Position numbers and translations under genes: made by a program. From NCBI GenBank assembly GCA_947474365.1, contig CANJIU010000038.1:1-64000 (forward strand): DNA of 64,000 nt, given 5' to 3'. The notes beneath the pieces were generated by a model. The model saw nothing but the letters and a program-made list of their open reading frames with translations, made no database searches and was not told where the DNA came from. The DNA is from Opitutia bacterium. GTDB lineage: Bacteria; Verrucomicrobiota; Verrucomicrobiia; Opitutales; Opitutaceae. This document shows, one piece after another, positions 1-64,000 of this stretch. Every line of letters begins with the position of its first letter. Within the stretch, counting starts at the first letter, position 1.

Positions 1-431
1 CCGGGCGGAAAATCATTGTCGACACCTACGGTGGTTGGGGACGCCACGGTGGTGGCGCCTTCTCGGGCAAGGACCCGTCCAAGGTTGATCGTTCCGCGGC
101 CTACATGGGGCGTTGGGTCGCGAAGAACATTGTCGCGGCCGGGCTGGCGACGCATGCCGAAATCCAGTTTGCCTATGCGATCGGGCATCCCCAGCCGGTT
201 TCGGTCCGGGTGGAGACCTTTGGCACGGCCAAACTCGGAGTCTCGGACGAGCAGATCACGGAGGGGGTTCGGAAGATTTTCAGTTTCAAGCCGGCGGACA
301 TCGTCGCGCAGCTTGATCTTTTGCGCCCAATCTACCGCGGGACCACGAATTACGGACATTTTGGCAAGGCGGGGTTGCCTTGGGAGGAAACCAACAAGGC
401 CGCTGCGCTGCGGGCCCTCGTCGTCCGCTGA
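1..431 (+). CDS. metK: S-adenosylmethionine synthetase, C-terminal part (5' end outside window)
   Basis: The window opens inside a reading frame that runs to TGA at 429-431. It encodes about the last 142 residues of MetK, which makes S-adenosylmethionine from methionine and ATP in the cytosol. The visible part has the glycine-rich [19 protein letters not shown] segment, which helps form the active site, and the conserved [11 protein letters not shown] and GHFG stretches. The start and N-terminal domains are missing because of the window edge, so any SAM riboswitch upstream cannot be assessed. ahcY follows after 28 bases on the same strand, so the two probably form a methyl-cycle operon. No frameshift or odd residue is visible. 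Confidence 0.95.
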
Positions 432-459
432 GTAACCGGAACTTCAATTAATCAAAGCC

Positions 460-1890
460 ATGCCATCGACTGCGAATTCATCGCCCGCCCACACCGATTT
501 TCACGTCAAAGACCTCGCTCTCGCTGAGTGGGGGCGCAAGGAAATCAACATTGCCGAACACGAAATGCCCGGCCTGATGTCGGTCCGCCGGAAATTCGGG
601 ACGCAAAAGCCGCTGGCCGGCGTTCGCGTCACGGGTTCCTTGCACATGACGATTCAGACTGCCGTGCTGATCGAAACATTAAAGGAACTCGGCGCTGATG
701 TTCGCTGGGCTTCCTGCAACATTTTCTCGACCCAGGACCATGCGGCTGCGGCCATCGCGAAGGCGGGAACGCCGGTTTTTGCCTGGAAGGGAGAAACGCT
801 GGAGGAGTATTGGGACCTGACCCTGAAGGCGGTTTCTTTTCCAGGTGGCAAGGGACCGCAGTTGGTGGTTGACGACGGCGGTGACGTCACCCTGTTGATC
901 CACAAGGGCTGCGAACTCGAAGAGGGCAGCGACTGGGTCAATTCAGCATCCGGTTCGCACGAGGAGCAGGTGATCAAGAATCTCCTGAAGCGCGTACACA
1001 AGGAGGACCCGCTCCGTTGGACGACGATCGCGAAGGAATGGCGCGGTGTCTCTGAGGAGACGACCACGGGAGTCCATCGCCTCTATCAGATGCTGGAAAA
1101 GGGGAAGCTCCGCGTCCCCGCGATCAACGTTAACGATTCGGTCACGAAGTCGAAGTTCGACAATCTCTACGGTTGCCGCGAGTCGCTCGCGGACGGTCTG
1201 AAGCGGGCCACCGATGTGATGATTGCCGGCAAGGTCGCGTGCGTTTGCGGCTACGGCGATGTTGGCAAGGGCTCCGCGCATTCCCTCAAGGGATTTGGTG
1301 CGCGGGTCGTCGTCACGGAAATCGATCCGATCAACGCGTTGCAGGCGGCCATGGAAGGTTTCGAAGTCAACACGATTGAGTCCACGCTCGGCACGGCTGA
1401 CATCTACGTCACGACGACCGGCAATAAGGACATCATCACGCTTGAGCACATGCGGCGGATGAAGGACCAGGCGATCGTCTGCAACATCGGGCATTTCGAC
1501 AATGAGATTCAGGTCGATCGGCTCAACACGTCCGACGCAAAGCGGATCAACGTGAAGCCGCAGTACGATCTTTATACGTTTCCTTCCGGCAACAGCATCT
1601 ACCTTCTGGCCGAGGGCCGGTTGGTGAACCTCGGCTGTGCGACCGGGCATCCGTCGTTCGTCATGTCGAACAGCTTCACCAACCAGACGCTGGCGCAAAT
1701 CGATCTGTGGAAGAACAAGGACACCTACGCCATCGGGGTGTACCGGCTGCCGAAACATCTCGACGAGGAGGTCGCCCGGCTGCATTTGGAAAAAATTGGG
1801 GCGAAGCTGACTCGGCTCACCAAGGAGCAGGCGGAGTACCTCGGTGTTCCCCCTGACGGCCCTTACAAGCCGGAGCACTATCGCTACTGA
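460..1890 (+). CDS. ahcY: Adenosylhomocysteinase
   Basis: AhcY hydrolyses S-adenosylhomocysteine to homocysteine and adenosine and so removes the product inhibitor of methyltransferases. The 476-residue protein has the usual bacterial length and ends in the conserved KPEHYRY tail, which reaches into the neighbouring subunit's NAD site. The NAD-binding loop reads [12 protein letters not shown], and the [17 protein letters not shown] and [10 protein letters not shown] motifs are present. The ATG lies 28 bases after metK, so co-transcription is likely. The gene ends before a strong terminator. A 341-codon open frame on the opposite strand is judged a codon-usage shadow. Confidence 0.98.
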
Positions 1891-1928
1891 GGGTGGATCC
1901 CGGCGGGTTTCGCCCGTTCTAAGCTCGC

Positions 1929-1956
1929 GCCGGCCCTCCCCAGGGCCGGCCTTTTT
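1929..1956 (+). terminator. Rho-independent terminator after ahcY
   Basis: A perfect 9-bp stem (GCCGGCCCT with AGGGCCGGC, 1929-1937 and 1942-1950) closes a CCCC loop and is followed by C and five T. It lies 38 bases past the ahcY stop and just before the end of the convergent histidine kinase gene, so it should end metK-ahcY transcription. Confidence 0.85.
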
Positions 1957-1971
1957 GTATTCAGTCAATAG

Positions 1972-3441
1972 TTACGACGACGGCTGCCGCGGGCGCATCG
2001 CAAAGGGCACGGTGGTGTCACCTTTTTCGTAATCGGTGAGAATCGAAAACCGGAAGGTCGATCCTGCTCCCGGCTTGCTCTCGACCGAGATGGAGCCGCC
2101 CATCAGCTCGCAGAGACGTTTGGAGATGATCAGGCCCAGTCCGGTGCCGCCTCGGCGCCGCTCGGACGAGGAGTCGACCTGGCTGAAAGGCTTGAAAAGC
2201 CGGGTGATTTTCTCCGGCGCAATTCCGATGCCCGTGTCCGTCACGGTGAAAAAGAGCCGGAGGGCGCGGCGGGTGTCGCTCATGCTCACGGGCTCACCCC
2301 GCATGCAGGAAAGCTGGAGGGTGATGCCTCCCTTCTCGGTGAATTTCAGGGCATTGCCGATGAGATTGGTGAGAATTTGCCTCAGCCGGGCCTCGTCGCC
2401 GTTTACGATTACGGGCACGTCTGGACTCGTGCTCGAGGTCAGTGTGAGGGCGGCGGCCCGCGCCCTGGGTTGGAAAAACGCCACGACATCTTCCACGGCG
2501 CGATGGAGCGCGAACGGGGACGATTCGATGCCGATCTTTCCCGCCTCGATCTTTGAAAGGTCGAGAATGTCGGTGATGAGCTTTTCCAGAATTTGCCCGC
2601 TCGACTTGATGATGGCCACCTGCTCCCGCTGTTCGGCGGTGAGCTGGGAGTCGGATAACAGTTGGGCGAAGCCGATCACCCCGTTGATCGGCGTGCGGAT
2701 TTCGTGGCTCACGATGGCCAGAAACTCGCTTTTCGCCCGGTCTGCCGTCTCAGCGGCCTCCTTCGCCTGTACCAGCGCAGCCTCGGCCTCCTTTCGCATC
2801 GTGATGTCGTGGCCAACCGCCTGAAATTCGAGCGTGTTGCCGCGGTCGTCGCGGATTGGGCGTTGAGTCCAAAGCATCCAACGGCGCCCGGTATTTGGCA
2901 GGGCGATCTCCCGTTCGAAGGTGTAGGGTTCGTCGCCGATCGCGGCACCGGGAGAAAACAGGGGGAAATTTTGGCCGATCAGTTCGTTGCGTTTGCGCCC
3001 AAATGCCTGGGAAAAGGCGTTGTTCACGAACGTGAGCTTGCCATCAATCCGATAACGGCAAATCAGGTCCACCTGATCCTCCACGATACCTCGATAGCTT
3101 GCCTCGGTTCGTTGGAGAGTTTGCGCCATTCGTTCGATGTTCCGGGCCAGTCCGATGATTTCATCGTGTTCCGTGTCGTCCGATGGATCATCCGCGCCGG
3201 CCGGCACGTTCGCGCGCAGCGATTGCAGGCGCTGTGTCATTGTCCGATCCCAGACGTATCCGGCCAGCACGAGCAGAACGCATCCAATGATCGCTAGTGT
3301 GATCAAATAGTACGTTGTCCCGAGTCGTTCCCGCAGGTCGTCGTCGTAAACGACCTTGGCCACGACTGCGAGGAGCGCGACAACGAGACTCAGGGCGAGC
3401 GCCAGGATGAAAAACGTCTTGCGTTTCAGGTTCTCGGCCAT
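1972..3441 (-). CDS. Membrane PAS-domain sensor histidine kinase
   Basis: A 489-residue orphan sensor kinase. Two hydrophobic segments at about residues 10-31 and 43-64 anchor it with almost no periplasmic loop between them. A short HAMP-like linker follows, then a PAS domain at about 112-215. The HisKA box has the phospho-acceptor in SHEIRTP (His246). The ATPase domain has its N box around Asn363, the G1 box DTGIGI near 402-407 and the G2 box GTGLGL near 432-437. There is no receiver domain and no adjacent response regulator, so the partner is unknown. The tiny extracytoplasmic loop suggests sensing in the membrane or through the PAS pocket. The ATG at 3441 fits the first membrane segment. 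Confidence 0.9.
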   Translation of the reverse strand: MAENLKRKTFFILALALSLVVALLAVVAKVVYDDDLRERLGTTYYLITLAIIGCVLLVLAGYVWDRTMTQRLQSLRANVPAGADDPSDDTEHDEIIGLARNIERMAQTLQRTEASYRGIVEDQVDLICRYRIDGKLTFVNNAFSQAFGRKRNELIGQNFPLFSPGAAIGDEPYTFEREIALPNTGRRWMLWTQRPIRDDRGNTLEFQAVGHDITMRKEAEAALVQAKEAAETADRAKSEFLAIVSHEIRTPINGVIGFAQLLSDSQLTAEQREQVAIIKSSGQILEKLITDILDLSKIEAGKIGIESSPFALHRAVEDVVAFFQPRARAAALTLTSSTSPDVPVIVNGDEARLRQILTNLIGNALKFTEKGGITLQLSCMRGEPVSMSDTRRALRLFFTVTDTGIGIAPEKITRLFKPFSQVDSSSERRRGGTGLGLIISKRLCELMGGSISVESKPGAGSTFRFSILTDYEKGDTTVPFAMRPRQPSS

Positions 3442-3608
3442 GGACAGGGGAGAAATGCTCGCAGTGCCGGCCGAAGTCTAACAAAAAGGCCATTTTCGCC
3501 AGCTTGGCTGCGCTTTGCACCGGGCCAACCGCGCATGGAGCCATTTCCGCTGGAATCTCGCTTCCGTTTTTAGGAAAACCTCGCACCATCCTTCGCCCAA
3601 ACCATTCT

Positions 3609-4427
3609 GTGAGCCAATCTGACAACAACCAAGACAACCCCAATCTCTCGGCGGAAGCCACGCCTCCTGCCCGGGAAAAGCCGATGGGCTTTTGGGACCA
3701 TCTTGAGGAGTTGCGCGGTACAATTATCAAGAGCCTTGCGGCGTTCGTGATCTGCGCCGTCTTGGTCGGCATATTCGCCACGGAATTCAATCAGGCGTTG
3801 CTTTGGCCGCTCCATCATGTGGCAAAGGACTATCCCAGCGTGGATTTCCGTCTCGGGACACTCTCGATCATGGAGGTGTTCAACATGGTGATCCAGATGT
3901 GCGTGTTTGGGGGACTGATGCTCGCCTCGCCTTTCATCCTGTTTTTTGTCGGCCAGTTCGTCTCCCCGGCGCTGACGGAACGTGAGATGAAGGCCGTTCT
4001 CCCACTCTGTATTTCGGCCCTTGTGCTTTTTCTGATCGGTGCCGCCTTCAGTTTTTTTCTGCTCATGCCCAGCACCATCCGGGTGGCGGTCGAATTAAGC
4101 ACCGCCTTTGAACTGGAAAATCGTTGGACGGCGGGAAACTACTTTAACACTCTCACGTGGCTGGTACTCGGCTCCGGCGGCGTTTTCGAGTTTCCGCTGG
4201 TGATTGTCCTCCTCGTCTGGCTCGGAATCATGTCGACGGCGTTTTTGCGGAAATACCGCCGCCACGCGGTGGTGGTCATTTTTATCATCGCCGCAATTGT
4301 CACTCCCACGCCTGACCCGTTTACCCAGACGATTTTTGCGCTGCCACTGTACGGACTTTACGAAATTGCGATTCTTGTATCATCACGCATCGAGAAGAAA
4401 CGCGCGGTCCGGCTCAAGACCCTGTGA
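3609..4427 (+). CDS. tatC: Twin-arginine translocase subunit TatC
   Basis: TatC is the multi-pass inner-membrane receptor that recognises twin-arginine signal peptides of folded exported proteins. The product has the family's N-terminal MGFWDHLEELR motif, six hydrophobic segments and the conserved TPTPDPFTQ stretch before the last helices. I place the start at GTG 3609 (protein VSQSDNNQ..., 272 residues). The frame is open back to an ATG at 3504, but the added residues look like translated upstream sequence. tatA and tatB are not beside it, so they must lie elsewhere. The gene diverges from the histidine kinase across a gap of about 167 bases. Confidence 0.95.
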   Translation: MSQSDNNQDNPNLSAEATPPAREKPMGFWDHLEELRGTIIKSLAAFVICAVLVGIFATEFNQALLWPLHHVAKDYPSVDFRLGTLSIMEVFNMVIQMCVFGGLMLASPFILFFVGQFVSPALTEREMKAVLPLCISALVLFLIGAAFSFFLLMPSTIRVAVELSTAFELENRWTAGNYFNTLTWLVLGSGGVFEFPLVIVLLVWLGIMSTAFLRKYRRHAVVVIFIIAAIVTPTPDPFTQTIFALPLYGLYEIAILVSSRIEKKRAVRLKTL

Positions 4428-4524
4428 ACGCGGGGACGGTCCGGATCTCGTGGTGGGGTAATGTAATTCCGGGTTCCGCAGCAGATGGCCAAATTTTGAA
4501 CTCTGTTGCGGCCCACCGCAACGG

Positions 4525-5295
4525 TCACATTCCTTTTTTGACGAAGGCGATGTCGCTGCTGTTGTCCTTGATTCGAATGGTTTTCTGGCCCTGGGAATCC
4601 TTGCCGATGTAATCGATGCTCGCCGCCACCAGCACGGGCATGTTTTTCCGAATATCTCGGCTCTCGCCTTCACTGGTGACGTCCACCGTCCAAACTTCCT
4701 GTAACGGGCGGCCTTCGGCCTGTTCCTTGTTTTCCCGCGCGGAAAGCTTGAGGTACTTCTCATACACCACGACAGTCACGACGTATTCGCGAAAGCCGGC
4801 AAATTCAGTCGTCGGCGGATCCTGTACGGTGATGGTTTGATAGACCGGCCGGCCTTGTGAATCCGTGCCGACCTGAACCCGCTCCGTCCGAATCTGACCG
4901 GGAATGGTGATGTATACGGGTTCGGAGACCGTTTCCCGCCGCATTTGGGGCGGGCCGACGCCGTAATCCAGGTCCACGACAATGTCGGGCTTGGTGTTTA
5001 GCGGGGCCTCGTACATCCCTTTTCCGGAGAGCGCCGTCTTGACCATGTTCGCGGCCTCCTTGTACCGAAGCGAATCATCCGCCACGAGTGGATTGCGGTT
5101 CTTTATCTCGTACGAAATCCCGCTTTCAGCTTTGGGTTTGGCGAGGGAATCGACCTTTACCTCGTAGCTTGAGGCGCATCCAGAGAGGAGCAAAACTGCC
5201 GCGACGAGCGTTGCCTTGGTTGGAAATCGGGACGGGCTGTTCGAGCGTGACGTCGAATCCGATGGGTTGTCGGTATTCATGGGAATAGTGCGCAA
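4525..5295 (-). CDS. Putative exported lipoprotein of unknown function
   Basis: A 256-residue protein with a hydrophobic stretch ending in the lipobox LLLSG-Cys40, which predicts signal peptidase II cleavage and lipid anchoring. The N-region before it is unusually long and polar, so the start may be internal; Met6 (5280) is one alternative. The mature part is mostly beta-prone and has no cysteine or catalytic motif I can identify. It resembles in style small lipoproteins of the DUF4136 kind, but I cannot confirm that. The gene is convergent with tatC. Upstream on the same strand, 122 bases away, is a small membrane protein gene. Confidence 0.7.
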   Translation of the reverse strand: MRTIPMNTDNPSDSTSRSNSPSRFPTKATLVAAVLLLSGCASSYEVKVDSLAKPKAESGISYEIKNRNPLVADDSLRYKEAANMVKTALSGKGMYEAPLNTKPDIVVDLDYGVGPPQMRRETVSEPVYITIPGQIRTERVQVGTDSQGRPVYQTITVQDPPTTEFAGFREYVVTVVVYEKYLKLSARENKEQAEGRPLQEVWTVDVTSEGESRDIRKNMPVLVAASIDYIGKDSQGQKTIRIKDNSSDIAFVKKGM

Positions 5296-5417
5296 TCATA
5301 ATGCATCAAACGCGCTTGGCAAATCGAAGCACGCTCCTGCTCCCAGTTCGTTTGGACCGGAAACGTTCGAGTCACGTTGGTCCGAACATAAGTCGGACCG
5401 GTTCCATCTGCTGACGC

Positions 5418-5657
5418 CTACTTCTGACGGTCGGCAAGCTGGGCGCGAAGCACAACCCGGAACATCTGGATACAAAGCCAGAAAACCCCTGACATACAGG
5501 CTGAACACAGTACACCCCAAAGCCGAATCATGCGGGGGTCGTTCGATGGAACGTGCGGCGAGACGAGCGTGTAGATGAACAGGAAGAACGCGAGCACCAG
5601 CACCGCGTCGACCGCGAGACTGGCGGGTGAGGTGAACTTCGTTTCCGGCTGGGACAT
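5418..5657 (-). CDS. Small two-helix membrane protein, unknown function
   Basis: Encodes about 79 residues from the Met at 5657; the frame is open to a further ATG at 5693, which would add 12 residues. Two hydrophobic segments (beginning AVDAVLVLAFFLFIY and LWGVLCSACMSGVFW) are joined by a short polar loop, and the tail is basic. I do not recognise a family. Two membrane helices in an otherwise plausible frame support a real gene, but length and lack of homology keep confidence moderate. Confidence 0.5.
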   Translation of the reverse strand: MSQPETKFTSPASLAVDAVLVLAFFLFIYTLVSPHVPSNDPRMIRLWGVLCSACMSGVFWLCIQMFRVVLRAQLADRQK

Positions 5658-5765
5658 TTTGGGAAGGAGACTGACATTCGGCCTCGTGTCCACGGAAAAT
5701 TTTATTTCGAAACCAAGTCTCGCACCGATCGTCTTTCTTGCATAGCTTTTGCTTCAAGATTGTCT

Positions 5766-6479
5766 ATGGCCCGGAATCTCTCGCCAGTAGCGCACCATCA
5801 AACGAGCACGGTACGGCAACTTAAGCTGTTGGTGCTCCTGTTGATTCTTTCCAATTTGGGGTTAGGGGGACTTAGCTTTTACCTCCTACGCAAGACTGAC
5901 CGCACCTATTCCGGTCTGATCGATCAATCCGTTCCGGTTTTGAACGACCTTCAGGCGCTGACGGCAAACGCCGTTGAGGCGATGCGAGGAACGAACGGTT
6001 CTCTGTTTGGGGAAACCGCAGAGAAACGTACGGCCGCCGCGCAGCGTGCCCGCCGAGACGTCGCGGAGGACTTGGAATTGCGGACGAAGCTGCTCCGTGC
6101 CCCGTGGATGGGGAACGGTCGGGTTGCGCAGGCCGAATTGCAGTCCTTGGGCGATCGGTTCAGCGATTCCGCCCGGGAATTGATCGGCCTGCTTGAGGCC
6201 GGACGTATGGCCGAGGCTACGCGCTACCGTGAAGATATTGTTAGGGGCCTCTTTGAGCGCTACATCGTGGTCATCACCAAGTCCGCTGACCTCGTCCAGG
6301 ATGAGAGTCTCCGCCTGAGCGGCACTCTCACGGACAATACCGATCACATGTCCAACCTGGTGTTGGGAATCGCCAGTTGGCCTGTCTTGCTCCTTGGCGG
6401 GTTGCTGGTTTTGACCGCGGGGTTTGTGGTCGTCTTGATGATTCTTTTTCGCGGGCGGGAAATGAACGACGTGCCGTAG
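5766..6479 (+). CDS. Membrane protein with chemoreceptor-like four-helix sensor region, no output domain
   Basis: A 237-residue protein from ATG 5766; a TTG at 5760 is in frame. It has one N-terminal membrane helix (about residues 22-42), an extracytoplasmic alpha-helical region of about 150 residues, and a second membrane helix near the C-terminus. This layout matches the 4HB_MCP ligand-binding module of chemoreceptors and some kinases. However, only about 10 residues follow the last helix, so HAMP, signalling and kinase domains are all absent. It may be a scaffold or sensor acting on a partner. A histidine kinase lies about 2.3 kb away, but no direct link is visible. Confidence 0.65.
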   Translation: MARNLSPVAHHQTSTVRQLKLLVLLLILSNLGLGGLSFYLLRKTDRTYSGLIDQSVPVLNDLQALTANAVEAMRGTNGSLFGETAEKRTAAAQRARRDVAEDLELRTKLLRAPWMGNGRVAQAELQSLGDRFSDSARELIGLLEAGRMAEATRYREDIVRGLFERYIVVITKSADLVQDESLRLSGTLTDNTDHMSNLVLGIASWPVLLLGGLLVLTAGFVVVLMILFRGREMNDVP

Positions 6480-6487
6480 GGCCTCGG

Positions 6488-7675
6488 TCAACGGCTTGGT
6501 GCAATCGAACTCAGGGCCGAGTTCTGAAAGCATCGCCGCACCTCGCTCGCGTCACTGTTGGGGAAATTTGACCGCTGCACCATGAGGAGATAGGCCACTC
6601 CTTTGACCGGGTCGATCCAGGCCTGAGTTCCCCACGCACCGCCATGGCCGAAAGAGCCGGGCGAGAGGGACTCGGCCGCCCCGGCATGGGGAGTGCGGAG
6701 GATGCACGTGCCGATCCCCCAGCCATAGTTCTTCCCAAATTTGTCCCGGAAGAATCCACATTCAAGGTCACTGGTTTGGACTGACGTCATCGCGGCAAAG
6801 GCGGTGGCACTCAAATAGCGCCGCCCTTGCAGTGACCCGCGGTTGAGGAGCATCTGGCAAAAACGAGCATAGTCATTGGGTGTGGAGTAGAGACCCCCGT
6901 TGCCCTGGGGCGGATGGTGGCGGGCGCCAAATTCTGTACGGACGGGAGCGGGTTCCAACCTGCCAGTCTCCTGGTTTTTCGCGTAGCCGGTGGCCAGTCG
7001 CTCCTTCTGCTTTTTCGTGGGATAAAACGTGGTGTCCTTCATTCCCAAGGGATCGAAGAGGCGCTGCTGGAGGAACACATCAAACGAGACGCCGCTGACA
7101 ATTTCGACGATGCGCCCGGCGAGGTTGATGCCGGATTGCGTGTATTTCCATTTTTCTCCCGGTTCGTATTGCATTGGTGCCGCCAGCCAGATGGGAACGA
7201 GATCGGCGAGCGTTCGGGCGTTGCGGGCTGCCTCGCCGCCGGCTTCCCCTAGCCCGGAGGTGTGGGTCAGGATTTGGGTCAACGTGAGGTTGGCCGGTTT
7301 GCCCGACGGAGTTTTCAAGTGGGCAAATTCCGGGAGGTATTTCGCCACGGGATCCGCAATGTTCAATTTTCCCTCGTCCTGCAGCATCATCACCGCGACG
7401 CCGGTGATGGGCTTCGTCATCGACGCGATCCAGAACAGGGAGTCGGGTGCGACGGGTGTTTTCGCGGCAATGTTGGCATAGCCGTTGGCACTGAGATGAA
7501 GGATTCGTTCAGGGGAGAGGACAATGGTCACCGCGCCGGCGATCTCGTCTTGGGCAATCACCCGGTCCATCGCGGCCCCAATTTCGGGACGGCGGGGGGG
7601 CGCGGAAAGGAGCGTCGGGCTGGAAAAGGAAACGAGGGCGAGAATCGCTACTCGAAGAATGGGGTCGATGGTCAT
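6488..7675 (-). CDS. Exported serine hydrolase of the beta-lactamase/class C family
   Basis: The 395-residue protein begins with a hydrophobic signal peptide cleaved probably after LLSA. The penicillin-binding SxxK motif is Ser85-Met-Thr-Lys88, the second motif reads YTQ at about 178-180 (family consensus YxN), and GHGG is the third. These enzymes (EstB-like esterases, D-aminopeptidases, class C beta-lactamase relatives) use an acyl-serine mechanism in the periplasm or at the surface. The substrate cannot be read from sequence. The Gln in place of Asn in motif two argues against a true beta-lactamase. The gene is convergent with the four-helix sensor gene, 8 bases away, and divergent from smc. 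Confidence 0.9.
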   Translation of the reverse strand: MTIDPILRVAILALVSFSSPTLLSAPPRRPEIGAAMDRVIAQDEIAGAVTIVLSPERILHLSANGYANIAAKTPVAPDSLFWIASMTKPITGVAVMMLQDEGKLNIADPVAKYLPEFAHLKTPSGKPANLTLTQILTHTSGLGEAGGEAARNARTLADLVPIWLAAPMQYEPGEKWKYTQSGINLAGRIVEIVSGVSFDVFLQQRLFDPLGMKDTTFYPTKKQKERLATGYAKNQETGRLEPAPVRTEFGARHHPPQGNGGLYSTPNDYARFCQMLLNRGSLQGRRYLSATAFAAMTSVQTSDLECGFFRDKFGKNYGWGIGTCILRTPHAGAAESLSPGSFGHGGAWGTQAWIDPVKGVAYLLMVQRSNFPNSDASEVRRCFQNSALSSIAPSR

Positions 7676-7890
7676 AAACAGGTTGGGCTTGCCAAGTTGG
7701 AGGGACCGTGGAGGGGACCGTCAAGCCGCGCCACCGGAAGGGCAGCTGCGGGGAGCCACGATCGACGGTTGGGCCGCCCGTCGGTCCGTCTGTCAGGCTG
7801 ATCCGGCGTTCGGGGCGTTGTGAACAACCTTTCCGGTTTTTCCATTGCGGGTCGCAGATGCCGCCCTTCAATCGGCCGTTCCAATCCTGC

Positions 7891-10800
7891 ATGTATCTCA
7901 AGGCGCTCAAGCTCCACGGCTTTAAAAGCTTCGCGGACCCCACCACACTTCGCTTCGAACCTGGCGTCACCGCCGTCGTCGGTCCGAACGGCTGCGGGAA
8001 GTCGAACATCGCCGATTCCATCCGCTGGGTGCTCGGTGAGCAGAGCGCGAAGGCCCTGCGCGGCGGTAAGATGCAAGACGTGATTTTCGAGGGCGCCGAT
8101 ACGCGGAAGCCCGCCCAACTCTGCGAAGTTTCCCTTCTCCTCACCGATTGCGAGAAACAGCTCGGCAGCGAATTTCACGAAATTGAAATCATGCGGCGGG
8201 TCCATCGCGACGGTCAGAGCGAGTACGCGTTCAATGGACAGCCGTGCCGCCTCAAGGACATTCAAAAGCTTTTCATGGACACCGGCATCGGCCGGACGAG
8301 CTATTCCATCATGGCCCAGGGCCAGATTGATCAGATTCTTTCCTCGAAGCCGGAGGAGCGGCGGGCGGTTTTTGAAGAGGCCGCGGGCATCACCAAGTAC
8401 AAGTCGCAGCGACGCGAAGCACTGCAGAAGCTTTCGCTCACCGACCAGAACATGGCACGGGTGGCCGATGTCATTGGAGAGGTTTCCCGCCAAATTGGGA
8501 GCCTGCGCCGGCAGGCGTCCAAGGCGATGCGTTACAAGCGGCTCAACCACCGGTTGCGCCATCTGGCCCTCGCTTGGAGCGGTTTTCACCATGCGCAGCT
8601 GACCGCCACGCTCGCCGAGCTCGAGGCGAAGGTGGCCTCGCTTCGGGCCGAGGCCAATGCGCGTCGGACCAATTTGGAGACGCAGGAGGGTGCATTGGCA
8701 GAAAAGCGATCGTATCGCAGCCGGCTCAACCAGCGCGTGCAGGATGCGCAGCAGGCAGTATTTGATCTTCGTTCACAAAAGGAGGCGGCGGAGAACGCGG
8801 CCAATCTGGCGCAGATCAAGCGCAGTGGTCTTGAGGATCGACTGGCTTCTTCTCGCAGCAATCTCGGTGAAGTCGAGATGCAGCTGCGCGAGGTGGCTGC
8901 CCAGGTCGACACCGGCGCGACCGACAAGCAGCTCCAGCTCGAATTGCTCGGTGGCAGCGATGCGGTGTTTCAGCAGCGCAATCGCGAGCTTTCGATTGTC
9001 GAAGGGGAGCTCACGCGGTTCGAGCAGGAGCTCAATCAATCGCGATTCCAGCTGCTGCAATTGGAGAGCACTGTCGCGCGACTCCGGACTGATTGTTCGG
9101 GCTACGAGGTCGATCAAAAGACCAGCGTGCACAAGCATGACTCGGTCGCGCAGGAAATCGAAGGTGTGCGTCAGCAATTATCGGCCGCCGGTCAGCTTGC
9201 CGCCGAGACGGACGCCCGCGCCGAGGAGGCGACTGCGGAGAAATCCCGGGCCAGCAGTGAGATCGTCACGGCGCAGCAGACCATCACCGACCTGACGCGG
9301 GAATTTCGTGAGGCACAACGCAAGCTACAGGAAATCGACCGTCAGCTGGCCCAGCGGACCGCCCGGCTTCGTTTGCTGCAGCAATTGCAGGAAAAATGGG
9401 AAGGATTCGGCGAAGGTGCGAAGGCGGTCTTGCAGGGGCGGCTGGAGGCCGCGTTGCAGGGCGCTGCCGTCACCCCCATCACGCAGGGGCTGGCGGTGAA
9501 GCCGGAGTTTGGCAAGGCGGTCGAGGCCATCCTCGGCTCTGCCGCTGAGGCGATCAGCGTCAGCGAGCTGTCGACCGCGCGCCGGATTCTTGCGCAGCTT
9601 GAGGCGGAGCAAATCGGCTCGGCGGTGCTGCGGGTAACCGAATTTGGTCTGCGGACCGAAGGGCATTTCGAGCTGCCGGCTGGTCTCGTACCGGCGGCGG
9701 AGGCCGTGAGCGACACTGACGCGGCTCATCCGGCGCTCGGCGTCTTGCGGGAATCTTACGTCGCCGACGACCTCGACTCGTTCCTGGAATTTTGGAAGGC
9801 GAACCCCGGGTTTGGGTTTCTGGCGGTGGCCACACGCAAGGGCGATCTCGTCGATCGGCGCGGACTGGTTTATGGCGGCTTCCACAGCAGCAAGCGCGCG
9901 GCCCACAGCATCGTGCAGCGCGAGATCGATCTGCGGGAGACGGCGAAGGCGCTGGCCGATGACCAGAAGGCGCATGATGAACAGAAGGCTGTGATCGAAA
10001 GTCTCAACCTGCGGCTCGCCGAGGCGGAACAGACGCTCGAACAGCGCCGTTCGGACGTCCTGACGGCGACACAGGCGCTCGCTTCGGTGCAGGCGGAGCA
10101 ACGCAACGCGCGCCGCAATGTCGAGGATGTGGGCAACCGGCTCAACCGGATGGAAGGCGAGTTGGCGTCGCTTGAGCATGCGCGCAACGAGGCGCATGCC
10201 CGTTGGGAAAAAGCTCAGATTGGGCTGGGCGAGGCCGATGCCGCGGCGACGACGCATCGGGAAAAGATCCGCCAGCTTGAGACGCGTATCGTTGAGTTTC
10301 GAACAGATCGGGACATGAAGCGCGAGACGCTGGCGCAGGCCCGCCTTGAGTTGGCCGAGCGCCGGCAAAAGGTCGAGGTCATCGACCGCGGACTCGGCGA
10401 GATGGAGCGGCGCCGCCAGCAGTTGAGTGAATTACTCGTGCAACGGCAGACCGAGATCGAGTCTTGGACGGAGCAGACCGGTGAGTTGGAGCGGACTTCG
10501 GAGGAGCAGCGGTCGCGTGCCTCGCAACTAGCGGAGACTTTTGTGGTCGCGCAGGAACAGGTGGAAAAAATCCGCATCGAACTTGTCGACATTGAGCGAG
10601 AGATCAACGGACTCGAGTCGGCGCAGCATGCGGTCCGCGACGAAGCCGAGACAGCGCATGAGGACCTGAGCTCCCATGAAGTGAAGCTGGCGGAGAACCG
10701 GCAGCGCGCGCAGTTCCTGCAGGAGGAGGTCACGCGGGAATTCCAGACCGACGTCTCACTGGTCGAATGGAAACTTCAGCTCTGGCGCTCGGACGACGAA

Positions 10801-11727
10801 CCGGAGGGCATCAAGCCGCTCGACCTGGATGAAGACGAGGATGAGGCGACGGAAAGCCCGGTGCCGACGACGTCCGAGAGCGCAGCCAAACCGGATGAAA
10901 CGGTCGCGCCAAAGCGCCGCCGGAAGAAAAAGGAAGCCCGGGGCGAACCTTCCGAAGCGGAACTAAAGGCGCTCGAGTCCACCGATTGGGCGGCCACCAA
11001 AGTCGAGATCGATGCCTTGCGGCAGCGACTCAACAGCATGGGGGCGGTGAATCTCGTGGCGATCGAGGAATATGCGGAGCTGAAGCAGCGCCACGATTTC
11101 CTCCAAAACCAAGTCAATGACCTGACAACGGCGAAAGCGGAACTCATCAAGGCGATTGACGAGATCAACCAGACGTCGCTCCGGCAGTTCCAGGTGACAT
11201 TCGAACAGATTCGGAAAAATTTCGAATATACCTTCCACACCCTGTTTGGCGGCGGGCGCGCCCATCTTGAACTAATCCAGGCTGAGGACATCCTGGAGAG
11301 CGGCATCGAGATTGTCGCTCAGCCCCCGGGCACCAAGCTGAAAGGCATCACCCTTTTGTCGGGCGGACAAAAGACGCTCACGGCGGTGGCCCTGCTTTTC
11401 GCCCTGTACATGGTGAAGCCATCCCCGTTCTGTTTGCTCGACGAGTTGGACGCGCCGCTCGACGAGTCGAACATCGGCCGGTTCACGGATCTGCTCAAGA
11501 AGTTCGTCAACGAATCCCAGTTCATCATCATCACCCACAACAAGCGCACGGTCTCGGCCGCGCAGGCGATCTACGGTGTGACGATGGAAGAACGCGGCGT
11601 TTCCAAAACGGTTTCGATGCACTTCAACCACGACCGGGGTGACCTTGAGGCGCAGCCGCGAAACATTGCGGAGTCGGTCGTCGGTGCCCGAGCCGCGGCA
11701 ACCGCCGCGGGTTCGTCATCGGCTTAA
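7891..11727 (+). CDS. smc: Chromosome segregation protein SMC
   Basis: SMC is the ATPase of bacterial condensin, which organises and segregates the chromosome. I start it at ATG 7891 (MYLKALKLHGFKSF, 1278 residues), the canonical SMC N-terminus; the frame opens further upstream without homology. Walker A is GPNGCGKS (31-38). Long heptad-rich coiled coils flank a hinge near residues 520-660. The C-terminal head has the signature LLSGGQKTL and Walker B CLLDELDAPLD. An oddity is a charged, proline-containing insert at about residues 970-1030, with acidic runs then a KRRRKKK run, in the returning coil close to the head. ScpA and ScpB are not nearby. Confidence 0.97.
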   Translation: MYLKALKLHGFKSFADPTTLRFEPGVTAVVGPNGCGKSNIADSIRWVLGEQSAKALRGGKMQDVIFEGADTRKPAQLCEVSLLLTDCEKQLGSEFHEIEIMRRVHRDGQSEYAFNGQPCRLKDIQKLFMDTGIGRTSYSIMAQGQIDQILSSKPEERRAVFEEAAGITKYKSQRREALQKLSLTDQNMARVADVIGEVSRQIGSLRRQASKAMRYKRLNHRLRHLALAWSGFHHAQLTATLAELEAKVASLRAEANARRTNLETQEGALAEKRSYRSRLNQRVQDAQQAVFDLRSQKEAAENAANLAQIKRSGLEDRLASSRSNLGEVEMQLREVAAQVDTGATDKQLQLELLGGSDAVFQQRNRELSIVEGELTRFEQELNQSRFQLLQLESTVARLRTDCSGYEVDQKTSVHKHDSVAQEIEGVRQQLSAAGQLAAETDARAEEATAEKSRASSEIVTAQQTITDLTREFREAQRKLQEIDRQLAQRTARLRLLQQLQEKWEGFGEGAKAVLQGRLEAALQGAAVTPITQGLAVKPEFGKAVEAILGSAAEAISVSELSTARRILAQLEAEQIGSAVLRVTEFGLRTEGHFELPAGLVPAAEAVSDTDAAHPALGVLRESYVADDLDSFLEFWKANPGFGFLAVATRKGDLVDRRGLVYGGFHSSKRAAHSIVQREIDLRETAKALADDQKAHDEQKAVIESLNLRLAEAEQTLEQRRSDVLTATQALASVQAEQRNARRNVEDVGNRLNRMEGELASLEHARNEAHARWEKAQIGLGEADAAATTHREKIRQLETRIVEFRTDRDMKRETLAQARLELAERRQKVEVIDRGLGEMERRRQQLSELLVQRQTEIESWTEQTGELERTSEEQRSRASQLAETFVVAQEQVEKIRIELVDIEREINGLESAQHAVRDEAETAHEDLSSHEVKLAENRQRAQFLQEEVTREFQTDVSLVEWKLQLWRSDDEPEGIKPLDLDEDEDEATESPVPTTSESAAKPDETVAPKRRRKKKEARGEPSEAELKALESTDWAATKVEIDALRQRLNSMGAVNLVAIEEYAELKQRHDFLQNQVNDLTTAKAELIKAIDEINQTSLRQFQVTFEQIRKNFEYTFHTLFGGGRAHLELIQAEDILESGIEIVAQPPGTKLKGITLLSGGQKTLTAVALLFALYMVKPSPFCLLDELDAPLDESNIGRFTDLLKKFVNESQFIIITHNKRTVSAAQAIYGVTMEERGVSKTVSMHFNHDRGDLEAQPRNIAESVVGARAAATAAGSSSA

Positions 11728-11746
11728 GGCCCGTTGCGGGCAACGA

Positions 11747-11774
11747 CCGCTCGCGCCGCATTCGGTGCGAGCGG
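11747..11774. other. Hairpin between convergent smc and pilB-like genes
   Basis: Arms CCGCTCGC (11747-11754) and GCGAGCGG (11767-11774) pair perfectly across a 12-base loop whose ends can also pair. No T-run follows on either strand, so it may be a weak bidirectional terminator or an RNA-stabilising structure for the two convergent transcripts. Confidence 0.35.
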
Positions 11775-11814
11775 CCCGGCGGATTTCCGGCTCACCCTGT
11801 GGCAAAGGCCCTGC

Positions 11815-14004
11815 TCAAAGAATCAAGTCCGGCGGCACGTTGCTCAGTGCGTCCTCGACGGTGGTCAGGCCCATCTTGACCTTGAGCATCGAGTCTTGGT
11901 GGAGCGACTTCATGCCGCTCTTCATCGCGATGCGCTTCAACTGCGCGACCTCGACTTCCTTGTTGATACCCTCGACGAGTTCTTCGCCATTCACCATCAA
12001 TTCATGGATGCCGACGCGTCCCTTGTAACCGGTGCCGCTGCAGGTGGGGCACCCCTGGGGGTTGGCCTTGAAGATCTGGCCGCTCCAACCGATCGCCTTT
12101 TGGATGATCTCCTCCTCGCGCCCCTTGGGCTCGTAGGCAACCTTGCAGTTCTTGCAGACGCGGCGGAGCAGGCGCTGGGCGCAGACGCAAACGAGCGACG
12201 CGGAAATGTTGAACGGCTCCACGCCCATCTCACCAATACGGGAAACCGTGGAAGGGGCATCGTTGGTGTGAAGGGTGGAGACCAGCAAGTGACCGGTGAG
12301 CGCGGCTTCCACCGCGATTTGCGCCGTCTCCTTGTCGCGGATTTCGCCGACGAGAATGATGTCGGGGTCCATGCGGAGGTAACAGCGTAGCGCGCGTTCG
12401 AACGTCAGGCCGATTTGCCGGCTCATCTGCATCTGGTTGATGCCGGCGAGCGTGTACTCGATCGGATCCTCCGCGGTCTGAATGTTGATGTCGGGCGTGT
12501 TCACCTCGCCGAGCGCGGAATACAGTGTCATCGACTTGCCGGAACCAGTGGGGCCGCAGTGCAGGATCATGCCATAGGGCTGGCGGATGCACTCGCGGTA
12601 TTTGGCGAGGTTCTCTTCGGAGAAACCGAGTGCCGGCAGCGGGAGCGTGCTCTTTGTCTTGTCGAGGATACGCATGACGACCTTCTCGCCATGGTTCATC
12701 GGGCCGGTCGCGACGCGCAGGTCGATGTCGATGTTCTTCTTCGTGTATTTCTTGAATACGATGCGTCCGTCCTGCGGCAACCGGCGCTCGGAGATGTCCA
12801 GGTTGCACATGATCTTCAGGCGCGTGACCATGGAGTTGGCCACTTGCTTCGGCAGCCGCAGTTTTTCCTGACAGAGACCGTCGATGCGGTAGCGGATGAG
12901 GAGCTCTTTCTCCATCGGCTCGATGTGAATGTCGGACGCTCCTGAAACATAGGCATCCTCAATGATGCGGTTGGTGAGCTGGATGATCGGAGCGGAGTCC
13001 TCGCTCTCGAGGTCGGCGCTGCTGATGGCGGCGGCGCCGCCGTCACCGCTGTAGGCCGAACTGATGACCTCGGCGACCGAGCCGATGTCGACATCGTCCG
13101 CCGTCGCTGGGCCGGCCTTTGCGTCCTTGAAAAATTTCTTTAGCAATGCGTCGAACAGCGTGGCGGAGACGACGCTCACTTCCTCAATCGAGGACTCCGT
13201 GGTCTGCGAAAACGACTCCCGCTTCGCGTAATCGAGCGGGTTGGTCATCAGCACCGCGACCGAATTCGGACTCATGCGCTTGTGCGGGAAGATTCCCTCG
13301 CGTCGGATGACGGCGTCCCCGATGACCTCAATCAGCTTCTCGTCGATTTCGATTTCCTCGATCTTGGTCACGAGGGGAAGGTCCGTCAGCTTTGAGATGA
13401 ATCGTGCCGTGTCTTCCGCGTTCGGAACAAACTTGGGGTCCACCATGCGGTGGATCATGGTGGAGGAATATTCCGCCACTTCCTTGAGCAACGCCAGATC
13501 CCGTTCCGTAAACTCTCCCTCGGTTCCAGCCGACATCTCCTTGTTCAGAACCTGGATGGCGCCGAGCGTGATTGTGGTGCGAAGCGGCACCGTGAGCATC
13601 GAGCGCACCTCGAAGCCCGTCGTCTGCGCCATCGAGGCCATGAAGGGGGCCTGGCTGTCGGAGTTGCGGAAGAAAACCGGCTCGGCCGTTTCGACCACCT
13701 TGCCGACGATGCCCTTGCCAATCGGCACCTTAAGCGTGAGCAGCTTGGCGGCAGTATCGTGAAATTTCTTTTCTTTCGCGGGGTCGCCGGCCCACAGGGT
13801 GGGGGAGTAGTAGATCTGCTTGAAGGCGATCTCGTTTCCTTCAACGAGGTAGAACGTCATCGACTGCGCCTGCAGCGCCTCGACGACCTTTGACGCGGTG
13901 AGCTCAATTACTGATGCGACGTCCTCGCGGCTGGGGGCCGGTTTCGAGATGACTTTGATGAGCAGTGACCGACGGAGTGTGCCGGCGATATTGGAGGAGG
14001 CCAT
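11815..14004 (-). CDS. GAF-domain-containing type IV pilus/type II secretion ATPase (PilB/GspE family)
   Basis: A 729-residue hexameric assembly ATPase. Residues 27-188 form a GAF-type sensor domain that ordinary PilB lacks. Residues about 196-292 resemble the N1/MshEN domain. The motor follows, with the [10 protein letters not shown] motif near 354-363, Walker A GPTGSGKS at 484-491, Walker B in [12 protein letters not shown], a His-box [10 protein letters not shown], and the zinc-binding CxxC pair (RVCKNCK and [13 protein letters not shown]). It should power pilus or pseudopilus extension at the inner membrane, possibly gated by a small molecule or by dimerisation through GAF. No other pil or gsp gene is in the window. 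Confidence 0.93.
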
Positions 14005-14067
14005 GGGCGAGAGCGCGAGAAATGGGGGCGCGCTCAGAGATTGTCAAAGCGCAGTCCTAATGCCGCA

Positions 14068-14559
14068 ATGAGAATTGTCCGCGACGGCATGCGTACCATC
14101 ACGGACCTGATCGCACCCGTCATGCTCCGATTCCTCCAACTTTGGCTTCCGTCCAGATCAAAGTCCGACTCTGGCGCCCTGGGCGAGCGCTTCGCCGCCG
14201 AATGGCTGCGGCAGAAACGGGGCTTTGCCGTGGTGGTGGAAAACTGGCGTAGTCCTCGGGATCGCCGGCAGGAAATCGACCTGGTCTGCCGGGATGAAGG
14301 GGTACTCGTTTTTGTCGAGGTGAAGACCCGGAGCGCCGGAGCGCTGGTTCCCGGTTATCACGCGGTGGACCAACGCAAGAAGCGTGTGCTCCGGCTGGCC
14401 ATCGAGTCCTATCTGGCCGGTTTGCGGGAAAAGCCCGTGACCTTCCGGTTCGATGTCGTGGAGGTCAGTTTTCCGCCGGCGGGCAAAACCGCGTCGGCAG
14501 AACCGGAGGTGTTGCACTTCGAAAATGTGCCCCTGTTCTCCAAATATTTCCGGAGTTAG
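14068..14559 (+). CDS. YraN/UPF0102 family nuclease-like protein
   Basis: About 163 residues from ATG 14068. In-frame alternatives are TTG 14041 and ATGs at 14089 and 14122, and the family core only begins at GALGERFAAEWL. The fold is that of Holliday-junction-resolvase-like endonucleases: the expected acidic/lysine triad is seen in EIDLVCRD and VFVEVKTRS. The biochemical role of UPF0102 proteins is not settled. The gene diverges from the pilB-like gene and precedes zwf by 71 bases. The N-terminus is longer than usual for the family, which is why I consider the start uncertain. Confidence 0.8.
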   Translation: MRIVRDGMRTITDLIAPVMLRFLQLWLPSRSKSDSGALGERFAAEWLRQKRGFAVVVENWRSPRDRRQEIDLVCRDEGVLVFVEVKTRSAGALVPGYHAVDQRKKRVLRLAIESYLAGLREKPVTFRFDVVEVSFPPAGKTASAEPEVLHFENVPLFSKYFRS

Positions 14560-14630
14560 CGGACTCGTGGACCAATATGTCGAGCATTTGCCTTGCTCAC
14601 GTCCGCCGGTGACAGGAAAATTTTGCCATC

Positions 14631-16172
14631 ATGGCCGACTCCCAGCGTCATCCATTTCTGCACGGACTCAGCAAGCATCGGGGCGCGCCGCCGACAGTCG
14701 TGGTGATCTTTGGTGCATCCGGCGACCTCACCGCGCGGAAGCTCATTCCGGCGGTCTACAATCTGGGTTACGACAATCTGCTCCCAGCCGACTTCTATCT
14801 CGTGGGGTACGGTCGAAAGCCAATCCCGGACGCCGAGTTTCGCGCGCTGGCAGCGGACGCGATCAAGGAGTTCTCCCGCCGGGAGCTGAATGACGAAATC
14901 TGGGGCAGGGTCGCGGCGCACACCAGCTATGTCGCGGGTGGATACGACGAACGGGCGGCGTTCGACCTTCTTGCCGCGCAGATCGACGAACTGGAAAAGA
15001 AGCTGGGGCGCGACGTCCAGCGCCTGTTTTACATTTCGACGCCGCCGTCGGTCTTCGCTCCGATCCTCCTGAATCTCGGAGCAAGCGGACTCGCCGGAAA
15101 GCACCTGGGTACACCCCTGCACTCAAAGGTGATCATCGAGAAACCGTTCGGCAAGGACCTGACCTCGGCACGCGAGCTCAACGCCACGATTCGCTCCGTG
15201 TTCGACGAGCAGCAGGTCTATCGCATCGACCACTATCTCGGCAAGGAGACGGTGCAGGATCTCCTCGTGCAGCGTTTCGCCAACGCGATTTTCGAGCCGC
15301 TGTGGAACCGGAACTTCATCGACAGCGTGCAAATCACCGTCGCCGAGGAGGTGGGGGTCGGCACGCGCGGCGGCTACTACGAGCAGAGCGGTTGTCTGCG
15401 CGACATGATTCAAAATCACACCATGCAGCTCCTCGCGCTCACCGCGATGGAACCGCCCGGCTCGCTGGATGCGGAGGCGATTCGCGATGAAAAGGTGAAG
15501 GTGCTCAACGCAATCCAACCCCTCACGATTGGGCCGGCCGGGGATGTGGCGCGGGCGCAATACGCCGACGGGATGATTGGGGGCAAGCCGGCTCGCGGGT
15601 ACCTTGAGGAGGAAGGCATCGCGCCGCAGTCCAACACCGAGACCTATGCCGCGCTGCGCCTTTCCATCAACAACTGGCGCTGGCAGGGCGTGCCGTTTTA
15701 TTTGCGATCCGGTAAACGGATGGCACGCCGGGTTTCCGAGATTGCGATCAATTTTCGCCGCCCGCCTGGCACGCTCTTCGCCGGGGAGACCGCGCGGTTC
15801 GATCTCGCCGCGAATACGCTCTCGTTTCAAATTCAACCGGACGAGGGACTCAGCCTGATCCTCAACACCAAGGTCCCCGGGCTTGAGACGCGGACCCAGC
15901 CTGTAAAGATGAGCTTCCGTTACGCCACGACGTTTGGCTCCAACACCGCGGAGGCCTATGAGCGCCTCGTGCTCGATGCGATGGTCGGAGACGGAACGCT
16001 CTTTATCCGGGGCGACGAGGCGGAGGCCTCGTGGAAACTCTGCACGCCGGTCCTGGACTACTGGCGCAGTGTCGGGCGCACGGGAATGGACTCATATTCC
16101 GCGGGATCGTGGGGCCCCCCCAGCTCCGACGTGATTCTGGCCCGGCACCATCATTGCTGGCGCCAGCCCTGA
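14631..16172 (+). CDS. zwf: Glucose-6-phosphate 1-dehydrogenase
   Basis: Zwf oxidises glucose 6-phosphate to 6-phosphogluconolactone with NADP or NAD, feeding the oxidative pentose phosphate pathway. The 513-residue protein has the dinucleotide loop IFGASGDLTARKL near the N-terminus and the active-site signature RIDHYLGKE with the catalytic histidine. The IEKPFGKD substrate motif is also present. Its stop is only 3 bases before an OpcA-like gene, so the two are almost certainly co-translated partners. The C-terminal tail (ILARHHHCWRQP) is slightly histidine-rich. Later pathway genes (pgl, gnd) are absent from the window. Confidence 0.97.
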   Translation: MADSQRHPFLHGLSKHRGAPPTVVVIFGASGDLTARKLIPAVYNLGYDNLLPADFYLVGYGRKPIPDAEFRALAADAIKEFSRRELNDEIWGRVAAHTSYVAGGYDERAAFDLLAAQIDELEKKLGRDVQRLFYISTPPSVFAPILLNLGASGLAGKHLGTPLHSKVIIEKPFGKDLTSARELNATIRSVFDEQQVYRIDHYLGKETVQDLLVQRFANAIFEPLWNRNFIDSVQITVAEEVGVGTRGGYYEQSGCLRDMIQNHTMQLLALTAMEPPGSLDAEAIRDEKVKVLNAIQPLTIGPAGDVARAQYADGMIGGKPARGYLEEEGIAPQSNTETYAALRLSINNWRWQGVPFYLRSGKRMARRVSEIAINFRRPPGTLFAGETARFDLAANTLSFQIQPDEGLSLILNTKVPGLETRTQPVKMSFRYATTFGSNTAEAYERLVLDAMVGDGTLFIRGDEAEASWKLCTPVLDYWRSVGRTGMDSYSAGSWGPPSSDVILARHHHCWRQP

Positions 16173-16175
16173 ACC

Positions 16176-17168
16176 ATGCCTGCGATTTTCGACGCGTTGC
16201 CCGGGATCGAGGTTCCGGTCGGTGCGATTGCCAAGAACCTCGCCCAACTGTGGACCGACGAGGCGGTCGATGGCGGGCCGGCGCTTGAGACGGACGACGC
16301 CAAGGCGACCCAGGTGAATTTCGTGCTGCACCTCGGGCTCAACACGACGCAGGACGACGCCCTTCGGCAGTTCGAGACGGTCGTCAATTTCTCTCGCCGC
16401 ACGCCGAGCCGGATTGTCGTGCTCTGCCCCTTGCATGTGGATGTCGCGGCTCCGGAGATGCGGGCGAAGATCTTTGGCGAGTGTTTTTTCGGTCGATCGA
16501 AGTTGGACAAGCGCTGTGTCGAGTTTGTGATGCTGAGTTATTCCCGTAGCGCGCGCCCGTTTCTGGAGAATCAGGTTTCGATCTGCCTTTCAACCGACCT
16601 GCCGCTTTACTACTGGGCGCACCGATTCTCGGCGAGCGGGCGACTGGCGGATTACCGCTATCTCCTCAGCCGGGCGAAGCGCGTGCTGCTCGACAGCGCG
16701 ATCGCACCGGTCGATGCCCTGACCTATCCTTGGCCCAATCCGAGTGCGACCCGCGATCTCGTTTACTGTCGCCTTCTGCCGGTGCGGCAGTCGATCGGGC
16801 AATTCCTCTCCGCCTACACCCCGGCCCGATTGGTGGCGGGGCTGCAGGGAGTGATGGTGTCGCATGACGAAGGGCTGACCGCGGAGGGCCGCGTCTTGCT
16901 CGCGTGGTTGCGCCGGCGACTGGCGGCGTGTGGTGCGGCCGTCGAAACGGTGGCGCTCCGGACCGAGCGACTCGATTCGGCAGAGGCCAACCGTCTGGCG
17001 GTGCATTTTGATTTCAACGACCCGACGTGCTATTTCCGGTGGAGCGGGGATGTGGCCACCGGACAGGCGCTATTTGAAGCCAGCCTCGGTTCCGGCACGA
17101 CCAGTCTTTCTGCGGCCGTGAGTTTGCTGAAACCCGAAGCGGCGCTGAGCGAGGCATTGTTTTTCTGA
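16176..17168 (+). CDS. OpcA-like glucose-6-phosphate dehydrogenase assembly protein
   Basis: OpcA proteins, best known from cyanobacteria and actinobacteria, bind Zwf and promote its assembly and redox control. This 330-residue protein starts 3 bases after zwf. It has the OpcA-like N-terminal segment in which a variable region leads to a TPSRIVVLCP strand, the counterpart of the HPSR(V/I)xV motif. A C-terminal region has several aromatic and basic positions typical of the family. No catalytic motif is visible, in keeping with a scaffold role. The call rests on this segment and on gene order, so a different Zwf-associated protein cannot be excluded. Confidence 0.75.
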   Translation: MPAIFDALPGIEVPVGAIAKNLAQLWTDEAVDGGPALETDDAKATQVNFVLHLGLNTTQDDALRQFETVVNFSRRTPSRIVVLCPLHVDVAAPEMRAKIFGECFFGRSKLDKRCVEFVMLSYSRSARPFLENQVSICLSTDLPLYYWAHRFSASGRLADYRYLLSRAKRVLLDSAIAPVDALTYPWPNPSATRDLVYCRLLPVRQSIGQFLSAYTPARLVAGLQGVMVSHDEGLTAEGRVLLAWLRRRLAACGAAVETVALRTERLDSAEANRLAVHFDFNDPTCYFRWSGDVATGQALFEASLGSGTTSLSAAVSLLKPEAALSEALFF

Positions 17169-17292
17169 CGCGACAAGGCGCGGTCGCACGGGTAAGACGT
17201 GAACCAGCCGGCGTCGCGCCGGAGTTTCCGCTCCATCCATCCGATGCGGCGGAAGTTTGATCAACGTTCTACCTCCTCGTGTTAAATTTGCC

Positions 17293-20241
17293 ATGAAACC
17301 TAGCCTTCGATGGGTCGCGACCGTGTTGGTGGGACTGGGAACGTTCGCTGTCGCCTTTGCTTACAAGGAAGTGCCACCGCCCGCCAAGGTCGTGCTTCCA
17401 CCCGCACGCAGCGCCGCGGAGTCGCTGGCGGCGATCAAAGTTCCCGACGGTCTCATGGTGGAGTTGGTCGCCGCCGAGCCGATGGTGATGGATCCGATTG
17501 ACGTGGCGTGGGGCGCCGATGGGCGGATGTGGGTCGTGGAGATGGCGGATTATCCTCTCGGCATCGATGGAAAGGGGAAGCCGGGAGGTCGCATCCGTTT
17601 TTTGGAGTCAACCCGGGGCGACGGCCGCTACGACAAGTCGACACTTTTTGCCGATGGTCTGCGGGCGCCGACGAGCGTGATGCCGTGGCGCAACGGCGTG
17701 CTCGTCACGTCTGTTCCGGACATCCTTTATTTCGAGGACACCGATGGCGACGGCCGGGCGGATCGCCGCGAGAAAGTGTTCACCGGGCTGGGCGAGGGGA
17801 ATGAACAGCATCTGGTCAACGGTCTCCAATGGGGACTCGACGGCTGGTTGCACATGGCCAACGGCAATAGCGGAGGAAAGATCGCCTTCGCCAAGGGCGG
17901 GCCGGCGATTGAGCTGGGCCAGCGCGATTTCCGGATCCGGCCCGACGACGGCGCGATCGAACTGCTCGCCGGCGCGTCGCAGTACGGGCGCAATCGCGAC
18001 GACTGGGGGAATTGGTTTGGGTGCAACAACTCCAACCCGATCTGGCATTTTGCACTCGAGGAACACTACCTCCGGCGCAATCCCCATCTCCTGCCGCCGA
18101 GCGTCACGGTTTCAGTCGCGAGTGTTCCCGGCGCGGCCCCGGTGTTCCCGCGAAGCGCGACCTTTGCCCGCTTCAACGATCCCCACGGCTTCAATCACTT
18201 CACCTCGGCGTGCGGCGTGATGGTGTATCGCGATGACCTGCTCGGGCCGGACTACGCCGGCAACGTATTTGTGTGCGAACCGGTGCACAATCTGGTGCAT
18301 CGCGAACTCGTGCGTCCGGTTGGTACGACGTTCAAGGGTGCGCGCGCTCCGCAGGAACAGACCGCGGAATTTTTTGCCTCGGCCGACAATTGGTCGCGCT
18401 TCAGCTCGGTGCGGGCGGGCCCGGACGGAGCCCTCTACATTGTCGACATGTACCGGCTCGTGATCGAGCACCCGAAATGGATTCCCGACGCATGGCAAAA
18501 GGAACTCGGCGACCTGCGCGTCGGGGAAAAACAGGGTCGTATCTACCGCGTGCGGCCGAAGGGCGTTGCGCTCCGCCCGGTTCCGCGGCTGGCGGAAGCG
18601 ACACCGACGGCCCTCGTCGCGGCGCTCGCGAGTCCGAGCGGGCTCGTGCGTGATCTCGCCCAGCAACAGTTGACCTGGCGTCAGCAGAAATCCGCCGCGC
18701 CCGATCTCGAACGACTCGCTGCGAGCGCTGCCCTCCCGCAGGCGCGTGCACAGGCGCTTTGGACGCTGCGATTCCTCGGCGTACTTTCGGCGGAGGTCGT
18801 TGCGCGTGCCTTGCGCGATCCCGACGCCGGCGTGCGCCGGCAGGCGCTGTGTCTCAGCGAGGCTTTTTCCGCGACGCATCCCGAATTGCTCGCTGCGATC
18901 GTCACGCTTGGTGATGACGCAGATGCCCCTTTGCGGCAGCAACTCGCCTACACGCTGGGAGAGTGGAAGGCGCCCGCAGCAGGCATTGCGCTGGCGAAAC
19001 TCCTGCGCAAGGACGACGATCGGTTTATCCGGGCGGCGGCGATGAGTTCGGCCCTGCCGCATGCGGAGACGTTGATCGCGCAACTCGGAGCCGACGGTCA
19101 TGGCGCTGATCCGTTGGTGATCGAGATCGCGGCAGCGACCGACAACGCGAAGGCATTGGCTGGAATTCTCGCGCAAATCGCGCGCGCGTCCCGCTCCACC
19201 GATGACGGTGCCAGCGCGCTGGGCGCACTGGCGCAGCTGCTCGACTGGCTGCAGCGCGGAAACAAGTCCCTCGGGCAGCTGCAATCGGCAGCCGGAGGCG
19301 ATGCGATGAAGGCGTCGCTCGCGGCGGTGGATGTGGTCTTTGTGACTGCTCGCTTGGTTGCTTCGGATTCGGCGGCGCCCGCGGAACGGCGAATCGCGGC
19401 CGTCAAGGTGCTGGGGCGGGGCCGCGTGCGGCAAAACGAGGACATCGATCTAATGGCCAGCCTCCTGTCACCGCAGTCTCCCATGGATCTCCAACTCGCG
19501 GTGGTGGCGGCGTTGGGGCGTTTCAATCGGCCGAACGTGCCGGAGAAATTATTGGCAGGGTGGTCGGGATATGGCGGCCCCGTGCGGGCGGCGGTGCTTG
19601 ATGCGATGTTGAGCCGGCCGGCTTGGGCTCAGGCACTGCTTGATCGGGTTGAAGCGGAGCCATCGATTCTTCCGCTGATCGAACCGGGGCGGCGCATTGC
19701 GCTGACGCAAAACAGCAATGCCAAGCTCGCGGAACGTGCGGCGGCGATTTTCAACGCCGGAGTCGCTGCCAACCGCCAGAAGGTCATCGACCGTTACCTC
19801 ACCGCTGGTCGTTCGCTTCAGGGCGATCCAGCCAAGGGCGCGGCAATCTTTGCGAATGTCTGCAGCGCTTGCCACAAATTCGGAGAGATTCCCGGGCGTG
19901 CCGTCGGTCCGGACCTCGCGGTGGTGAAGGACCGGACCGCAGACTATCTCGTCACCCATATTCTGGATCCCAACCGTGCAATCGAGGAGCGGTATGTCCT
20001 TTACATGGTCACGGCCCAGGATGGTAGGACGCTGGCGGGCATGCTTGCAGGTGAGTCGGGCAACAGCATCACGCTGCTCGGGCTCGACGGTGTTGAGCAG
20101 GTCATTTTGCGCAGCGACGTGCGATCCCTCGTGAGCACGGCGCGTTCGCTGATGCCCGACGGCCTCGAATCGACGATCGACGAAAAGGCGATGACGGACC
20201 TGGTGGCGTTTCTCGCGCGAGGCGGCGCGGGGAAAAACTAG
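17293..20241 (+). CDS. PVC-type membrane-bound dehydrogenase with C-terminal heme domain
   Basis: A 982-residue exported protein starting at ATG 17293, with a hydrophobic signal segment (WVATVLVGLGTFAVAFA). An in-frame upstream start at 17257 is less likely. Residues about 45-420 form a beta-propeller-like dehydrogenase domain, with the repeated DTDGDGRAD calcium-like loop. A middle region of about 300 residues is alpha-helical and repeat-like, similar to HEAT repeats. The C-terminal c-type cytochrome site is Cys857-Ser-Ala-Cys860-His861. The architecture matches the TIGR02604/TIGR02603 proteins that are abundant in Planctomycetes and Verrucomicrobia. The substrate is unknown; sugars or alcohols are possible. 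Confidence 0.88.
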   Translation: MKPSLRWVATVLVGLGTFAVAFAYKEVPPPAKVVLPPARSAAESLAAIKVPDGLMVELVAAEPMVMDPIDVAWGADGRMWVVEMADYPLGIDGKGKPGGRIRFLESTRGDGRYDKSTLFADGLRAPTSVMPWRNGVLVTSVPDILYFEDTDGDGRADRREKVFTGLGEGNEQHLVNGLQWGLDGWLHMANGNSGGKIAFAKGGPAIELGQRDFRIRPDDGAIELLAGASQYGRNRDDWGNWFGCNNSNPIWHFALEEHYLRRNPHLLPPSVTVSVASVPGAAPVFPRSATFARFNDPHGFNHFTSACGVMVYRDDLLGPDYAGNVFVCEPVHNLVHRELVRPVGTTFKGARAPQEQTAEFFASADNWSRFSSVRAGPDGALYIVDMYRLVIEHPKWIPDAWQKELGDLRVGEKQGRIYRVRPKGVALRPVPRLAEATPTALVAALASPSGLVRDLAQQQLTWRQQKSAAPDLERLAASAALPQARAQALWTLRFLGVLSAEVVARALRDPDAGVRRQALCLSEAFSATHPELLAAIVTLGDDADAPLRQQLAYTLGEWKAPAAGIALAKLLRKDDDRFIRAAAMSSALPHAETLIAQLGADGHGADPLVIEIAAATDNAKALAGILAQIARASRSTDDGASALGALAQLLDWLQRGNKSLGQLQSAAGGDAMKASLAAVDVVFVTARLVASDSAAPAERRIAAVKVLGRGRVRQNEDIDLMASLLSPQSPMDLQLAVVAALGRFNRPNVPEKLLAGWSGYGGPVRAAVLDAMLSRPAWAQALLDRVEAEPSILPLIEPGRRIALTQNSNAKLAERAAAIFNAGVAANRQKVIDRYLTAGRSLQGDPAKGAAIFANVCSACHKFGEIPGRAVGPDLAVVKDRTADYLVTHILDPNRAIEERYVLYMVTAQDGRTLAGMLAGESGNSITLLGLDGVEQVILRSDVRSLVSTARSLMPDGLESTIDEKAMTDLVAFLARGGAGKN

Positions 20242-21518
20242 CCGGCGGTCAGCACTGCGTAGGTCCGTTTGCCTTTGCGCAGCAGGAGGTGGTTGCCGAA
20301 GATCAAATCCGCACCCGTGAGCGCGCGTGAAACGTCCGCGGCCTTCACGTTGTTCACGTAGATGCCACCGCCCTCGATGTCTTTCCTCGCCTGGCCCTTT
20401 GAAGGCGCGAGCCCGCTGTGCACGAGCGCCTCGGTGAGCGCGAGGCCGGTGCCATCGAGCCGGGCGCGTTCGATGCTTTTATTGGGTGCTTCGGCGACGA
20501 CATCCTGAAAATCCTCCGCGGACAGGCCCTCGAGCGAACCGCCGAACAGCACTTCGCTGGCCTTGATGGCTCCGGCGAGCCGGTCGGCTCCGTGGACGAG
20601 TTGCGTCATCTCTCTCGCCAGCGTCTTTTGGGCGATCCGGGCGCCGGCATTGGCTTTCACCTCGGCTTCGAGAGAGGTGATTTCTTCCACCGACAGAAAC
20701 GTCAGCACCTTGAGAAGTTTCACGACATCGGCGTCGTCCGTCTGCATGAAGAACTGGTAGAAGCGGTAGGGAGACGTGCGCTTGGCGTCGAGCCAGACGG
20801 TCCCGGTGGCGGTTTTTCCGTACTTGGTGCCGTCGGACTTGGTCAGCAGCGGGAAGACCAGCCCGAATGCGCCGGCGCCGAGTTTCTTTCGGATGAGTTC
20901 GGTTCCCGCCGTGATATTGCCCCATTGGTCGGTCGCGCCGACCTGCAGTTCGCACGTCAACGTCTTCCGGAGGTGGTAGAAGTCGAAAGCCTGCAGCAGC
21001 ATGTAGCTGAACTCGGTATAGCTGATGCCGTTTTCGCGATCCTCCATGCGGGCGCGGACCGATTCCTTGGCGACCATCCAGTTTACCGTGAAGTATTTTC
21101 CGACTTCGCGCAGAAAATCGAGGTAGCTGACGGGAGCGGTCCAATCGGCGTTATTCACGAGCCGGGCCGGATTCGTCGTGGTTTCGAAGTCGAGAAATTT
21201 GGCGAGCTGCCCTTTCACGCTCCCAATGTTGTGCGCCACCTGTTCCGCGGACTGGAGGTTCCGCTCCGCCGACTTGCCGGAGGGATCGCCGACCATGCCC
21301 GTGGCGCCGCCAGCGAGCGCGATGGGGTGGTGCCCCGCGAGTTGAAAGCGGCGCAGCGCGAACAGTGGGACCAGGTTCCCGACGTGGAGGGAGTCAGCGG
21401 TCGGGTCAAAACCGCAATAAAGGCTGATCGGGCCCTCAGCCAGGCGCTTCGCGAGCGCGTCCGTGTCGGTGCAGTCGGCGTAGAGGCCGCGCCATTGGAG
21501 TTCTTCGAGCAGGGTCAT
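20238..21518 (-). CDS. tyrS: Tyrosyl-tRNA synthetase
   Basis: TyrS charges tRNA-Tyr. I start it at 21518 (MTLLEELQWRG, 426 residues). The reading frame continues open upstream to 22187, but that part is only antisense to the peroxiredoxin gene. The HIGH-type motif is in DSLHVGNL, the KMSKS-type loop reads KYGKT, and the C-terminus has an S4-like RNA-binding segment (SGLAPSKGQARKDI). The stop codon overlaps that of the convergent heme-dehydrogenase gene in one CTAG. The leader contains an 8-bp inverted repeat, described separately. Confidence 0.96.
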   Translation of the reverse strand: MTLLEELQWRGLYADCTDTDALAKRLAEGPISLYCGFDPTADSLHVGNLVPLFALRRFQLAGHHPIALAGGATGMVGDPSGKSAERNLQSAEQVAHNIGSVKGQLAKFLDFETTTNPARLVNNADWTAPVSYLDFLREVGKYFTVNWMVAKESVRARMEDRENGISYTEFSYMLLQAFDFYHLRKTLTCELQVGATDQWGNITAGTELIRKKLGAGAFGLVFPLLTKSDGTKYGKTATGTVWLDAKRTSPYRFYQFFMQTDDADVVKLLKVLTFLSVEEITSLEAEVKANAGARIAQKTLAREMTQLVHGADRLAGAIKASEVLFGGSLEGLSAEDFQDVVAEAPNKSIERARLDGTGLALTEALVHSGLAPSKGQARKDIEGGGIYVNNVKAADVSRALTGADLIFGNHLLLRKGKRTYAVLTAG

Positions 21519-21563
21519 TGCGGAGCTGCGAAGTAACGCGCCGACGCGGCGGTCGCGCAAGAG

Positions 21564-21598
21564 CGTTTCTAATGGACCGTGCGACGAAAATAGAAACG
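21564..21598. promoter_or_regulatory. Inverted repeat in the tyrS/peroxiredoxin divergent region
   Basis: CGTTTCTA (21564-21571) and TAGAAACG (21591-21598) are perfect inverted arms separated by 19 bases. The element lies 46-80 bases upstream of tyrS and about 110 bases before the peroxiredoxin start. It could be an operator for a dimeric regulator or an mRNA leader stem. No T-box-like features were seen. Function is a guess. Confidence 0.3.
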
Positions 21599-21710
21599 AG
21601 GCTGTTATCCGGAAAAACGGTTTGCGGCGCGTCGAAGCGGGTCTCAACGTCGTTGCTTCTTCCCCGACGACACTCGCCAGGGATATCATTAAACTCCACA
21701 TCTCCCTCCC

Positions 21711-22181
21711 ATGCCCATCGCTGTTGGTTCCAAAGCCCCCGATTTCACCCTCAAGTCCAAGACCGCCGAAGGTCTGAAGGACATCAAGCTCAGCGACAAT
21801 TTCGGCAAGAAGCAGACGGTACTGCTCTTCTTCCCTCTCGCCTACACCGGCGTATGCACGCAGGAAATGTGCGACCAGACCTCCGGTCTCGGAGAGTACG
21901 AAAAGCTCGGTGCCGATGTCATTGCGATCAGCGTCGACAGTCCTTTTACCCAGGAAGCTTGGGCCAAGGCCAACAAGATTGGCATCACCCTCGCGAGCGA
22001 CCTGAACAAGGACACCACCAAGGCCTATGGCGTGCTGTTTCCGATGCTCGCGGGCATTGGCGACACCTCGGCCCGCGCGGCGTTTGTCATCGGCACGGAT
22101 GGCGTCGTGAAATACGCCGAGCAGACCGCGACCCCGAAGGATCTCCCGAATTTCGCCGCGGTGAAAGCTGCGTTGAAGTAA
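21711..22181 (+). CDS. Thiol peroxidase/peroxiredoxin of the AhpC/TSA family
   Basis: A 156-residue cytosolic peroxiredoxin that reduces hydrogen peroxide or organic peroxides. The peroxidatic cysteine is Cys49 in PLAYTGVC (family pattern PxxxTxxC), and Cys54 five residues later may act as a resolving cysteine, as in BCP-type enzymes. Length and pattern fit the AhpE/BCP subgroups better than two-domain AhpC. It diverges from tyrS and is followed by a strong terminator, so it is probably a single-gene transcript. An electron donor (thioredoxin or AhpF) is not adjacent. Confidence 0.92.
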   Translation: MPIAVGSKAPDFTLKSKTAEGLKDIKLSDNFGKKQTVLLFFPLAYTGVCTQEMCDQTSGLGEYEKLGADVIAISVDSPFTQEAWAKANKIGITLASDLNKDTTKAYGVLFPMLAGIGDTSARAAFVIGTDGVVKYAEQTATPKDLPNFAAVKAALK

Positions 22182-22189
22182 AATCACCT

Positions 22190-22226
22190 GGAGCCGCGAC
22201 CTTCGTGTCGCGGCTCCGTTTTTTTT
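22190..22226 (+). terminator. Rho-independent terminator after the peroxiredoxin gene
   Basis: An 11-bp perfect stem (GGAGCCGCGAC, 22190-22200, with GTCGCGGCTCC, 22207-22217) closes a 6-base loop and is followed by G and eight or more T. It separates the peroxiredoxin gene from acnA. Confidence 0.9.
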
Positions 22227-22264
22227 GGCGATGAGGATGTCGCCGCCCTCAATTTTCGAACACC

Positions 22265-24955
22265 ATGAGTCTCCCGAATCCGTTCAACACGCTGCAGACG
22301 TTTTCCGCCAACGGGGCGTCGCATAAATTCTATTCGCTGCCCGCGCTGGAGCAGGCCGGCTTCAAGGTCTCGCGCCTGCCGGTTTCGATTCGACTCGTGC
22401 TCGAGTCGCTGCTGCGCAATTGCGACGGCAAGCGCGTGGCCGAGGGAGCGATTCGCGACCTCGCGGGTTGGAATGCAAAGGCGGCGCGCACGGAGGAGAT
22501 TCCCTTCGTCGTCGCGCGCATCGTGCTGCAGGACTTCACCGGTGTGCCGCTCCTCGTCGATCTCGCGGCGATGCGCTCAGCGGTCGCGCGGATGGGGAAG
22601 AACCCGAAGATCATCGAGCCGCTGGTTCCCGTCGATCTCGTGGTCGACCACTCGGTCCAGGTGGATTTTTCCGGCACCGCGGATGCGTTGGCGAAGAACC
22701 TCGAACTTGAGTTCACCCGGAACCGGGAGCGTTATCAGTTTCTGAAGTGGGGCATGCAGGCGTTCGACACGTTCAAGGTCGTTCCGCCGGGCATCGGCAT
22801 CGTGCACCAGGTGAATCTTGAGTATCTGGCCAAGGGCGTTTTGAGCGACAGCGCCGGTGTCTACTACCCGGACACGCTCGTCGGCACGGACTCGCACACG
22901 ACGATGATCAACGGCATCGGCATCGTTGGCTGGGGAGTCGGTGGCATTGAGGCCGAGGCCGGGATGCTGGGTCAGCCGGTTTATTTCCTCACGCCCGATG
23001 TGGTTGGCGTGCACCTCACGGGTGCGCTGCGCGAAGGCGTAACCGCCACTGACCTGGCGTTGACCCTCACGCAGACGCTGCGCAAAGCCAAGGTCGTCGG
23101 CAAATTTGTCGAGTTTTACGGCCCGGGTGCGGCGGCGCTTCCGGTTGTCGACCGCGCGACCATCGCCAACATGGCGCCCGAATACGGCGCGACCATGGGC
23201 TTCTTCCCCATCGATGCCGAGTGTTCGAATTATCTGCGCGCCACCGGCCGCGACGAAAAGCACCTCGCGGTTTACGAGGCGTACTACAAGGCGCAGAATC
23301 TCTGGGGCATCCCGCAGCGCGGCGCCATCGACTATTCGCAGGATCTGGAACTTGATCTCGCGACCGTCGTCCCGAGTGTTGCCGGCCCGAAACGGCCGCA
23401 GGACCGCATTGAACTGCCGAACATGAAGAAGGAGTTCACGGCCGCTTTCTCCAAGCCGGTTACGGAAAATGGCTTTGGGAAAAAGGCGGAGGAGTTCTCC
23501 ACTGTTTCTGCTCAGGTCGGTGGCTCGCGCGTCGGCCATGGCTCGGTGCTCATCGCTGCGATCACGAGTTGCACGAACACCTCCAACCCGTCGGTCATGC
23601 TCGCGGCCGGCCTGTTGGCCAAGAAGGCGGTTGAGAAGGGCCTCCGGGTGAATCCGATCGTCAAGTCGTCGCTGGCGCCCGGTTCGCGGGTGGTGACCGA
23701 CTATCTCGAAAAGACCGGCCTCGCTCCCTACCTCGATCAATTGGGTTTCCAAACCGTCGGCTATGGCTGCACGACCTGCATCGGCAACTCGGGTCCGCTT
23801 GCGGCACCGATCGAGGAGGCGGTGGTGAAAAACGATCTCGTCGCGGCGTCCGTGCTTTCGGGCAACCGCAATTTCGAAGCGCGTGTCCATCAGAACATCA
23901 AGTCGAACTTCCTGATGTCACCGCCGCTCGTCGTCGCGTTCGCGCTCGCCGGCCGCGTCGACATCGACATGTCGAAGGACCCGATCGGCAACGACAAGAA
24001 CGGTCAGCCCGTTCTCCTCAAGGACATCTGGCCCACACTGCAGGAAGTCCGCGACCAGATGCAGGCCGCGCTCAAACCCGAGGTCTTCCGCAGGCTCTAC
24101 AGTAACTTTGCCGCGCAGAATCCGAAGTGGAACGAAATCCCTTCGTCGACCGGAAACGTCTATCAGTTCGACGCGAAGTCCACCTACATCCAGGAGCCGC
24201 CGTTCTTTGTCGGCTTCGCGATGCAGCCCGGCACGATCCAGGCGATCACCGGCGCGAAGGCGCTCGGGATTTTCGGCGACTCGGTCACGACCGATCACAT
24301 CTCGCCGGCCGGCGCGATCAAGAAGTCGTCGCCCGCGGGCCGTTTCCTGATCGACAACGGGGTGGCGTTTGAGGACTTCAACTCCTACGGCTCGCGTCGC
24401 GGTAACGACCGCATCATGACGCGCGGCACCTTCGCCAACGTCCGCATCAAGAACTTGATGCTCGGCGGCAAGGAGGGCGGCAACACCATCTACCAGCCGA
24501 CGGGTGAGGAGGTGTCGATCTATGACGCGGCGGCGAAGCACATCGCGGCAAAGACGCCGCTGATCGTCGTTGCCGGTCAGGAATACGGCACGGGGTCCTC
24601 TCGCGACTGGGCAGCCAAGGGCACCAACCTCTTGGGTGTGAAAGTCGTCGTCGCGCAGAGTTTCGAGCGCATCCACCGCTCCAATTTGGTCGGCATGGGA
24701 GTGCTTCCGTTGCAATTCAAGGAAGGCACGACGGCGCAGACCCTGAAGCTCGATGGCTTCGAGACCTACGACGTCGTCGGGCTGAGTCCGGACATTCGCC
24801 CCCAGCAGGATCTGGTCCTGCGCATCACGCGCAAGAACGGCGAGGTGCTTGAAATCCCGGTGCGCTGCCGGATCGATACGCCGATTGAAATTGATTACTA
24901 CCAGCACGGCGGGATCCTGCCCTATGTGTTGCGTCAGATTGTTGCGCGGAATTGA
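22265..24955 (+). CDS. acnA: Aconitate hydratase A
   Basis: Aconitase interconverts citrate and isocitrate in the TCA cycle using a labile [4Fe-4S] cluster. The 896-residue protein matches the AcnA/IRP type. The cluster cysteines are Cys436 ([10 protein letters not shown]), Cys502 and Cys505 (YGCTTCIGN). The [10 protein letters not shown] substrate loop lies in the swivelling C-terminal domain. The gene has its own gap on both sides, with a terminator upstream and a hairpin downstream. The long open frames on the opposite strand (437 and 329 codons) are shadows of GC-rich codon usage. Confidence 0.97.
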
Positions 24956-24963
24956 ACCGGAAG

Positions 24964-24986
24964 TCGGGCGGATGCCCGCCCGATTT
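24964..24986 (+). terminator. Probable terminator after acnA
   Basis: Stem TCGGGCGG (24964-24971) pairs with CCGCCCGA (24976-24983) around an ATGC loop, then ATTTCTCC. The stem is strong but the T-run is short, so termination may be partial. Confidence 0.6.
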
Positions 24987-25115
24987 CTCCTTCTTCCACC
25001 GTTGGCGATGAAAAGGGTTATGCCGCTGTCAGCGCTCCGTCACTTGCCCATGTATTAAAGTAGAACATGTTTCAGTCGTCGGCCTTCCGGGCCGAATCTT
25101 CCCTTTCCCATTCGC

Positions 25116-25628
25116 ATGTCTGAGACTGCCAGCAAACCCGTTTATCTCGTCGACGCCTACTCCGACCCGGTCGTGGTGCGCGTCGAGGGGCGCGCGAGTT
25201 TTCAGAACAGCGGCTGCCTGCGCGATTTCATCACCGAGATGATTTTGCGGGGCAAGATGCGCTTCGTCCTCGATTTTCAACACTGTGCCAGCATGGACAG
25301 CACGTTTCTCGGGGTCCTGGCCGGAGCCGCGATTGAATTGCGCAAGCCATCTTCCTTGGGCAGCCTCGTCATCGTTCGCATCGGGCCCCGCAACCTTGAG
25401 CTGATGCGCAACCTCGGACTTCACCGTTTGCTGACGATTGATGCCGGCGAGGCCGCGGTCAGTTTTCAGAAGTGCGATACGCCCCTGGAGGCGAAGAAAT
25501 CCAGCGAACTGGAGAGTGCCCGTCTTGTTCTCGAAGCCCACGAAAACCTCGTGAGCGCCGATGAGACGAACCGGGCAAAATTTCAGGACGTGCTGGCGTT
25601 CCTTCGCAATCGCGTGGAGCAAAAATAG
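25116..25628 (+). CDS. STAS-domain protein (anti-sigma-factor-antagonist-like)
   Basis: The first 110 of 170 residues form a STAS domain. The strand-turn DFQHCASMDSTFLGVLAG includes the Ser/Thr at the position phosphorylated in SpoIIAA-type anti-anti-sigma factors. The remaining 60 residues are polar and helical and may be a docking extension. Such proteins control a sigma factor or second-messenger system through a partner-switching kinase and a PP2C phosphatase. No partner is encoded nearby, so what it controls is unknown. The ATG at 25116 follows a 160-base gap from acnA. Confidence 0.85.
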   Translation: MSETASKPVYLVDAYSDPVVVRVEGRASFQNSGCLRDFITEMILRGKMRFVLDFQHCASMDSTFLGVLAGAAIELRKPSSLGSLVIVRIGPRNLELMRNLGLHRLLTIDAGEAAVSFQKCDTPLEAKKSSELESARLVLEAHENLVSADETNRAKFQDVLAFLRNRVEQK

Positions 25629-25765
25629 AGGACGGCGCCCGGGGAAGAGTGATGGGGTGGGGCGGCGTTTCCGATCGTGACCTCGAGTCGCGATGCGATT
25701 GACGAGGAAAATTTTTCTCGCGGCGCGGCACCTGGCGCGACTCACTCGTGCCAGTGGCTCGCACG

Positions 25766-27169
25766 ATGCGGACACCCAACCACCCCAAACCCCCGGGCCA
25801 GGCGATTTTCCGATCGGTATTCGGAACGGGCGCGCTTGTCGTTTATTCCGCCGTCTTATTCGCGTTCGTTGCGCCGGCGGCCGCCGATTCCACCCCGAGC
25901 CCGCCGATGGTTCGAGTGGATGCCCTGGAGGAGCGCGACGCTGGGTTCCTCGACGAATTGCAGCGGCGGGCGGTGCTCTTTTTCACCGAGCAATCCGATC
26001 GACGGACAGGATTGACGCTTGATCGTGCGCGACTCGATGGCACGCCGGGAGAAGGACGTGCGCCCTCGAGTGTTGCGGCGACTGGCTTTGGATTGACGGC
26101 GTGGTGTATTGCGGACTCGCGGGGCTGGGTACGGCCGGAGGAGGCGCGCCGTCGGGTGCGGGAAACGTTGCGATTCGTCGCCGGGCAGCATGCTCACGAA
26201 CATGGATGGCTCTATCACTTTGTCGACGCCACCTCGGGACAACGGATGTGGCGGAGCGAAGCATCGACGATCGACACCGCGCTCTTTCTCCAAGGGGCGC
26301 TGCTGGCGCGCGAATATTTTCACGACGCTGAGATTAGCGGGTACGTTGACCGGATTTACGCCCGGATTGACTGGCACTGGGCGCTCAACGACGGTGCGAC
26401 GTTGAGCCACGGCTGGCATCCTGAGACCGGCTTCATCGCGCACCGGTGGGATAGTTACGCCGAGATGCTCGGGCTCTATCTGCTGGGAATCGGTGCGCCG
26501 GCCCACGCGCTACCCGCCGCGTCATGGGAGGCATGGCAGCGCAAGCCGGTCGTTTCGACGGCAGGGCGGACGTTTATTCAGTGCGGCCCGCTGTTTACCC
26601 ACCAATACGCCCATGCGTGGTTTGATTTTCGCGGACGGCGCGATGCGCATGCGGACTATTGGCGGAATTCGGTGGATGCGACGCTGGCGCAGCGTACGTG
26701 GTCGGCGGCGCAGCACGATCGTTTCCCAATGTGGTCGGAAGAACTTTGGGGACTAACGGCCTCCGACAGTCCGCGAGGGTACCTGGCCTGGGGCACTCCG
26801 GTATCTGCTCACTCCTCGGATGACGTCAGCGACGGCACCGTCGTACCCTGCGCGCCGGGAGGATCGCTGCCCTTCGCCCCTCAGGAATGTCTGACGGCGC
26901 TGCATCGGATGAGGGAAGTAGGTGGCGCTTCGGTGTGGGGGCGCTACGGTTTTGTCGACGCCTTCAATCCGCAGACGGGTTGGTCCTCGCCTGATGTGAT
27001 CGGAATCAATGTTGGCATCACTCTCGTGATGGCGGAAAACCTCCGCACGGGGCTCATCTGGCGTACTTTCATGCGCGCCCCGGAAGTGGAACGAGGGATG
27101 CGTCGGGCCGGGTTTTCGAAACCGGAGGGAACTGCTCCGCGGTCGTTCGTTGCGGCCGCGCTCCGGTAG
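25766..27169 (+). CDS. Exported glycoamylase-like protein (PF10091/GH144-type)
   Basis: About 467 residues from ATG 25766; GTG 25748 is an in-frame alternative. A hydrophobic signal segment (ALVVYSAVLFAFVAPAAA) is followed by an (alpha/alpha)-barrel type domain. Typical family motifs are SSVAATGFGL, the DTALFLQG helix, SHGWHPETGF, TFIQCGPLFTHQYAHAWFDFRG, and the MWSEELWGLTASDSPRGY and YGFVDAFNP stretches near the end. Characterised relatives in GH144 are beta-1,2-glucanases, but other specificities are possible. The gene is 43 bases before an exported FAD oxidoreductase-SGNH fusion, and the two probably act on the same glycan. Confidence 0.85.
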   Translation: MRTPNHPKPPGQAIFRSVFGTGALVVYSAVLFAFVAPAAADSTPSPPMVRVDALEERDAGFLDELQRRAVLFFTEQSDRRTGLTLDRARLDGTPGEGRAPSSVAATGFGLTAWCIADSRGWVRPEEARRRVRETLRFVAGQHAHEHGWLYHFVDATSGQRMWRSEASTIDTALFLQGALLAREYFHDAEISGYVDRIYARIDWHWALNDGATLSHGWHPETGFIAHRWDSYAEMLGLYLLGIGAPAHALPAASWEAWQRKPVVSTAGRTFIQCGPLFTHQYAHAWFDFRGRRDAHADYWRNSVDATLAQRTWSAAQHDRFPMWSEELWGLTASDSPRGYLAWGTPVSAHSSDDVSDGTVVPCAPGGSLPFAPQECLTALHRMREVGGASVWGRYGFVDAFNPQTGWSSPDVIGINVGITLVMAENLRTGLIWRTFMRAPEVERGMRRAGFSKPEGTAPRSFVAAALR

Positions 27170-27212
27170 GAGGCGCTCGACAAGCTGTCGCAGGTGACTC
27201 TAAGGCTTGGTC

Positions 27213-29741
27213 ATGTCCTGCCCCACGTTGACGACGTTGCTCCCCCTGATCGTGACCCTGTATTCGGCGGTGTCGGCCGCGGCCGCCGATTACGACGTGG
27301 TGGTTTACGGTGGTACCAGCGGCGCCATTACCGCGGCGGTGCAGGCAAAGGTGATGGGAAAGACGGTTGTCGTGGTCAGTCCCGACCGGCATCTCGGCGG
27401 GCTGACCAGTGGTGGACTGGGTTGGACCGACACCGGCAACAAGGCTGTGATCGGCGGACTTGCGCGGGATTTCTATCATCGCATCTGGCAGCACTATGAA
27501 AGCGAAGCGGGCTGGCGGTGGCAGAAGAAATCCGAGTACGGCAACACCGGGCAGGGCACTCCTGCAATCGACGGAAATCAACGGACGATGTGGATCTTCG
27601 AGCCCAGCGCCGCGGAAAAGGTTTTTGAGGACCTGGTGCGCGAACACAAAATTCCGGTGGTGCGCGACGAATGGCTCGATCGTGCGAAAGGGGTCGTGAA
27701 GTCGGGTGCGCGCATCACGTCGATCACGATGCTCAGCGGGAAAACCTACACCGGGCGGATGTTCGTCGACGCGACCTACGAGGGCGATTTGATGGCGGCC
27801 GCGGGGGTGTCGTATCACGTCGGGCGGGAGGCCAATCGGGTCTACGGCGAAGAGCACAATGGGGTGCAAACCGGAGTTCTCCACCACCGACATCATTTTG
27901 GCGTATTGAAGGAAAAAATCAGCCCGTACGTTGTTCCCGGTGATCCCAAGAGTGGGGTGCTGGCCCGCGTAAGTTCGGCGCCGCCGGGCGTGTTTGGCGA
28001 AGGCGACTCGCGGGTTCAGGCCTATTGTTACCGCATGTGCCTGACGGACGTTCCTGAGAACCGCGTGCCGTTTGCCAAGCCCGCAGGCTATGACCCGAAG
28101 CAGTATGAGCTGCTCGCGCGAATCTATGCGGCGGGTTGGACGGAGACCTTTGGCAAGTTTGACCCGATTCCGAACCACAAGACCGACACGAACAATCACG
28201 GACCCTTCAGTACGGACAACATCGGCATGAGCTACGATTATCCGGAGGCGTCCTATACGCGTCGGCGCGAGATTCTGAAGGAGCACGAAAACTACCAGAA
28301 GGGCTGGCTCTATTTCATCACGACCGATCCGCGGGTGCCGAAGGAGGCACAAGAAAAAATGCGGAAGTGGGGCCTGCCGAAGGATGAGTTCAAGGACAAC
28401 GGCAACTGGCCGCATCAGATTTACGTGCGCGAGGCGCGGCGGATGATTGGCAGTTATGTGATGACCGAAAACGAACTGCGCAAGAAACGGCCGACACCGG
28501 ATTCCGTCGGCATGGGCAGCTACACGATCGATTCGCACAACGTTCAGCGTTACATCACGCCTGACGGCAGTGTGCAGAACGAAGGCGACATCGGCGTCCC
28601 CACTGGTGGGCCTTACGAAATCGCCTATGGCTCGCTCGTGCCGAAACGCGGCCAGGCTGACAATCTGCTCGTGCCGGTATGTCTCTCAAGTTCGCACATC
28701 GCGTTCGGATCAATCCGAATGGAGCCCGTGTTCATGATTCTGGGGCAGTCGGCCGCGACGGCCGCGGTGCTGGCGATCGACGCTAAGATTTCCGTTCAGG
28801 ATGTGCCGTACGCGAAGCTGAAGGAACGGCTGCTGAAGGACGGGCAGGTGTTGAGCTATTCCGCGCCGGCGCCGCTCACTGCCACGCTGCCGGAGTCGGT
28901 CCGGAGAGTGGTCTTCCTGGGTGACAGCATTACCTATTCCGGCGGCTACGTCGCCGACGTCGCCGCTTATTTCGCGACGCGCCATCCCGGTCGGAAGATC
29001 GAATTCATCAACGTCGGGCTCTCCAGTGAAACCGTTTCGGGCCTTTCCGAGGAGGGGCACGCGGGCGGAAAATTTCCGCGACCGGATTTGCACGAGCGAC
29101 TGGGCCGGGTGCTCGCGCAGACGAAACCGGATCTGGTGTTTGCCTGCTACGGGATGAACGACGGCATCTACCTGCCGCTGGACGAGGGGCGTTTTCAGAA
29201 ATACCGTGATGGCATCACGTGGCTGCACGATCAGGTGGTCGCGGCCGGCGCGCGTATCATCCACGCGACGCCGGCGCCGTACGACGAGAATCGAGGGAAG
29301 AAGGAGGGCTATGCAGCGGTTTTGGACCGTTACGCGGAGTGGCTGCTGGCCCAGCGGAAGGCTGCTCAGTGGGACGTTGTCGATCTGCATTTTCCGATGC
29401 AACGCTTCGCGGTAGAGCAGCAAAAAGTAGTGCCATCATTCACGCTCTCCAAGGATGGCGTCCACCCCGATGAACTTGGGCATTGGCTGATGGCACGGGA
29501 AATTTTGCTTCATCTTGGGGCCCGGGATTTGGGAGTCGCGTCCAACGCCGCGGAAATGGTCGGTGCGCATTCGCAGGGAGCGACAGTCCTGTCACTAGTC
29601 GGTCAAAGGCACACGCTGATGCGCGACGCATGGCTGACGGCAACGGGCCATAAGCGACCCGGCGTAAAAGCCGGGAAGCCGCTGGTGGAGGCCGAGGCGC
29701 TTGCCGGTGATATTGATGCGCAACTCGCGCTTCTCAAATAG
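27213..29741 (+). CDS. Exported FAD-dependent oxidoreductase fused to an SGNH hydrolase
   Basis: An 842-residue two-domain protein from ATG 27213 (TTG 27207 is in frame), with a signal peptide ending near SAAAA. Residues about 25-560 form a FAD_oxidored (PF12831-type) domain with the dinucleotide motif VVVYGGTSGAIT and the family stretch HLGGLTSGGLGWTD. Residues about 565-780 form a GDSL/SGNH esterase: block I VFLGDSITY, block III YGMND, and the Asp-x-x-His pair DGVHPDELGH. It lies 43 bases after the glycoamylase-like gene. Combined redox and deacylation of a secreted carbohydrate is an inference; many such proteins are in PVC genomes. Confidence 0.88.
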   Translation: MSCPTLTTLLPLIVTLYSAVSAAAADYDVVVYGGTSGAITAAVQAKVMGKTVVVVSPDRHLGGLTSGGLGWTDTGNKAVIGGLARDFYHRIWQHYESEAGWRWQKKSEYGNTGQGTPAIDGNQRTMWIFEPSAAEKVFEDLVREHKIPVVRDEWLDRAKGVVKSGARITSITMLSGKTYTGRMFVDATYEGDLMAAAGVSYHVGREANRVYGEEHNGVQTGVLHHRHHFGVLKEKISPYVVPGDPKSGVLARVSSAPPGVFGEGDSRVQAYCYRMCLTDVPENRVPFAKPAGYDPKQYELLARIYAAGWTETFGKFDPIPNHKTDTNNHGPFSTDNIGMSYDYPEASYTRRREILKEHENYQKGWLYFITTDPRVPKEAQEKMRKWGLPKDEFKDNGNWPHQIYVREARRMIGSYVMTENELRKKRPTPDSVGMGSYTIDSHNVQRYITPDGSVQNEGDIGVPTGGPYEIAYGSLVPKRGQADNLLVPVCLSSSHIAFGSIRMEPVFMILGQSAATAAVLAIDAKISVQDVPYAKLKERLLKDGQVLSYSAPAPLTATLPESVRRVVFLGDSITYSGGYVADVAAYFATRHPGRKIEFINVGLSSETVSGLSEEGHAGGKFPRPDLHERLGRVLAQTKPDLVFACYGMNDGIYLPLDEGRFQKYRDGITWLHDQVVAAGARIIHATPAPYDENRGKKEGYAAVLDRYAEWLLAQRKAAQWDVVDLHFPMQRFAVEQQKVVPSFTLSKDGVHPDELGHWLMAREILLHLGARDLGVASNAAEMVGAHSQGATVLSLVGQRHTLMRDAWLTATGHKRPGVKAGKPLVEAEALAGDIDAQLALLK

Positions 29742-29762
29742 AAGCGTTGGGCCAGCCATCCC

Positions 29763-29785
29763 CGGGCCCTACTTGACCGGGCCCG
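29763..29785. terminator. Hairpin between convergent genes
   Basis: CGGGCCC (29763-29769) pairs with GGGCCCG (29779-29785) across a 9-base loop, in the 45-base gap between the oxidoreductase-SGNH gene and oppF. No T-run is present, so a bidirectional terminator is only possible. Confidence 0.35.
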
Positions 29786-29786
29786 C

Positions 29787-30773
<987 letters not shown>

Positions 30774-30833
30774 GGGTTTTGCTGCGCCCGGGGTGGAGGA
30801 GAGTCGCGTTCGGCGATTGGATTTTGGAACGGG

Positions 30834-31808
<975 letters not shown>

Positions 31809-31824
31809 AGAGGGAAAGCCGGAA

Positions 31825-33756
31825 TCAGGGAGACGGTGGTCGATGCAGCGGTGCCGACACTGGGGATTGGAGGAGTTCGCGCAAGGCTGTCGCGACAGTT
31901 TCGGGCGGAAGATTGCGGAGTGAGCCTCCGCCGGTCAGGGGGCAATTGGGTGGCTGCAGGAGACGGGTCGGGGAGGAGAAAACCGGCCCGGTGCGCACGG
32001 GGTTAGTCGGCCCGAAGAGTCCGATCAGCGAAACCCCGAGGGCGTTGGCGAGATGCATGCCTCCGGTGTCATTGGTGACGAGCGCCCGGCAACTGACCAG
32101 CGCGTGAATAAACGCGACGAGATCCGTTTTGCCGGCGAGGTCGAGCACCCGCTTGGAATCGAAACCGGCTGCGATCTCACCCGTGATCGTTGCGTCGCTG
32201 GCGGTGCCGAACAGCAGGAAGGACTCTCCTGGCATCGACTCGATCAGGGCGCGCCAATGGGCGACGGGCCAGCGCTTCTCCGGGGTGTTTTCTGATCCGG
32301 GAATCAATGCGATGGACCGTCCGGCCGGGAAATGCGGACGGAGGTTGGAAAGCGGGGTGCACACGCGAGAAGCCTCGAGGCCGAAGTGGCGTAGGAAGTT
32401 CTCCCATAACTCAAGTTGGTGGTGTTTCTGCTCGTCGAAGCCCCGCGGCAGCGCATAGGAGTGGGAGAGGAAGGGACGCGGTTTTCCGGGGCGTTTGATG
32501 CCGAAGCGCTGGGGGCATCCAGTCAGCCATGCCTCGAAATCGCCCCGGAACGAATTGGTGAAGAGCAGCCACACGTCGGGAAACTCCGCGCGGAGCCCGA
32601 GAAAATGCGCATAGTATGCCGGGCCCTTGGTGGGTAGGGCGTGCAGCCGATCGGCCAGTCCGGTAGATTCGAAGAGTGGCAGGAATTGGGCTTTGGCGAC
32701 GAGGGTGATTTCCGCGTCGGGTCGGGCGGCGCGGAGTGCGCGCAGAAGAGGCACCGCCATGACGACGTCGCCGAGCCAATTCGGCAGGCGCACCCAGATG
32801 CGAGTGCGTTGTGGCAGAGCTTTCAGTTCGCGCGCGGCGAGGTCGGCGGTGAGCAGGTTGCGCTTCGCCTCGAGGCGAAAGCGCCGTGACGGCATGTCCT
32901 GGTTCCGCCATCGATCATGAGCCCAGAGCCACGAGGCGCAGAGATTGTCGTCGGAGCTGAGGAGCGTTTCGAGCCACCGATTGAGGCCGAGGGTCACGGT
33001 GGTGCCCGAGCCATCATGCGCGATGCGATGCGCCCCGATTTCCACCCGCCAGAAACCGAGGCGGCGGGGAAAGATCCCGTAGACGCGGGCGTTGAATTTT
33101 TCCGCCATCAGGCCAGGCAGTTCCGTTGTGGCACAAACCCGGCCGAACAGGGTGGTCAGCGCACCCTGCAGGCCCGCATTTTGATCGAAGAGGACGCCGA
33201 CGAAGCCGCGCCGACGGAGGATTTTCAGCGCTTCCGCAAAACCTTCCTTGCGCGAGAGAAGTTTCATGCCGAAACGCTCGCGCGAACCTTTCACGAAGGC
33301 GTTCGCGGCGGCGTTGTCGAGTGGCCGGAAGATGATGCCGAATTCGGGAAAGAGGCCGGGGATGATGAGCGGCTTCGCGGTCTGCACTTCCCAATAGGCG
33401 ATGTGCGGGGAGCAGATGAGGGTCGCCGCTGGGTCCTGGGCATGCTGGGCATAGGCGGCGAGCAATTCGGGCGAGGCCGAGATGATCCGGCGGAACCGCC
33501 GCTCGTCGAGATAGGGAGTGGCGAGGGAGAGAAGGCCGGTTTCGATCAGGCGGCGACAGCTTTCCCGGCCGATGCGTCGGTGCCAGGCGGCGGGCTGGTC
33601 CGGAAAGGCGTGATGAAGGTTGGACAGAACGAGCCGGTGGCGGCGCGGAAAACAGAGGAAAATGAAATCTCCCAGCAGCGCGGAGAGCACACGCAAGACG
33701 GGTTCGGGGGTGTGCGCGGTAAGCCAGCCGGTAATTTTTAGGGAAATAAGCAGCAC
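31825..33756 (-). CDS. Fused lipid A acyltransferase-heptosyltransferase (LpxL-like plus GT9)
   Basis: A 643-residue fusion of two LPS enzymes normally encoded apart. Residues 1-300 are an LpxL/HtrB-type acyltransferase, with the HX4E catalytic motif at His118-Glu123 (SPHIAYWE) and the WLWAHDRWR motif near 277-285. A leading hydrophobic segment would anchor it to the inner membrane. From about residue 318 the chain is a GT9 heptosyltransferase II-like domain, beginning WVRLPNWLGDVVM and ending with the NDTGGMHLANALG nucleotide-sugar motif. It would add a secondary acyl chain and a core sugar to lipid A. It diverges from another GT9 gene across 157 bases. Confidence 0.9.
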   Translation of the reverse strand: MLLISLKITGWLTAHTPEPVLRVLSALLGDFIFLCFPRRHRLVLSNLHHAFPDQPAAWHRRIGRESCRRLIETGLLSLATPYLDERRFRRIISASPELLAAYAQHAQDPAATLICSPHIAYWEVQTAKPLIIPGLFPEFGIIFRPLDNAAANAFVKGSRERFGMKLLSRKEGFAEALKILRRRGFVGVLFDQNAGLQGALTTLFGRVCATTELPGLMAEKFNARVYGIFPRRLGFWRVEIGAHRIAHDGSGTTVTLGLNRWLETLLSSDDNLCASWLWAHDRWRNQDMPSRRFRLEAKRNLLTADLAARELKALPQRTRIWVRLPNWLGDVVMAVPLLRALRAARPDAEITLVAKAQFLPLFESTGLADRLHALPTKGPAYYAHFLGLRAEFPDVWLLFTNSFRGDFEAWLTGCPQRFGIKRPGKPRPFLSHSYALPRGFDEQKHHQLELWENFLRHFGLEASRVCTPLSNLRPHFPAGRSIALIPGSENTPEKRWPVAHWRALIESMPGESFLLFGTASDATITGEIAAGFDSKRVLDLAGKTDLVAFIHALVSCRALVTNDTGGMHLANALGVSLIGLFGPTNPVRTGPVFSSPTRLLQPPNCPLTGGGSLRNLPPETVATALRELLQSPVSAPLHRPPSP

Positions 33757-33913
33757 GCGGGCCTTCTGATTGCGCCGAGCGTGGGCCTTTGGCTATGCAA
33801 AAACCGAGACAATTTTTCCTGCCGCCGGGAGAAATTGGCGTTTGATTTTATTGGCGAAAAACCATGAAACGTAACGTTCGTGCCGCCGGATCCTCTCCCG
33901 CGTCGCCCGGTTC

Positions 33914-34870
33914 ATGACTGAAATCCTAATCATCAAGCCCTCCTCGCTCGGCGACATCGTGCATGGCCTCCAGGTGGCAAGCTCGCTGAAAGCGCAGGTA
34001 GATCATCTACGCATTTCGTGGGTCGTCCGGGATATTTTCGCGCCCATCGTGCGCGCCTGCCAGGCGGTGGACCAGGTGTATGTCTTTGAGCGCAACGGCG
34101 GGGCGAAGGGCTTTCTCAAGCTCACGAAGGAACTGCGGAAGACCTCCTTTGACTACGTTTTCGATATGCAGGGGCTTCTACGCACCGGTCTGATGACGAT
34201 GCGCACGGTCGCGACGAAGAAGATTGGGCGCTCGGACGCGCGGGAATGGTCCGGGGTGTTCTACGACGAAAAGGTGCCGCTGCCGCCCGAGGGGAAACGC
34301 AGCCACGCGCTCGAAATCCTGCTGCAGTTTTGCACCGTCATGGGTGCCATGCCGGAGTTGCGCGGCGCGCTGAAATTCCGCGACGTCGAAGGCCTCAATC
34401 TCCGCTTCGCCGACGCGCGCGGGGGCGGCAAGCCGATCGTGATGTTTGTCGACAGCCGGCGGGCGGAGAAGACGTGGAACGGCTTCAAGCAATTGACCGA
34501 GCTGATTCTGCGGGAGGATCGCACCCGCAAGGTCGTCTGGGCCGGAAGCAATTACGTGCATGATCGGGGCATTTTCCCTCCCGCCCAGTTTTTCAATGTC
34601 ACCGGTAACACGAGTCTCGTTTCCCTGCCCGCCCTGGTGAAACGGGCTGACTGGGTGATCGCGAACGACAGCGGTCCGATGCATCTGGCGGCTGCCCTGG
34701 GGGTCAGGGTCGTGGGGATATTCGGGCCGACGGACCCGCGGCTGTTTGGCCCGTATCCGCTCAATGCCCCGAGCAATGTGGTCGTGCAGGCGCCCGTCGG
34801 CGACCTGAAGCTATTGTCGGCCAAGGAAGTTTATTCCCGATTTCAAAAAGCGCGCGCCCGTTTCAAATGA
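33914..34870 (+). CDS. GT9 heptosyltransferase-like protein (WaaC/WaaF family)
   Basis: A 318-residue glycosyltransferase family 9 protein, probably adding a heptose or related sugar to the LPS inner core. It has the N-terminal family signature ILIIKPSSLGDIVHGL and the C-terminal donor-binding motif NDSGPMHLAAALGVRVVGIFGPTDP. WaaC versus WaaF cannot be assigned from sequence. It is divergent from a fused acyltransferase-GT9 gene that carries a second copy of the domain. Its ATG overlaps by ATGA the stop of a possible 17-codon leader reading frame starting at 33864. The next gene, serS, is 65 bases downstream. Confidence 0.9.
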   Translation: MTEILIIKPSSLGDIVHGLQVASSLKAQVDHLRISWVVRDIFAPIVRACQAVDQVYVFERNGGAKGFLKLTKELRKTSFDYVFDMQGLLRTGLMTMRTVATKKIGRSDAREWSGVFYDEKVPLPPEGKRSHALEILLQFCTVMGAMPELRGALKFRDVEGLNLRFADARGGGKPIVMFVDSRRAEKTWNGFKQLTELILREDRTRKVVWAGSNYVHDRGIFPPAQFFNVTGNTSLVSLPALVKRADWVIANDSGPMHLAAALGVRVVGIFGPTDPRLFGPYPLNAPSNVVVQAPVGDLKLLSAKEVYSRFQKARARFK

Positions 34871-34935
34871 CTTGTTTTGCCACGCCGAAGCGCGGTACCG
34901 CGCCGTGGTTCGCCGCATAAACGCTTTCCAACACC

Positions 34936-36207
34936 ATGCTCGATCCGAAGCTCCTCCGTGAGTCGCCCGACCTCGTCCGGGCGGCGATTGCCAAGAAACA
35001 CCTTGATGTCGATCTCGACGCGGTGCTTGCCATCGATGCGACGTGGCGCGCGCAGCTGCAGGAGGTGGAGGCGTTGCGCAGCGCCCAAAAGGCGGCGAAT
35101 TCCGCGATGGCGGCGTTGCCCAAGGGGTCGCCGGAGTTTATTGCGAAAGTCGGAGAGATGAAGGCCGTCTCGGCGCAAGCCAAGGAGCGCGAAGGACAGT
35201 TGAAGGAGACCGAGGAGAAGTTTCGCCAGGCGATGCTCTCGATTCCCAATCTTCCGCACTCCAGCGTGCCGGAGGGGAAGACGCCGGAACAAAACGTCGT
35301 CTATGCGACCAACGGCGACGTGACGGCGGTGTCGCCCGACGCGATTCCCCATTGGGAGATTCCGGGTTTTGAGAAGCTCTTCGACTTTGCCCGCGGCGCC
35401 AAGGTCACGGGGGCGGGTTTTCCCTTCTACGTCGGCGACGGGGCGCGGCTGGTTCGCGCCTTGTTGCACTTCTTTTTGGATGAAGACGGTAAGGCGGGCT
35501 ACGTTGAGGTGAATCCGCCGATATTTGTGAATGCCGCCAGTGCGACTGCCACCGGGCAGCTGCCGGACAAGGAAGGTCAGATGTACGAAACCACGCCGGA
35601 TCACCTTTATGCCGTGCCGACGGCGGAGGTGCCGCTCACGAATTTCTTCCGCGACGAGATCGTCGATGAGGCTTCGCTCCCGATTTATCGCTGCGCCTAT
35701 ACCCCTTGTTTTCGGAGGGAGGCCGGCAGCTACGGCAAGGATGTGCGCGGACTCAATCGCCTGCACCAATTCGACAAGGTCGAGTTGTTGAAGTGGGTGC
35801 ATCCCTCGTCGAGCTACGACGAACTCGACAAGTTGCGCCTCGATGCGGAGCGGCTCCTCCAAAAACTGAAGCTGCCCTATCGCGTCCTCCTCATGTGCGG
35901 CGGCGATCTCGGTTTTTCGCAGTCGAAAAAGTATGATCTCGAAGTGTGGTCCGCGGGACAGAAACGCTGGCTCGAGGTTTCGAGCTGCTCGAATTTCGAG
36001 GCGTTTCAGGCGCGCCGGGCGCAGATCCGTTTCCGGTCCAAGGAAAGTGGCAAGCCCGAGTTGGTGCACACGCTGAATGGTTCCGGTCTCGCGGTGCCGC
36101 GGGTATTGGCCGCGCTGCTTGAAAACAACCTTCAGGCGGACCGCCGCGTGAAGATTCCGGAGGCGTTGGTGCGGTATTTCGGCAAAGAGTATCTGACCTT
36201 TGCATGA
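34936..36207 (+). CDS. serS: Seryl-tRNA synthetase
   Basis: SerS, a class II synthetase, charges tRNA-Ser and supplies tRNA-Sec in selenocysteine users. The 423-residue protein has the N-terminal antiparallel coiled-coil arm (residues about 30-100) that grips the tRNA variable arm. Motif 2 (TPCFRREAGSYGKDVRGL) and motif 3 (NGSGLAVPRVLAALLENN) are intact. The start is the ATG 65 bases after the GT9 gene. tilS follows, and its upstream in-frame TTG overlaps the serS stop. Confidence 0.97.
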   Translation: MLDPKLLRESPDLVRAAIAKKHLDVDLDAVLAIDATWRAQLQEVEALRSAQKAANSAMAALPKGSPEFIAKVGEMKAVSAQAKEREGQLKETEEKFRQAMLSIPNLPHSSVPEGKTPEQNVVYATNGDVTAVSPDAIPHWEIPGFEKLFDFARGAKVTGAGFPFYVGDGARLVRALLHFFLDEDGKAGYVEVNPPIFVNAASATATGQLPDKEGQMYETTPDHLYAVPTAEVPLTNFFRDEIVDEASLPIYRCAYTPCFRREAGSYGKDVRGLNRLHQFDKVELLKWVHPSSSYDELDKLRLDAERLLQKLKLPYRVLLMCGGDLGFSQSKKYDLEVWSAGQKRWLEVSSCSNFEAFQARRAQIRFRSKESGKPELVHTLNGSGLAVPRVLAALLENNLQADRRVKIPEALVRYFGKEYLTFA

Positions 36208-36253
36208 ACGCGCAGCGGGAGCGCGGGCCACTCGCCCGCACGGCGTGAGGCTG

Positions 36254-37288
36254 ATGGGCAAGTCGCCCGCTCTCCTGGAAGCGGCCGCCAAACTCGCGTC
36301 GTTTTTCCCGCGGGAGAGGCTCGACCCTGCCGTTCTTGCGTGGGTCCGCGCCGCGTCCCGACGCACTGTATGGTCGATCGCCGTCTCCGGTGGTCCCGAC
36401 TCGGTTGCGCTGCTGCTGTTGGTGTGGGCCCACTGGCCCGAGCGAAGGCGTCAATTGCGGGTTCTCCACTTCAACCATCGGTTGCGCGGTCGGGAATCAC
36501 TGGCGGATTTGAATTTCTGCCGGCAGATTTGTGCGGGACTGGGGGTGCGGCTCGTCACGGATTCGTGGCTAGGGAACCATCACGGGGCGAGTGAAGCCGA
36601 CGCCCGTCAGGCGCGGATGGACTTTTTCGAACGTCACGCCCGCACGGTATGGTTGGGACATCAGCAGGACGACGTCGCCGAATCGATCCTGATGAGGTTG
36701 GCCCGGGGAAGTGGGACCGGCGGACTGGCCGCGCCGCGCCCCGTGCAGGCCTTGACGAGTGGCCGGGTTCATCTCCGCCCGCTGCTCGGGCTCAAGAAGG
36801 TTGAAATCGTGAAGGCCCTGAGGTCTGCGGGGATCGCTTGGCGCAAGGACGCGACCAACCGGCGGCGGCAGTTTTTTAGAAACCGCATTCGCCTTGATGT
36901 TATGCCGGCGTGGGGCAAAGCCGCCCAGCGTGATGTGCTGGTGGGGGCGGCCCGTTCGCGCCTTCTTTTGGAGGAAGACGACGCCGCACTGGAGGGATGG
37001 CTGGATACCCTCCAGCCGCTGACGCGGGCCGGGCGCTTCGACGTCGGACGCCTGTTGGGGAAACCTCGGGCCATATTCCGACGCGCCTTGCATCGCTGGT
37101 TCCTGGTTCAGCCGCTCGCGGGTGCGATTTCCCGCCAGGCCTTTGAAATTCTGCTCATGACACTCGAGTCGGGAAAACCAACGCGGCAAAGTATCGGTCG
37201 GGAGGGCTTTGCGGTGTTTGACGGAACGACCCTGCGCTTCGAACCGGTAGGAAAGCCGCGCACGATTTTCCAGAGGCGCGCCAATTGA
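36254..37288 (+). CDS. tilS: tRNA(Ile)-lysidine synthetase
   Basis: TilS converts C34 of the CAU anticodon of one isoleucine tRNA to lysidine, so that it reads AUA codons. It has the PP-loop ATP pyrophosphatase motif SGGPDSVAL, and the HFNHRLRG and LGHQQDDVAESILMRLARGSG stretches. I start at ATG 36254; the frame is open to TTG 36200, which overlaps serS. At 344 residues it is short for the family: the substrate-binding middle domain is present, but the C-terminal TilS domain is reduced or missing. ftsH lies 47 bases downstream, as in many bacteria, though hpt, usually between them, is absent. Confidence 0.88.
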   Translation: MGKSPALLEAAAKLASFFPRERLDPAVLAWVRAASRRTVWSIAVSGGPDSVALLLLVWAHWPERRRQLRVLHFNHRLRGRESLADLNFCRQICAGLGVRLVTDSWLGNHHGASEADARQARMDFFERHARTVWLGHQQDDVAESILMRLARGSGTGGLAAPRPVQALTSGRVHLRPLLGLKKVEIVKALRSAGIAWRKDATNRRRQFFRNRIRLDVMPAWGKAAQRDVLVGAARSRLLLEEDDAALEGWLDTLQPLTRAGRFDVGRLLGKPRAIFRRALHRWFLVQPLAGAISRQAFEILLMTLESGKPTRQSIGREGFAVFDGTTLRFEPVGKPRTIFQRRAN

Positions 37289-37335
37289 CTTATCAGCAGG
37301 GAACATCCACGTTTAATCCTCAGTCCCAAACGTAA

Positions 37336-39354
37336 ATGTCCGAACCCGAAAATAAAAAGTCCCGACGCCCACTGAAGAATCTGCCTCCGGATCGCTTTCA
37401 ACCGAAGATGTTGATCTTCTGGCTGGCGTTGGTGGCGGCGGTGCTCGCCCTCCTTTACATCACTCCGAGCATGAGCACGACGCCCGAGATCCTGACGATT
37501 CAGGACGTCGTGGAGCGCGCGGAAGCGGGAAACATTAATCGTGAACCAGCCAAGGCGGCGGTCATCCGGCCTGACCCAAGCGGGGGACGCGACTGGTCGG
37601 CCATCGTCGGTGAAAGCCGTCGCGATGCCGCCGGTGCCTGGAAACCCTTCCGTGCGGCGGGCCGCGTGACGGAGTTGACGCACGAACGACTCAGCAAAAC
37701 GAAGGCGTTTTCGGAGCAGCCCACCCAAACTCTCGTCACGTCGATTCTGGCGCAGGTCATTCCCTTCGTCATCATCATTGGTCTGCTTTATTTTCTGTTT
37801 GTACGCCAACTGCGCCAGGCGGGCCGTGGGGCGCTCAGTTTCGGCAAGAGTCGCGCGAAACTTCTGACGCGCGATCGGGACAAAATTACCTTTGCGGATG
37901 TCGCTGGATGTGACGAAGCCAAGGAAGAGGTGTCGGAGGTCGTTGAGTTTCTCAAGGACCCGAAGAAGTTCACCAAGATGGGAGGACGGATTCCAAAGGG
38001 AATTCTCATGGTCGGCCCTCCGGGCACCGGAAAGACGTTGTTGGCCAAAGCGGTCGCCGGCGAGGCTGACGTGCCGTTCTTCAGCATTTCCGGTTCCGAC
38101 TTTGTCGAGATGTTTGTCGGTGTCGGTGCGAGCCGGGTGCGCGACATGTTTGAGCAGGGGCGCAAGAGCGCGCCTTGCCTGATCTTCATCGATGAAATTG
38201 ACGCGGTCGGCCGCCAACGTGGCGCCGGCCTCGGCGGCGGCAATGATGAGCGCGAACAGACGTTGAATTCGCTTCTTGTTGAGATGGACGGCTTCGATAC
38301 CAACGAGGGGGTTATCATCATCGCTGCGACGAACCGTCCGGATGTTCTCGACAGTGCGCTGTTGCGGCCGGGCCGTTTTGACCGGCAGATATACGTCGAT
38401 CTTCCGGATCTCGTCGGTCGGGAACAGATTCTCCGGGTGCATGCGAAGAAGGTGAGTTTGGCGGAAAGCGTCGACCTCCAGGTCATCGCGCGGGGTACTC
38501 CCGGTCTTTCAGGCGCCGAATTGGCCAACCTCCTTAACGAGGCTGCGCTACTGGCGGCGCGCCGAGGGAAGAAGAAGATCGAAATGATCGATGTCGACGA
38601 CGCGAGGGAGAAGGTGCAGTTCGGTCGCGAGCGCCGGAGGCTGATGGATGACGAGGAGAAGAAACTGACGGCGTATCACGAGGCCGGACACGCGCTGATT
38701 CAGGCGGTGCTCGATGACGGCCACATGCCGGTGCACAAGGTGACGATCATCCCGCGGGGCCGGAGTCTCGGCAGCACGATGTTTATTCCGAAGAAAGACA
38801 TTCTCACCCACGCGAAACGACGGATGCTGGGGCAGATTGCGATGGGCCTCGGAGGTCGGATTGCGGAGGAACTGGTGCTCGGTGACGTCTCAAGCGGCGC
38901 CGCCGGTGATATCAAGCAAATCACTAAGATTGCGCGCCACATGGTCTGCGACTGGGGAATGAGTCCGCTCGGGCCCATCGCTTTTGGCGACAGTCATGAT
39001 ACTGTTTTTCTAGGACGCGACATCACCCGGAACGAAAATGTTTCGGAGGAGACCGCTCGGCGGATCGACGAGGAAATCCACCGCATCATCGAGGAGCAGT
39101 ACAAACGGGCCACGGAAATAATCTCCGAGCGCCGTGCGGCGCTCGACAAGATCGCCGAGGCGCTCCTCGAACACGAGACGATCGATGGCAAACACGTCCT
39201 CGAGATTCTCCAATTTGGCGAAATCCGTTCGCCGATTGCCCCGAGTCTGACCAAGTCCGACGCGCTGGCGGCGGGGCGCAAGACAACGACGGAAAAGACT
39301 CCCGCGGCGGAACCGCCGCAAATCGGGTCGGCTCCGGCGCCGACGCCAGCGTGA
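37336..39354 (+). CDS. ftsH: ATP-dependent zinc metalloprotease FtsH
   Basis: FtsH is a membrane-anchored hexameric AAA+ protease that degrades unassembled membrane proteins and regulators. The 672-residue protein has two membrane helices (from about residues 27 and 135), Walker A GPPGTGKT, Walker [12 protein letters not shown], the second region of homology ([19 protein letters not shown]) and the zinc site His448-Glu-Ala-Gly-His452. The tail is Thr/Pro/Ala-rich. The start ATG 37336 is 47 bases after tilS, and a strong hairpin with a T-run follows. Confidence 0.97.
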
Positions 39355-39356
39355 CG

Positions 39357-39382
39357 AAAGGCGGGCGATCGCCCGCCTTTTT
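39357..39382 (+). terminator. Terminator after ftsH
   Basis: A palindrome AAAGGCGGGCGA/TCGCCCGCCTTT (39357-39380) can fold with a 9-bp or longer stem and a CGAT loop, and is followed by T-rich TTCG. It lies just past the ftsH stop. Confidence 0.8.
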
Positions 39383-39479
39383 CGTTGGGCGATTGGGTCG
39401 CACAGCTTCGGTGGCCAACTTTTCCAGATCGTTCTTGGATTCAAGCTGGGCTCCGCCAAGTGTGCTGCGTCTTTAACGC

Positions 39480-40838
39480 ATGAAAATCTGTTGCATTGGC
39501 GCCGGGTACGTGGGTGGTCCGACGATGGCGATGATCGCTCTCAAGGCCCCGAACATCGAGGTGAGGGTGGTCGATATGAACGCGGCGCGCATTGCCGCGT
39601 GGAATTCCGACACGCTTCCGATCTATGAGCCGGGCCTCGATGAAATCGTCCGGCAGACGAGGGGAAAGAATCTGCACTTCTCGACTGACGTGCATGGTGC
39701 CATCAGGGCGTCGGACATCATCTTTGTGGCGGTCAACACACCGACAAAGACCTACGGTGTGGGCGCGGGACGGGCCGCGGATCTACGTTTCATCGAGTCG
39801 GTGGCCCGCACCATCGCGGAGCACGCCAACGGTCCCAAAATCATCGTCGAAAAATCAACAATCCCCGTGAAGACGGCGGAAACGATCAAAGACATTCTCG
39901 CGGCGAATTCGCGGGGGCATGAGTTTCAGGTTCTTTCTAATCCGGAGTTTCTCGCCGAAGGAACCGCCATGGCCGACCTGACGTTGCCCGACCGCGTGCT
40001 GATCGGGGGCGAACGGACGGAGGGCGGGCAAATCGCGCTGAGGAAATTGGCCGATGTCTACGCGCATTGGGTGCCGCGGGATCGGATTATCACGACGAAT
40101 CTCTGGTCGTCGGAGCTCTCGAAACTCGTCGCCAATGCTTTCTTGGCGCAGCGGATTTCGTCAATTAATTCCATCTCCGCCCTGTGTGAGGCGACGGGCG
40201 CGGATGTAGACGAAGTGGCCAATGCGATTGGCCGGGACTCGCGCATCGGACCGAAATTCCTCAAGGCGTCCGTTGGTTTCGGCGGATCCTGTTTCCAGAA
40301 GGACATCCTGAATCTGGTGTACCTTTGCGAGCATTTTGGTCTGCCCGAAGTCGCAACCTATTGGGAGGAGGTCGTCCGGATGAACGACTGGCAGAAGCAC
40401 CGGTTCGCGGCGAAGATTGTGCGATCGCTTTTCAATACGGTCGCGGACAAGAAAATCGCGATCCTGGGCTTCGCGTTCAAGAAGGACACGAATGACACCC
40501 GTGAGTCGGCGGCGATTGCCGTCTGCAAGGATTTGCTTGCGGAGCAGGCTCGCGTGGTGGTTTACGACCCCAAGGTCCCGGCGCATGAGATTCGGGCCGA
40601 CGTTCTAGGGCAGGGGCGTGATGATCCCCGGCTCACCGTAGTGGACAATGCCTATGAAGCAGCCCGCGGGGCCCATGCAATCGCGGTTTTGACTGAGTGG
40701 GATGAATTCAAATCCCTGGACTACTCCAAGATTTTGGCCGGGATGCACCAGCCGGCATTTCTGTTTGATGGACGCAATATTTTGGATCTGCCAAAATTGC
40801 GCGCATTGGGCTTTCGCGCGACCGGCATTGGAAAATAG
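39480..40838 (+). CDS. ugd: UDP-glucose 6-dehydrogenase, eukaryote-like type
   Basis: Oxidises UDP-glucose to UDP-glucuronate with two NAD per turnover. The 452-residue protein has the NAD site [10 protein letters not shown] near the N-terminus, EKSTIPVK in the middle and the active-site Cys271 in [12 protein letters not shown]. The spacing and many segments ([52 protein letters not shown]) follow the longer animal/plant-type enzyme as I recall it, rather than the shorter common bacterial forms. The gene stands alone between the ftsH terminator and the giant surface-protein gene. UDP-glucuronate could serve the polysaccharide locus at the right end. Confidence 0.95.
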
Positions 40839-40865
40839 GCCGGTTCGCGACGGACGTTCCGCGAC

Positions 40866-43800
40866 TTACGTCGCCGCCGTGGGTTTCTTGCTCCGCCAGC
40901 GCCGATAGCCGAGCAGGCCGAGGGCGCCGCCAATCATCATAGCCCCATACGTCGCCGGCTCGGGCGCCGGGGTGATTTCGTGCTTGGAACCGTAATCGAG
41001 CCATGCCGTGGAATTGCCGCTGTAACCGGTGAAAACGATTTGGGTTTCATCGCCGACGCCGCGCGTGTTGTAGCCGGGAATGACCGTCCCGGCGAGCCAG
41101 TTTTGGGCGAAGAAATAATCCACTCCGTTGACCCAGTTGGTGATGGTCAGGGTAACACCCGGATCGAGCCGGATGTTGGTAACGTCCAGCATCGTGGCCG
41201 CGCTATTGCCGAAATCGAGGATGGTGTCCCCGGTGATGTGGAGGGTGCCCAAGGTGACTCTGCTGCCCGGCGCGGTCGGCAGATAGAGAATGCCGCTCTT
41301 CAATTCCAGTTCACCGGCGAAATTGATTGTGCTGGTGAACGCCAGACTGCCACTCGGCACGGCTGCCGTGCCGTTGTGATCCTGGTCAGCGTCGATCACG
41401 ATCTTTCCAGTGCTCAATCCCGCCAGGGTGCCGCCAAACGAACTCACCGAGTTGTTGCCGGCGACGATCAACGTGCCGGCCCCGGTGTCGACGGTTCCGG
41501 TTCCCGCAAAGGCCCCGATGGTCTCGGTGAGGCCGTTCAGGTTGAAATTGCCGTCGGAGTTGATGGTGACGCTCGCGGTGTTGGCGATTTGGTTGCTCGC
41601 GAGGAGCTTCAGGTTGGCCGAATTGGCGGCACCGCTGCCGTCACCGACGGTGACACTGCCCGAGCCGGTGGCATTCTGCCCGTCGGTCTTGTTGAGGAGC
41701 ACCGTGCCGTCGGCGACCTGAAAACCGCCGCTAAAAGTATTTGAGGACGTGCCGGTCAGGGCAAGTGTGCCGAGGTCGGTTTTTTTGAAGGCCGTCGTGC
41801 CGCCACCGATGGTCGAATTGATCGTCAGATCGACGTCGCCATTCACCCCGTTGTTGCCCACCTGCACAATCCGGCTGCCGCTTGAGAGGTTGGCGCTGCC
41901 GAGATCAAGATTGGCGGTGACGCTCGCGGTCGTGGTGCCGACGCCGTTGAACGTGAAATTATTTCCGAGCGTGAGCGTGCCGGTGCCCTGCACGTTGCCA
42001 CCGCTCATCGTGAGCGCGCCGATCGTGTTGTTGTTGGCCTGAAGATCGAGGCGACCGTCGGTCTGAATGGTGACAGCCGAGGAGGTGTTGATTTGGTTTG
42101 AAGCGTTGAGCTGGAGGATTGCCGAGGCGGCCGAGCCGATGCCATCGCCGATATTGACTGCGGCTGCCCCCGTGGCGTCACCGGCGGATTTGCTGGCGAT
42201 GACGCGGCCGTCGTTGATGTTGAAGCCGCCGGTAAACGTGTTGCTGGTGCTGCCCCCGAGGATGAGGTCCCCTGCGCCGGTTTTATTCACGTAGTTGGCG
42301 TTCGCGGCCTGGGTGATTGCTCCACTGAGGGTGAGAGATCCGGTATTGGAATCGATCGCGACGCCGGTGTTGATTCCGCCGCTCAGGGTGATGTTGCCGG
42401 CCAGCGTGTTGGTATCAGCAATGTTCTTGATGCTGGGTGCTGAGGGTGGGGCGGCGGTGCCGTTCAGAGTGTACGTTTCCCCGGACGCGACTGTGACGTT
42501 GCCCTGAACACCCAAAGTGGCTCCAATCTGCACGGTCGTGCCCGCGGCAGTGGTGCCCAACGCGCTGTTATTGGCGACGACGAGGGTTCCGGCCGCGATG
42601 TTGGTTGCTCCAGTGTAGGTGTTGGCCCCAGACAGGACAAGCGTGCCGGTTCCGGTTTTGGACAAAACTGCGGCGTTCGCGCCCTGCCCGATGGCCCCGC
42701 TGAGGGTAAGTTGGGATCCGCCGGCGGAGTCGATCTTGACCGCGTCGTTCGCGGTGTTGGCCGTGAGGGTGATGGCGCCGGTTGAGGTGTTGATTCCGGA
42801 AAGATTCGCGAGTGCGGCGGTGCTGGGACTCCCACTGTTTGTGTTCAGCGTCATGGCTTCGCCGGTGACCGTGATGTCACCCTGCAGGCCGAGCGTTGCT
42901 CCCGCGGTGACCGTGGTCGCGCCGGTGGCTGAACCGAGCGCGGTGTTGTTCGCCGCTACCAGGGTGCCGGCCGAGACGGTGGTGACGCCATCGTAGGTGT
43001 TGGCGCCGGTCAGGGTCATGGTCCCAGTGCCGGTCTTGGTGAGCGCCAGGGTACCGGTGCCGTCGGAGATGATCCCCGAGAAGGTCGTCGAACTGTTGTT
43101 CTGGCCGGCCGTGAGCGTATTCGTTCCCGAGGTGCCGGTGACGTTTCCAGCGCCGGCAAGCGAACCAATCGTTTCGCTAAACCCGTTGAGATCAAACGTC
43201 GCTCCGCTGGTGATCGAAACGGCCGAGGTGTTGGTTATGACCTCTGAAGCTCCGAGGCGAAGCGTGCCGGCGTCAATCAACGTGGTGCCGTTGAAATTGT
43301 TGGCGGTGTTGCTGAGAATGACCGTGCCGCTGCCTGTTTTCGTGATGTTGCTGGTGCCCGTCCCGGCGGTGAGCTGGCCGCTGAATGTCACATTGGAGGT
43401 GCCGGCGGCCGTTAGGTTTACGCCCTTGTTGAGTGTGATGGCACCCGAGAAAGTGGAGTTTCCGGAGGCAAAATTGCCGCCCAGGGTGGTGTTCCCTCCG
43501 GTCGAGTTTACGGTTACCGCGCGGCCAACGGTGACAGCGCTCGCACCAATCAGCAGCGACGTGTTCATGGTCGACGTGGTGTTGGCATCGTTCACGACCA
43601 CCGCGCCGGTAGAATTTCCAAGGGCCCCGATTGCTCCGGAAGCGGCGTTGGCGTTAATTTGCAGGGTGCCGTCGCGCACGGTGGTGGTCCCGGTGTAGTT
43701 GCTCGAAGCGCTTCCCAGAATAAGCGTGCCGGTGCCGGTCTTGAGCACCCCGGCGGTACCGGTATTCTGGCTGATTGCTCCGCTGATTGAGGTGGTGCCG

Positions 43801-46800
43801 GAGCCTGCGACCGTGAGATTTCCGGTAAAGTTGGTGGTGAGCGTGTTGGTGAGAGAGAGCCCGGTTGCGGCCGAAGAGGTGTTGGTGATGGTGGCCGCAG
43901 AGGTGTAGTCGGTTGGCAGGGTAATGGAATGAGCCCCGTTGTCGTTGACGATGATTTGGGCCGGGCCGGAACTTGAGTTCAGGATTAGGTGACCACTGCC
44001 GGTCGAACTGATGGTGTAATTGTACGCGGTCGATCCAACGGTGCTGTCAAAAATGAGCTTGCCGACGGTGCGGTTAGTGTTGGCGAGGGTGACCGTTGGG
44101 TTGGTGCTGAGCGTGCCGTTCACGTTTCCCATGATGGCAATGGCGTTCTGGGCGTTCGGGAACGCGGAGTTGGGATTCCAGTTGCCGTTGGTCGACCAGG
44201 TGCCATTTCCGTTTACGTTCCAAGCGGTGCCGGTGCTGCTGGGAACGATTTCGTAAAATCCGGTGCCGAGGTCGCTGCTGCGGTCGATGGTGGTGGCTGC
44301 CCCCCATCCGGTGAACGTGATCGAACTGACGGTCGGTGCGCCCGACGCGCTGTAGACTACTAATTGCTCGGAGCCCTTGCCGGTGAGGGAACCGGACCAG
44401 TTGTCGATGTTGAGCGCGGTGGCTAGCGTCCCGAGTCCGCTGACGCCGGTGGCTCCATTGAAGCGCAGCACGCTGCCGTCGTTGAGAAAATCGATCGCCG
44501 AGGTGGCGGTATTGGTGGAAAGCTGACGGAGTTGCTCACTGAAGCTGCCGACATTGAACGTGCCACCGGCTAGAGTGAGGTTGGCGTTGTTGTTGATCTG
44601 GTTGGCCGCGCCGAGCGTGAGGGTGTTGCCCGCGTTGACGGTGATGTTGCCGACGTTGCCTAGCGCGCCCGTGGCGTTGTTCAGCGTGACGATGCTTCCG
44701 GCGCCGCCATTGAGCGTGAGGTTGCCGGAAAAGGAGCTCGCACCGGTGAGGTTGACGTTTCCCGTGCCGACCGTCGTGAGGTTGCGGGACCCGCCGCTCT
44801 CGCCGATGGCTCCGGCGAGGGTGAGGTTGCCAGCGGTCATGCCCACCGTGGTGTCGGCAGCGAGGGTGATGGGACCGGCCACACTGTTGTCACCCGACAA
44901 GTTTCGAAGTGCACCATTATTGGATACGCCCGTGCCGCTGAGCGTGAGTCCCTCCCCGGAAGGAACAGTAATATTACCCTGGAGGCCGAGGGTCGCCCCG
45001 GAGTTGACCGTCGTAGCGCCGTCGGTTGTGCCGAGGGCGCCGCTGCTTGCGGCAACAAGTGTGCCGTAGGCCACGGTGGTTGCACCCGTGAGGCTGTTGC
45101 TACCCGAGAGGATGACGGTTCCGGTGTTTCCAGCCGAGCCGGCGGTGAGCGCCGCGGAACCTGCGAGGTCTCCCGTGAAGGCCACGGTGCCACCGGCGGC
45201 GGCGATGACGGTCGCGTCCCGTCCAAAGCCAATGTTGCCGTTGAACGTGTTGGTGCCCGAAGTATTGGTTCCGCCCAAGGTGGTGGTGCCGGAGGAATTC
45301 TGGCCGTTGACTGAGATGCTGCGGTCAATCGAAACGCCCCCGGTGGCATTGCCGATGAGCAAGGCGAGGTTGTCCGAGGTGCCCGTGCCACTGTCGCCGA
45401 GTTGGACCGTCGAGCCCGAGTTGCCCAAGCTGCCGTTGGCCGAGACGGGAGCGTTGGTCGTGACTGTCAGGTTACCGTTCCGAAGGGTCGTGGTGCCGGT
45501 GTACGCGTTGGCCGTGCCGGAAAGCGTGAGAGCGCCAGCGCCGGTCTTTACCACGGAATAGTTGCCGGTGATGTTGCCGGACGCGGTGAGGGAACTGCCG
45601 GCCGAAACGCCGATGGTCGTATCGCCCGTGGTCGTGATGTTGCCCGAGATTGTATTGGAGCCGGCGATACTCTGGATCGCGCCGGCGCCGGAGACACCCG
45701 CACCAGTGACGGTGATATTCTCGGCGCTGCTTCCGGAGAGGCTGCTCAGGGCGAGCGTGGCGCCATTCGAAATGGTGGTGGGGGCGGCGCTCGTGCCCAG
45801 CGTGCCCGCGCCCGAAAGCTGGACCGTGCCGGCCGAGATGGCCGTGGTGCCGGTGTAAGTGTTGATTCCGGAAAGAACCAGCGTACCGGTGTCGAGTTTA
45901 GTGAGGCCGAACCCGGTGCCGGAGACGACGCCCGAGGCGGTGAGGTTAGTGCCGGCGGCAACTCCAATATAGGATTCGGCACTGAGCGCGATATTGCCGC
46001 TGAGGGTGTGATCCGCGTTGAGGTTGCGCAGCGCACCGTTGCCGCCCACTCCCTGGCCGGCCAACGTCAGGCCCTCACTGCTGGTGAACGTGCTGCCACC
46101 GAACGAGAGGGTGGCTCCGCTTGAGACGGTGGTGCCGGCGGCGTTGGTGCCGAGGCCGGTGGCGTTTTGTACCTCGATGGTGCCCGCGCTGACGGTGGTG
46201 ACGCCGGTAAAGGTGTTGGCCCCGGAGAGCGTGAGGGTGCCAGTGCCAGACTTGGTGAGCGTCCCAGTCCCGGTCGAAACGACGCCGGAGATCGCAGTGT
46301 TGCCGGAGCCGGTGACGGTGAGGTTTTGATTTGTTGCGGTGATTCCTCCGGTCGAAAGCGTGAGCGTGTCGGCGTCGCTCTTGACCGTGGTGGCGGCACC
46401 GAGGGTGATGATTCCGGTCAGGGTGTTGTTGCCGGAAACATTGCGCAGCGCTCCGTTGGTGCCGACGCCCGTGCCGCTGAGATTCAGGGCTTCGCCCGTG
46501 ACCGTGATTCCGCCCTGGACTTCGAGCGCACCGCCGCTCGCAACCGTGGTGCCGCCGGTCGTGGAACCGAGGGCCGAGTTCTTCTGGATGTTCAGCGCGC
46601 CGCCGGAGTTGATTGTGACCGTGCCGTCGAAGGTGTTGCTGCCGGAGCCCGAGAGCACGGTCGTGCCGGTGCCGTTCTTGACGAGGCTGAGGGTTGCGGA
46701 CGCGCCGTCGGCGATGTTGCCGGACAACGTAGTGTTGGAATTGAGGCCGCCGAAGGTAAGCGTCAGCGCACCGGTCCCCGTGGCGGTGATGTTGCCCGCT

Positions 46801-49800
46801 CCGGCGATCGAGCCGACTGTATCGCTGTATTGCACCAAATCGAGAGTGGCCCCGGAGGCGACGTTGACGGCGGAACTGTCGGAAATGCGGTTGGTGCCGG
46901 TGTAGGCGAGCGTGCCAGCGTTGACGTTGGTGGCGCCGGTGTAGGTGTTGGCGGCACCGAGGAAAAGCGTTGATGCACCGGTCTTGGTGAGGCTCCCGGT
47001 ACCGGCGATGACGTTGGAAATTGTCATGTCGGTCACGGTTTCAAAGGTGCCGCCGTTCGTGCCGAGGGTGAAACCTCGATTGTCAGCGGCGAAATTCACG
47101 GCGGAAGTGAAAGAGCGGAGCGTGCCGCCGTTCAGTGTGATTTGATCGGCGACCGCCGTGGCGGGGGCATCACCGATCTGGTTGGCGTTGCTGATGGCGA
47201 TGGTGCCGGAGTTGATCGCCGTTTTGCCGGTGTAGGTGTTGTCGGCCGCGAGGGTCAGCACGCCGGTGCCGTTCATCGTAAGGCCGCCGGCGCCGGTGGT
47301 GATCGTTCCGCTGATCAGGGTGTTGCCCGAACCTCCGACTGTGACGTTCTTGTCGGTTCCTGTGATCGCGTTGGCCGCGTTCAGGGTGAGGTCCCCCGTC
47401 GAATTTTGGTTGATGATGAGGTCGTTGCTCAGGGTCAGGCCGGCGCCGATGGTGTTGACGCCGGTGTTGCTGGTCGAAATTGAGGCACTGCCCCCGGAAA
47501 CCGCCATCGTGATCCGCTCGTTGCTTGAGGGTGTGATGGTGTAGCCATTGCTGCCGCTGAAGACGAGGTAGCCGGCGGAACGGGCGGCATCGAGAGTGAC
47601 CGTCGAATTTGCGGTGATCGCGGTGCCGAAAACGGAGGTCGTGCCGGTGCCTCCGGGATTCGTGACACTGAGATTGGCGGCGTCCTTCCAGTTGGTGCCG
47701 CCGGCCCAGGTTCCGCTTCCGGTATTGCCCCAAGTGTAGGCGGCACCCGTGTTGGGTACGACTTCGAAGACGCCGCCGCCGCGATCGATGATTTTGGCGC
47801 CGGTGCCAAAGCCGGTGAACACGACATTATTCAGAAACGTGGTGTTGAAGGCCGTGAGTGAATTGACGAGCAATTGGCTCGCGCCTCCGCCGGTGGGACT
47901 GCCGGCCCAGTTGCTGATGGTGAGTGTGCCGCCGGTGTAAGCGCCGGTGCCCACGCCGAGCAGACCGGCGAGCGAGTTGAAATTGATCGCCGACGAAGAC
48001 AGGAGGGAAAGCCCGTTGACGGTGTCGCTGTTTCCGTTGGTCGAAAACGTGCCGCCGTTCAGGACGAGCGAGGAGGTGAAGACGTTGTTGGCGCCCAGGG
48101 CGACGGTGCCCTGATTGATCTGCAGATTGCCGGTAAAGGTGTTGGCACCGGAAAACGTCGTGGTTCCGGTGCCCGTTTTCAGGATGTTGCCCGTGCCGCT
48201 GGCGATACCCGAAAATGTCGTGTTGGTGTTGTCCGTCCCGATGCTGAGCGAGCCCGATCCCAAGGTCACGCTGCCGGAGCCGGCGAGCGAGCCGACGGTA
48301 TCGGTGCGGCTGTTGACGTCGAAGGTGGCGATGCCCGCGACGATCACGGCCGTCGAGTTGGACAGGGTATTGTCGGCGGTGAGACGGAGGGTGCCGGCAT
48401 TGATATTCGTCGCCCCGGTGTAGGTGTTGGTGCCTCCAAGGGAAAGTATGCCCGTGCCCGCCTTGGTGAGGCTGCCGGAGCCGGCGGCAATGCCGTTGTA
48501 GGTGAGCGTGGTGCCACTGTTGGTGTTAATCGTGCCACCGGAAGCCCCGAGGGCGATTCCCCGGTTGGCGTTGAGTTCGAAGGTCGCCGTGCTTTGGAGC
48601 GTGCCGCCATCAAGAGTGAGTTGACCCGCTGTCGCAACCCCTGGTGCAGTGCCGAGCCCGGAGTCGGCACCAATCGCAACCGTGCCGGCGTTGACGGTGG
48701 TGCTTCCGCTGAAGGTGTTCGTGCCGGAAAGGGTGAGGGTGCCACTGCCGACCTTGGTCAGGTTGTTGCCGCTCGCACCGGAAACGACCCCGGTGATTTC
48801 GAGACTGCCGCCGTTGACTCCAATCGAATTTGTTCCGGTGGTGCCGAGGGCAACATTGCCGGTCCAGGTATTGACGCCTGTGCTGTTGAGGAGCGCCCCG
48901 GCGTTGTTCACCCCGGTGCCGTTGATCGTCAATGCTTCGGCGGCAAACGTTGTGCCAGCCCCGGCGAGTGCGAGCGTGCCGCCGGAATTCACAGTCGTCC
49001 CCGCAGCCGTGGAACCGAGAGCCGTCGCATTCTCGATCTGCAGGATGCCGGCATTGACGGTCGTCGTTCCAGAATAGGTGTTGGTTCCCGAGAGAACCGC
49101 GGTGCCTGAATCGGATTTAACCAGGGAACCACTGCCGGAAATCGCTCCGGCGAGGACAGTCATTCCAGTGCCCTTGAGCCCGAGGATGTTGCCACCGGTG
49201 TCGATGTTTCCGCTAATTGTTAGCTGGTTGAACTGGGGCGTCTGGTAGGAGATGTTGTTGTTCACGTCCAGATTGCGGTTCATCTGGATGTCGAGGCCGA
49301 TGGTGTGGCTCGCATTGCCGCCGGCGTCACTGGTCAGGTTGATCGCAGTAAGGCCACCGACGGTGGTGGAATCGAAAATCAATTTGCGCCCCTCGGAGGT
49401 CGAGAACGTGTAGGCGTTCACCCCGCTCAGGTACATGTTCGTGATCACCTTGTCGCTGCCGGTGACGTTGATATTTTGCGCCGAAGAAACGTACGTGCTG
49501 TTGAAGAGCACATTGGACTTCAGGGTTGGGTTGGTTTGCCCCGCCCAGTTAAGAGGGTCGTTGGCGCCTGTTCCCCACACGCTGTTGCCGCCACCGCTGT
49601 CGCCAGGGCCGTTCCGATTGTCCCAGATGAAATTTCCGCTTCCGGCGGTCGCGGTGATCTGAAGCAATCCGCCTACCTCCGTGATCATCGTTCCGCTGCC
49701 CGTCCCCGCGCTGAATCCCATCTTCAATTGCTCCGGTCGCACGAACGAACTCAGGTTGACGTTGAGCAGGTTATACCAGAGTCCGTCCTCACCGAATTGC

Positions 49801-50633
49801 ATGCTCACTAGCAGCTGGCTGCTCTCGTTAATCGTAATCGATACGTTGCGATATTGGGTGCTCTGGTTCGGACGCACCGTGGCGGTGGGAAAGCCCATCG
49901 TGTAAGGCAGGGCGGGCACGGTGCCGTCACCAACATCCTGTACCGTCGGGCTGCCGGTGTCGGTGTAATCCCGGTTGCCGGTACCTGCGAGATAGTTGTA
50001 GCCCGTGGTCCCCTGACCTGGGCCACGAACCGACACGGAATTTGCCTGGAGGGCGGCGGTGCCGCCCTGCCGACCCTCGCCTGCGACCGAGAAATTTCCA
50101 TAGGCGTCGAGCGCGACCGCAACGAAACCACCGTTCAATCCGTTTACGCCGGTCTTCTGCGCATAACCCATCGAGCCGCCGTCTGCGCCGACCTGGAAAT
50201 TCTTGCTCGCATCATAGAGGAAGAAGGTGAGGCCGTCGGCACCCGTGCTGTTGAAATTGTTACCACCCCACAGATTCACTCCGAAACCGATGGTGACGCT
50301 GTTCCCCGCCGACGGGATTGGGGTGTCGAAATAGACCGCGTTGTGCGTGTTGAGAGTGTTGTTCGTGAGTCTCATCCAGCCGGAGCCGGAGGGATCGATG
50401 ACACTGCCCGTCTCCGGATCTCCACTACGTGGCGCGGCACCGGACGTCAGCGTGACGTTGGGGGTTGAATTTCCGGCGGGATTCAGCACCCATCCGGCTG
50501 CGGTCGAATTCTTGAAATCCTCGGAGTAGGTGAATTGTGCGAAACTCGTTGTTGCCAGGACGAGTGCGGCTACCAGCGCTCCCCACAGAGTGCGGGCGGA
50601 TCGGGCAGGAAGTACTCGTCGGAAAAGGGGCAT
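40866..50633 (-). CDS. Giant autotransporter-repeat surface protein with PEP-CTERM tail
   Basis: One 3255-residue frame fills nearly 10 kb. It has a signal peptide (WGALVAALVLATTSFA). An N-terminal region (about residues 35-330) resembles a legume/L-type lectin fold, with GADGLTFFLYD and GFVAVALDAYGNF as hallmark strands. Then come beta-helix repeats of the PATR (PF12951) kind; I count about 18 with the core N-x-Y/F-x-G followed by a valine- or isoleucine-NAG-L/V turn. The C-terminus (APEPATYGAMMIGG, then a hydrophobic helix and RRWRSKK) is a PEP-CTERM sorting signal. No membrane-barrel domain was seen. It should be exported and probably surface-anchored, perhaps for adhesion. Long plus-strand frames opposite it are shadows. 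Confidence 0.93.
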   Translation of the reverse strand: MPLFRRVLPARSARTLWGALVAALVLATTSFAQFTYSEDFKNSTAAGWVLNPAGNSTPNVTLTSGAAPRSGDPETGSVIDPSGSGWMRLTNNTLNTHNAVYFDTPIPSAGNSVTIGFGVNLWGGNNFNSTGADGLTFFLYDASKNFQVGADGGSMGYAQKTGVNGLNGGFVAVALDAYGNFSVAGEGRQGGTAALQANSVSVRGPGQGTTGYNYLAGTGNRDYTDTGSPTVQDVGDGTVPALPYTMGFPTATVRPNQSTQYRNVSITINESSQLLVSMQFGEDGLWYNLLNVNLSSFVRPEQLKMGFSAGTGSGTMITEVGGLLQITATAGSGNFIWDNRNGPGDSGGGNSVWGTGANDPLNWAGQTNPTLKSNVLFNSTYVSSAQNINVTGSDKVITNMYLSGVNAYTFSTSEGRKLIFDSTTVGGLTAINLTSDAGGNASHTIGLDIQMNRNLDVNNNISYQTPQFNQLTISGNIDTGGNILGLKGTGMTVLAGAISGSGSLVKSDSGTAVLSGTNTYSGTTTVNAGILQIENATALGSTAAGTTVNSGGTLALAGAGTTFAAEALTINGTGVNNAGALLNSTGVNTWTGNVALGTTGTNSIGVNGGSLEITGVVSGASGNNLTKVGSGTLTLSGTNTFSGSTTVNAGTVAIGADSGLGTAPGVATAGQLTLDGGTLQSTATFELNANRGIALGASGGTINTNSGTTLTYNGIAAGSGSLTKAGTGILSLGGTNTYTGATNINAGTLRLTADNTLSNSTAVIVAGIATFDVNSRTDTVGSLAGSGSVTLGSGSLSIGTDNTNTTFSGIASGTGNILKTGTGTTTFSGANTFTGNLQINQGTVALGANNVFTSSLVLNGGTFSTNGNSDTVNGLSLLSSSAINFNSLAGLLGVGTGAYTGGTLTISNWAGSPTGGGASQLLVNSLTAFNTTFLNNVVFTGFGTGAKIIDRGGGVFEVVPNTGAAYTWGNTGSGTWAGGTNWKDAANLSVTNPGGTGTTSVFGTAITANSTVTLDAARSAGYLVFSGSNGYTITPSSNERITMAVSGGSASISTSNTGVNTIGAGLTLSNDLIINQNSTGDLTLNAANAITGTDKNVTVGGSGNTLISGTITTGAGGLTMNGTGVLTLAADNTYTGKTAINSGTIAISNANQIGDAPATAVADQITLNGGTLRSFTSAVNFAADNRGFTLGTNGGTFETVTDMTISNVIAGTGSLTKTGASTLFLGAANTYTGATNVNAGTLAYTGTNRISDSSAVNVASGATLDLVQYSDTVGSIAGAGNITATGTGALTLTFGGLNSNTTLSGNIADGASATLSLVKNGTGTTVLSGSGSNTFDGTVTINSGGALNIQKNSALGSTTGGTTVASGGALEVQGGITVTGEALNLSGTGVGTNGALRNVSGNNTLTGIITLGAATTVKSDADTLTLSTGGITATNQNLTVTGSGNTAISGVVSTGTGTLTKSGTGTLTLSGANTFTGVTTVSAGTIEVQNATGLGTNAAGTTVSSGATLSFGGSTFTSSEGLTLAGQGVGGNGALRNLNADHTLSGNIALSAESYIGVAAGTNLTASGVVSGTGFGLTKLDTGTLVLSGINTYTGTTAISAGTVQLSGAGTLGTSAAPTTISNGATLALSSLSGSSAENITVTGAGVSGAGAIQSIAGSNTISGNITTTGDTTIGVSAGSSLTASGNITGNYSVVKTGAGALTLSGTANAYTGTTTLRNGNLTVTTNAPVSANGSLGNSGSTVQLGDSGTGTSDNLALLIGNATGGVSIDRSISVNGQNSSGTTTLGGTNTSGTNTFNGNIGFGRDATVIAAAGGTVAFTGDLAGSAALTAGSAGNTGTVILSGSNSLTGATTVAYGTLVAASSGALGTTDGATTVNSGATLGLQGNITVPSGEGLTLSGTGVSNNGALRNLSGDNSVAGPITLAADTTVGMTAGNLTLAGAIGESGGSRNLTTVGTGNVNLTGASSFSGNLTLNGGAGSIVTLNNATGALGNVGNITVNAGNTLTLGAANQINNNANLTLAGGTFNVGSFSEQLRQLSTNTATSAIDFLNDGSVLRFNGATGVSGLGTLATALNIDNWSGSLTGKGSEQLVVYSASGAPTVSSITFTGWGAATTIDRSSDLGTGFYEIVPSSTGTAWNVNGNGTWSTNGNWNPNSAFPNAQNAIAIMGNVNGTLSTNPTVTLANTNRTVGKLIFDSTVGSTAYNYTISSTGSGHLILNSSSGPAQIIVNDNGAHSITLPTDYTSAATITNTSSAATGLSLTNTLTTNFTGNLTVAGSGTTSISGAISQNTGTAGVLKTGTGTLILGSASSNYTGTTTVRDGTLQINANAASGAIGALGNSTGAVVVNDANTTSTMNTSLLIGASAVTVGRAVTVNSTGGNTTLGGNFASGNSTFSGAITLNKGVNLTAAGTSNVTFSGQLTAGTGTSNITKTGSGTVILSNTANNFNGTTLIDAGTLRLGASEVITNTSAVSITSGATFDLNGFSETIGSLAGAGNVTGTSGTNTLTAGQNNSSTTFSGIISDGTGTLALTKTGTGTMTLTGANTYDGVTTVSAGTLVAANNTALGSATGATTVTAGATLGLQGDITVTGEAMTLNTNSGSPSTAALANLSGINTSTGAITLTANTANDAVKIDSAGGSQLTLSGAIGQGANAAVLSKTGTGTLVLSGANTYTGATNIAAGTLVVANNSALGTTAAGTTVQIGATLGVQGNVTVASGETYTLNGTAAPPSAPSIKNIADTNTLAGNITLSGGINTGVAIDSNTGSLTLSGAITQAANANYVNKTGAGDLILGGSTSNTFTGGFNINDGRVIASKSAGDATGAAAVNIGDGIGSAASAILQLNASNQINTSSAVTIQTDGRLDLQANNNTIGALTMSGGNVQGTGTLTLGNNFTFNGVGTTTASVTANLDLGSANLSSGSRIVQVGNNGVNGDVDLTINSTIGGGTTAFKKTDLGTLALTGTSSNTFSGGFQVADGTVLLNKTDGQNATGSGSVTVGDGSGAANSANLKLLASNQIANTASVTINSDGNFNLNGLTETIGAFAGTGTVDTGAGTLIVAGNNSVSSFGGTLAGLSTGKIVIDADQDHNGTAAVPSGSLAFTSTINFAGELELKSGILYLPTAPGSRVTLGTLHITGDTILDFGNSAATMLDVTNIRLDPGVTLTITNWVNGVDYFFAQNWLAGTVIPGYNTRGVGDETQIVFTGYSGNSTAWLDYGSKHEITPAPEPATYGAMMIGGALGLLGYRRWRSKKPTAAT

Positions 50634-50684
50634 TTCGGTTCAAAGGGACCATCGGCACATTCCGCAGGAACTACAATGAGAAGG

Positions 50685-50700
50685 TAGGGGCAACCCCCTA
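50685..50700. promoter_or_regulatory. Operator-like palindrome upstream of the giant surface protein
   Basis: TAGGGG (50685-50690) and CCCCTA (50695-50700) are perfect arms separated by CAAC, 52 bases or more upstream of the giant gene start. The symmetric GC-boxed form resembles a dimeric regulator site. No factor can be named from the sequence. Confidence 0.4.
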
Positions 50701-50723
50701 GTTTTAGTACGTAGAAGGTAGGG

Positions 50724-50735
50724 CGTATTAATACG
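50724..50735. promoter_or_regulatory. AT-centred palindrome upstream of the giant surface protein
   Basis: CGTATTAATACG is a perfect 12-bp palindrome about 90 bases upstream of the giant gene, just beyond the GGGG/CCCC palindrome. Two different symmetric sites in one 211-base gap suggest a regulated promoter. No clear -35/-10 pair was settled on. Confidence 0.35.
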
Positions 50736-50844
50736 ATGCTGAGTCGCGAATGAACAATCAGTGAGATTCACTGCCATCACACGGTCCGAAGCCGGCTTTG
50801 GGTAAGAGGATATTTCAGCCCAGCCGCCCCCTGCTTCTGCTCGT

Positions 50845-51483
50845 TCAGGGTCGCTTCTCGGGGGCACGATGAATGTGAGGAGTCCAGCGGGCGTAGCTTG
50901 GGTCTTCGTGCAGGAACGCATCGGGCGCATCCGTGGCTTGGAACACGTTGTGGTTGAGGAGTCTCGGAAGCAGATCGGACAGCAAGTAGGGCGCCGACTT
51001 GACGTTGGCCGGCGGCGTCGACCAATGCCGGAAATTTTCCGGAGTGATGAGCTCACCTCGCAGTTCATCGGTGGCAATCCGCGCCAAACCGCGATTGAGG
51101 TCGAAACGATGCCACGACTCGCGCCGAGCGTCGGCGATTACGCTGACTTCAGGTCGTCCCAGCCCATGGGCAACCAGAGCCAGGCTTAAATAGGAGTGAA
51201 CCACCCGCGGTCGGAGGGCGCACCACGTTCGGATAGCGGCAGCGGCGGTCCGGATGCCGAGCACGGACCCCGGTCCTTCACAAAACATAAAGCCGCCCGC
51301 TTCTTGGGCCTGCACGCCAAGCCGGTCGATCGCCTGAAAGATTCCCACGCCGGCCTCCTCGTCGTTTGTCTCCCAATTGGCGGAACCGTCCGCCCCCATC
51401 CACCCCACCTGCACCTTCGCCGATGCCGCATCGATGATGAGGAGAGGGGAGTGTGCGGTGAGAACCTGGCGAAGGGTCGGCAT
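50845..51483 (-). CDS. tsaB: tRNA threonylcarbamoyladenosine biosynthesis protein TsaB-like
   Basis: TsaB (YeaZ) scaffolds the TsaD enzyme that makes t6A37 in tRNA. This 212-residue protein has the ASKHA-type start LLIIDAASAKVQVG, the GPGSVLGIRTAAA helix (family GPGSFTGLR) and an exposed region following it. The C-terminal half is divergent, and I would not claim more than a TsaB relative. The gene diverges from tig across 123 bases. TsaD, TsaC and TsaE are not in the window. Confidence 0.8.
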   Translation of the reverse strand: MPTLRQVLTAHSPLLIIDAASAKVQVGWMGADGSANWETNDEEAGVGIFQAIDRLGVQAQEAGGFMFCEGPGSVLGIRTAAAAIRTWCALRPRVVHSYLSLALVAHGLGRPEVSVIADARRESWHRFDLNRGLARIATDELRGELITPENFRHWSTPPANVKSAPYLLSDLLPRLLNHNVFQATDAPDAFLHEDPSYARWTPHIHRAPEKRP

Positions 51484-51538
51484 TTCTCTGCCACGAAACG
51501 CCGCGACCCCGGTCCGTGCAAGCGCTCAGAATCCGTCA

Positions 51539-51566
51539 TTGACCGAGACCCTTCCCGCTCTAGCTT
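51539..51566 (+). promoter_or_regulatory. Possible sigma-70-type promoter for tig-clpP-clpX
   Basis: TTGACC at 51539-51544 and TAGCTT at 51561-51566, 16 bases apart, lie about 40 bases before the tig GTG. The -10 is weak, so this is a tentative call. Confidence 0.3.
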
Positions 51567-51606
51567 GGACAATTCTTTCAACACAAAACCCGTCCGCACC
51601 ACCGCC

Positions 51607-52929
51607 GTGAACGTCCAACTGAACAGTGTCTCCGCCACCCGCAAGAATCTCGTCGTTACGCTCGACCCGACCGAAGTCGATGCCGAGCACAAGGCCGTGG
51701 TGGCCGAAATCGCCAAATTCGCGCGTATTCCCGGCTTCCGTCCGGGAAAAGCTCCGGCGGCGATGGTCGCGAAGCGTTTCAACAAGGAAATCGTCGACGA
51801 CTTCAAGCAGAAGGTGGTCGCCAAGGCTTACCGCAGCGCGCTCGAGCAGGAGAAGCTCGACGTGCTTAACGTCGTGAATGTCGAGGACGGCACCATCGCC
51901 ACCGGGACTTCCGCCACGATCACGATCACGCTCGACGTGCGGCCCGAGTTTGAGCTTCCGGACTACAACGACCTCCCGACTGAAATCGCGCCCACCGAAG
52001 CGACCGACGCTGAGATTGACAATGTCATCCAGGGTCTCCGTTCCGAGCGGGCTGATTTCAAGCCCGCGGAACGCGCTGCGCAGAAGGGCGACTACGCCAA
52101 GCTCTCTTACGAGGGTAAGATTGATGGGCAAGCCATCACCGATCTCGCCCCTGACAAGCAACTCTACGGCAAGGTCCCGCAAACGTGGGAAGAGGTCGAG
52201 GGTGCCAACGAGGGTGTGATTCCGGGGTTGGGCAAACAGCTCGCCGGTCTCAAGGCCGGTGACAAGAAGGACGTGACCGTGACCTTTCCGGCAGAATTTG
52301 CCGCCGTCCCGGCGCTCGCTGGGAAGAACGCGGTATACTCGGTGGAGATTCAAGAAATCCGCGAGCGCGTCTTGCCGGAGCTCAACGCCGAGTTTTTCAA
52401 GGCCCAGCAGGTCGACGACCTCGCCGGCCTTCAGTCACAGGTGCGCACCAATCTGAAGATGCAGAAGGAATATCAGAACCGAACGGCGCAGCGCCGCCAG
52501 GTGACGGAACTCCTCGGTGCCAAGGTTGATTTCCCGGTTCCCGATTCTTTGGTCGAAGCTGAAACCCAGTCCGTGCTCCGCCAGTTTATTGAGGAAAACA
52601 TGCGGCGCGGCGTGCCCCAGGAGCAATTCGAGAAGGACAAGAAGGAACTCTTTGAGGGCGCCCGAAAAGCGGCGTTCAATCGCGTGAAGCTCCAGCTCAT
52701 CCTTGCGAAGATCGCGGAGAAGGAAAAAATCGAGGTAACCAACGACGATTTGAACAACTTCATCTACCGCGAGGCGTCCCGTTCGAATCAGAATCCGGAC
52801 AAACTGGCGAAGACGCTCGCCGGTGATCGCGAACAGCTCCGTTCGATTCAACAGAGCATCATATTCGACAAGGCGGTTGATTTTCTGGTGTCCAAGGCTA
52901 AGGTTTCAACTGTCGAGCCGAAGGCTTGA
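51607..52929 (+). CDS. tig: Trigger factor
   Basis: Trigger factor is the ribosome-bound peptidyl-prolyl isomerase and chaperone for nascent chains. The product, 440 residues from GTG 51607, has the ribosome-docking signature around GFRPGKAP, a FKBP-type isomerase domain in the middle and a helical C-terminal arm region. The frame opens upstream to 51196, but the family N-terminus ([21 protein letters not shown]) fixes the GTG. It is the first gene of the classic tig-clpP-clpX set, with clpP 25 bases downstream. Confidence 0.96.
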
Positions 52930-52954
52930 GCGGTTTAACCTCCTCCAACACCAC

Positions 52955-53572
52955 GTGAGCTACTACGTCCCAATCGTCCTAGAGAACACCGGCCGCGGCG
53001 AGCGGTCGATGGACATCTATTCCCGCCTGCTGAAAGACCGCATCATCTTCATCGGCACGCCGATTGATGACATGGTGGCTAATTTGGTGATCGCCCAAAT
53101 GCTGTTTCTGCAGATGGAGGACTCGAAGAAGGACATTCACCTCTACATCAATTCGCCCGGCGGCGTCGTCACCGGTGGCATGGCCATCTATGACACGATG
53201 AATTTCCTGCAATGTGACATCGTCACCTATTGCGTGGGAATGGCCGCAAGCATGAGCACCGTACTCCTGGCGGCCGGCACGAAAGGCAAGCGTTTCGCGC
53301 TGCCCAACAGCCGGGTCATGATTCACCAGCCCAGTGGTGGCGCGGGCGGACAGGCAGCCGATATTGCCATCGCCGCACGCGAAATTCTCCGCTGGCGCAA
53401 GACATTGAACGAAGCCATTGCGCGGCACACCGGTAAATCGGCCGAGGTCATCGAGAAGGACTCCGATCGTGATTACTACTTGAGTGCGCCCGAAGCCAAG
53501 GAGTATGGAATTGTCGACCACGTCGTCAGTTCCACCCGCGAGGCGCAGACCGTGGTTCAGACGGCGGCCTGA
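52955..53572 (+). CDS. clpP: ATP-dependent Clp protease proteolytic subunit
   Basis: ClpP forms the tetradecameric serine protease chamber that works with ClpX or ClpA. The 205-residue product starts at GTG 52955 ([10 protein letters not shown]). Catalytic Ser99 lies in [11 protein letters not shown] and His124 in MIHQPSGG, with the family Asp farther on. The frame extends back into tig, but that part is not homologous. No Shine-Dalgarno is obvious. It lies 25 bases after tig, and clpX follows 116 bases later, so the set is probably co-transcribed. Confidence 0.96.
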
Positions 53573-53688
53573 TTCCGGCCTAAACGGGTGGACCTTCGGG
53601 TCGATTGGAGGATTTGCGGTGGCTCGCGCGACCGCACACCGACACTCTCGTCTCGACAGATCTCCCTCTCTCCCGTCACTTTCTCTCC

Positions 53689-54981
53689 ATGGCAAAATCC
53701 GCCCGCATGACCCTTTGCTCGTTTTGCGGCAAGTCGCAGGCCGAGGTCAAAAAAATCATCGCGGGTCCGGGGGTCTACATTTGTGACTCCTGCGTCAACG
53801 TCTGCAAAACGATCATCGACCGTGAGGTGAAGGCGCCGGCGGTCGACGCCAAACCCGCGTTTCGTCTCGTCAAGCCTTCGGAAATCAAGAAGACGCTCGA
53901 CGACTATGTGATCGGCCAGGATCACGCGAAGAAGGTTCTCTCGGTTGCGGTTTACAACCACTACAAGCGCCTGATGTTCGACTCCGGGCAGACGAAGGAT
54001 TCCGCCGCGATTTCCCCTGAATTCAGCGACGTCGAGGTCGAGAAGAGCAACATTCTCCTCGCCGGACCCACCGGCTCCGGGAAAACGCTGCTGGCGCGAA
54101 CACTCGCGAAGATTCTCGACGTCCCGTTTGCGATTTCCGACGCGACGACCCTCACCGAGGCCGGGTATGTCGGCGAAGATGTTGAAAATGTGGTTTTGCG
54201 CCTGCTGCAGGCGGCCAATTACGACGTGAAGAAGGCCGAGTGCGGCATCATCTACATCGACGAAATCGACAAGATCGGGCGCAAGACGGAAAACGTTTCA
54301 ATCACCCGCGACGTTTCGGGCGAGGGTGTGCAGCAGGCATTGCTGAAAATTCTGGAAGGCACGACGTGCAATGTTCCTCCGCAGGGCGGCCGGAAGCATC
54401 CGAATCAGGAATACATCCAGATCAACACGTCGAACATCCTCTTTGTGTGCGGCGGCGCCTTCGTGGGGCTCGATTCAATCGTACAGCGCCGCATGGGCAC
54501 GCGTAGCCTCGGTTTTTCTTCAATCTCGGCGCAACACGAGGCGGCGTTGAAGCCCGAGCAATTGATGAAGGCGCTCGCCCCCGAGGATCTGATCCGCTAC
54601 GGGATGATCCCCGAGTTTATCGGTCGGCTGCCCATCGTGTCGGTGTTGGACCAACTCTCGGTCGCGGACCTTGAGAAGATCCTGCTGCGGACGAAAAACG
54701 CGATGGTGAAGCAGTATGCGAAACTCTTTGCGATGGACGGAGTGAGGTTGAAGCTGACTCCGGATGCCGTGAAGGCGATTGCGTGCAAGGCCATTGAGTT
54801 GAAGACCGGTGCGCGGGCACTACGGTCGATCATGGAGAATATGATGCTCGAGGTGATGTACGAGCTGCCGCAGCGTGACGACGTCGCCGAAGTCGTGATC
54901 GATGCGGCCGTCGTCGCCGGTCGACGCAAGCCGACCCTGCGTCGCGTGACGAAGACCGAGCCCAAGCAGGACGCCGCCTGA
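53689..54981 (+). CDS. clpX: ATP-dependent Clp protease ATP-binding subunit ClpX
   Basis: ClpX is the AAA+ unfoldase that recognises substrates and feeds ClpP. From ATG 53689 the protein has 430 residues. The N-terminal zinc-binding domain has Cys10, Cys13, Cys32 and Cys35. Walker A is GPTGSGKT, Walker B is [11 protein letters not shown] and the IGF-type loop region is SLGFSS. An upstream frame to 53605 is open but lies before the zinc domain. The gene is followed by a short gap and the convergent M42 peptidase gene. Confidence 0.97.
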
Positions 54982-55027
54982 GGATCCTGCCGCGCAGAAT
55001 CCCCGGCTGGCGCCTCTGGCGCGCTCG

Positions 55028-56095
55028 TTACCAGTGCGCGTAATCGCCCTTTTCGAGCGCTTTCGCAAATTCGACCAGCAGCACTACGCAACGTTCAACG
55101 TCTTCGAGATCCACGACCTCGCTCGGCGTATGCATATAGCGCAGCGGAATGCTGACGAGACCGGTCGCGACACCACCGCGGCCCATTTGGATCGCCCGGG
55201 CATCCGTACCGGTGGGGCGCGGGTCGGCCTCAATTTGGTATGGAATCTTGGCCTTCTTGGCGGCGCGTAGGAGCCGGTCAAAAATCTTGGGATTGATGTT
55301 CGCGCCACGGCACAGAATCGGGCCGCCCCCGAGCTTCGTCTCGCCATATTTCCGGTTGTCGCAATCCGGGTGATCGGTCGCATGGCCTACGTCGATCGCC
55401 ACGGCGATGTGGGGGTTCACCAGATACGCGGAGGTCGTGGCGCCGCGGACGCCGATTTCCTCCTGGGAGGTGGCGACGCTGACAATTTTTGCGGCAAAGG
55501 GCTTCTTTTCCCGGGAGAGCCGGACGAGGGTTTCCCCGACGATATACGCGCCGACTTTGTTGTCGAATGCGCGGGCGGTCCCGATGCTGCCGCTGAACAT
55601 CTCCAACTCGTGATCGTAGGTCGCCACGTCGCCAATCGCGACGCGTTCCAGCGCCTCGGCTTTGGAGCGCACACCGATGTCGATCCAGATTTCGTGCTTC
55701 TTTGGCACCTTCTTCCGATCCTCGTCGTCCATCAGGTGAATCGCACGCTTGCCGGTGACGCCTTTGACCGGGCCGTTCGCCGTCTGGATAATCACGCGTC
55801 GGCCGGAAATCACGCTTAGGTCATGACCGCCGATCGTGTCGAAATAGAGGAATCCGTCCTTGTTGACGAAGGTGACGATGAGTCCGAGCTCGTCCATATG
55901 GCCGGCGAGCATGAGGACCGGATCGCCCGACGGGTTGAGCGTGGCGATCCGGTTGCCGAGGGCATCGTTGGCGTAGGTGTCGGCCGCGGGTTTGACGTGA
56001 CGGTCAAACACGGCCTGAGCCTCGCCTTCATAACCGGACGGTGAGCGGGCGTGGAGCAATTCAGCGAGGAAGGGTGGGACTTTGTAGGTCGACAT
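55028..56095 (-). CDS. M42 family metallopeptidase
   Basis: A 355-residue co-catalytic metal aminopeptidase or glutamyl aminopeptidase-like enzyme (FrvX/YsdC group), from ATG 56095; the open frame extends to 56146. Metal and catalytic residues are seen in AGHMDELG (His, Asp), DNKVGAY (bridging Asp), ATSQEEIG (Glu-Glu) and AIDVGHATDH, with a late histidine in the LRYMHTPSE loop. Such enzymes form tetrahedral dodecamers in the cytosol and trim peptides. It diverges from hisA, and only about 49 bases separate the starts. Confidence 0.92.
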   Translation of the reverse strand: MSTYKVPPFLAELLHARSPSGYEGEAQAVFDRHVKPAADTYANDALGNRIATLNPSGDPVLMLAGHMDELGLIVTFVNKDGFLYFDTIGGHDLSVISGRRVIIQTANGPVKGVTGKRAIHLMDDEDRKKVPKKHEIWIDIGVRSKAEALERVAIGDVATYDHELEMFSGSIGTARAFDNKVGAYIVGETLVRLSREKKPFAAKIVSVATSQEEIGVRGATTSAYLVNPHIAVAIDVGHATDHPDCDNRKYGETKLGGGPILCRGANINPKIFDRLLRAAKKAKIPYQIEADPRPTGTDARAIQMGRGGVATGLVSIPLRYMHTPSEVVDLEDVERCVVLLVEFAKALEKGDYAHW

Positions 56096-56144
56096 TGGTT
56101 TTAGTCTCGCGCTGCGGGGGGCGGGCGCAAAACGTTTTTTGCGC

Positions 56145-56870
56145 ATGACGATTTATCCTGCCATCGATATCAAATCCGGTCGCTGTGTGCGGCTTACCCA
56201 GGGGCGTGCCGACCAGGAGACCGTTTATGCGGAAAATCCGGCTGATGTCGCCCGGGAATTTCGTTTGGCGGGCAGCGGCTGGGTCCATGTGGTGGACCTC
56301 GACGGAGCGTTTGCGGGTGAGCCGCAAAATCTCGCGGCCGTTCAAGCAATCGCTGCTGTCGGGATGAAGGTGCAGCTGGGTGGTGGCCTCCGTACTCGCG
56401 CTGCCGTGGAACGTGCTCTGGGCTATGGAGTGAGCCGCGTGGTGATCGGCACCCGGGCGGCCGAGAGCGAAGCGTTTGTCGGCGAACTCGTTCAGGCCTT
56501 CGGCGAGAAGATTGCCGTGGGGATCGACGCCAAGAACGGCCAGGTCGCCGTCAAGGGTTGGGTGGCGACGGCGGCAATGAGCGCCCTCGCGCTCGCGCAG
56601 CGGATGGATGCGCTCGGCGTTGCCACGCTGATACACACCGACATCGGGACCGATGGCATGCTCACTGGACCAAATTACCCGGCGCAGGAGGCGATGCTCG
56701 GCGCGGGAAAATTCCGGGTGATTGCGAGCGGCGGAGTGAGCCGGCGGGAAGATGTCGTGAAATTGACAGAGCTCTCGCGCCGTTACGCCAATCTTGACGG
56801 GGTAATCGTCGGCAAGGCGCTTTACGAAAAGCGCGTGGATCTGCCGGACCTATTACGGATCGCTGGCTAG
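56145..56870 (+). CDS. hisA: Phosphoribosylformimino-5-aminoimidazole carboxamide ribotide isomerase
   Basis: HisA catalyses the Amadori rearrangement in histidine biosynthesis. The 241-residue (beta/alpha)8 barrel starts at ATG 56145 (MTIYPAIDIKSG); a TTG at 56139 is in frame. The N-terminal acid is in AIDIKSG, the C-terminal one in IHTDIGTDGMLTG. The glycine-rich phosphate loops GGGLRTR and ASGGVSRREDV are present. No other his gene is nearby, so hisA is detached from its usual operon. It is divergent from an M42 peptidase. Confidence 0.95.
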   Translation: MTIYPAIDIKSGRCVRLTQGRADQETVYAENPADVAREFRLAGSGWVHVVDLDGAFAGEPQNLAAVQAIAAVGMKVQLGGGLRTRAAVERALGYGVSRVVIGTRAAESEAFVGELVQAFGEKIAVGIDAKNGQVAVKGWVATAAMSALALAQRMDALGVATLIHTDIGTDGMLTGPNYPAQEAMLGAGKFRVIASGGVSRREDVVKLTELSRRYANLDGVIVGKALYEKRVDLPDLLRIAG

Positions 56871-56879
56871 CGCAGCGCG

Positions 56880-57653
56880 CTAACACCGCGGAGTGAAGAG
56901 ATAGTCGCCACCAACCGTCACTTCGGACGCGTTGCCGACGGCACCGATTTTGCGGGCCGCATAGTTCAACGGTGAAATGAGTGCCATCATGCCGTCGAGT
57001 TCCGACTGGCTGTGGAAGCCTGCGATGAGGATGGGACGTGCGGCTGCCAGGCTGGTTCGCATCCCGGCCAACGCGTGGTGTCCGTGTCCCTCGACGTCTA
57101 TCTTCACAAATTGTGGGGCGCGCAGTTCCCCTGATTTCACCAAATCATCGAGTCGCAAGGTGCGCACGTTGATTGCACCGACGTCGGCGGTGCGGGTCTC
57201 ACCGTCGTACGGCAGATGTGTCGACGTTGCACCGATGTCGCCGTACGTGTACAACTCCGCGGAGCCGGCCTGATCCGAAACGGCCGCTTTGTAAATCTTG
57301 AGCCAAGGCACAGCATTGGCGCGGTGATGGCGAGCCAGCCGGGCGTGGCTCAGCGGGTTCGGCTCAAACGCTGCCACCTGGCCCTCGGGCCCGACCCGAC
57401 GGGCGAGCCCAATGCTGTAGAGGCCGAAGTGCGCCCCGAGATCCCAGCAGGTCCAGCCGCGGATGTTTCCCTGGCCGAGATTGAGGAGCACCGACTGAAG
57501 TTCGGGTTCGTGGGTGCCCCGCCAGTACGAGGAATAGGGAAACAGCGTCCAGCGGGCGCCGGCGGCAATGCCGTGCCTTACCGTTACCGGCCAGAGCCCG
57601 AGTGGAGTGCGCGAGAGTACGCGGGCCGCGGTGGCCTTGAGCAGGCGATTCAT
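56880..57653 (-). CDS. FkbM family methyltransferase
   Basis: A 257-residue class I methyltransferase from ATG 57653. The SAM-binding loop is CWDLGAHFGLYSIGLAR, followed by the acidic end of strand two (AAFEPNPLSH). The VKIDVEGHG motif is a hallmark of the FkbM family, often found with glycosyltransferase genes, where it methylates sugar hydroxyls. Its ATG overlaps the stop of the upstream oxidoreductase by ATGA, indicating translational coupling. The acceptor cannot be deduced. Confidence 0.87.
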   Translation of the reverse strand: MNRLLKATAARVLSRTPLGLWPVTVRHGIAAGARWTLFPYSSYWRGTHEPELQSVLLNLGQGNIRGWTCWDLGAHFGLYSIGLARRVGPEGQVAAFEPNPLSHARLARHHRANAVPWLKIYKAAVSDQAGSAELYTYGDIGATSTHLPYDGETRTADVGAINVRTLRLDDLVKSGELRAPQFVKIDVEGHGHHALAGMRTSLAAARPILIAGFHSQSELDGMMALISPLNYAARKIGAVGNASEVTVGGDYLFTPRC

Positions 57654-59038
57654 GAGCTTCCGATTTTCTCGGCAATTTCCTCTAGCGGATACGTGACAAT
57701 TTCGGCGAGCGTGGGATGATACCATGGGGCCCGCAGCAAGTCGAAGACGGTGGCCCTCATCGCGAGCGGTCCGGAAAAGGCGTGAATCAACTCACCGGCG
57801 TCCTTGCCGGCGATTTCGGCGCCGAGGATGCGACCGCGTTTGGGCTCGGCGATCACCTTCACATAACCATAATTCGCATCCATCAGGATTGATTTTCCGT
57901 GATCGTTGAAAGGATAGCTCGCGACGAGATAGGGCGTTCCATTCTCCTTCACCGCACCTTCGAGCAATCCAATGGTCGCGAGCTGGGGATCGGTGAAGAC
58001 GACGTTGAGCAGGAGGTTGTAGTCGACGGGTTTGATTTTTTTCACGCGGGCTGCGTGTCGGGCTGCGAGTTCCCCCTGCTGGATGGCGATGTGCACGATT
58101 TCCGCTGGGCTGGCGCAATCGCCTGCCGCGTAAATATGAGGGATGCTCGTTTGCTGCCAGCGGTTTGTGATGATTTGCCCGTTGGCGCGGGTCTTCACTC
58201 CCACCGCCCCAAGACTCAATGCCGCGGTATTCGGTTCTCGTCCGAGGGCGTTGAAGAGATGGGCCGCCCGCCGGGTCTTGTTCTTTCCGCCGTGCCGAAA
58301 CTCCACCGTGAACCCGCGACGATCATGTCCGACTCGCTCGAGATGGGTGCCGGCGAAGAGTTCGATGCCTTCGTCGACAAACGCCTGTTGGACGACGGTC
58401 GACGCCTCAGGCGAATGATCACGTAGGATGTTGGGACTTCTTTGAATCAGTGTCACTCGCGTTCCGATTCGGTTCAGAAATTGAGCAAGTTCACAGGCCA
58501 CGATGCCGCCGCCGAGCACGATCACCCTCTTCGGGATGAAGTCCAGGTCGAGCACGTCGTCGCTCGTCCAGAACGGAACGGCCGCGAGTCCCGGGATGGG
58601 CGGCACACTGATTTTTGATCCGGTTCCAATCAGGACGAACTTGGCGTGAATCGTTTCCCCGGACGAAAGTTCAAGGGTGTTGGCGTCCTTGAACCTCGCG
58701 TGGTCCCTGATGAGTTCGAATCGCCCTGACGTCAGCGCCTGCAGGCGGTAGTCGGCGAAATCCCCGATGATTTTCTTCTTTCGGGCGTGAATCGCCCGCA
58801 TGTCGGCGCGGGCGAAAGGAATCTTAAGCCCGAAGGTCTTCGCCTTTTGGGCCAGATGAAGCACGTCTGCGATGTAGAGCAACGTCTTCGAGGGCATGCA
58901 GCCGCGGAGAATGCAAAGTCCGCCCAGATCGCGTGCGCCATCGATCACGGCGGATTTCAGGCCAAGCGACGCCGCCATGCGGGCGGCGTTGAAGCCCGCG
59001 CTGCCGCCTCCGATGCAGACAAAATCAAATGATTTCAT
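57650..59038 (-). CDS. Dihydrolipoamide-dehydrogenase-like FAD/NAD disulfide oxidoreductase
   Basis: A 462-residue two-dinucleotide-binding flavoprotein with the FAD loop CIGGGSAGFNAA, the redox-active disulfide Cys42/Cys47 (LCILRGCMPSK, spacing CX4C as usual) and the NAD loop VLGGGIVACELAQFL. The C-terminal dimer domain has His-Pro-Thr before the conserved Glu. It could be dihydrolipoamide dehydrogenase or a mercuric-reductase relative, but no lipoyl enzyme genes are near. It overlaps the FkbM gene by 4 bases (ATGA). The sugar transferase gene lies immediately upstream, 7 bases away, so it sits inside a polysaccharide operon, which is unusual. Confidence 0.85.
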   Translation of the reverse strand: MKSFDFVCIGGGSAGFNAARMAASLGLKSAVIDGARDLGGLCILRGCMPSKTLLYIADVLHLAQKAKTFGLKIPFARADMRAIHARKKKIIGDFADYRLQALTSGRFELIRDHARFKDANTLELSSGETIHAKFVLIGTGSKISVPPIPGLAAVPFWTSDDVLDLDFIPKRVIVLGGGIVACELAQFLNRIGTRVTLIQRSPNILRDHSPEASTVVQQAFVDEGIELFAGTHLERVGHDRRGFTVEFRHGGKNKTRRAAHLFNALGREPNTAALSLGAVGVKTRANGQIITNRWQQTSIPHIYAAGDCASPAEIVHIAIQQGELAARHAARVKKIKPVDYNLLLNVVFTDPQLATIGLLEGAVKENGTPYLVASYPFNDHGKSILMDANYGYVKVIAEPKRGRILGAEIAGKDAGELIHAFSGPLAMRATVFDLLRAPWYHPTLAEIVTYPLEEIAEKIGSS

Positions 59039-59045
59039 GGTTGGT

Positions 59046-60419
59046 TCAACGACCTCGGCCAAAAAGCATGACGTGGATCGTCTTCAGGACGATTGTTGCA
59101 TCCAACAAAAACGAGAAATGCCGGACGTAGAAGAGGTCGTATTCCAGTTTCCGAATTGTGTCTTCGACGCTGGCGCCATAGGGATAGTTTACTTGGGCCC
59201 AGCCCGTAATTCCCGGTTTTACGAGATGGCGGAAATGATAACAGGGAATCTCACGCTCGTAATCTTCCACGAGTCGGCTCCATTCGGCCCGCGGGCCGAT
59301 TAGGCTCATGTCACCGACGAGCACATTCCACATCTGGGGAAATTCATCGAGGCGGGTGGACCGGAGCATTTTTCCGATCCGGGTGATACGATTGTCGTTT
59401 TGTTGGGTGTAGAGCGCGGTGCTCGCCGTCGAACGCATCGTGCGCAGTTTGAAAACGCGAAAGGGCGCGTGGTTCTTCCCGATGCGCGTCTGCGTGAAGA
59501 AAATCGGCCCGCGGTCCTCAAGCCAAATCGCGAGACCGCAGACCGCCATCACCGGGGCGGAAACGACGAGGCCAATCAGGGAAAAGGCGATGTCGCTGGA
59601 GCGTTTGAGCCGCTCGAAAACCGGTTCGCGGGCAATTTGAAAGCCGTCCTGGAAGAGCCATGTCTGGTTCAGACGGTAGAGGGGGATTTTCTGCCAATAA
59701 ACTTGGTGAAACAACTCCAGGGTGTAGGTGGGCACCCCTGCGAAGTAGAGTTCGACGAGGCGTCGTGAAACCTCCGGGGGAAGCTCACGGGCGGTCTCGC
59801 GGAGCACGATCGCCTCGACGGCTAAGCGGCCTTGTTGGATGTCATCCAAGATATCCTGAAATCGCCGGGAGCTTCCCTCGCGGGCTGGGTCACCCAACGG
59901 TAGCGGGTCGGTCTCGGTGGCGCAGAAGACGACCTTTTGGCCGAAGTTCATCTTCTGGCACTCAGTCTGGAAAAGAATGCGGCTGTCGCGATCTCCGAGG
60001 AAAACCAGGCAGTGTTCGCCGCGGAATTTCAGGGTGCGGAGGTAGATGCTCCGGCGATAGGCAAGCGTCAGCGGGATGAGCGCGAGGAAACTCAGCATGA
60101 TTACCGCGCGACTGGATTGCAGGGCGTAGTTGCTGGTGATGAAGGCGTAGGTCAGCAGCAGAATCGCGAGCATCACCGTCACGAGGGCGATGGCGTGCTG
60201 GCTCGTGTAATCGACGCTGATCATGTCGGTGCGGGCCTTGTAGCCGTCGATCAGGTAGACGGCAAAAACCGTCGCGGTCACCGGCGCGGCCAGTGCGAAA
60301 AGCATCAACTCGTCGTGGAGCGGCAGACCGCGGAAGAACGCGATCAGGTTGAACACCGTCACCGTCGAAACGACGTCCAGCACGAGAAGTGCGAGGGCGA
60401 TGGTGCGATGTCTGCTCAT
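59046..60419 (-). CDS. Polyprenyl-phosphate sugar transferase (WcaJ/CpsE type)
   Basis: A 457-residue initiating glycosylphosphotransferase from ATG 60419. Five hydrophobic helices at the N-terminus precede a CoA-binding-like middle region. The C-terminal bacterial sugar transferase domain has the reentrant helix region (ERLKRSSDIAFSLIGLVV), FRVFKLRTM, TRLDEFPQMWNVL and the SLIGPRAE motif. It transfers a sugar 1-phosphate to undecaprenyl phosphate to begin a repeat unit. The stop of the upstream glycosyltransferase overlaps its start by ATGA. A longer frame to 60491 is open but unlikely. Confidence 0.92.
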   Translation of the reverse strand: MSRHRTIALALLVLDVVSTVTVFNLIAFFRGLPLHDELMLFALAAPVTATVFAVYLIDGYKARTDMISVDYTSQHAIALVTVMLAILLLTYAFITSNYALQSSRAVIMLSFLALIPLTLAYRRSIYLRTLKFRGEHCLVFLGDRDSRILFQTECQKMNFGQKVVFCATETDPLPLGDPAREGSSRRFQDILDDIQQGRLAVEAIVLRETARELPPEVSRRLVELYFAGVPTYTLELFHQVYWQKIPLYRLNQTWLFQDGFQIAREPVFERLKRSSDIAFSLIGLVVSAPVMAVCGLAIWLEDRGPIFFTQTRIGKNHAPFRVFKLRTMRSTASTALYTQQNDNRITRIGKMLRSTRLDEFPQMWNVLVGDMSLIGPRAEWSRLVEDYEREIPCYHFRHLVKPGITGWAQVNYPYGASVEDTIRKLEYDLFYVRHFSFLLDATIVLKTIHVMLFGRGR

Positions 60420-61645
60420 GATGACAGTGAAGGGACTGCCGCCGGAGCCGGACGCGAGCAAGCCCCGAGCGGTGCCAGCAAAAACTCCCATTGTTCGACG
60501 GCGGAGTTGCAGGTGTGCCTCATGCCAAATTGACGCGCGGCTGCGGCGAAGGCATTTCGGTCCATCGGGTTGGCCGCCAGTCGGCGGATCGCGGTGGCGA
60601 GTTCGGTCGTGTTTTCACGCGTCCCGACAATGCCCAATCCCGCGGTTCGGACCAGCGTCGCGATCTCGCACTCTGCCGGGCCGATGAAAATCACGGGACG
60701 ACCGACTGCACAGATCCCGTAGAGTTTACTGGGAAACACGAACCTTTCGCATCTCGGGCGGACGGTCACCAGATGAAGGTCTCCGACTCCAAGAGTGACA
60801 GCCAGCCGCTCCCGAGGTTGTGCCGGGAAAAAGTTGACGTTGTGTAGACCACGTTGCCGCGACGTCGCTTCGAGTTCGGTGCGCTGTGCGCCACCGCCGA
60901 TGAAGGCGAAAGTTACGGTCGTGTCGTCCCGCAGCGCCTCGGCCAGGGCCAGGATCGAACCAAGATCGTGGACACGGCCGAGGTTTCCCGAGTACGCGAC
61001 AACGAACTTTCCGTCGAGACCCCATTCGTGGCGAAGCGCCGCGACATCTCTGGGGTTCGGCGGGACAAGTCCTGCGGGAGCCCAATTGGGGATGATCGAG
61101 AGTGCCGAAGGGGAGACGCCAGCGGCGGCTATTACAGAGGCCATGTCTTCACCGAGTGCCACGCAACGATCCGCGGTGAGCCAGGCACTGTCTCGCAGCG
61201 GCTGGGCAAGCCTCAGCCAGAACTGTCCGGCGAGTTCAATGGCCAGTTCTGGATAGACGTCCTGCACCCAATGCACCATACGCGCACCTCGCGCACCCGC
61301 AATCCACGCCGCGCCAATTCCCAAGAGCGGCGGATCCGTGAGAGCAATCACGATTGAATCACGTCTCGTTTGGAAGCTGAGTTGCCCGAGCGCGCCGAGG
61401 TAAAACGTGAGGAAATCGCACGCCTTGCCGAAAATCCCGTGTTCGTTCCACCGGGTTCCCCGGACCCGGCGAATCTGCACCTTGTTCTGCACTTCGCTCT
61501 CCGGCAGCGAGCGTGCCCCGGAATGACTGGTAATTACATGGACTTCGTGGCCGCGGGCCGCAAGTGCCTCGGCCAGGTCGGTCAGGAGTTGGCCCGTAGC
61601 CGGGGTTTCGGGCCAGTAAAAGCGATTGACGAAGATTAGGCGCAT
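60416..61645 (-). CDS. GT4 family glycosyltransferase (WbuB-like)
   Basis: A 409-residue GT-B glycosyltransferase. The N-terminal Rossmann stretch (MRLIFVNRFYWPE) and the TGQLLTDLAEAL segment begin it. The donor-binding half has AYSGNLGRVHDLGSIL, FIGGGAQ and the ERFVFPSKLYGICAVGRPVIF region. The ordered WbuB-type pattern suggests transfer of an N-acetyl sugar, but the donor and acceptor are unknown. Its stop overlaps the sugar transferase start by ATGA. A GT2 gene lies 9 bases upstream. Confidence 0.9.
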   Translation of the reverse strand: MRLIFVNRFYWPETPATGQLLTDLAEALAARGHEVHVITSHSGARSLPESEVQNKVQIRRVRGTRWNEHGIFGKACDFLTFYLGALGQLSFQTRRDSIVIALTDPPLLGIGAAWIAGARGARMVHWVQDVYPELAIELAGQFWLRLAQPLRDSAWLTADRCVALGEDMASVIAAAGVSPSALSIIPNWAPAGLVPPNPRDVAALRHEWGLDGKFVVAYSGNLGRVHDLGSILALAEALRDDTTVTFAFIGGGAQRTELEATSRQRGLHNVNFFPAQPRERLAVTLGVGDLHLVTVRPRCERFVFPSKLYGICAVGRPVIFIGPAECEIATLVRTAGLGIVGTRENTTELATAIRRLAANPMDRNAFAAAARQFGMRHTCNSAVEQWEFLLAPLGACSRPAPAAVPSLSS

Positions 61646-61654
61646 GGGGCCGGC

Positions 61655-62482
61655 CTAACGTCGCAGCGCTCGCATCGCTTCGGTGGAGAACGCCTCGTAG
61701 CGTGCGAGCAGCTTACAGTACTGCCAGCCCGCCGCGCCGTCGAGAAATCCGCCGCGGAGAAGATACTGATAGATGAAACGCAAAATCGGACGACAGTGAA
61801 ACTGGTAGCTGTAGTGTTTGAGGGCGCGCCGACGTCGCAACCGTTCCCGCGCGAAGAGATCTTGGGGGCGAAGATCCGACTTTACCGTCATATGGTGTTG
61901 GGCCTCGATCCGGGCGTAACGACGGTGTTTTTCAATCCACTCGGACTCGCCGCCGGATGACAAATCATGCAGGTAGCTGGCGCGGAGATGCCCCATGCGC
62001 ATGTGGTGTGCCTCGCGCTGCCCGTGGCCGACCTCGATGAATTCGAATTCAGGGGCTCGTACGTAGCGCGCCTGGTAGGCGGGAAAGTCGGTGCAGCGCG
62101 GAATCCAGTGACCGTTCCATAGCATCTTCGGGGCCGCATAAAATCCATCGATGTCGCGGCGAACCGACTCGGTGCGACACTCGGCGTCGAGTTCAGGGGT
62201 CATTTGCTCGTCGGCATCGAGGTGAAAGACCCACGAATGGCGGAAGGCGATCGTCCGCTGCGCGTGATTGCGCTGGTCGGCGAACGTGTCGAAGCGACGG
62301 GTGAACACGCGCGCGCCGGCCGCCTGGGCGATCTCCGATGTCCGATCGGTCGATCCCGAGTCGAGCACCACGATGTCATCACATCCCCTGAGAGAAGCAA
62401 GGCAGCGGGGCAGATCCCGCTCCTCGTTCAAGGTCAGAATCAGAGCGGAATAGGCGTGCAAGGCTCGGAAATTAATAGCCAC
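61655..62482 (-). CDS. GT2 family glycosyltransferase
   Basis: A 275-residue GT-A enzyme. The opening ALILTLNEERDLPRCL, the VVLDSGSTDRT loop and the metal-site HLDADEQM are characteristic. The C-terminal part has the YQYLLRGGFLDGAAGW motif of WaaE/KdtX-type glycosyltransferases that act on LPS or capsule oligosaccharides. Start ATG 62482, after a 57-base gap from the second FkbM-like gene. An 18-bp word within it (62034-62051, reverse complement) recurs upstream of that gene. Confidence 0.9.
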   Translation of the reverse strand: MAINFRALHAYSALILTLNEERDLPRCLASLRGCDDIVVLDSGSTDRTSEIAQAAGARVFTRRFDTFADQRNHAQRTIAFRHSWVFHLDADEQMTPELDAECRTESVRRDIDGFYAAPKMLWNGHWIPRCTDFPAYQARYVRAPEFEFIEVGHGQREAHHMRMGHLRASYLHDLSSGGESEWIEKHRRYARIEAQHHMTVKSDLRPQDLFARERLRRRRALKHYSYQFHCRPILRFIYQYLLRGGFLDGAAGWQYCKLLARYEAFSTEAMRALRR

Positions 62483-62539
62483 ACCGGTCGATGCGAATAG
62501 TGCAAAATCTTCTGTTTTGCGTAGTATTCTGGTCGGTTC

Positions 62540-63334
62540 TTACGACTTGCTTCGCGTTTCCCAGAACACCCAATGCATCGGCGGCCGGAACTCGCACAGC
62601 GCAACTGCGATGTCCCGTGGAGACAAATGCCTGAGTAATTCGGGATACTCGGCGGGCAGTCGACCGCGGCTCGCGACCACTGTCGCGGTATGGGTCGATT
62701 CGAATCGCCGACAAAGGACGTCAAGCTGATTCGTGCCGTTTCCAGATGGATGAACTTCTACAAGTAGGTCTGCGGATCGAAGGTTCGGTGCGAGCTCGAG
62801 ATCGAAGAGTTCACTTTCGGCGCCTTCAATGTCGCAAACCACAAGTGTCCCCGGAGCACACAATTCGTTGAGTCGCTTATGATCGCATTCGATTCCAAGA
62901 AGCAATTGCCGATGCACGTGATTGAGCAATGCAAGATGCGCTGACGCCTTGAGGGCATCGGGATTGAGGTCGAACGCCCACACTTCCGTGTCGGGGAATC
63001 GCAGAGCCAAACCGACCGCATAATATCCTTCTGCGCACCCAATATCCACGATGCGCAAGTAATCGCGGTGAAAAATCTTTTCCAGGACCGGATGTAGTTC
63101 TGCCTCGTACGAACCGACCAATTTTGGTGCGAGTGCGCTGCCTACTGCGTCGGGTCGTAGAACCAATCCTGCAAAGGGCCCACGCGGCACACGGCTTCCC
63201 TGCTCCGAAATCAATTTCTGGGCCACGCGGCCACTGTGATCATACTCCCTTTGGAGCGAGTTTTGGGCGCGCCTGGTACGCCAATGCCGGTATTTCTTCG
63301 CCATCCAGTCGTATGTCGACGCCGAAGTGAGCAT
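62540..63334 (-). CDS. FkbM-like SAM-dependent methyltransferase
   Basis: About 264 residues from ATG 63334; ATG 63304 is an alternative and the frame is open to 63442. The SAM-binding motif is VDIGCAEGYYAVGLAL and the acidic end of strand two is FDLNPDALKAS. The VVCDIEGAESELFD stretch parallels the FkbM DVEG motif. Its base and codon use seem less GC-rich than neighbours, and the flank is unusually AT-rich, suggesting transfer. Target sugar unknown. It is the second such enzyme in this locus. Confidence 0.8.
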   Translation of the reverse strand: MLTSASTYDWMAKKYRHWRTRRAQNSLQREYDHSGRVAQKLISEQGSRVPRGPFAGLVLRPDAVGSALAPKLVGSYEAELHPVLEKIFHRDYLRIVDIGCAEGYYAVGLALRFPDTEVWAFDLNPDALKASAHLALLNHVHRQLLLGIECDHKRLNELCAPGTLVVCDIEGAESELFDLELAPNLRSADLLVEVHPSGNGTNQLDVLCRRFESTHTATVVASRGRLPAEYPELLRHLSPRDIAVALCEFRPPMHWVFWETRSKS

Positions 63335-63374
63335 TCTTGCGCATGCCTTTACCCCGACGGTCGCAGGCGGGAGG

Positions 63375-63392
63375 GATGAATTCGAATTCATC
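63375..63392. promoter_or_regulatory. 18-bp perfect palindrome upstream of the FkbM-like gene
   Basis: GATGAATTCGAATTCATC is identical to its reverse complement. It lies 41 bases upstream of the ATG at 63334 in the 244-base gap between the O-antigen ligase-like gene and the FkbM-like gene. It could be an operator. The rest of the gap holds no gene I can support. Confidence 0.35.
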
Positions 63393-63578
63393 GATTGCGT
63401 GGGGAAGTTTGAACGTTGGCTTGATGGTTTTTTAGGGCACACTCTCGGCCTCTGCGTTAGACCCTATTACGATGGCTTTGTCGCCCTGCGGCTCCTTCGT
63501 CAGGCAAAATTTGCCCACCCAAAGCTCGCGTTGATTCGGCAAATTTCGATTTGATACCAAGTTAAATGGGGGTTGCTA

Positions 63579-64000
63579 TCAGACCTCCCCGGAGTGCGCG
63601 TGAGTCGACGCGGACCGTGAGCCCGTAGCTTCGCGATCCTGAAGCCGTGCATAGTGCACAGCGCAGAAGAAGCAAAGCCACCAGGAGAGGACGACCGCGA
63701 CATTGCCAAACGGGAACTCCACCCAACCGTAGATCAGGAGGAGAGCGCACCCGCCCAGGAGATAGCCCGAAAAACTGCTCGCAAAATGATGGCGCCGCAG
63801 CCGGAGGAGAGGAACGATCGCGCACAGCGCCAACAGGCTCGTTCCCACGAGCCCGTGCTCCGCGGAGGCCTGAAGCCAGTCACTGTGGGCGTCATTGTAA
63901 AACACCGGCAGCCGGTCCACCCGCGATTCCCGCGAGTTGAAAAGAGTAAAAACGTGCGGATACGAAGCCATGCCCCAGCCGAACAGCAGTTTCTTTTTCG
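63579..64000 (-). CDS. O-antigen ligase/polymerase-like membrane protein, C-terminal part
   Basis: The last 140 residues or so of a multi-pass membrane protein; the 5' part lies past the window edge. The reading frame is open without a stop to 64000 and includes KKKLLFGWGMASYPHVF. The motif NDAHSDWLQASAEHGLVG is the late extracytoplasmic segment of Wzy_C/WaaL proteins, and three hydrophobic helices follow. It would ligate or polymerise O-antigen or another polysaccharide. It lies next to glycosyltransferase and methyltransferase genes. A separate start at 63971 is not needed. Confidence 0.8.
   Translation of the reverse strand, partial: KKKLLFGWGMASYPHVFTLFNSRESRVDRLPVFYNDAHSDWLQASAEHGLVGTSLLALCAIVPLLRLRRHHFASSFSGYLLGGCALLLIYGWVEFPFGNVAVVLSWWLCFFCAVHYARLQDREATGSRSASTHAHSGEV

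Follow-up and report, generated by a model that had tools for sequence, protein, structure and literature searches.

A predicted lipid A acyltransferase-GT9 glycosyltransferase fusion in Opitutales and its distribution in the class

A single open reading frame on the minus strand of the window (the whole stretch of 64,000 nucleotides that was analysed) encodes an LpxL/LpxM-type acyltransferase and a complete GT9 glycosyltransferase in one protein of 643 amino acids. Both domains carry the expected motifs and the arrangement is widely conserved, so that the earlier claim of a true fusion is borne out by the domains, by the structural model and by relatives with the same architecture. We propose, with a probability of about 0.7, that the product is a bifunctional, inner-membrane-associated lipid A-core enzyme transferring both an acyl chain and a heptose, whose GT9 half decays when ADP-heptose is given up. 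The features of the locus are as follows:

31825..33756, minus strand: lpxL-GT9 fusion reading frame, 643 aa, GTG at 33756, full-length relatives
32905..33732, minus strand: LpxL/LpxM-type acyltransferase domain, aa 9-284 (PF03279, LpxM 5kn7, invariant residues)
32806..32904, minus strand: linker, aa 285-317 (pLDDT dip in the model)
32371..32805, minus strand: GT9 N-terminal (acceptor-side) Rossmann half, aa 318-462 (NWLGD with Asp330; Arg345-Pro-Asp347)
31867..32319, minus strand: GT9 C-terminal (donor-side) half, aa 480-630 (PF01075; EKRWP with Lys494, NDTGGMH with Asp563 and His568)
33757..33913, no strand: divergent intergenic region, 157 bases (AGAAGG before the GTG, by eye)
33914..34870, plus strand: stand-alone GT9 of 318 aa resembling heptosyltransferase I (TIGR02193 at 135.6 bits, short of the cut-off of 185.3)
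30834..31808, minus strand: OppD-like ABC ATPase, co-directional with the fusion and 16 bases downstream of it, regarded here as a neighbour

Gene, domains and predicted structure

The original prediction gave the limits 31825-33756, which proved exact; the gene runs on the minus strand from a GTG start (33756-33754) to a stop at 31825-31827, while the first frame of the plus strand holds several stops over this interval. The sequence AGAAGG, read by eye, lies 5 nt before the GTG on the minus strand, and a scan of positions 29700-35000 for sigma-70-like promoters returned 0 sites, with 0.8 expected by chance. Near position 32800, where the boundary at about residues 300-318 had been described as free of stops and starts, the frame is indeed uninterrupted, with neither a stop nor a frame change. 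Relatives were collected by a scan with two GT9 motifs, which yielded at least 576 stretches, 528 of them encoding relatives; all of the 80 best of these 528 have one open frame of at least 600 aa, one of them (L160) ending with its contig at query residue 501. These 80 come from records named Opitut- or Verrucomicrob-, Cephaloticoccus or Didemnitutus, which sets the window close to Opitutaceae; having been picked by GT9 motifs, they are uninformative on the frequency of half forms or separate genes.

The first half matches PF03279 (Lip_A_acyltrans) over aa 9-284 with 75.9 bits (cut-off 22.3) and is the sole PF03279 match in the genome of the window. The predicted HX4E motif is present within PHIAYWEV, its catalytic-type His118 and Glu123 being encoded by codons 33405-33403 and 33390-33388; HX4(D/E) is what we take to be the catalytic motif of the LpxL/LpxM family. 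Together with Arg159 and Asp191, both residues are invariant across the 13 rows of the relatives' alignment (A1). Several NCBIfam lauroyl acyltransferase models match this half, each far under its cut-off (htrB 44.2 bits against 297.8; msbB 29.1 against 336), and the equivalog and subfamily cut-offs for LpxL/LpxM were all missed, the best acyltransferase model reaching 63.7 of 248 bits. By sequence profile, the fusion matches LpxM 5kn7 at 1e-16. The protein thus shares the fold, the HX4E motif and the conserved Arg and Asp of the late acyltransferases LpxL/LpxM (PF03279; A. baumannii LpxM 5kn7), and differs from them in its attached C-terminal GT9 and in missing the htrB and msbB cut-offs.

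The second half, which had been placed from residue 318 onwards, is a complete GT9 domain spanning aa 318-630. PF01075 (Glyco_transf_9) matches aa 480-597 with 96.2 bits (cut-off 22); the N-terminal half (aa 318-462) lies outside Pfam's best stretch and is taken in by the structure alignments of the model with WaaF and WaaC (aa 318-634) and by a profile match to 3tov (profile positions 323-625). Asp330, Lys494, Asp563 and His568 are present and invariant across the 13 rows of A1, and presumably correspond to the catalytic and donor-binding residues Asp13, Lys192, Asp261 and His266 of WaaC. The nearest NCBIfam model is heptosyltransferase II (TIGR02195; 106.2 bits, below the cut-off of 134.6), and by sequence profile WaaF (1psw, 2e-32) comes ahead of WaaC (1e-15). 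Like WaaF (GT9, PF01075; 1psw), this half has a GT-B fold end to end, with the donor-side and N-terminal motifs, and occurs alongside a putative ADP-heptose synthesis gene; unlike WaaF, it is joined to the C-terminus of an LpxL and stays below the TIGR02195 cut-off. The missed equivalog cut-offs of both halves would count against assigning an exact acceptor and position.

The structural model, built from the window protein together with 35 relatives, reaches a mean pLDDT of 90.7 and a pTM of 0.88, the linker region averaging 67 for aa 281-290 and rising to 85 and then 94 in the stretches that follow. The model aligns with LpxM 5kn7 over aa 34-295 (Z 25.5, rmsd 2.5, 249 aligned residues) and with WaaF 1psw over aa 318-634 (Z 22.6, rmsd 2.6, 303 aligned residues). 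WaaC structures tie with WaaF in this alignment (Z 21-22), and WaaF and WaaC are also nearest by Foldseek.

Past the divergent GT9 gene lie serS, tilS and ftsH, and OppD- and OppF-like ABC ATPases follow downstream on the strand of the fusion. Among the best 80 of 528 relatives, the OppD-like gene is co-directional downstream in 30, and a divergent GT9 adjoins the fusion in 64 of the 77 that have at least 700 bases upstream. When the same 700 bases were required at the loci read across the order, a GT9 lay upstream of 14 of the 51 intact loci and of two of the 39 others (both on the same strand), and a fixed partnership across the order was rejected on these counts; the stop-to-stop frames used hid the upstream GT9 of two genomes (G039 and G017), which was visible on another reading. 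Elsewhere in the window, a plus-strand frame of 844 aa with a TTG start (27207-29741) combines a FAD-dependent oxidoreductase (aa 30-542) with a GDSL lipase (aa 570-760). The genome of the window (10.3 Mb, 97.64% complete, 7.44% estimated contamination) contains seven GT9 matches, one WaaA, an HldC-like protein (150.8 bits, curated cut-off 181.5) and a GmhA-like protein (179.6 bits, curated cut-off 209.45). An HldC below the cut-off is usual in the order, where one of 132 genomes reaches it.

Distribution, half forms and origin

Domain searches placed both halves above their Pfam cut-offs, and mapping across Verrucomicrobiota found the fusion in many families. In the order, 117 of 132 genomes match some part of the protein and 110 have PF03279; the locus was read in 95. 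A full fusion with intact GT9 motifs was found in 53 of these loci (21 families), a long fusion with damaged GT9 motifs in 15, an LpxL with the GT9 N-terminal half alone in 15, and a stand-alone or other LpxL in nine; two loci are cut by contig ends and one carries the halves as two overlapping reading frames. Full-length fusions thus number 68 among the 95 loci, and 51 are undamaged at both active sites (the 53 less G111 and the fragmentary G109). In the rest of the class, 23 loci chosen for long frames were read, of which 17, from 11 families, combine the two domains with a full set of GT9 motifs, two (group f29/g79) have a decayed GT9 and four have none. In the other classes of the phylum, the matches listed extend over the GT9 part alone, mostly in frames of 320-530 aa, with three (G222, G337, G210) in longer frames. 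The view that the two activities are normally separate genes therefore fits the matches listed from those classes and fails in this class, where the fusion is common. Homologues in which the halves are always separate are contradicted by the full fusions of 21 families in the order and 11 elsewhere in the class, and restriction to one genus was likewise rejected on the spread across families.

Some loci depart from the common architecture. Four genomes of family f8 (G007, G089, G048, G111; loci L185, L178, L184, L167) have a fused LpxL that has lost catalytic residues, with Gly in place of Asp191 and Asp or Gln in place of His118, and a separate LpxL in the genome; their GT9 half is still full length, but Asp330 is replaced by Asn in three of the four. 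The two overlapping reading frames of G014 (L054), which lie in different frames, reflect a natural split or a sequencing error. In G384 (L243) a 484 aa protein with LpxL and the GT9 N-terminal half overlaps by 20 bases a 189 aa GT9 C-terminal half, and the split falls at the inter-domain boundary of the GT-B fold.

The 15 half forms end near this same boundary, with 130-192 aa after LpxL. A profile of the GT9 N-terminal half detects the remnant in 12 of them, and in the other three (G005, G118, G130) only an alignment and their group's own profile reveal it. Profile comparison of the C-terminal parts of four groups with the intact form gave local E-values of about 1e-12 to 1e-38, the match spanning the N-terminal half only and the E-values, for one template, being rough. 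No donor half lies downstream in any of the 15, with at least 1.3 kb available, and on this ground frameshifted genes were rejected as their explanation. In three of the half-form genomes (G016, G023, G096) PF01075 finds nothing at all. The remnants have lost the NWLGD catalytic motif and keep Arg345 and Asp347 in 15 of 15; of the well-conserved columns, defined on 13 full-length rows with two decayed rows of 15 left out, the half forms keep 31 of 32 in LpxL and five of 29 in the GT9 N-terminal half. Synonymous change is unsaturated in a single half-form pair, G046 and G076 of one genus, for which dN/dS comes to 0.049 in LpxL and 0.335 in the remnant, with dS differing between the parts (0.23 and 0.50); constraint on the remnant is relaxed, perhaps not absent. 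By parsimony on a quick LpxL tree, presence of the donor half changes at least six times, and in the three genomes of f19/g27 the remnant is wholly lost. Four proteins of 455-490 aa (L077, L078, L202 and L204, from G050, G102, G418 and G344) were rejected as half forms on account of C-terminal parts unrelated to GT9; they have an extension of about 100-160 aa, and by their LpxL part they are placed next to the class-level fused clade.

As to origin, the fused GT9 domains of the order and of the class form separate groups in the GT9 tree, with stand-alone GT9 proteins beside the class group (94/98), and a single clade of fused GT9 was not rejected (p 0.324). The LpxL tree unites the fused forms of both order and class (87/86); four stand-alone LpxL lie within this group, and G399 lies outside it. 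The trees appear compatible with either one or two fusion events, and L241 (G399), whose LpxL half groups with stand-alone paralogues, is probably a second, independent fusion. A fusion of lpxC and fabZ has been reported in Bacteroidetes, Chlorobi and Verrucomicrobia in passages of a 2010 survey (PMC3087551), and likewise concerns the lipid A pathway in the same phylum, with different enzymes; in the available text of that survey the word "fused" occurs once, not for LpxL, and "fusion" never. No description of an LpxL-GT9 fusion was found in the open literature, as covered by titles, the starts of abstracts and passages of four papers. Both halves belong to known families, and judged by this search their fusion is a new variant, whose domain order is likely already present in databases.

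A possible link to ADP-heptose

The state of the GT9 half was compared with HldC as a marker of ADP-heptose synthesis, scored present at 129 bits or more with TIGR02199 and absent for matches of 80-101 bits. In the order, 49 genomes with an intact GT9 have HldC and four lack it, against six and 24 of those with a degraded GT9 (Fisher p 1.7e-11), a count that omits 12 of the 95 genomes (nine with a stand-alone or other LpxL, two cut by contig ends and one split). Among genomes at least 90% complete the figures are 40 and one for intact and five and 20 for degraded GT9; HldC also accompanies 16 of the 17 class-level intact fusions and is present in all six further family members outside the set counted. 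Because HldC co-occurs with an intact GT9, ADP-heptose is favoured as the donor of this half, as far as gene content can indicate; if the GT9 half uses ADP-heptose, its decay would be expected in genomes that do not make this donor. The quick LpxL tree requires at least 12 changes of GT9 state and eight of HldC. Of eight independent contrasts on well-supported branches, two to three agree with the link, none (rarely one) disagrees and five to six show no difference in HldC, so that with few informative contrasts the association corrected for descent falls short of significance (median p 0.25); a p of 0.05 would take at least six informative contrasts.

Other genes of the pathway follow the GT9 half less closely. 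GmhA, scored in 64 genomes, is present in 32 of 34 with an intact GT9, in five of five with a degraded GT9 and HldC, in 10 of 20 with a degraded GT9 and no HldC, in none of three with LpxL only and in both f29/g79 genomes; it tracks the GT9 state poorly, half of the degraded genomes without HldC retaining it. Across the order, 120 of 132 genomes have WaaA; among those with half forms it occurs in 13 of 15, G005 (80% complete) and G076 (77%) being the two without it. Since it is kept in half-form genomes, Kdo-lipid A still seems to be produced there.

Exceptions occur in both directions. G032 has intact motifs without a strong HldC or GmhA, and G435 without a strong HldC. Conversely, G004, G026, G113, G056, G091 and G002 combine a degraded GT9 with HldC; stand-alone GT9 genes might act as replacements in G091 and G056, where branches are long and uncertain, the one of G026 was rejected as such since it groups with the heptosyltransferase-I-like neighbour, and G113 has no stand-alone GT9 to take over. 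A further case is f29/g79, with genomes of 2.2-3.5 Mb, seven of the eight searched having a strong HldC in frames of 489-558 aa. The two loci read (G149, G215) come from genomes with GmhA and one stand-alone GT9 each, and their fused GT9 retains a recognisable fold (E about 1e-24) and has lost its motifs; a decayed fused GT9 alongside HldC and GmhA counts against the heptose reading. Our guess is that f29/g79 is Akkermansia, and a further guess is that JFJHEM_01585 of Akkermansia muciniphila, described in passages of PMC12527988 as an LpxL homologue of low identity (23.7%) in a Verrucomicrobiota species that lacks LpxM, is its decayed fusion; neither "glycosyltransferase" nor "heptosyl" occurs in the available text of that paper. 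The inner core of A. muciniphila is given as three Kdo and one heptose (passages of PMC13135019 and PMC12527988), which a dead second heptosyltransferase would fit.

Proposed function and alternative explanations

The N-terminal domain, working at the cytoplasmic face of the inner membrane, would take a secondary acyl chain from acyl-ACP and attach it to Kdo-lipid IVA, and the C-terminal GT9, WaaF-nearest by sequence, would use ADP-heptose to add a heptose to the growing inner core of the same lipid. Through the fusion, an otherwise soluble transferase may be tethered both to the membrane and to the acceptor that it shares with the acyltransferase. In a lineage that no longer makes ADP-heptose, or perhaps has another gene carry out the transfer, the donor half would decay or be lost, and the fold of the GT9 N-terminal half would often stay on the acyltransferase. 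The substrates, the order of steps and the coupling are what we infer here. As for the coupling of acylation and core-sugar addition suggested originally, about half of the loci read retain the two active sites together, which suits it; the GT9 has decayed in several lineages while the acyltransferase persisted, and coupling is therefore not obligatory. Neither the association of the GT9 state with genes for ADP-heptose synthesis nor the existence of remnants figured in the original prediction.

That same decay suits a simpler explanation, to which we give slightly less than even odds, namely that the domains were joined for convenience alone (equal amounts, a membrane tether), without coupling or channelling. 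The two overlapping reading frames of G014 point in this direction, as does the f8 quartet, in which the LpxL half erodes next to a full-length GT9 while a separate LpxL exists. However, the fusion is otherwise retained over much of the class, with both active-site sets intact in 51 of 95 loci and a model pTM of 0.88. An artefact of assembly or frameshift, or a chance joining, found no support beyond the 7.44% contamination estimate, and is refuted by the fusion in 80 of 80 relatives' contigs (one end-cut) and by the 68 full-length fusions in the order, leaving it a negligible probability. That the GT9 half moves a sugar other than heptose seems improbable: its score below the WaaF equivalog cut-off and the motifs kept by G032 and G435 without a strong HldC would agree with another sugar, whereas the nearest proteins in both fold and sequence are WaaF and WaaC, and the GT9 co-occurs with HldC.

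A second job might also keep the fusion, the GT9 N-terminal half serving the acyltransferase as a scaffold or acceptor-holding module instead of transferring sugar, which we regard as doubtful. The 130-192 aa kept after LpxL in 15 half forms without a donor half downstream, the presence of Arg345 and Asp347 in all of them despite the loss of NWLGD, and a remnant dN/dS that is relaxed and still below 1 in one pair are in line with such a role. Yet in that pair the remnant evolves far faster than LpxL (0.335 vs 0.049), and a single pair cannot establish constraint; five of 29 columns survive against 31 of 32, and f19/g27 has lost the remnant entirely. A version of this idea that we put forward only tentatively is that the class has an ancestral bifunctional enzyme, whose dead acceptor half became a working, non-catalytic module of the acyltransferase in heptose-less lineages, held by a lineage-specific Arg-Pro-Asp and arising several times when the donor half was lost at the boundary between the domains.

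On the proposed reading as a bifunctional enzyme, late lipid A acylation and inner-core glycosylation would reside in one polypeptide in many families, and their physical coupling is testable. The repeated loss of the sugar half provides a natural gradation (intact, motif-dead, half, none) along which the role of a GT-B acceptor domain for an acyltransferase may be followed. If the heptose reading is true, the LPS chemistry of many uncultured Verrucomicrobiota would be predictable from sequence.
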